Of a stretch of DNA of 21,385 bases, positions 1 to 21,385 are shown in pieces. The notes under the pieces are model-generated. The model worked only from the letters and a program-made list of their open reading frames with translations, was not told where the DNA came from and ran no database searches. Source of the DNA: a virus; the IMG/VR virus record IMGVR_UViG_3300017739_000144, positions 1 through 21,385 of that record. The stretch is one strand, 5' to 3'. The number at the start of each line of letters is the position of its first letter. Within the stretch, counting starts at the first letter, position 1. The position numbers and the translations under genes are program-made.

Positions 1-1
1 G

Positions 2-982
2 GGGAAAGGTTTCGCAAACTCCGTCTTGGGTGATTCGAGCGGCGGTAAAGGTTTCTTGAAAACGGCGGGTGAGAAATTTATTGACGTCGCAGAATTATTA
101 ACCGGTGCCGGTGCCGGTGCCATGGCGGCCAGACTAGGACTAGGACCAGCGCTGATTGATGATGCCAAGCAACCCGGGAACACGCGGACCAAGGGCCCTC
201 CATCCGCGGCCGCTAAGAGCACACGGTTATCGCGGGTTCTTGGGAGGTTGGGATTTGGGGTTCTGGGTGGATTCGCGGCTTTTGATGGAGTTAAGGCAGC
301 ACGCGAAGAAGAACAACGTTTGCTCGAGGAAAATGCGCGACTGAGTGAACAGTCTGGCTTCCCTATCACCCTTGATCCAGCGTTTAAAAGGCAGAGGATG
401 AGATCAGCGTTCAATAAAGAATTTGGTATATCTTTAATTGGAGGGCAAGCGGATTTCATAAAAGAAGTAGCAGTGCAGCAAAATGTGATGCCCATACCTG
501 GCATTGAGACCGAAGAGGACCGGCAAAAAGTACTTGATTTCTCTGTTAAAAACTTCCTTAGAGAAAAGTCTGAACCTGGTACCCCTCTTGGTTTGGCCAC
601 GGAAGAAGGTGGCATTCCATTGCTCTTAATGGTCACAACTAAAGCTGCTGTTGATAAGACCGTTAAGGGTATAAAAGATTTCTTGACACCACCCAGTAAT
701 AGCTCAGGGGTAGGTTTATCGCGCACTCTTACCGGCGATAGAAACTTAGTCGGAACTCAGGCGGCACAATTCGGTCCGCCAAAGGATCCCATTCCTGTTT
801 CTGTAAAAGAATTAACTGAGGGTGCTGAGCTAATGAAACTTGTTTCAGACTCTACTGGAAATGTTAATAATTATATCACGAATAACGTAGATAACAGTCA
901 GCGTTCAAATACCGTTAGTCAAATAAACAATAGACCAGGTCCACGTACACCGATCCAGACAGGATCGGTGATGAATAAATAA
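2..982 (+). CDS. C-terminal part of a probable phage structural protein (truncated at window edge)
   Basis: The reading frame is open to the left edge of the window, so the true start lies outside; a TTG at 26 is only an internal alternative. About 326 residues are visible. The first third is rich in Gly and Ala (a GAGAGAMAARLGLG run and a second glycine-rich hydrophobic stretch near residues 75–90), then a charged segment with EEEQRLLEEN, then a mixed region. The C-terminus is rich in Asn, Ser and Thr, with a repeated N-N-x-x-N-S/N pattern. Hydrophobic Gly/Ala stretches with an Asn-rich tail are common in tape-measure or other tail-associated virion proteins; that role is an inference with low certainty. 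It is convergent with gp32 and ends at the shared terminator. The first 250 bases are richer in G+C than the rest of the gene. Confidence 0.55.
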   Translation, partial: GKGFANSVLGDSSGGKGFLKTAGEKFIDVAELLTGAGAGAMAARLGLGPALIDDAKQPGNTRTKGPPSAAAKSTRLSRVLGRLGFGVLGGFAAFDGVKAAREEEQRLLEENARLSEQSGFPITLDPAFKRQRMRSAFNKEFGISLIGGQADFIKEVAVQQNVMPIPGIETEEDRQKVLDFSVKNFLREKSEPGTPLGLATEEGGIPLLLMVTTKAAVDKTVKGIKDFLTPPSNSSGVGLSRTLTGDRNLVGTQAAQFGPPKDPIPVSVKELTEGAELMKLVSDSTGNVNNYITNNVDNSQRSNTVSQINNRPGPRTPIQTGSVMNK

Positions 983-1017
983 AAAAACCCCGCAGCTGAA
1001 TTAACAACCACGGGGCT
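981..1017 (-). terminator. Terminator downstream of gp32 (possibly bidirectional)
   Basis: On the minus strand CCCCG (1015–1011) pairs with CGGGG (992–988) and is followed at once by a run of seven T. It lies 25 bp after the gp32 stop. On the plus strand the hairpin is preceded by A7 and followed by a weaker T-rich stretch, so it may also stop the convergent gene ending at 982. Confidence 0.75.
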
Positions 1018-1041
1018 TATCTTTCTTAGTTAGAGGTAACC

Positions 1042-1989
1042 TTACTGTTGAGCAAGTTGAGCGAAATACGACAGAGTATCGTCGTCATCATCGCTTCCAC
1101 CACTTTCTTCAACTGCAGTAGGTTCCGGAGCTACGGCATTAGCGCCCAGCCCAGGGATTTCATCCTCTACTTTATCGAGTCCTGGGGCTGAAGGTTCGTT
1201 AATGGTTGCATGAGCACCCACACTAGCGGCACCATTAACCTCTTCCTCGCCAAGAACCTCAATAAGCTTTCGCTTGAGATCTTCATACGACTTATATGTT
1301 GAAGGATCAACAAACGGAGCAAGTTCGTAAAGACTTTCGTATGTATCGCGAAGACGTCCTTCATCACCTTCGTAAAGAGGAGATGCAGAATCAAACTCCG
1401 ACTTATCGTAGTTACGATAACCTTCGAAATTACGAATCTTCAACTTGAAGTTTGCACCTTCCCAAAAGTCAAACGGATTCACCGCTTGCTCATCTTGGAA
1501 CTGAGGCTGCATAACATCCATAATCTTGTCAAAGATTTTCTTTCCGTACTTGTAAAGAAAGGTCTTTCCTTCGTTTTCGGGATTAGCAGGATCAGATACC
1601 ACAAGGATATTTGAAACGTAATGAAGACGCCGCTTGCGAGCGCGAGCAAGGTCCTTATCAGATTCAACCCCGCTGTTCCAAAGGCGACCATTAAGTTCGG
1701 AAACAGGATCGTCTTTGCCAATACTTGTCAGAGAATTCTCAATGTACCAACGACCAGTTGGCCCTTGAAACCCGTGATCCCAGTAACGGACCCACGGAAG
1801 ATCATCTCCTTCTTTAGCAGGAAGAAAGCGAATTACTGCGTATCCATTCCCGCTTTTATCTACTGCAGGCTTCCAGAATCGATCATCACCATAGTTGTTT
1901 TTACTAGTGGATCCGCCGACTTTTTCAGCCGCTTGAACAAGCTTACCAATGGCAGCTTGACGATTTGCTTTTAGGTTATCGAATGACAT
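1042..1989 (-). CDS. 32: gp32-like single-stranded DNA-binding protein
   Basis: A T4-type ssDNA-binding protein of 315 aa (T4 gp32 is 301 aa). It would coat single-stranded DNA at the replication fork and organise helicase loading and recombination. Visible family signatures are SGNGYAVIRFLPA (residues 46–58), HGFQGPTGRWYIENS (72–86), a segment matching NILVVSDPANPENEGK, the YGKKIFDKI motif and PFDFWEGANFKLKI, followed by an acidic tail with GGSDDDDD. The Cys/His residues that bind zinc in T4 gp32 are absent: where T4 has C-x-x-x-H…C-x-x-C this protein reads NSLTSIGKDDPVSELN, as I recall for cyanophage gp32. The start is MSFDNLKANR at 1989: an upstream in-frame ATG at 2058 lies before the predicted transcription start (about 2034) and encodes an unrelated leader. 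It has its own promoter inside the 3' end of gp59. Confidence 0.95.
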   Translation of the reverse strand: MSFDNLKANRQAAIGKLVQAAEKVGGSTSKNNYGDDRFWKPAVDKSGNGYAVIRFLPAKEGDDLPWVRYWDHGFQGPTGRWYIENSLTSIGKDDPVSELNGRLWNSGVESDKDLARARKRRLHYVSNILVVSDPANPENEGKTFLYKYGKKIFDKIMDVMQPQFQDEQAVNPFDFWEGANFKLKIRNFEGYRNYDKSEFDSASPLYEGDEGRLRDTYESLYELAPFVDPSTYKSYEDLKRKLIEVLGEEEVNGAASVGAHATINEPSAPGLDKVEDEIPGLGANAVAPEPTAVEESGGSDDDDDTLSYFAQLAQQ

Positions 1990-2034
1990 ATTATTTTTTT
2001 GTTGTATTGCGTTGTATTGCGTTGTATATTGTGT
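1990..2034 (-). promoter_or_regulatory. gp32 mRNA leader with 10-bp tandem repeats
   Basis: On the plus strand GTTGTATTGC occurs at 2001–2010 and again at 2011–2020, with a partial third copy at 2021–2030 (GTTGTAT). The mRNA therefore carries a G-poor, C/A-rich leader of GCAATACAAC units that cannot pair with each other and should stay single-stranded, followed by A7 just before the start codon. In T4, gp32 represses its own translation by binding an unstructured, repetitive leader next to a pseudoknot. An analogous autoregulatory site is inferred here; no clear pseudoknot was seen. Confidence 0.5.
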
Positions 2035-2040
2035 GATAAT

Positions 2041-2069
2041 ATTATACCATATAATCACTATTTTGTAAA
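2041..2069 (-). promoter_or_regulatory. Extended -10 promoter for gp32
   Basis: The -35 TTTACA (2069–2064), a 17-bp spacer ending in TGG and the -10 TATAAT (2046–2041) match a sigma70-type promoter with an extended -10. It lies across the end of gp59 (stop at 2058). The transcript should start near 2034, which leaves a leader of about 45 nt before the gp32 ATG at 1989. Confidence 0.75.
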
Positions 2070-2693
2070 TACAGAAAGTACATTTCCTGTATATTTTTTC
2101 AGATCTATAACATGAACCAAAAAAGGTGCATACTTTGAGATCAGAAAAGAGTTACCTTTAGAAACTTCAAGAGGATCTATCAGTTTCTTATTTAGACTAG
2201 AAGTAAAGCTCAGCATGTTTTCAAAAACAGCAAGCGTTTCAATACTGATCTTACCTTCCGTGTATAATCTATATATCAATGGAGATTCGCTAAGATTGGT
2301 TGGAATAAAGCATTGATCAAAAGTTAATGATTCCTTTTCTGCGTGCTCGCTTAAAACAGAGACATCACTTTTAAAGCTGTAATCCAAAGCTTGGATTCGC
2401 CCGCTCCACTTGTTGTATACGTCGTCGTTGCACTCACCGATCCATCGGTTGCCTTCGAGTAAGTTGGCAAGGGAGTAAAGAATTACATCGTTTCTTTTTG
2501 GATACTTCTTAGCCAACTTTTCAAACTGATATCGGTTTTTGTGGCCCATGAAAGTTTCGCGTTTGCACCTTGGTCCTTTGAAGTTAAACTTAAAAGCATC
2601 ATAATCCCTTTCAGAATTAAAGTGCAAGGCCATTGCAGTAAACGTACTCCACGCGTCCATAGGAGTACAACTTTCATTATTAAGAGTTATCAT
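2058..2693 (-). CDS. 59: gp59-like loader of the replicative DNA helicase
   Basis: A 211-aa protein (T4 gp59 is 217 aa) that would load the gp41-type replicative helicase onto gp32-coated forks. Similarity to T4 gp59 is seen as blocks: DAFKFNFKG near residues 32–40, the basic KNRYQFEKLAKKYPKRND segment (52–69, T4 reads KYFFQKLSEKYKLKE), a WIGE motif (T4 WIGD) and PLIYRLYTEGKISIETLAVF (T4 SYIFKLLQSNIISFETFILL). It overlaps gp33 by ATGA (2690–2693), so the two are probably translationally coupled. Its last codons contain the gp32 promoter. The gene order gp33–gp59–gp32 is that of T4, which supports all three calls. Confidence 0.88.
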   Translation of the reverse strand: MITLNNESCTPMDAWSTFTAMALHFNSERDYDAFKFNFKGPRCKRETFMGHKNRYQFEKLAKKYPKRNDVILYSLANLLEGNRWIGECNDDVYNKWSGRIQALDYSFKSDVSVLSEHAEKESLTFDQCFIPTNLSESPLIYRLYTEGKISIETLAVFENMLSFTSSLNKKLIDPLEVSKGNSFLISKYAPFLVHVIDLKKYTGNVLSVFTK

Positions 2694-2947
2694 AATAGTT
2701 TTGCCGTATTACTTTTTTTGCTTTTCAATACGTTATTATTTACTGCTTCAAGTTTAAGCTTTTCTTTTAAAGGACCTCCAACAAATGTTGTGATATCTTC
2801 AGGATCAAAACCCTTTTCTTCACAGATGTAGATAATAGCTTCTGCATATCCCATTTCGTCTCTGCGAACAAGTGTCTCAACCTCGCAGATAAACTCTTCT
2901 TTGGTCATGGGAAGGTTTAACGCTTCTTCAATTTCTTTCTTTTTCAT
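2690..2947 (-). CDS. 33: gp33-like late-promoter transcription co-activator
   Basis: An 85-aa protein. In T4, gp33 bridges RNA polymerase and the sliding clamp gp45 and works with the sigma factor gp55 at TATAAATA late promoters. The sequence shows the family pattern: a helix FICEVETLVRRDEMGYAEAI, then YICEEKGFDPEDI and PLKEKLKLEA near the C-terminus, close to the T4 PLKEKLK motif. It is shorter than T4 gp33 (112 aa), lacking part of the N-terminus. It overlaps both neighbours by ATGA (2944–2947 and 2690–2693), forming a tight three-gene unit with the 404-aa protein and gp59. Exact TATAAATA sites elsewhere in the window fit the presence of this co-activator. Confidence 0.8.
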   Translation of the reverse strand: MKKKEIEEALNLPMTKEEFICEVETLVRRDEMGYAEAIIYICEEKGFDPEDITTFVGGPLKEKLKLEAVNNNVLKSKKSNTAKLL

Positions 2948-4158
2948 GCTTTATCAAATGATTTGAGTAGAACTATATTGGCATTAATTCTGCCGTTAGC
3001 CTTTTTTGGCTTTGTCTTCAATGTCTTTAACAAGTTATCAATTTTTCTTACAGTTCCTGAGAGAATTAACGGCAACACATCTTCGGGTTTACGAAGGGTT
3101 AAGGTAATACTCTTGTCAGGATCAAACTCTTTGATACTTGTTCCTTTAACGCTAAAGCCACTTGGTGTACTTGAATAGTAAATACTTAGCTGACGATATT
3201 TTGTATTAAAAACATAAACTCTTTGGCTAAACGGAATTGATATAGGATCAATACTCTGTAATGAATAGGTGTCATCCTCTTGCAGGTATTTAAGACGGGC
3301 AACTTGCTTGTCTGCAGACCTCGGCCGTTTCACCCGAGGACGACGTGTACTTTTAACTTTAGCGTGAGATGTTGCAGCATCAATCATCTTTTCAAAATTG
3401 GCAACAATTCGATTTAGTTGAGGCTTTCGCAAATAAGAGTAACCTTCAATAGCATCTGGGCAGGTACGATCAGCAGCAGACTTAAGCTCAGCGTGATGAG
3501 TGGTCAACCAATTTACAACAAACTTAGCTCCTTTAGCAGGAATAGCTGCGCTGCGTAACATCATACTAACATCCATATAAGGCATTTTAGTAGGAGTATC
3601 ATCATAGTTAACTTTTGCAATTCTATCAAGAATTACTTCAAGATGGGTAATCACTTCTTCGTTAACTTTAGCTTCCAGTCTTTGAAGAGGAGTCTTAACA
3701 ACAGGTTTAGGTTCTGAACTGTCTTCTTCTGGTTCTGGATTGGTAGACTCAACCATAAGTTGATAATCTGTAATTGCATCCTTTAAATGTTCACGGATAA
3801 ATTTAGAAGCAGCTTTGGATTTACTAGAGCCAGGAGCAGCATCCGGCATACCCCGTTGCAACATTCTCACAAGCTTTCCAACTGTACTTGTAAGTGCATT
3901 AGGTGGTAAATTTTTAATTGCAGAAACATCGGATTTGGTATATCCGTTATTTCCCATCCAATCAATTACCCACGGGCGCATTTGGCTACTGTCGAGATAA
4001 TAGTTATAAAAGCGCAGTGCACGACCTAGACGTTCGTGGTATTCTTCCGCACTAATACTTTCGGCATCTACCCATGTAGGTTCCATTCCGGTGAACTTGA
4101 AATCAACCGCTTTGACTTCTCCTCGACGGTCTAAGAATTTAGTTTTTAATTTTGCCAT
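2944..4158 (-). CDS. Conserved-type phage protein of unknown function (404 aa)
   Basis: I do not recognise a known domain. The N-terminal 120 residues are mixed and mainly helical; a Pro/Glu-rich linker (PEPEEDSSEPKP near residues 141–152) follows, then a helical region, then a very basic stretch (KVKSTRRPRVKRPRSADK near 271–288) suggesting nucleic-acid contact, and a C-terminal half with beta-rich character (RQLSIYYSS, SFSVKGTSIKEFD). It heads the gp33–gp59 unit with an ATGA overlap to gp33 and has its own promoter. The predicted transcription start falls on the ATG itself, so the mRNA may be leaderless, or the true start is internal. Position next to the replication and late-transcription genes suggests a role there, but this is inference. 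Confidence 0.85.
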   Translation of the reverse strand: MAKLKTKFLDRRGEVKAVDFKFTGMEPTWVDAESISAEEYHERLGRALRFYNYYLDSSQMRPWVIDWMGNNGYTKSDVSAIKNLPPNALTSTVGKLVRMLQRGMPDAAPGSSKSKAASKFIREHLKDAITDYQLMVESTNPEPEEDSSEPKPVVKTPLQRLEAKVNEEVITHLEVILDRIAKVNYDDTPTKMPYMDVSMMLRSAAIPAKGAKFVVNWLTTHHAELKSAADRTCPDAIEGYSYLRKPQLNRIVANFEKMIDAATSHAKVKSTRRPRVKRPRSADKQVARLKYLQEDDTYSLQSIDPISIPFSQRVYVFNTKYRQLSIYYSSTPSGFSVKGTSIKEFDPDKSITLTLRKPEDVLPLILSGTVRKIDNLLKTLKTKPKKANGRINANIVLLKSFDKA

Positions 4159-4164
4159 AATTAT

Positions 4165-4193
4165 ATTCTATCACAATTTAAGATAAATGTAAA
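4165..4193 (-). promoter_or_regulatory. Extended -10 promoter for the 404-aa/gp33/gp59 unit
   Basis: TTTACA (4193–4188), a 17-bp spacer ending in TGA, and TAGAAT (4170–4165). The spacing and the TGN element match the other five promoters listed here. The predicted +1 is at about 4158, the A of the start codon. Confidence 0.7.
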
Positions 4194-4201
4194 TAATAAA
4201 A

Positions 4202-5320
4202 TTAGTCTATTGATTTACCAGCCCTTAACCTAGTAAGATAAGGGAACCGCGGTATTCCATCTGGGGTAAGATTAAAGAAAGTACACGTGCCATAAGAACC
4301 AATATACTTGTCACGATTTACCAACAAGTCTTTGAGAAAGTCGTGTGGTCCTTTGATGTTAGACCTGAACGTCTGTCCGTTTTCGGTTTGGAGAATAGCA
4401 TAACCTGCCATGCCGCTTTTGTTTCCCTTTCCTTCACAGATATCAAGAATAAGATATTCTTCGTCTTGAAAGTCTTTACGCTTTAGTAGACCACTGCTGC
4501 GTTTAAATTCATAAGGAACGCTTTCACGAATCATTTGACCTTCGTATCCACGGTTAACATAATCCTTGTAAGCACTGTCAACAGATGCTAAGCAACTATG
4601 AAAGTTTGTTTCAACCATTCGAATTGGAGTATCCTTCAAGTTAAACTCATCGTAAACAGATTGAAGATCCACGGTGCGCCCCGCAAACTTTTTATTTGGA
4701 TCGGCAATATCATACCAGTGGAACTGCAGCTTATCAGCACTTTCTTCAAGATCCGCTTCGGATGGTTTGGTCTTTTTAGCAAGAGAACAAATCTTGTTAA
4801 AGTCTTCTTTATATTCGTGATTATACAGCTCTCCGTCAAGAATAAGATCAGGAAAGGCCTCAAACACCGGCTCAAGAGACTTTAAGATGTGGGGAATGGT
4901 TACCCAGGGTTTTCCATTCCGGCTCTTAGCGCCTTCCTTGGTGATCACAGCTCGCATCCCGTCGAGTTTGGGTTGAGAGAAAACAGGATACTGAACTTTA
5001 TCACTTCGATCTTCCCACTTCTTTGCAAGAGTAGGCTCAATAAATTTAACCGAAGTATCAACAGCCGTCTTATCTTCAGTGTATCCAGCATCAACCTTTT
5101 TCTGCCACTTAGCTTGAGCTTCAAACTCAGCCTGCTGCGCAACGTTACGTTCGTTGGCTCGACCAACATTTGTGGCTTTAACATCATACCATTTAGAAGT
5201 GGTAATCTTGCCTTCTACTTGACCGCTATGGGTTCTGTAAGCGGTATTGCTGTATTCAATAGTCCATTCTCGAAGTGCACCGGTAGATGCCCTGGAGAAG
5301 AGGGTTGGAAATTTACTCAT
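4202..5320 (-). CDS. ATP-dependent DNA ligase
   Basis: A 372-aa nucleotidyltransferase-fold ligase that would seal nicks during phage replication and repair. Motif I with the AMP-accepting lysine is QPKLDGMRA (K118), followed by SRNG (motif Ia), DGELYNHEY (motif III, 162–170), the EGQMIRE block (motif IV, 260–266) and LLKRKDF (motif V, lysines at 280 and 282). A short OB-fold remainder follows. The first ~100 residues (LFSRASTGALREWTIEY and a Trp/Gly-rich stretch) precede the catalytic core and resemble a WGR-like N-terminal domain, a looser assignment. The gene is third in the operon started by the promoter at 5759–5787 and ends 43 bp before the next gene, with no terminator visible between. 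Confidence 0.93.
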   Translation of the reverse strand: MSKFPTLFSRASTGALREWTIEYSNTAYRTHSGQVEGKITTSKWYDVKATNVGRANERNVAQQAEFEAQAKWQKKVDAGYTEDKTAVDTSVKFIEPTLAKKWEDRSDKVQYPVFSQPKLDGMRAVITKEGAKSRNGKPWVTIPHILKSLEPVFEAFPDLILDGELYNHEYKEDFNKICSLAKKTKPSEADLEESADKLQFHWYDIADPNKKFAGRTVDLQSVYDEFNLKDTPIRMVETNFHSCLASVDSAYKDYVNRGYEGQMIRESVPYEFKRSSGLLKRKDFQDEEYLILDICEGKGNKSGMAGYAILQTENGQTFRSNIKGPHDFLKDLLVNRDKYIGSYGTCTFFNLTPDGIPRFPYLTRLRAGKSID

Positions 5321-5328
5321 GATATAGA

Positions 5329-5472
5329 TTAGTCGCGACGACAGCGTCGCTTACTTTGTTCTTTCTTTTTATTTTTAAACTTTTTGGTGGGTGGAGCCAT
5401 AGCGTGGCGAACAAGGCTCCGTAATCCCAGTGGGGATTTATCCAACTTTTTGGATTTCTTTTTCCGGGCCAT
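5329..5472 (-). CDS. Small, highly basic protein (47 aa)
   Basis: ATG at 5472–5470, TAA at 5331–5329. The product is extremely basic: it begins MARKKKSKK, contains KKFKNKKKEQSKRRCRR near the end, and has only two Asp and one Glu. It sits 17 bp after the preceding gene and 8 bp before the ligase, so it is well placed in the operon. Lys/Arg-rich mini-proteins of this kind are frequent in T4-like phages and are often DNA- or RNA-binding, but no family is recognised. Confidence 0.65.
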   Translation of the reverse strand: MARKKKSKKLDKSPLGLRSLVRHAMAPPTKKFKNKKKEQSKRRCRRD

Positions 5473-5489
5473 GATATTAAAGTCGTGGG

Positions 5490-5735
5490 TTAGTTTCTTT
5501 TTAAGACTTTCTTAAATTCGTCATACCAAAACTTGCTTGAGTCTCTTAAGCTGTAATTAGACTCTCTTATGTACTCAAGCGTTGTTCGTATAATCTCTTT
5601 TCTGCGAATGTCATATTCGTTTTGAGATAAATCGAAATCGTCAAGCATTTCAATAATTGAATCAATATAGGGGCATGTGTTGGGTGGTATGCTAGGAGCC
5701 CTTTCCTTAGCGGACTGTAGTCGTGTCTTACGCAT
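5490..5735 (-). CDS. Small phage protein with CPYID motif (81 aa)
   Basis: An 81-aa predicted helical protein. NTCPYIDSIIEMLDDF (residues 19–34) followed by a helix ending ESNYSLRDSSKFWYDEF resembles a widespread small phage protein pattern, C-P-x-I-D followed later by R-x-x-N-x-x-L-R. Its function is not known to me. It is the first gene behind the promoter at 5759–5787 and starts in the recurring TTATATTATG context without a Shine-Dalgarno sequence. Confidence 0.75.
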   Translation of the reverse strand: MRKTRLQSAKERAPSIPPNTCPYIDSIIEMLDDFDLSQNEYDIRRKEIIRTTLEYIRESNYSLRDSSKFWYDEFKKVLKRN

Positions 5736-5758
5736 AATATAATTTGTGGTGTAGATCT

Positions 5759-5787
5759 ATTCTAACACATTTTTAGACAATTGTACA
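5759..5787 (-). promoter_or_regulatory. Extended -10 promoter, repeat copy 1 (ligase operon)
   Basis: TGTACA (5787–5782), a 17-bp spacer ending in TGT, and TAGAAT (5764–5759). Predicted +1 near 5752, giving a leader of about 17 nt. Together with the hairpin at 5791–5814 it forms a unit repeated at 9371–9427; over 39 aligned bases (5759 and 9371 onward) 36 are identical. Confidence 0.75.
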
Positions 5788-5790
5788 GGG

Positions 5791-5814
5791 AAAAGTGATA
5801 AAAAAATCACTTTT
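5791..5814 (-). terminator. Terminator hairpin abutting a promoter (copy 1)
   Basis: AAAAGTGAT (5791–5799) pairs with ATCACTTTT (5806–5814) around a six-base loop; the stem is palindromic, so it forms on either strand and ends in T4 on both. The stop codon of the 38-aa gene lies inside it. It ends only 3 bp before the -35 box of the next promoter. Confidence 0.65.
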
Positions 5815-5923
5815 TTTCACCTTTTTTGGGTTTCTTTAATTTTTTTCTGAAGATTTGGTCGTAATTGGATCTGTATTTTTCCCCGTCGACCTTCCGGGGT
5901 TTGTCTCCTTTTCCTGCGCTCAT
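5807..5923 (-). CDS. Small basic phage protein, MSAGKGDKPR type (38 aa)
   Basis: ATG at 5923–5921, TGA at 5809–5807. The product begins MSAGKGDKPRKVDGEKYRSN, continues YDQIF, and ends in a Lys-rich tail. A start of M-S-x-x-K-G-D-K-P-R followed by Y-x-x-N-x-D/W-x-I-F is a recurring mini-protein in many tailed phages; its function is unknown to me. It overlaps the HAD gene by ATGA (5920–5923), so it is coupled to it. Its stop codon lies within the terminator hairpin. Confidence 0.8.
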   Translation of the reverse strand: MSAGKGDKPRKVDGEKYRSNYDQIFRKKLKKPKKGEKK

Positions 5924-6486
5924 GTCGTCAAGTCGTAAATTTCTTTCCAAGTATCAACCCGTTTTACTCCGTCGGCAAGGGTTTGTTTCCAGTTATATGG
6001 GTGACTCATCAAAAATGATTGCAGCCCTAACTCAGCGCCGAGGTTTGCATTCTCAGGTTTATCTTCAACCCAAATCCAACCGCTTCCTTCGTATCTTTTA
6101 AGTGCTTCAGCTTTATCACCACCACACGGAAGGCAATGAATGCGCTCAAAAACAGTTTCACCAAATACTCGTTTTAAGTTTTGCTCTCTGAGCTGCATTG
6201 CGTATCGTTCTTGTCCAAACGAAGTAATGGCATGAAATACTGCGCCTTGTTCTTCATGAAACTTACGAACGTATTTGATAGCATCCTTTATAGGAGGAAG
6301 GAATCCAATTGCAGCAGACTCGCAAAAGTGTTCAACAAGAACCTTTGCTTTCTTTTCGCTGATACCATACTGCTTGTCAATATAATAAGAAAGCTCTTGT
6401 TTCTTGTATCCTTTTCGCTTCATCCACCACTCAAATGAATGAACCCACGAAAGAAGAACGCCGTCTACATCTGTGAGTATAATCAT
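5920..6486 (-). CDS. HAD-superfamily phosphatase
   Basis: A 188-aa haloacid dehalogenase-like hydrolase. Motif I is LTDVDGVL (Asp6 nucleophile, Asp8 acid/base), motif II AITSFG (Thr/Ser near 88–89), the motif III lysine is in CGGDKAEAL (K125) and motif IV is WVEDKPENA (E141, D142). Between motifs I and II is a helical cap. Substrate is not determined; phage HAD proteins include nucleotidases and 3'-phosphatases. I place the start at 6486: one base after the stop of the preceding gene and directly before the conserved motif. An in-frame ATG at 6513 would add nine residues overlapping that gene. The 3' end overlaps the 38-aa gene by ATGA. Confidence 0.85.
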   Translation of the reverse strand: MIILTDVDGVLLSWVHSFEWWMKRKGYKKQELSYYIDKQYGISEKKAKVLVEHFCESAAIGFLPPIKDAIKYVRKFHEEQGAVFHAITSFGQERYAMQLREQNLKRVFGETVFERIHCLPCGGDKAEALKRYEGSGWIWVEDKPENANLGAELGLQSFLMSHPYNWKQTLADGVKRVDTWKEIYDLTT

Positions 6487-6487
6487 T

Positions 6488-6715
6488 TTACTTAGCAGCT
6501 TGTAGTGATTCAACCATATTCCGAAGAATCGTGACTTTCATCCATAAGCCTGACTTCCGGCTGGCAGCCATTGTAGTAGGGGTGTCAGCAGTTAATTTTG
6601 AAGCGTCAAAGTCATCAATACTTTCTTCGTAAATTTCTTCGTAAAAATCCTGTAGGCCTTTAGCCCCAGCAGATAGACTTTCAATGGCTGTATCAATTTC
6701 AGTTGTATTTTCCAT
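6488..6715 (-). CDS. Small acidic protein of unknown function (75 aa)
   Basis: A 75-aa protein with an acidic N-terminal half (YEEIYEESIDDFDASKL, 30–46) and a more basic C-terminal helix (KSGLWMKVTILRNMVESLQ). No family is recognised. It lies 9 bp after the 63-aa membrane protein and one base before the HAD phosphatase, which supports it as a real operon member. Confidence 0.7.
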   Translation of the reverse strand: MENTTEIDTAIESLSAGAKGLQDFYEEIYEESIDDFDASKLTADTPTTMAASRKSGLWMKVTILRNMVESLQAAK

Positions 6716-6724
6716 AGTGTGTTG

Positions 6725-6916
6725 TTAGTTAAATCCTAGTAGTGACCAGCCGTGACTGGCGATTGCGTTTAAGATAATAAAGAAGCAGGTTAAGACGTGG
6801 AGAAGAACCCAAAAGGTACGTATGATAGCAACTCGATCAGCATGTTTGTTATCGTCGTATGCTTTTGCTCCTATTGCCTTACACCAATATTCCCAAAGCT
6901 TACAACTCTTTCTCAT
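6725..6916 (-). CDS. Small single-pass membrane protein (63 aa)
   Basis: Residues 1–30 are hydrophilic and basic (MRKSCKLWEYWCK, DDNKHADRVAIIR); residues ~33–53 form one transmembrane helix (FWVLLHVLTCFFIILNAIA) followed by a short tail. The function is unknown. It is the first gene of the minus-strand unit 6916–5807 and is divergent from the lipoprotein gene, with only 14 bp between the two starts. Confidence 0.7.
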   Translation of the reverse strand: MRKSCKLWEYWCKAIGAKAYDDNKHADRVAIIRTFWVLLHVLTCFFIILNAIASHGWSLLGFN

Positions 6917-6925
6917 AAATAAATA
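6914..6925 (+). promoter_or_regulatory. Possible late-type promoter before the lipoprotein/protease pair
   Basis: Two overlapping near-matches to TATAAATA lie here: CATAAATA (6914–6921) and AATAAATA (6918–6925). Each has one mismatch. The second would put the transcript start on the ATG at 6931. AT-rich sequence makes chance matches easy, so support is weak. Confidence 0.35.
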
Positions 6926-6930
6926 TCTAT

Positions 6931-7251
6931 ATGATTAATGATATTCGTAAAAATTTGTTCTTTTTTATAGTGATCTTTGTATTTAGTTTCACGGTACTCC
7001 CAAGCTGTTCGAGTCTGAACAATTCGTCAGAAGCTTCCAGTAGCTCTTTCACCAAAGCAAAGTATTTAACTGAATTAACATATATAACACGGGATAAGGC
7101 TTTGGTTCAAAGATACAAAGAGTCATACATCTCGGCCCGAACAAACTTTTCGGAGTTTGCTGTGCTTAATGAATGGTCGTATGACAGAGATAAGGAAGTC
7201 ATTTTAGAAACGATTGAGTTATTTTTAGAATTGGAATTTGTTGGACAATGA
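6931..7251 (+). CDS. Small lipoprotein
   Basis: A 106-aa exported protein. Residues 1–25 are a signal peptide: basic start (NDIRK), a long hydrophobic core (LFFFIVIFVFSFTVL) and a lipobox-like LPSC with Cys26 as the lipidated residue. A Ser/Asn-rich linker follows, then a helical domain (KYLTELTYITRDKALVQRY…). No known family. It overlaps the papain-like protease by ATGA (7248–7251), so the two are almost certainly co-translated and may act together. The pair lies on the plus strand between minus-strand operons, which suggests a separately acquired unit. Alternatives include an outer-membrane exclusion factor or a protease partner; neither can be shown here. Confidence 0.8.
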   Translation: MINDIRKNLFFFIVIFVFSFTVLPSCSSLNNSSEASSSSFTKAKYLTELTYITRDKALVQRYKESYISARTNFSEFAVLNEWSYDRDKEVILETIELFLELEFVGQ

Positions 7252-8006
7252 GTTTATCAAAATTAAAAAAGAAGTATTCATACGTATTGCCATCAGAGCC
7301 TGACGAACGTGATCACCTTTACGTTGCTGGAAGCGCTCGTGAAGAGGATGTTTCTTTGAAGGCCTTTCGCGGTGATATCCTTAATCAAGGAAGCTGGGGT
7401 TCGTGTACCGGTCATGGAACTGCAGGAATGCTTCATAGTTTTTATCGTCGTATAACTGGTTTAAAAATTGATTTTAATCCGTATTGGATTTGGTATTGGG
7501 TTAGAAAAACAAATGGTTGGGAAGGTGCCAACACTGGAGGTTATCCAAGAGACATATTCAAGACGCTTGTTTCAAAAGGTGTTTGCGAGAATGGAGTTTG
7601 GAAACCGAGAAAATATTCAGACGCACCTCCTGAATTAAGTGATGAACAAGTGATTCGTTTCAGGGGTTATAAAAGGTTAAATGTTGATAGACGAAATTTT
7701 GATAATACCAAGAATGATCTTTATTGGGCGATTGGTCAAGAGCAACTCCCCATTGGAATTAATATGACGGTTTACGCTTCGTTTGAAAGACACGTAGGTC
7801 GATCCAGTAAGCTTCGGTTGCCTGGCCCAAATGACCCTATCGTTGGTTGCCATTGGGCGTTTGTCGATGAAGTTCGATATGATGGCATTACACTTGTTAA
7901 TTCTTGGGGGCAAAAATGGGGTAGCATTGGTACGTTCTTGATGCCTTGGGAATACGTTCGTAAGTGTGTTATCGAAGCTTGGTGCTTGGATCCAAAGTTG
8001 CCTTAA
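7248..8006 (+). CDS. Papain-like cysteine protease (peptidase C1 family)
   Basis: A 252-aa C1-type protease. The catalytic site is intact: oxyanion Gln47 and Cys53 in NQGSWGSCTGHG, His202 in GCHWAFVDEV and Asn218 in LVNSWGQKWGSIGTF. The N-terminal PSEPDERDHLY resembles the P-x-x-x-D-x-R-D-Y/H-x-Y lead-in of bacterial C1 enzymes. There is no signal peptide and no inhibitory propeptide, so it should be cytosolic and active as made, or exported by lysis or carried in the virion. Its start overlaps the lipoprotein stop. Its TAA abuts the TAA of the convergent gene inside the palindrome TTAATTAA (8003–8010). Substrate is unknown; a phage-encoded papain-like enzyme is uncommon in T4-like genomes. 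Confidence 0.92.
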   Translation: MSLSKLKKKYSYVLPSEPDERDHLYVAGSAREEDVSLKAFRGDILNQGSWGSCTGHGTAGMLHSFYRRITGLKIDFNPYWIWYWVRKTNGWEGANTGGYPRDIFKTLVSKGVCENGVWKPRKYSDAPPELSDEQVIRFRGYKRLNVDRRNFDNTKNDLYWAIGQEQLPIGINMTVYASFERHVGRSSKLRLPGPNDPIVGCHWAFVDEVRYDGITLVNSWGQKWGSIGTFLMPWEYVRKCVIEAWCLDPKLP

Positions 8007-8258
8007 TTAATCGGGAAGGTTTAAAAGCTCGGCAAGGTCAATTGCGACGTCGGTTTGTCTTTGATCAAGATCTTTCCAGCGTGAAAGTCTTCCGAGGCGC
8101 TGAGTCGCTGACGTGGCGGAATTGAAGCTTAATTCGGCCTTTACGAGTGACGCTTTTAGATCGGCGAGTTCAGTCACCATCTCCGATACTTGGTCCATCT
8201 GGTCGGGGGATACCTTTCCCTCGGCGAGGAGTTTTTGTGTTTGATCTAGTACTGTCAT
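8007..8258 (-). CDS. Small helical protein (83 aa)
   Basis: A predicted coiled-coil-like protein: heptad-friendly segments QVSEMVTELADLKASLVKAEL (residues ~23–43) and DVAIDLAELLNL near the end. No family is recognised. It is the last gene of the five-gene operon started at 9371–9399, begins in the TTATATTATG context, and is exactly convergent with the protease gene with no space between stops. Confidence 0.7.
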   Translation of the reverse strand: MTVLDQTQKLLAEGKVSPDQMDQVSEMVTELADLKASLVKAELSFNSATSATQRLGRLSRWKDLDQRQTDVAIDLAELLNLPD

Positions 8259-8276
8259 AATATAAAGGGTGGGGTC

Positions 8277-8444
8277 TTAAGCGTTAAAATAACCTTTGGG
8301 TGCTTTTGGATAAGCGGTTTGAGGTTCATCGAGCTGTAGGGTTTCGATCATCTTAACGATATCGTAATAGGCCTCAGTGCTGATGGAGTTAGAGTACCAA
8401 AGCTTCAACGCCTTTGTCTTTAGTGTGGTGTTGTCTTCAATCAT
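8277..8444 (-). CDS. Small protein of unknown function (55 aa)
   Basis: The product starts MIEDNTTLKTKALKLWYSN and ends PKAPKGYFNA. I use the ATG at 8444, which leaves 4 bp after the preceding stop; an in-frame ATG at 8459 would overlap that gene. The pattern of a short amphipathic helix (ISTEAYYDIVKMIETL) is all that can be said. Confidence 0.6.
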   Translation of the reverse strand: MIEDNTTLKTKALKLWYSNSISTEAYYDIVKMIETLQLDEPQTAYPKAPKGYFNA

Positions 8445-8448
8445 GATT

Positions 8449-8649
8449 CTAAATCTCAAGGTTGGTTGGAGTAACTCGGCCGCGGTATGATACGCTCATT
8501 CCCCGCTTGGTTTTACGCTGTCCCAAACTCCAGTTTGGTTTGCGGTCAGCTTTAATGTGAATGTGATCCTCGAAGTTGGCTGTGCGAACACGAACCGTCT
8601 TGGAGATTGCGATTTTTTGTTTAGCAGATAGATTGCTTTTTTGTGTCAT
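8449..8649 (-). CDS. Small basic protein (66 aa)
   Basis: A Lys/Arg-rich 66-aa protein with mixed beta-type stretches (KTVRVRTANFEDHIHIKAD, RGMSVSYRGRVTPTN). No family is recognised. The start at 8649 (MTQKSNLSAKQK) is preceded by TTATATTATG like its neighbours; an ATG farther upstream (8754) would overlap the preceding gene and adds an unrelated Arg/Ser/Cys-rich extension. Confidence 0.65.
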   Translation of the reverse strand: MTQKSNLSAKQKIAISKTVRVRTANFEDHIHIKADRKPNWSLGQRKTKRGMSVSYRGRVTPTNLEI

Positions 8650-8678
8650 AATATAATGGGTGGTTGAGATTTTAAAAA

Positions 8679-8930
8679 TTAATAACGATCGTAAACATAA
8701 ACGTCGGCATGAGCAGCATCGGCGAGAGGAACGAAATAGCGAGATCCACCCCAAGCAGTTTTACTAGGTGTATAGTTAGGGTTGTTCTTACCCCAACGAC
8801 CTTGGAGCTTAACGTATTTTCCAGTTCCGTAAAACTTCTTTCGAAAGTTTTGGACCGATTTCATATCCACTTCACTGCTCATGTCCACGGTGAATTGATA
8901 GGCTGGTGTGCGAAAGGCTTTTATTGTCAT
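8679..8930 (-). CDS. Small protein of unknown function (83 aa)
   Basis: An 83-aa protein with a basic, aromatic centre (NFRKKFYGTGKYVKLQGRWG, 28–47) and a C-terminus rich in Tyr (DVYVYDRY). Composition suggests a small beta-rich fold. It sits between two operon members with gaps of 19 and 29 bp and begins in the TTATATTATG context. Confidence 0.65.
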   Translation of the reverse strand: MTIKAFRTPAYQFTVDMSSEVDMKSVQNFRKKFYGTGKYVKLQGRWGKNNPNYTPSKTAWGGSRYFVPLADAAHADVYVYDRY

Positions 8931-8949
8931 AATATAAATTGGGTAATTC

Positions 8950-9336
8950 TTAAGCGGCTTCGATTGCCTGACGAAGAGTGCGATGATAGTCTTCCAGTTT
9001 TTCCTCTAGTTCAGCGAGGGTGTAATCAGCCGAATTAAGGCGAAGGCGGAAACCATCGAATTCCTTGCTTCTGTCTGAGATTTCCCCAATGACGATGCTC
9101 TTGAGTTGGTCGACTGTGAGAGGAGTGGCCACTGCGTCGGGCTCAAATGCGAGAATCTTGTCGGTCTCTTCCTTTGAAAAGGTTCCTCCAAAATCATCGG
9201 CGGATTCCCAGTTGGGACGAGGGAGAAAATCGTATTCGACCAAAACCCACTCGCCTTTGCGGTATTCATACTCAGGCCATGCCTGTTCCCCGTTTTTGGT
9301 GATTTGGTGAAGGTTGAGTTCAGTGATAGATTTCAT
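8950..9336 (-). CDS. Acidic protein of unknown function (128 aa)
   Basis: The first gene behind the promoter at 9371–9399. The N-terminal half contains EYEYRKGEWVLVEYDFLPRP and an acidic region; the C-terminal third is a likely coiled coil (LAELEEKLEDYHRTLRQAI). No family is recognised. It starts with TTATATTATG, and the leader contains AAGGAAAAA about 20 nt upstream, too far to serve as a normal Shine-Dalgarno. Confidence 0.7.
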   Translation of the reverse strand: MKSITELNLHQITKNGEQAWPEYEYRKGEWVLVEYDFLPRPNWESADDFGGTFSKEETDKILAFEPDAVATPLTVDQLKSIVIGEISDRSKEFDGFRLRLNSADYTLAELEEKLEDYHRTLRQAIEAA

Positions 9337-9370
9337 AATATAAATTGTGGTAGTTTTTCCTTATAGATAT

Positions 9371-9399
9371 ATTCTACCACATTTTTGGATAATTGTACA
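9371..9399 (-). promoter_or_regulatory. Extended -10 promoter, repeat copy 2 (small-gene operon)
   Basis: TGTACA (9399–9394), a 17-bp spacer ending in TGG, and TAGAAT (9376–9371); predicted +1 near 9364. It is nearly identical to the promoter at 5759–5787 and likewise follows a terminator hairpin by 3 bp. Confidence 0.75.
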
Positions 9400-9402
9400 G
9401 GG

Positions 9403-9427
9403 AAAAGTGCTAAAAAAATGCACTTTT
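9403..9427 (-). terminator. Terminator hairpin abutting a promoter (copy 2)
   Basis: AAAAGTGC (9403–9410) pairs with GCACTTTT (9420–9427) around a nine-base A/T loop. Relative to copy 1 the base pair below the loop has changed from A–T to C–G on both arms, which keeps the stem. It would end the stable-RNA/3D-protein operon. Confidence 0.65.
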
Positions 9428-9437
9428 TTGCCATTTT

Positions 9438-9475
9438 TGCCCAATTTGATACAAAAATGCCCAATTTGATACAAA
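9438..9475 (-). repeat. Tandem direct repeat, 18 bp at 20-bp period
   Basis: TGCCCAATTTGATACAAA occurs at 9438–9455 and again, identically, at 9458–9475, joined by AA. It lies between the stop of the 3D-domain gene (9489) and the terminator–promoter unit. Possible protein-binding site or 3' RNA element. Confidence 0.8.
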
Positions 9476-9488
9476 TTCTGGAACAGCC

Positions 9489-9926
9489 TTAATCTCGAAG
9501 AATTTGAACCTCCATATACATCGGCCGCTTGGTTGCATGACTGTCTTGTTCACGTTTGGTTGGAACATAAACATCAAACACATATGCCTTTCCTTGAGCA
9601 GCCTTCTTGGAAGTTACCCAGGCTCCGCGGTCTTGAACAATAAAGTGTCCGTCACCGACGCGTCCTTTGAGCTCGGGAATAAAAATCTTGGTACCAAATG
9701 GAAAGTCGGGGTGCGCAGCAACCGTGACTCCCGTGATCGCTCGCTTGGTTGCAGGATCGGCCACTTGATCGCCCCACTTGTCGTCACCGCAATAATATGT
9801 AATACGGCAACGAAGAGATTCCTTTTTAGTTTTGGTTAGACCTATGGTTGCTCCAACAGCCAAAAGAGTAAGAATAACAATTCGGCCAAAGGTTAAAAAA
9901 TAAAAGTCTGTTCTCGAGGATTTCAT
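9489..9926 (-). CDS. Membrane-anchored 3D-domain (double-psi beta-barrel) protein
   Basis: A 145-aa protein with an N-terminal hydrophobic helix (residues ~14–30, GRIVILTLLAVGATIGL) acting as signal anchor. The remainder matches the 3D domain: TYYCGDD, an AAHPDFPFGTKIFIPEL segment (70–86), the HFIVQDRGAWV block with Asp99 and a FDVYVPTKREQD block with Asp118, giving the Asp residues typical of the family. 3D domains share the MltA/RlpA-like barrel and usually act on peptidoglycan glycan strands, so an envelope-modifying or lysis-supporting role is likely. Two Cys (40, 46) could form a disulfide in the periplasm. It is the last gene of the tRNA-containing transcript, an unusual place for a lysis-type gene. 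Confidence 0.75.
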   Translation of the reverse strand: MKSSRTDFYFLTFGRIVILTLLAVGATIGLTKTKKESLRCRITYYCGDDKWGDQVADPATKRAITGVTVAAHPDFPFGTKIFIPELKGRVGDGHFIVQDRGAWVTSKKAAQGKAYVFDVYVPTKREQDSHATKRPMYMEVQILRD

Positions 9927-9930
9927 TTGC

Positions 9931-10002
9931 TTATATATGATAGCGGTTATCGAACCAAAGTATTAATACAAAATAGATGATAAAAAGAGTTAAATAGATC
10001 AT
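9931..10002 (-). CDS. Candidate 23-aa transmembrane micro-protein
   Basis: ATG at 10002–10000, TAA at 9933–9931. After the start almost all residues up to 17 are hydrophobic (YLTLFIIYFVLILW), followed by FDNRYHI. AGGAAAA lies 8–14 nt upstream, one of few Shine-Dalgarno-like sites in the window. The stop is 4 bp before the 3D-domain start. Tiny membrane peptides are common in T4-like phages; a chance ORF cannot be excluded. Confidence 0.4.
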   Translation of the reverse strand: MIYLTLFIIYFVLILWFDNRYHI

Positions 10003-10024
10003 ATTGAGTTTTCCTGTTTTGTGC

Positions 10025-10046
10025 AGTTTTCACACTGATGAAAACT
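10025..10046. other. Intergenic hairpin
   Basis: AGTTTTCA (10025–10032) and TGAAAACT (10039–10046) form an 8-bp perfect stem with a six-base loop. No T-run follows on the minus strand, so a strong terminator is unlikely; it could be an RNA processing or stability element between the 65-aa gene and the micro-protein. Confidence 0.45.
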
Positions 10047-10062
10047 CGTGATTTAATGAAAA

Positions 10063-10260
10063 CTAATCAATTATTCCGTTTACCAGTAAAGCATTATAAA
10101 CGGCATTCATCATTTCAATATCGGAGAAATAACGAATCACATCGTTTGCTATAGCTTCGCCGTATTCTTCTTTTACACTTTGAAAAAGATCAAGTCTACA
10201 GCCTGGGTATGTTTCGAGGCCGTGCTTTTCCAACATTAGTTTTAAGTTTTCAACGCTCAT
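10063..10260 (-). CDS. Small acidic helical protein (65 aa)
   Basis: A 65-aa protein (MSVENLKLMLEKHGLETY…) that is helical throughout by composition, with no recognised family. It directly follows tRNA-Glu (20 bp) in the same transcript, so its mRNA must be produced by tRNA 3' processing or by read-through. No Shine-Dalgarno sequence is seen. Confidence 0.65.
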   Translation of the reverse strand: MSVENLKLMLEKHGLETYPGCRLDLFQSVKEEYGEAIANDVIRYFSDIEMMNAVYNALLVNGIID

Positions 10261-10280
10261 AGTATTTGATTAGTTTAAAG

Positions 10281-10352
10281 CATCCCCACCCGGGATCGAA
10301 CCGAGATTGCCTGGATGAAAACCAGGTGTCCTAACCATTAGACGATAGGGAC
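10281..10352 (-). tRNA. tRNA-Glu(UUC)
   Basis: A 72-nt cloverleaf on the minus strand: acceptor GTCCCTA pairing with TGGGGAT (one G-T at the end), D arm GTCTAATGGTTAGGAC, anticodon stem CCTGG/CCAGG with loop TTTTCAT (anticodon TTC) and T arm with TTCGATC. No CCA is encoded after the discriminator G, so CCA must be added. It lies 6 bp downstream of tRNA-Thr. Confidence 0.93.
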
Positions 10353-10358
10353 TTAAAG

Positions 10359-10434
10359 TGGAGCCACCTGTCAGACTCGAACTGACGACCTGCTGATTAC
10401 AAATCAGCTGCTCTACCAACTGAGCTAAGGTGGC
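10359..10434 (-). tRNA. tRNA-Thr(UGU)
   Basis: A 76-nt cloverleaf on the minus strand: acceptor GCCACCT/AGGTGGC, D arm GCTCAGTTGGTAGAGC, anticodon stem GCTGA/TCAGC with loop TTTGTAA (anticodon TGT), T arm GTCAG-TTCGAGT-CTGAC and an encoded TCCA 3' end. The 5' end is only 5 nt from the structured RNA upstream. Confidence 0.95.
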
Positions 10435-10439
10435 ATTTT

Positions 10440-10607
10440 GTATCCTCATTAATACCAGCGGGAATTTGTGTCCAAGGGTAGCTAATCCTGTCACCCGCCC
10501 CTGATGAGCTAATTCAGTTTTTCACTAGGGTTTTAATTCTTTCCAAGCTCATGGAAAGTTCCTAGCGGCAGCAAGATCTTTTTATCTTATGGTATTAATG
10601 AAGATAC
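10440..10607 (-). ncRNA. Structured RNA with 17-bp closing helix and pseudoknot, upstream of tRNAs
   Basis: A 168-nt element with no credible ORF. P1: 10607–10591 pairs with 10456–10440, 17 contiguous pairs with one G-U. Inside, in order: P2 AAGAT/ATCTT (10588–10584 with 10577–10573); P3 CGCTAGG/CCTAGTG, 7 pairs (10567–10561 with 10529–10523); nested in P3, hairpin P4 CTTTCCA/TGGAAAG (10558–10552 with 10545–10539); its six-base loop TGAGCT (10551–10546) is fully complementary to AGCTCA at 10510–10505, giving a pseudoknot; P5 GCGGG/CCCGC (10498–10494 with 10462–10458). It starts about 40 nt after a strong promoter and ends 5 nt before tRNA-Thr. T4 encodes stable RNAs of unknown role (RNA C and D) in its tRNA cluster, which is a possible parallel. 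A riboswitch, a processing element or a marine phage RNA such as the manA or wcaG class are alternatives I cannot test. Confidence 0.75.
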
Positions 10608-10654
10608 AAAAATTATATATTAACTTTATTTACGGTATTGTTGTTTGTTAGTAT

Positions 10655-10683
10655 ATTATACCATATTTTAAACAAAATGTAAA
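10655..10683 (-). promoter_or_regulatory. Extended -10 promoter for the stable-RNA operon
   Basis: TTTACA (10683–10678), a 17-bp spacer ending in TGG, and TATAAT (10660–10655). It is the closest to consensus of the set. Predicted +1 near 10648, followed by the structured RNA, tRNA-Thr, tRNA-Glu and three ORFs. It follows the DUF1501 terminator by 14 bp. Confidence 0.8.
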
Positions 10684-10697
10684 TAACAAAATACTAA

Positions 10698-10731
10698 ACC
10701 GCCCAATCCTAGTAAAATAGAATCGGGCGGT
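10698..10731 (-). terminator. Terminator of the DUF1501/DUF1549 unit
   Basis: On the minus strand ACCGCCCGAT (10731–10722) pairs with ATTGGGCGGT (10707–10698), ten pairs including one G-T, with a 14-base loop; TTTAGTATTTTG follows. It is 29 bp after the DUF1501 stop. Confidence 0.8.
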
Positions 10732-10759
10732 CAGGCGTTGAATTTAAGTACTTTAAATA

Positions 10760-11962
10760 TTAAGTAAGAGCACCCTTAATAATCTTACCGTAATCAGCCA
10801 CTCGGAATGGTCTTCCGGTTGGAGAGAAGTGGCTTTGCTCAAGATCAAGTCCAGCAAGGTGAGCGATGGTAGCGTTCACATCGGTAATTGTATAAGGATC
10901 AGATATCACCTTTGTCGCTTGCTCATTTGTTTCACCAACAGCCACACCACCATTAATACCAGCTCCGATAAGAAGAGTTGAGTAAGCCTGGGGATAGTGA
11001 TCTCGTCCGGTGTTAACATTGATCTTTGGTGTTCTACCAAATTCAGTTACAATCGCGATCAGCGTTGAATCAAGAAGTCCTTCGCTTTCAAGATCTGTAA
11101 CAAGCGCGCTTACAGCGTCGTCAACTTCTTTAAGCTTGTTATCGAGCTTCTCAAAGTTCTCTGTGTGGGTATCCCAACCTCCGTTGTTAACCTCAATGAA
11201 TCGAACGTCGCCATGAACAAGTCGCTTTGCAAGGAGTAACCCTTGGCCGAGGCGTGTGTTACCATACCGCTCTTTATCTTGAGCGGACACCTTTGAAAGG
11301 TCAAACAAATTGAGATCTTCTGACTCTAAAAAGCGAACTGTATTTTCATAAAAGTCATTGTACTGAGAAGCAATCGGAGACTGGATCTTTGAGTTTACCT
11401 GCCGAAGCAGATCCATGCGCTCAAGTAGTTTAGCGTCTGCTGCAGAGTTTCTTAGACCCGAGTTTGGATCTACAATAGGAAGAGGTGACTTAACCTTGGG
11501 AAGGAATCCACTGCCAGGGTGAGAACTTGCACCGCTAACAAGAACAAAGTCAGGTATGGTGGTGTCTCGATTTGACAAGTGAGAAACCCAACTTCCAAGA
11601 GAAGGGTGAGTGATAGTCGCAAGTTGCTTGAACGAAGTTCGGTTCAGATACTGAGCCTGTCGGTGAGCACCGGTCTTTGAAGTCAGTGATCGAATAACAG
11701 CAGCCTTGTCCATTACCTTGGCAAGTTTAGGAAGGCGGTGTCCGATTTGAAACTCGCCTGTTGTTCCAATCGCGGTGGTGTCTCCTGCCACTTCTTTATC
11801 TGTCTTTGGGTCAAACGAATCAATGTGACTCATTCCACCATCAAGGCAGATATAGATGATGTTCTTGGCTTTTGTATCTTTAACAGGCTGGGCATCTACC
11901 ACGTTCACACCGTATGTGGCGGCGGCTAAACCAGCGATGAATTTACGTCTATCTGTGTTCAT
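10760..11962 (-). CDS. DUF1501 protein (alkaline-phosphatase/sulfatase-like fold) with Tat signal
   Basis: A 400-aa DUF1501 protein. The N-terminus DRRKFIAGLAAAT is a twin-arginine signal, so it should be folded in the cytoplasm and exported. Family motifs are ICLDGGMSHIDSFDP (38–52), NNGGWDTHTENF (259–270), VTEFGRTPKIN (305–315) and GRDHYPQAYS (319–328), which correspond to the metal-site region of the alkaline-phosphatase-like superfamily. Enzymatic substrate is not known for the family. It lies 10 bp downstream of the DUF1549/DUF1553 gene, preceded by an AAAGGA site, and ends before its own terminator. In Planctomycetota and Verrucomicrobiota DUF1501 and DUF1549/DUF1553 genes are commonly adjacent, as here; finding the intact pair in a phage is unusual. 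All key motifs look preserved, so it is likely functional. Confidence 0.92.
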   Translation of the reverse strand: MNTDRRKFIAGLAAATYGVNVVDAQPVKDTKAKNIIYICLDGGMSHIDSFDPKTDKEVAGDTTAIGTTGEFQIGHRLPKLAKVMDKAAVIRSLTSKTGAHRQAQYLNRTSFKQLATITHPSLGSWVSHLSNRDTTIPDFVLVSGASSHPGSGFLPKVKSPLPIVDPNSGLRNSAADAKLLERMDLLRQVNSKIQSPIASQYNDFYENTVRFLESEDLNLFDLSKVSAQDKERYGNTRLGQGLLLAKRLVHGDVRFIEVNNGGWDTHTENFEKLDNKLKEVDDAVSALVTDLESEGLLDSTLIAIVTEFGRTPKINVNTGRDHYPQAYSTLLIGAGINGGVAVGETNEQATKVISDPYTITDVNATIAHLAGLDLEQSHFSPTGRPFRVADYGKIIKGALT

Positions 11963-11972
11963 ATTTTTTCCT

Positions 11973-13721
11973 TTAAATAATAAGTTTAAATTCGTGGCTA
12001 TTAATCAACACCCACACAATGTCCGCAAAGGGAACATTCATAAAGTTTTTAATCTCTTGCTCTGTTGGATACCTGCCGATGTAAGAAGCAAAAAGGTATT
12101 CAATCGCAGTGTCTTTGTTCCAATCGGCCAACCTATCAATAACCTGATTGTTATCGTCCATAAGGCCTTTGGTTAAAGGACCGTTCATAAGGGTTAGAAT
12201 CTGAGTAATGTTTGCGTCTTCATTACCAGTCTCGATTAGATTCCTATCAGACCTTCCAAACTCAAGCATGAAATTACCAGCCGAACCTTCAAAAATATTT
12301 GAAGAACGTATCATCATTTCACGTCCCATTTTTGGAGCACCTTCGTAATACTGCCGCTGTAGCTTTTGGTATTCAGCGTAGGTCTCTAATGCGGTGGTTG
12401 AATTAACGCTTGCCAAATCAGTTGTGAAGAGCTCACGGTATGTTCCTCGAAGATCAGCAGGTTGCCATGCATCAACGTCTCCAGTATGTAGTGTAACAAT
12501 GCTGTCCCAAAGCTGAGCTGAAGTCATGCGTCTCATCTTTGGTCCACGAAACGTGTCGCCGTCATCTGATTGAGAAGAGTAAAACCGAGTATTGTAAAGA
12601 ATGCGATTAAACTCCCGCGTATCATAGTCAAGATCTTTAATCAGTTGAGTTAAGTACTGAACAAGCTCGGCGTTTTTACTGTGACGCAGTTCATCAAAAA
12701 GAGCAATGTCATTAAGGGTAAAATGGATAAGCTTGAATCCAAACGCTTTATACCAAAGACGATTTACAATATTGGTAGCAAAGGTCGGATGCTGATCATC
12801 AGTAAACCATTTAGCAAAGTCCTGTGTTAATGTACCGCGTTCGCTACCTTCTCGAAGAACTTGGCCAATTGGTGTACGAGCTTCAACCGTTTCATATGGT
12901 TCGGCATCGCTGTATTTGTAATCGTGAGGAAGCTTTAAAACCTTTTTAGGATCATGGGTAATTGTGTTACGATATCCTCCAACTGCCCACCACTGACCGA
13001 GCCTGTTAATCGCTCCACGGGTATCACCCTTTTCGTCCGAAGCGCGAGCTTCTGTTCTAAGCTTGCCGTAAATGGATCTCTCCTCGGCAAGACCTCGCGT
13101 GTTTAGCGTGGAAAAGAAAGCGGTGATATTGTAGTAATCCATTTGAGTCCATTCATCAAACGGATGGTCATGGCATTGAGCGCATGAGATATTTGTTCCT
13201 GCAAGAGCCGTAAAGGTGTTTGCCACATTGTCAAGTAGCATTCCTTCGTCCTTTAGGTAATACCCAACTGCAGGGTTATCGTAAATGTCGCCTTCAGCTG
13301 TTAGAAGCTGTTTGACAAACTCGTCGTAATGAGTGTTAACCGCGATCTGCTCTTTGATCCAAGTGATATAGGTATCAGCCGGAACGTTGTTAACCACCTT
13401 TCGTTTAATCCTAAGCAAGTCAGCATAGAAGTTAAACATTGACTCGACATATCCTTGTGAATTAATCAGCTTTTCAATAAGAGCTTCTTTATTGGGGTCG
13501 CGAATGAATGTTTCGCGGTCGTCGTATGTTGGGATTCTTCCAACAATGTCTAGATAAGCACGGCGAACAAACACTTCGTCCGATGCCTTTGTGGGCATTG
13601 CCACTTTATTTGCGCGTAAATTACTTGCAATAAGTTGGTCGATTTTTAAGCTGGGTGAGACCTCTCCCAATGCATAATTAGAAACCAGGACTAGTGCAGT
13701 AACAAGTATTAACCTAACCAT
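11973..13721 (-). CDS. DUF1549/DUF1553 protein with c-type heme motif
   Basis: A 582-aa exported protein. Residues 1–19 are a signal peptide (LILVTALVLVSNYALG). The DUF1549 (PSCyt2) part spans about 25–220: VRRAYLDIVGRIPT (52–65), YADLLRIKR, and the heme-binding CAQCH (180–184) within NISCAQCHDHPFDEW. DUF1553 (PSD1) fills the C-terminal half, with QHPTFATNIVNRLWYKAFGF and RDRNLIETGN-like segments (seen as GRSDRNLIETGNED). Cellular homologues, as I recall them, are usually longer (often 800 aa or more) and may carry an extra N-terminal cytochrome domain, so this is a compact form. The role is unknown; redox function at the cell envelope is inferred from the CxxCH. Heme attachment would depend on the host. 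It is co-transcribed with DUF1501. An exact TATAAATA lies 5 bp before the ATG. Confidence 0.92.
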   Translation of the reverse strand: MVRLILVTALVLVSNYALGEVSPSLKIDQLIASNLRANKVAMPTKASDEVFVRRAYLDIVGRIPTYDDRETFIRDPNKEALIEKLINSQGYVESMFNFYADLLRIKRKVVNNVPADTYITWIKEQIAVNTHYDEFVKQLLTAEGDIYDNPAVGYYLKDEGMLLDNVANTFTALAGTNISCAQCHDHPFDEWTQMDYYNITAFFSTLNTRGLAEERSIYGKLRTEARASDEKGDTRGAINRLGQWWAVGGYRNTITHDPKKVLKLPHDYKYSDAEPYETVEARTPIGQVLREGSERGTLTQDFAKWFTDDQHPTFATNIVNRLWYKAFGFKLIHFTLNDIALFDELRHSKNAELVQYLTQLIKDLDYDTREFNRILYNTRFYSSQSDDGDTFRGPKMRRMTSAQLWDSIVTLHTGDVDAWQPADLRGTYRELFTTDLASVNSTTALETYAEYQKLQRQYYEGAPKMGREMMIRSSNIFEGSAGNFMLEFGRSDRNLIETGNEDANITQILTLMNGPLTKGLMDDNNQVIDRLADWNKDTAIEYLFASYIGRYPTEQEIKNFMNVPFADIVWVLINSHEFKLII

Positions 13722-13726
13722 GGATA

Positions 13727-13734
13727 TATTTATA
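13727..13734 (-). promoter_or_regulatory. T4-late-type promoter before the DUF1549/DUF1501 pair
   Basis: Exact TATAAATA on the minus strand. With the usual T4 late spacing the transcript would begin at about 13721, the ATG itself. Exact matches are expected about three times by chance in a sequence this AT-rich, but all three found are intergenic and just upstream of starts. Confidence 0.5.
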
Positions 13735-13757
13735 AGATTTTTATTCTTAAAATAAAA

Positions 13758-13886
13758 CTATTTCCCCTGGCGATTATATGGTTTCTTGTAATTCTTGGAT
13801 GATTTCAAGCGAGAATCACCTGATTTAGCGTGGACTCCTGGTCTTTTAATTCTTTTCTTGGATTCAAACTGTGATTTTTTCTTCAT
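13758..13886 (-). CDS. Small basic phage protein, RPGVHAK…SKNYKK type (42 aa)
   Basis: ATG at 13886–13884, TAG at 13760–13758. The product is strongly basic and contains RIKRPGVHAKSGDSRLKSS followed by KNYKKPYNRQGK. Mini-proteins with R-P-G-V-H-A-K and S-K-N-Y-K-K are recurrent in T4-like phages as I recall; their role is unknown to me. It is divergent from the ParB-like gene and lies 36 bp upstream of the DUF1549 start, so it may be co-transcribed with that pair. Confidence 0.75.
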   Translation of the reverse strand: MKKKSQFESKKRIKRPGVHAKSGDSRLKSSKNYKKPYNRQGK

Positions 13887-13915
13887 GTATTATATATTGG
13901 ATAAATATATATTGT

Positions 13916-14377
13916 ATGAAAAAACGCGTTCTTGAAAGTAAAGTAATAGATAATTGGAAAGGTTATCCTCTTATTACGCTTTCAGTTGATGAAATTTGGC
14001 AGTCAGTTCCGTCTGTTGATACACTGCGCGGCCGACCATTTAAAGGTCCATTACGGGAAGATATACTTGAAAACGGTATGAAATTTCCTATTTTGGTTGT
14101 CGAGGTTTCTTACCAAGATCTTCGCGAAGCAAAACGAAGATATCGTAAAAAGATTTGCTCTTTGCCTAGTGATAAATTCTGGGGAACTGAAGATCCCAAT
14201 AATACAAAAATTTGGAGTGTTTGGGGAGGATCACAGCGGTTGACTTTTGCAAAAGAAGAAGGATATACTCATATTCATTGCGTCGTTATACCAACCATTC
14301 AAGAGTCTATTTCTTTACAAAGAAAAATGCGGGCACCGTTTCCCGATTTATATGGTAAAGGAAAAAGAAATCGGTGA
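13916..14377 (+). CDS. ParB/sulfiredoxin-fold-like protein
   Basis: A 153-aa protein. The pattern REDILENGMKFPILVVEV followed by WSVWGGSQRLTFAKEEGYTH and HCVVIP matches the ParB N-terminal fold (helix–G-x-x-x-P-I-x-V, then GGSQRL-x-x-A-x-x-x-G). Such domains bind CTP or nucleic acid or act as nucleases; many phage copies are annotated ParB-like nuclease. The C-terminus is basic (LYGKGKRNR). I choose the ATG at 13916 (MKKRVLESK) instead of an upstream ATG at 13871 that adds a Cys/Ile-rich extension and runs into the divergent small gene. GATAAATA lies 8 bp upstream. Confidence 0.65.
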   Translation: MKKRVLESKVIDNWKGYPLITLSVDEIWQSVPSVDTLRGRPFKGPLREDILENGMKFPILVVEVSYQDLREAKRRYRKKICSLPSDKFWGTEDPNNTKIWSVWGGSQRLTFAKEEGYTHIHCVVIPTIQESISLQRKMRAPFPDLYGKGKRNR

Positions 14378-14380
14378 TTG

Positions 14381-14388
14381 TATAAATA
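14381..14388 (+). promoter_or_regulatory. T4-late-type promoter before the endolysin
   Basis: Exact TATAAATA three bases after the preceding stop codon. Predicted +1 near 14394, giving a leader of about 15 nt before the ATG at 14409. Late expression suits a lysis enzyme. Confidence 0.6.
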
Positions 14389-14408
14389 AATAATTCAACT
14401 ATAAAAAG

Positions 14409-15041
14409 ATGAGATTCAAAGGAAAACAAGGCATCGTAAAAGAGGTCCAAGCTGCACTTGGTTTAAAAGCTGATGGTATTGACGGACCTAAAACATGGAA
14501 GATGATTTGGGAGAACCTTGTGCATGACGGTAAAGGAGAACCAGAAAAACCAGAAGCTTCGGTTGAAACCATTCAAGATGACTATTCTGAAGTTTTTAAA
14601 TCTTCCCCAAACCAAAGTGGAACAATTATTCCCAAGTATATTATTCTACATCACAGCAGCGGAAGTCATGATGGTACACGTTCTTGGATTTTAAATAGTG
14701 CTTCAAATGTTAGCTATCATTATCTAATTGCTGCCGACGGTTCACGTACTCAATTTGTGAAAGATACCAAAAAGGCATGGCATGCAGGAAGTTCAAACTG
14801 GGGTGGGATCAGTGGATTAAACAGTCATAGTGTGGCTATATCCTTTTACGGAGATACAAATAATCGAACACCTTCCGCAGCAGAAATTGATTCTTGCGCT
14901 AAGAAATGTATTTACCTTATGAGCAAATTTGGTTTAGACGAAAGCAAGATACTCACTCACGAACAAGTTTCACCAGGCCGGAAGAATGATTGTTCTGAAG
15001 AAACTCAAGAACTGGTATTAAAAAGAATTAAAGAACTATGA
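14409..15041 (+). CDS. N-acetylmuramoyl-L-alanine amidase (endolysin)
   Basis: A 210-aa endolysin. Residues 1–38 form a peptidoglycan-binding-like repeat (VKEVQAALGLKADGIDGPKTWKMIW, the PG_binding_1 pattern). A Glu/Pro/Lys linker follows. The amidase_2 domain runs from about 74 to the end: YIILHHSSG (zinc His81), SYHYLIAADGS, WHAGSSNWGG, NSHSVAISFYGD and ILTHEQVSPGRKNDC (zinc His184; Cys195 the likely third ligand, as in T7 lysozyme). It cleaves the amide bond between MurNAc and L-Ala. There is no signal peptide, so it needs the holin; a holin/spanin cassette lies opposite at 15433–15985. It overlaps the next gene by ATGA (15038–15041). Confidence 0.92.
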   Translation: MRFKGKQGIVKEVQAALGLKADGIDGPKTWKMIWENLVHDGKGEPEKPEASVETIQDDYSEVFKSSPNQSGTIIPKYIILHHSSGSHDGTRSWILNSASNVSYHYLIAADGSRTQFVKDTKKAWHAGSSNWGGISGLNSHSVAISFYGDTNNRTPSAAEIDSCAKKCIYLMSKFGLDESKILTHEQVSPGRKNDCSEETQELVLKRIKEL

Positions 15042-15307
15042 GCAATAACGACGACTTCTTCGATTTTGGATTTACTGTTGTAGACGAAACAGAATTAAAT
15101 TCATATCAAGAAGCACAAACAGAAATCCAAAAAACAACTGCTGAAGCAGATGCCAATCAAGAAAAGATTGATTCTCTTTACTCTGCAGTTCTGCCTTTAT
15201 TGAATAACCTTAAAAGTAGTCCAGAAAAAGATTACATTCTTTGGCCCAACCGACTTAAGATTATTGAACAGTTTGAGGACCACTTAAAGAAAATTTATTA
15301 CAGTTAA
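15038..15307 (+). CDS. Small conserved-type phage protein (89 aa)
   Basis: An 89-aa acidic protein starting with an Asp/Phe-rich stretch (NNDDFFDFGFTVVDETEL) followed by a helical region and a C-terminal LYSAVLPLLNNLKSSPEKDY-type motif ending in WPNRLKIIEQFEDHLKKIY. Proteins with the D-F-G-F-x-x-V-D-E start and the W-P-N-R-x-x-x-I-E end are, from memory, common in T4-like cyanophages; function is unknown. It is translationally coupled to the endolysin by ATGA overlap. Confidence 0.75.
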   Translation: MSNNDDFFDFGFTVVDETELNSYQEAQTEIQKTTAEADANQEKIDSLYSAVLPLLNNLKSSPEKDYILWPNRLKIIEQFEDHLKKIYYS

Positions 15308-15328
15308 TTCCCTTAAGGACCATAGATT

Positions 15329-15357
15329 ATTATACCAAAATGTTTTAATCTTGTAAA
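15329..15357 (-). promoter_or_regulatory. Extended -10 promoter pointing antisense into the endolysin unit
   Basis: TTTACA (15357–15352), a 17-bp spacer ending in TGG, and TATAAT (15334–15329). Predicted +1 near 15322. The first same-strand gene is 1.4 kb away (13886), so the transcript would run antisense through the 89-aa gene, the endolysin and the ParB-like gene. It follows a terminator by 15 bp. Confidence 0.65.
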
Positions 15358-15372
15358 GGAAAAAGTTAACAA

Positions 15373-15406
15373 AAAAGAGCCGCCCTATTTCTAGAGCGGC
15401 TCTTTT
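15373..15406 (-). terminator. Bidirectional terminator between lysis units
   Basis: AAAAGAGCCGC (15373–15383) and GCGGCTCTTTT (15396–15406) form an 11-bp perfect stem with a 12-base loop and T-runs on both strands. It would end the holin/spanin transcript (-) and the endolysin transcript (+). Confidence 0.88.
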
Positions 15407-15432
15407 GTATTATTAGTTATGTATGATTAACT

Positions 15433-15675
15433 TTACTGACCGATCAGCATTTCTCTAAACGAATAGTCGGAGTGAAATTTCTGTCCCCGGCCCATAAGAG
15501 TACCTTCTTCAAACTGATAACTTTTACCATCAATCAGGTGAATCTCCATCGGGTCGTACAGGGCTGAGTTGTTCAACGTATCTCTGTTTGCGCCCCAAGA
15601 GCCTTTTGATACGCAGCTTACCTGCAGCATCAGAAGAGGTAGCAGCAATAGAGTCAATTTCATCTTCAATGTCAT
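15433..15675 (-). CDS. Small lipoprotein, candidate outer-membrane spanin (o-spanin)
   Basis: An 80-aa protein with a signal peptide (MTLKMKLTLLLLPLLMLQVSC) ending in Cys21; the lipobox is weak because Gln is at -3. The mature part is short (about 60 aa) and polar, with DPMEIHLIDGKSYQFEEGTL and a GRGQKFHSDYSF segment. Its first half is encoded in a different frame inside the preceding gene (146-bp overlap, 15530–15675). A small lipoprotein nested in another frame of a small membrane-associated protein, right after a holin, is the classic Rz/Rz1 layout. The role would be fusing inner and outer membranes in the last step of lysis, attached to the inner leaflet of the outer membrane. The call rests mainly on architecture. 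Confidence 0.65.
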   Translation of the reverse strand: MTLKMKLTLLLLPLLMLQVSCVSKGSWGANRDTLNNSALYDPMEIHLIDGKSYQFEEGTLMGRGQKFHSDYSFREMLIGQ

Positions 15676-15769
15676 CTATATAAGTTTCTCGTTTCCACTG
15701 TATATGAGCTGCATAGGCCTCACACGCAGCAGTGGCTGCATACAGTGCGGCTTTGATTATAGCCATCAT
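15530..15769 (-). CDS. Candidate inner-membrane spanin (i-spanin)
   Basis: A 79-aa protein. The N-terminal 24 residues (IIKAALYAATAACEAYAAHI) could insert in or lie on the membrane, though they are less hydrophobic than a typical anchor. Residues ~28–70 are highly charged and helical (RETYIDDIEDEIDSIAATS, KLRIKRLLGRKQRYVEQL), fitting a periplasmic coiled coil. An upstream TTG would add two residues; I use the ATG at 15769. It contains the start of the o-spanin gene in another frame. Alternative: an unrelated small phage protein next to the holin. Confidence 0.55.
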   Translation of the reverse strand: MMAIIKAALYAATAACEAYAAHIQWKRETYIDDIEDEIDSIAATSSDAAGKLRIKRLLGRKQRYVEQLSPVRPDGDSPD

Positions 15770-15787
15770 ATACAATTACTTACTTAA

Positions 15788-15985
15788 TTACTCCGATCCT
15801 TCGCCCTTGTCCTTTGCCTTAGCAATGTTCAGAGCAAGGAAGTCAATAACCCAGTAAACATAACCAAGCTTGGATCCTTGAGCTGGTGTTGGGGTAGAGG
15901 CAGTAATAACAGCAGCTGCCGCAATAATAGCAGTTGCCCAGTTAAACCATACTTCGTCTTGTACGAATGCGATTAGTTGTTCCAT
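15788..15985 (-). CDS. Candidate holin (two-helix small membrane protein)
   Basis: A 65-aa protein with one clear transmembrane helix (FNWATAIIAAAAVITAS, ~14–30), a short TPTP turn, a second hydrophobic segment (GYVYWVIDFLALNIA, ~41–55) and a charged Lys/Asp/Glu tail. Size, topology and charge fit a phage holin, which forms inner-membrane holes to release the endolysin. It is the first gene after an exact TATAAATA, and the spanin candidates follow within 20 bp. The leader is about 49 nt and contains AAAGAAAA. Confidence 0.7.
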   Translation of the reverse strand: MEQLIAFVQDEVWFNWATAIIAAAAVITASTPTPAQGSKLGYVYWVIDFLALNIAKAKDKGEGSE

Positions 15986-16039
15986 ATTGTTTTCTTTGTT
16001 TGTGTTAATCGAACAGTTTGTTTTTATCAGTTCTAAAAA

Positions 16040-16047
16040 TATTTATA
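16040..16047 (-). promoter_or_regulatory. T4-late-type promoter for the holin/spanin cassette
   Basis: Exact TATAAATA on the minus strand, 11 bp beyond the stop of the glycosyltransferase gene at 16059. Predicted +1 near 16034. No terminator is visible between the glycosyltransferase genes and this site. Confidence 0.6.
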
Positions 16048-16058
16048 CAAATCATTTA

Positions 16059-16616
16059 TTATCTGTCTAAAAAAATTATATTTTCTTCTTCACTTTGTTT
16101 GTTTAAGTATCTTTCTTCGGCCTTAGCATGGTGACGTTTTTCTACACTACGGCTTATTCTTTTTCTATAAAAGTTTGCTTTTTTAAATGAGTCAAACCCT
16201 ATAAGTTTAATCTTTGCAGGAGAAGCTTTATTAAGTAAATACCAAATGGTAGATATCCCTACACTTGGATCCTTTTTTGTATCAATGGCCAATGCTGCAT
16301 CCTTGGGATCGCAGTCAAGATGAATATAATCGTGTCTTAAATTCACTGGAGGATGGCGATCGTATCTTACACAAAGGTCAGGCTTTACTTCTGCTTTAGA
16401 ATAAATTTCTTGGCATAAGTTTTCAAGCTTCATGGCAAATATCCAAGCGTCGCATTTTTGTCCTATAGCATGCATGTGTAAGTATGCAATTGAAAGATTA
16501 AAACGAATAACAAACTCGTGCGAATCAATAAGTTCTGAGTAATCTTGTAGCAGTAAAGATCTGCTGTTACCAACTACCAGAACTTCTTTCCCCTTTACTG
16601 CATCACTTAATTTCAT
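16059..16616 (-). CDS. GT29 (sialyltransferase-like) glycosyltransferase
   Basis: A 185-aa protein with the three sialylmotifs of family GT29: motif L, VLVVGNSRSLL followed by SELIDSHEFVIRFN (13–40); motif S, DPSVGISTIWYLL followed by KIKLIGFDSF (116–145); and a VS-like H-x-x-x-E (His163, Glu167). The donor would be a CMP-activated acidic sugar in canonical members; bacterial and phage relatives may differ. It is shorter than animal enzymes, and there is no membrane anchor, so it should be cytosolic. It is the last gene of the glycosyltransferase array, followed directly by the lysis cassette. Confidence 0.8.
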   Translation of the reverse strand: MKLSDAVKGKEVLVVGNSRSLLLQDYSELIDSHEFVIRFNLSIAYLHMHAIGQKCDAWIFAMKLENLCQEIYSKAEVKPDLCVRYDRHPPVNLRHDYIHLDCDPKDAALAIDTKKDPSVGISTIWYLLNKASPAKIKLIGFDSFKKANFYRKRISRSVEKRHHAKAEERYLNKQSEEENIIFLDR

Positions 16617-16631
16617 ACAAAAAGCTGCAAA

Positions 16632-17363
16632 TTATCTCCAGTGTTTCTTTACGCTCGAGTTTATATTATCATGCGGTTTCGGATTGCCGTGAAAGACAAT
16701 GATCGAAGTATTTTCAGTTTTTCTTTTCCACGGATTGCGGTTTCCATACTTATAACTGTCAACCCAATCCAGCTCATAATTGGTTATATCTTTATCCATA
16801 ACTCGCCAAATCCAACATTGATCACCGTGAAGCTCGCGTGTAACTTCTTTTGAAAATTGAGTATAAATTTTTTCGGTTTGAGGTGAAGGAGTCCATACCA
16901 TAACTGAAGAGTTGTGGGCGGCATGCTTTTTATTCGGTCCAAAATTTTCGATCATGGTAAAAGGACTTACAATAGACGCAAATTTATCAAGTGAATTAAT
17001 TATAATAACGTCCAAGTCCAAAAATAAAACCTTGCCCTTGAAAAGATCTGGCTTGAATAGTGAAGTTTTTTGCCACCATCCCTCTGGTCCAACTTCCAGC
17101 GGGATCTTTTTTACACCTTCTGGTACATCATCACGATCAGTAAGACAGACAAAATCATGAGGAACGGTAAGATGTCGAGCAACCGAGTTGCGTAACTTTT
17201 CAACATACTCTTTTCCATAAAGAGTTCCCCACCAAACGCAAGCCACAGTAATTTTTTTAGGATCTTCACCACCCCTTGATCTAACCGGTGGATAAGGAGT
17301 TGGAATGGTTAAATCGATTCCGTTTATAATTTTTGATGATTGATTTATTTGCGAGCCGGCCAT
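16632..17363 (-). CDS. Glycosyltransferase, GT-A fold (GT8/GT32-like)
   Basis: A 243-aa protein with a nucleotide-sugar-binding DxD: KVLFLDLDVIIINSLDKF (D116-L-D118). Upstream are ITVACVWWGTLYGKEYV and PHDFVCLTDRDDVP, the usual N-terminal beta-strand and C-L-T-D pattern; downstream are HNSSVMVW, GDQCWIWRV and a terminal IIVFHGNPKPHD, where the His likely contributes to metal binding. Donor and acceptor are unknown. It begins in the TTATATTATG context and is 8 bp from the preceding GT25 gene. Confidence 0.82.
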   Translation of the reverse strand: MAGSQINQSSKIINGIDLTIPTPYPPVRSRGGEDPKKITVACVWWGTLYGKEYVEKLRNSVARHLTVPHDFVCLTDRDDVPEGVKKIPLEVGPEGWWQKTSLFKPDLFKGKVLFLDLDVIIINSLDKFASIVSPFTMIENFGPNKKHAAHNSSVMVWTPSPQTEKIYTQFSKEVTRELHGDQCWIWRVMDKDITNYELDWVDSYKYGNRNPWKRKTENTSIIVFHGNPKPHDNINSSVKKHWR

Positions 17364-17371
17364 AATATAAG

Positions 17372-18007
17372 TTATGATTGTTTAATAACTTTCGTTATTC
17401 CTTTTTTGTCTGATGTATATTGTATAGTAGTAAATTCTGATATGGCTTTTATCGGCCAGGGCGCATATTCTTGCATCCAGCTAAAATTTAAAAATACATC
17501 TGCACCGGCCCAAATGCCATTTTTATTTATGGTATCCATTATTCTTTTTGCGCCATTGGGTGATATGGCGTATCCATGAGCTCCTTTTAAATGAGGATTC
17601 GGAAAGGTGTGTAAACCATTTTTAGGATGATGATAACGACCATATGACGGCTTGGCTAAATTGACCAAAAGGTAATCTTTAAGATCAGGTAGTTTATCTA
17701 CAAACACTGCGTCGTGTTCTAAAACCAAAACTGGTTCGTTTAAATCAATTGCCTTTTGCCATAAAGAATAGTGAGAAAGCAGACAAGAACACTGAGCGTC
17801 CAAACTTCTTAAATGAGGATTCTTGTGTATTCTATCTGTTAGTTTAATACCAAGCTTTTCAAATACATCAAAGGGTTTATCTTTTGGTGTAAATGCATTA
17901 AAAGTTTCTACTTTAATACCAAACTTTTCCGCGGAGTCAATACAGCGTTGAGCCGAGTTCACAGACTCTTCAATATCTGAAATGGTTATAACAAAAGGTT
18001 TCATCAT
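17372..18007 (-). CDS. GT25-family glycosyltransferase (paralogue 1)
   Basis: A 211-aa GT25-type transferase (LPS galactosyltransferase-like). It has PFVITISDIEESVNSAQRCI at the start, CLLSHYSLWQKAI (75–87), VLVLEHDAVFVDKL (93–106, containing the metal-binding E-H/D-D signature) and HGYAISPNGAKRIMD. Members transfer galactose or glucose in lipo-oligosaccharide or glycan assembly. It overlaps the upstream gene by ATGA (18004–18007). It shares LEHDAVF with two other genes in this array. Confidence 0.88.
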   Translation of the reverse strand: MMKPFVITISDIEESVNSAQRCIDSAEKFGIKVETFNAFTPKDKPFDVFEKLGIKLTDRIHKNPHLRSLDAQCSCLLSHYSLWQKAIDLNEPVLVLEHDAVFVDKLPDLKDYLLVNLAKPSYGRYHHPKNGLHTFPNPHLKGAHGYAISPNGAKRIMDTINKNGIWAGADVFLNFSWMQEYAPWPIKAISEFTTIQYTSDKKGITKVIKQS

Positions 18008-18741
18008 CCCTTTTTGTATCTAAATCTAGAAACCCAATTTGTACAATTGGTATTTACCTTCAAATCTTTATCAGAACATAGACATAGCGAATAAATTGAT
18101 TGATCGTGTCTATGACTCATAAATCCTTTTACATTTTTTTCATTACTAGGGGTATCATCAATCAAATGATAATCGGATTGCATTATTGTATCTATCTTTT
18201 TAACAAGGTTTCTCGTTTTATCATTTACAGTAAACATTAACACGGTTGCTGCATGCATCCTTTGCTTACGAACTTCTTCAGTAGCTTCAAGATATTTAAG
18301 CGTATCCATTTTAGTCCATGTTTCATTATTTGTTGAAGCGCCATATAACCAATACCCCGGACCACCGGTTTTAAAAGTATCATTATCGCCTCCGTGAGTG
18401 TGGTCAATAACATCATAATCAAGCGCAAGAGCATCAGAAAGTTTTGTTTTAATATCGGCTAAATATCTGCACCCCGCGTCTGAATATAAAACTTTATCGC
18501 CATCTTCGCTGTTCTCAAACATGCGATTAATGATATGGAATTTCCATATCCAAAAACCAAACCCCCTATTATTATCAAACATTAAATCTTTATGTTTATT
18601 CTGAAAATCTTTATCCAGTGTAGAGAAATTGTTATTCTCTATTACGCTAAATAAATTAAGAGATTTAACTTCTTTAGATAATCTAGAAGCTGCCGCTTTA
18701 AACGTATCAGGCCCTTCTCCAAATGTTAAAAATTTATTCAT
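18004..18741 (-). CDS. Glycosyltransferase-like protein with SDAGC motif
   Basis: A 245-aa protein with the pattern RGFGFWIWKFHIINRMF (59–75), DGDKVLYSDAGCRY (80–93), a Gly/Asn-rich loop and a late HRHDQSIYSL. The combination R-G-x-G-x-W-x-W-K…Y-x-D-A-G-C…R-H-D-Q-S is seen in a GT-A-like family from capsule loci and large phages, as I recall it; S-D-A-G-C takes the place of the usual DxD. Donor is unknown. It starts 2 bp after the preceding stop and overlaps the following gene by ATGA, so it is firmly in the operon. Confidence 0.7.
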   Translation of the reverse strand: MNKFLTFGEGPDTFKAAASRLSKEVKSLNLFSVIENNNFSTLDKDFQNKHKDLMFDNNRGFGFWIWKFHIINRMFENSEDGDKVLYSDAGCRYLADIKTKLSDALALDYDVIDHTHGGDNDTFKTGGPGYWLYGASTNNETWTKMDTLKYLEATEEVRKQRMHAATVLMFTVNDKTRNLVKKIDTIMQSDYHLIDDTPSNEKNVKGFMSHRHDQSIYSLCLCSDKDLKVNTNCTNWVSRFRYKKG

Positions 18742-18743
18742 TA

Positions 18744-19412
18744 TTACTTTGTAGTTGTTGACATTACACCTTGCACTTTTGTATAATAAGGATAAACAAC
18801 CTTTAGCATATCAGGACAAAGGTGATTACACATAAGAGCATCGTTTGGCCAAATTCCATATTCATCAACTAATTCAAGTAAATGCTTTGCAGCAAAAGGT
18901 TTAATTATATAAGCTGAGTTTCCCGCTAAACCTTGAGGTACGTTTTGACTATCTACCATAGGGCAAGACGTGATTCCCTTTTGGGCCGAGGCCTTTTTAT
19001 GAAATACATTTGACTTTCGAGTTGCTCCTCTGGGGTCGTTTAAACCAAGTATGCCACCTTCAAAATCAAACGGCTCAAAAGATCTTATAAACACCGCGTC
19101 GTGCTCAAGAATCATTAACGGTTCATTCTGTTCAATACAAAGATTCCACAAAGCCATATGACTGCGAGTGCACGCAACCTTGGCCTTTATATTATTACCA
19201 TATCCTCGACCGTGAAGAGTTAAACCTGACTTTTTACACACCACAGTTTTATCTCCAATGGGATATGTGTATTGGTCGAGATTCTTTTCTGTTATATCTT
19301 CTGCAGATACCTGTTGGAACATTTTAACAGGAAGAGTCGCAGTGCTAATGCAAGCAGCCATTGCGGTAACCGATCTATCATCGTTGTTATTACCGATTAT
19401 GTATGCTTTCAT
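18744..19412 (-). CDS. GT25-family glycosyltransferase (paralogue 2)
   Basis: A 222-aa GT25-type transferase starting MKAYIIGNNN. Conserved elements: KVACTRSHMALWNLCI (78–93), PLMILEHDAVFIRSF (98–112), and SAYIIKPFAAKHLLELV near the end. The ATG at 19412 overlaps the methyltransferase stop by ATGA (19409–19412), which decides the start; an ATG upstream would add an extension inside the preceding gene. Its LEHDAVF region is 29/32 identical at the DNA level to that of paralogue 3. Confidence 0.85.
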   Translation of the reverse strand: MKAYIIGNNNDDRSVTAMAACISTATLPVKMFQQVSAEDITEKNLDQYTYPIGDKTVVCKKSGLTLHGRGYGNNIKAKVACTRSHMALWNLCIEQNEPLMILEHDAVFIRSFEPFDFEGGILGLNDPRGATRKSNVFHKKASAQKGITSCPMVDSQNVPQGLAGNSAYIIKPFAAKHLLELVDEYGIWPNDALMCNHLCPDMLKVVYPYYTKVQGVMSTTTK

Positions 19413-19984
19413 CCTTTCTTTATAATCATAGAGCCTACATTCTTGGTTTCTTCTTCCAATACTTCCCAATCATTATGTTTACACCATTCGTGTACGCCCG
19501 GCCCAATATCTGACGGCTGTTTATTTACGACCGCCGTATCGTGAAGAACAATATATTTTTTAGTTCTCGCCGCATGAAGCTCAAGTTCTTGAATCGTCCA
19601 AGACCACTTGTGTAACGAGTCAATCATTAGCATATCGGTTGAAACCGCACAACGTTTATCAATTGAACTCATTTCGTAAACGTTTAAAGAAACATTATTT
19701 TCCTCAGCAAATTTTTCAAATAGATGTTTTTGCCAATTAAATTTTTCAAGTGTGTGATCAATTAAATGTACTTCTTTAGCACCACCTAATAATGCTGCAG
19801 CTGCAGAAGCTCCTTGATGTGTTCCTAATTCTTTATAAGAATCACAATCTTCCATATATCTTTGAATAAAATCATGGTGCGCACAATAAGCTTTCCCGTG
19901 ATTTTTAGGATCTTCTTGCTGGCATCTGATCTGCGAATAAAAGTCCTTTAAAGTTTTTACGTTTTCAATTGTTGCAGTTAACAT
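19409..19984 (-). CDS. SAM-dependent methyltransferase-like protein
   Basis: A 191-aa Rossmann-type protein. YKELGTHQGASAAAALLGG (50–68) is the SAM-binding loop (E-x-G-x-x-x-G-x-S), EVHLIDHT is the acidic end of beta-2, DMLMIDSLHKW is the post-III region and KYIVLHDT closes the core with the H-D-T typical of the Methyltransf_24/CmcI-like group. Such enzymes methylate sugars or sugar-linked hydroxyls, which fits placement in a glycosyltransferase array. The start at 19984 leaves 4 bp after the upstream stop; an ATG at 20032 would overlap that gene. Confidence 0.75.
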   Translation of the reverse strand: MLTATIENVKTLKDFYSQIRCQQEDPKNHGKAYCAHHDFIQRYMEDCDSYKELGTHQGASAAAALLGGAKEVHLIDHTLEKFNWQKHLFEKFAEENNVSLNVYEMSSIDKRCAVSTDMLMIDSLHKWSWTIQELELHAARTKKYIVLHDTAVVNKQPSDIGPGVHEWCKHNDWEVLEEETKNVGSMIIKKG

Positions 19985-19988
19985 AACT

Positions 19989-20672
19989 TTATTTCTTTTT
20001 ATTATAAACTCCAGTTGTAGTAGTTGGAACATAATCTAAGTGCGTTTTGAGCGCACCTCGATGAGTATCCCATTGCGTTTCGTGTAATGCATTACCGCCA
20101 ACAACAGGATTTTTTAAAAATGGCGTTATCTTAATTTCTTCATATTTGTTGATATAACGATTCATATTATCGTGTCCTGCAAAACCAATTTTTTCGTAAA
20201 TATCATTATATTTTTGCGCGTATTCAGGGTTAACGACATATCCATGTGTTGCTTGTTCTCTTGAGCAAAGGTTTACAACACAAGAACGATAATTTACATT
20301 ATTTGGTAATGATCTCATAAAAACCGCGTCGTGTTCAAGAATAACTGCCACTTTATCTCCTTTTTCAATAATAGTTTCTCTTGTTTTGTAGTGACTCATA
20401 GTCATACATTGTTGCATCACTATCATACGATTTTTTATTTCTTCTGTTGGTTCTTTACCAGCTTTTCTTCTATAGTTATTATAAAGTCTTTCCCTATAAT
20501 CTTCTCGAACCAACCAACCAGGATATACTTTTTCTAAAGTTGCTGGAACAACAGCATCAACGAGAATAGGTTCAAGGTTGAATTCACGGCAAGAATCTAC
20601 GCATCTTTGTGTAAGTTTCTCTACCTTTTCACTTTTAAATGCATTAATGGTTGTAATAATATACGCGTTCAT
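19989..20672 (-). CDS. GT25-family glycosyltransferase (paralogue 3)
   Basis: A 227-aa GT25-type transferase starting MNAYIITTINAF. It contains CMTMSHYKTRETII (89–102), VAVILEHDAVFMRSLP (108–123) and THGYVVNPEYAQKYND. It overlaps the upstream glycosyltransferase by TAATG (20670–20674). Compared with paralogue 1 it has a longer insertion before the S-H-Y motif (LYNNYRRKAGKEPTEEIKNR). Confidence 0.86.
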   Translation of the reverse strand: MNAYIITTINAFKSEKVEKLTQRCVDSCREFNLEPILVDAVVPATLEKVYPGWLVREDYRERLYNNYRRKAGKEPTEEIKNRMIVMQQCMTMSHYKTRETIIEKGDKVAVILEHDAVFMRSLPNNVNYRSCVVNLCSREQATHGYVVNPEYAQKYNDIYEKIGFAGHDNMNRYINKYEEIKITPFLKNPVVGGNALHETQWDTHRGALKTHLDYVPTTTTGVYNKKK

Positions 20673-21385
20673 TACTGTAATTTCCAATCTGATACAGGTT
20701 TATTTACTATTGTGTTATGCCAATCCGCATCTTTATCATCGGCACCTCTTAATTGTACATGAACAAATTTTGTTTCATCTGTTCTAGCATCAACGATTGG
20801 TCTAGGTTTTGTTTTATCAATGTGTTCGTCATAATGTACATAACTATTCCAACCAGACTCCATTACTGTATAATTTAAATTACCAATTATCAACATGGCA
20901 TGTAAATAATTTTGATCAATGCTATAGAACCTATTTAATCTATATCTTCTGCAGTTATCAATGTATTTTTGAAATGGAACAAAGTTATTTCTAGCGACCG
21001 CCAATCCTTGTTTTGTGTATAATACTACACCACTGTTAAAGATTTTAAGTTGACCATCTTTATTTCTAGGCATCTCTTTTTTATAGTTGTCAACTAGCAT
21101 TTTATTCCATGCTTCGTCTGCTTTAGAATTTAATGCGCCTTTGGTTGTTGTGTGAGATTTTTCTTTATGCGGTTCATCACAAATACCTATATGTCCAACA
21201 TTTAAATCAAAAATGTTTTCTTTTAGTCCATTAACTGCAAATACATCTGTATCAACGAATAAAATTTTATCATACTTTTCGTAAAACTCAGGATTATAAA
21301 TTGGTTCAAACGCATTATAGTACTCTGGAATATCGCAATGATTAGAACCCCATGTAGGATTCTTTGCAAATTTATAATCAGCACC
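20672..21385 (-). CDS. Glycosyltransferase, GT-A fold (5' end outside window)
   Basis: The frame is open to the right edge, so the start is outside; an ATG at 21100 is internal. About 237 residues are visible. Near the visible N-terminus is YDKILFVDTDVFAVNGL (DTD at 45–47), the metal/nucleotide-sugar motif. Later are IFNSGVVLYTK (an F-N-S-G pattern typical of GT-A transferases), IDQNYLHAML, and KFVHVQLRGADDKDADW near the end, where a His often completes the metal site. Donor unknown. Confidence 0.8.
   Translation of the reverse strand, partial: GADYKFAKNPTWGSNHCDIPEYYNAFEPIYNPEFYEKYDKILFVDTDVFAVNGLKENIFDLNVGHIGICDEPHKEKSHTTTKGALNSKADEAWNKMLVDNYKKEMPRNKDGQLKIFNSGVVLYTKQGLAVARNNFVPFQKYIDNCRRYRLNRFYSIDQNYLHAMLIIGNLNYTVMESGWNSYVHYDEHIDKTKPRPIVDARTDETKFVHVQLRGADDKDADWHNTIVNKPVSDWKLQ

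Follow-up and report, generated by a model that had tools for sequence, protein, structure and literature searches.

The locus and its phage

The window, i.e., the whole stretch of DNA that was analysed (21,385 nucleotides), is a 21.4-kb IMG/VR virus record that aligns over nearly its whole length to a longer record, 3300022074_000105 (42.9 kb; hereafter the sister record), with 99.9% identity over 18,413 and 2,949 aligned bases. On its minus strand, a DUF1549/DUF1553 gene is followed by a DUF1501 gene, a terminator-like hairpin, a promoter, the element studied here and two tRNA genes, for tRNA-Thr and tRNA-Glu (Table 1). The phage encodes T4-type gp32 and DNA ligase, the best match to gp32 among the 40 listed being that of Phage C48C1 (Kyanoviridae, 55%). 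The best explanation is that the carrier is a T4-like phage.

The earlier note on this DNA had assigned the element a promoter of its own, and a strong sigma-70-type site with an extended TG is indeed present upstream of it. The scan returned two promoter-like sites, against 2.7 ± 1.8 in shuffled sequences; the call is based on the strength and the place of this site, not on the number of sites. Transcription is expected to start near position 10648. In the window, P1 is not followed by a U-tract, and neither a terminator-like site nor a start codon lies between it and tRNA-Thr. The element had also been described as non-coding, in agreement with our analysis: the sole ORF of at least 50 aa over it (10494–10270) continues through the sequence of both tRNAs, and a coding function was rejected on this ground.

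Table 1. Features of the element and its surroundings in the window.
Feature	Position	Strand	Remarks
Intrinsic-terminator-like hairpin	10697–10732	−	After the upstream DUF1501 gene; 15 pairs, T-rich tail
Sigma-70-type promoter	10655–10683	−	TTTACA-17-TATAAT, extended TG; 11/12 matches
Structured RNA	10436–10611 (conserved core 10438–10609, 172 nt)	−	Recognized from fold, covariance model and covariation
P1, 5′ arm	10590–10611	−	Pairs with 10436–10457; 5/19 core pairs change on both sides (three copies)
P2 hairpin	10573–10588	−	AAGA/UCUU; sequence conserved with its flanks (CAUAAGA..RUCUUGC); 4 pairs, never vary
P3	10561–10567 (5′ arm), 10523–10529 (3′ arm)	−	5′ arm CGCUAGG; 2/7 pairs change on both sides
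P4 hairpin	10539–10558	−	CUUUCC/GGAAAG; loop UGAGCU (10546–10551) is a kissing partner
P5 hairpin	10501–10517	−	CUGA/UCAG; loop strand AGCUCA (10505–10510) is the other kissing partner; 3/4 pairs change on both sides
P6	10458–10498	−	GCGGG/CCCGC; conserved GGGCGGGUG..AGG.UUA.C...AAUUCCCGCUGG; 5 pairs, never vary
P1, 3′ arm	10436–10457	−	
tRNA-Thr (UGU)	10359–10434	−	
tRNA-Glu (UUC)	10280–10352	−	

Several other features of the window were recorded. The DUF1501 and DUF1549/DUF1553 (PSCyt2/PSD1) genes, here carried by a phage, occupy positions 10760–13721; the DUF1501 protein has no match in the phage collection, and another DUF1501 gene (34% identical) is found in the same neighbourhood in a second IMG/VR contig, 3300017951_005383 (4106 nt; L004 in the following). 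Matches to a sialyltransferase-like protein (GT29) and to a papain-like C1 peptidase were obtained at 16059–16616 and 7248–8006, respectively. One intergenic element is repeated at window 5752–5826 and 9364–9438 and at positions 5551–5680 and 14842–14949 of another locus (L105), with 84–93% identity between places; by eye it consists of a terminator-like hairpin beside a promoter-like stretch. Finally, a short repeat, CATAATATAA (minus strand: TTATATTATG), occurs at 8253, 8644, 8925 and 9331, with a spacing of 281–406 bases; in three of these four places it extends across the start of a minus-strand ORF.

Fold and copies of the element

The element has a minimum free energy (MFE) of −55.2 kcal/mol, compared with −35.3 ± 3.9 kcal/mol for shuffled sequences (z −5.14; none of 200 shuffles as good), which agrees with its previous description as a structured RNA. 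The closing helix proposed in the earlier note is present, but it is longer than the 17 bp with one G-U given there: the arms of P1 are 22 nt long and 95% complementary, forming 21 Watson-Crick pairs and one U-G, with a conserved core of 19 bp. The element does adjoin tRNA-Thr, the gap being 1 nt from the 22-bp P1 or 3 nt from the 19-bp core (which ends at 10438) instead of the 5 nt previously stated. A sequence ATTAGCT had been reported to occur twice and to offer a possible alternative pairing; the repeat exists, but its second occurrence lies at 10486–10480 and not at 10482–10476, and that sequence is not kept in copy C (see below). In the nested MFE structure, a different pairing is preferred for the part comprising P5 and P6. 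A fold in which P3, P4, P5 and P6 are all formed is 0.6 kcal/mol less favourable, the energy of the kissing contact not being counted, and it is this fold, not the nested MFE, that covaries between copies.

Three distinct sequences of the element were obtained from two phage records: copy A in the window, which is also present (as a single copy) in the near-identical 42.9-kb sister record, and copies B and C, located by a pattern scan in L004, where they flank the tRNA-Thr gene. Copy B (L004 3341–3171, minus strand) differs from copy A by nine substitutions and one deletion in 172 columns; all 10 differing columns fall within columns 7–80, and columns 81–172 are identical. Despite this near-identity, the neighbouring 1.4 kb shared by the window and L004 are 76% identical. 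The tRNA-Thr genes of the two loci (L004 3092–3167 for the second) are near-identical save for the anticodon arm, which has been replaced and still pairs. Copy C (L004 3083–2926, minus strand) is divergent and is picked up by a covariance model built from copies A and B (R1) with 71.1 bits and an E-value of 1.2e-18. R1 likewise matches copy B on its other strand (25.7 bits), as an inverted repeat would explain.

Copies A and B lie directly 5′ of tRNA-Thr. Copy C is located downstream of this gene, and the next tRNA (Glu, L004 1450–1378) is found about 1.5 kb further on, past the DUF1501 gene. The leader position is therefore not obligatory for this RNA, given that copy C follows tRNA-Thr and has no tRNA immediately behind it. 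A scan of the minus strand of L004 (2700–3700) found no consensus promoter before copies B and C, a result that gives no support for conservation of the promoter and leaves the promotion of these two copies unexplained. The sequence TATAAT or TATAAC is present directly before all three copies (window 10612–10617; L004 3342–3347 and 3084–3089; all on the minus strand). It is possibly a second, T4-late-like promoter or a processing site.

Directly after copy C, a canonical hammerhead core was identified (L004 2918–2872, minus strand), its stems being arranged as in type I. It consists of stem I (CUGUCU/AGACAG), CUGAUGA, stem II (GUUC/GAAC), GAAA and a stem III closed by UUCG. The Rfam model Hammerhead_3 scores 25.5 bits at L004 2921–2884, below its cut-off of 48.5, and a strict descriptor gives this sole match in 919 kb of loci (L004 counted twice) and none in ten block-shuffled sets. 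Such a ribozyme would cut after L004 2878, downstream of copy C. In the window, the strict descriptor has no match and a relaxed pattern has one, with 0.52 expected. In L004, a further folded non-coding stretch (2877–2730, minus strand; −34.8 kcal/mol over 2878–2730, a value without shuffle control) separates the hammerhead from the DUF1501 gene.

IMG/VR and GTDB genomes were searched for homologues by exact pattern, and the retrieved loci and 18 named phages by covariance model. Pattern scans of viral contigs and of genome contigs (34 stretches for the latter) detected no copy beyond the sister record and L004. Outside the known copies, the best E-value of R1 was 3.4 on 46 loci (L049–L093 and L004), 2 on L108–L112 and the sister record and, with the reverse-strand match in copy B likewise disregarded, 0.64 on seven sources including L006, L042 and L045. 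Loci L008–L041, first judged by eye, were later searched with model R2 together with the window and L004 as positive controls, and only the three known copies appeared up to an E-value of 10. In the whole records of seven loci, a single weak match (E 0.09, 41 nt) was found besides the sister record. R2 gave no match at E ≤ 1 in the 18 named phage records and three IMG/VR records, a run with stricter filters and no positive control; R1 on eight of the 18 named phages gave four weak matches of 16–54 nt (E 0.3–2.2). The known range of this RNA is narrow, none of the 18 named phage records matching.

BLASTN of the element against phages returned 68 records up to an E-value of 10, of which the 25 listed cover 19% at an E-value of about 2 and are unrelated; copy C returned five records (E 2–6), and a search against plasmids gave none at E ≤ 0.1. 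A contig 84–89% identical to the window, 3300017714_000788 (L042), ends at window position 10137, just short of the element. A descriptor scan for long inverted repeats, which was run on nine sequences in plus orientation and missed the known copy B, yielded further pairs of 15–16 bp at window 10060–10276 and L004 1935–2101, one each in L042 and L045 and two in L094. Word searches in a limited set of the literature found no description of this RNA.

Compensatory changes and the contact between loops

The alignment obtained with MAFFT (A1) misplaces P3–P5 of copy C, and a model-fitted alignment of the three copies (A4) was therefore used. Because A4 is fitted to the structure and thus leans towards it, copy C was also folded alone; this gave a z-score of −3.8 and recovered P1, P3, P4, P5 and P6 de novo, with another hairpin instead of P2 in the MFE. 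In A4, which contains 45 pairs, 97.0% of the 134 cells pair, a value reached by none of 500 shuffles. Covariation in homologues had been named as a test in the earlier note, and it was found: two-sided changes were counted in 11 of the 45 pairs (5 in P1, 2 in P3, 1 in P4 and 3 in P5), compared with an average of 4.4 in shuffles, none of 500 reaching 11, and with 0–2 when the partner is slid by 1–3 columns. A weaker measure, the number of further pair types, was reached by 20 of 500 shuffles. Copies A and B alone show one double change, which 244 of 500 shuffles reach, and are uninformative; P4 changes from C-G to U-A between them.

All three copies display the P1–P6 architecture, with variation in P1, P3, P4 and P5 and invariant P2 and P6; as the pairs of the latter two never vary, covariation does not support them. 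The earlier note had proposed a pseudoknot in which the loop of P4 pairs with a downstream strand. Both partner sequences are present, 35 nt apart, but AGCTCA lies in the loop of its own hairpin, P5, and the contact is therefore better described, from the sequence, as kissing between two hairpin loops over 6 bp than as a loop-strand pairing. Complementarity between the two loops is found in every copy, with six Watson-Crick pairs in A and B and five plus one G-U in C. From copy A (UGAGCU/AGCUCA) to copy C (AGUCAU/GUGACU) both loops have changed and still pair. Among 100,000 trials with shuffled loops, a Watson-Crick run as long as that observed was reached 781 times for A and 539 times for C; when G-U pairs were admitted, the observed run was reached in 3.8% (A) and 2.2% (C). 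At the level of sequence, compensatory change is shown to maintain P1, P3, P4 and P5 as well as the loop contact, on the thin basis of three distinct sequences from two phage records.

Relation to known RNAs and proposed role

At gathering cut-offs, Rfam 15 matches only the two tRNAs in the window and only tRNAs in the sister record. At E ≤ 10, nine matches were listed for window 10200–10760, none of them overlapping 10436–10611. The search advised in the earlier note, which included manA and wcaG, thus gave no family matching the element, and the best reading of these sequence comparisons is that it represents a new RNA family.

The stable RNAs C and D of T4 (species 1 and 2) have been known for decades and have no known function. 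As annotated, rnaC and rnaD resemble the element in being small phage RNAs of a tRNA cluster; unlike it, they are located at the far end of the cluster, are 139 and 119 nt long and have other folds, rnaC including a T-arm-like hairpin. The kinship to these RNAs considered earlier is not supported: the places and folds differ, R1 and R2 find nothing in the T4 genome (NC_000866), and the identification of the element with RNA C or D was rejected. The packaging RNA (pRNA) of phi29 has about 170 nt, a long closing helix, two complementary hairpin loops and no known link to tRNAs, and its copies join into a ring via loop kissing. It thus resembles the element, in general terms, in size, closing helix and complementary loops; its family has no Rfam match to the element at E ≤ 10. 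Moreover, phi29-like phages are described in the abstract of PMC11476376 as replicating by protein priming, in contrast to the T4-type gp32 and DNA ligase of the present phage.

According to passages of PMC12286853, GOLLD and ROOL are phage RNAs of unknown function that are often found near tRNA islands and contain kissing loops, many GOLLD members exceeding 800 nt. The element has the tRNA-linked location and the kissing loops in common with them, but it is far smaller (172–176 nt, not several hundred) and gives no Rfam match to them at E ≤ 10. The manA and wcaG RNAs, structured RNAs of T4-like phages of cyanobacteria, are described in passages of PMC2864571 as regulating protein genes; they are structured phage RNAs as the element is, the latter having no Rfam match.

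We propose, with a probability of about 0.55, that the element encodes a small, stable RNA that is non-coding, acts in trans and represents a new family, carried by a T4-like phage. The element would be transcribed first in the tRNA operon, together with the tRNAs, and host RNase P, by cutting the 5′ end of tRNA-Thr, would leave its 3′ end 1–3 nt past P1. The closed P1 would shield the RNA from decay. P3–P5 and the kissing contact, for which mainly the shape is kept, may form a scaffold, and the sequence-conserved P2 hairpin, P6 and ends of P1 may form a face for binding a partner; a protein of RNA or translation metabolism, from either host or phage, is the most likely candidate. The trans-acting reading is preferred because copy C lies beyond tRNA-Thr, because a hammerhead core follows it and because tRNA-His and tRNA-Asp of the sister record lack such a leader: the preceding open frames stop at distances of 14 and 6 nt, respectively, from these two genes, leaving no room for one. 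We count against the proposal the position of copies A and B, which is as expected of a cis leader, the result that no consensus promoter precedes copies B and C, and the 1-nt spacing between the 22-bp P1 and the acceptor stem, a possible obstacle to RNase P.

It is possible, if rather unlikely, that the element is instead a cis-acting leader of the tRNA operon without a separate existence, which shields the precursor at its 5′ end, steers its processing (by RNase P, or by RNase III acting on P1) or enables polymerase to read through. Besides the location of copies A and B and the promoter upstream in the window, the length of P1, sufficient for an RNase III substrate, would fit such a leader. 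This reading does not account for the place of copy C or for the two tRNAs without room for a leader, and a processing hairpin needs no conserved P2/P6 core, no multiple helices and no loop-loop contact.

We regard it as improbable that the P4–P5 kissing is intermolecular and assembles this miniature (about 172-nt) tRNA-linked RNA into rings or particles, in the way that the phi29 pRNA and, as homo-oligomeric cages, the larger GOLLD and ROOL assemble; the element would then be their small counterpart. The complementarity that survives the replacement of the loop letters, the long closing stem and the features shared with GOLLD and ROOL (tRNA-linked location and kissing loops, following passages of PMC12286853) are all in line with self-assembly, but an intramolecular contact accounts for these data too, as the unpaired stretch 3′ of P4 could permit bending back, and the Rfam models of GOLLD, ROOL and pRNA do not match. 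The loops of the neighbouring copies B and C differ in specificity, so that under self-assembly these copies would form separate particles.

A ligand-sensing riboswitch of the tRNA operon is highly unlikely: the combination of conserved core, variable scaffold and kissing contact is common in aptamers, but in the window tRNA-Thr comes immediately after the element without an intervening terminator-like site or start codon, and copy C is in another place. Equally hard to sustain is a DNA element without RNA role, either a small mobile element with terminal inverted repeats or a cruciform where replication starts, as suggested by the 22-bp inverted repeats spanning about 176 bp and the two copies in one locus (L004). 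Inspection by eye of the 20 bases flanking each copy on both sides showed no direct repeats, the 42.9-kb record has a single copy, two-sided changes extend to the internal helices P3 and P5, and a strong promoter-like site reads into the element.

As a trans-acting RNA, the element would belong to a compact family with a defined fold, in which a core conserved in sequence can be distinguished from a scaffold conserved mainly in shape, and it is small enough for probing, for crystallisation and for use as bait for partner proteins. Copy C and the adjacent hammerhead core suggest that some tRNA operons of this kind may yield several processed RNAs. The element adds to the tRNA-linked RNAs of phages, which include the stable RNAs of T4. 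GOLLD and ROOL, as presented in passages of PMC12286853, are further members of this group.
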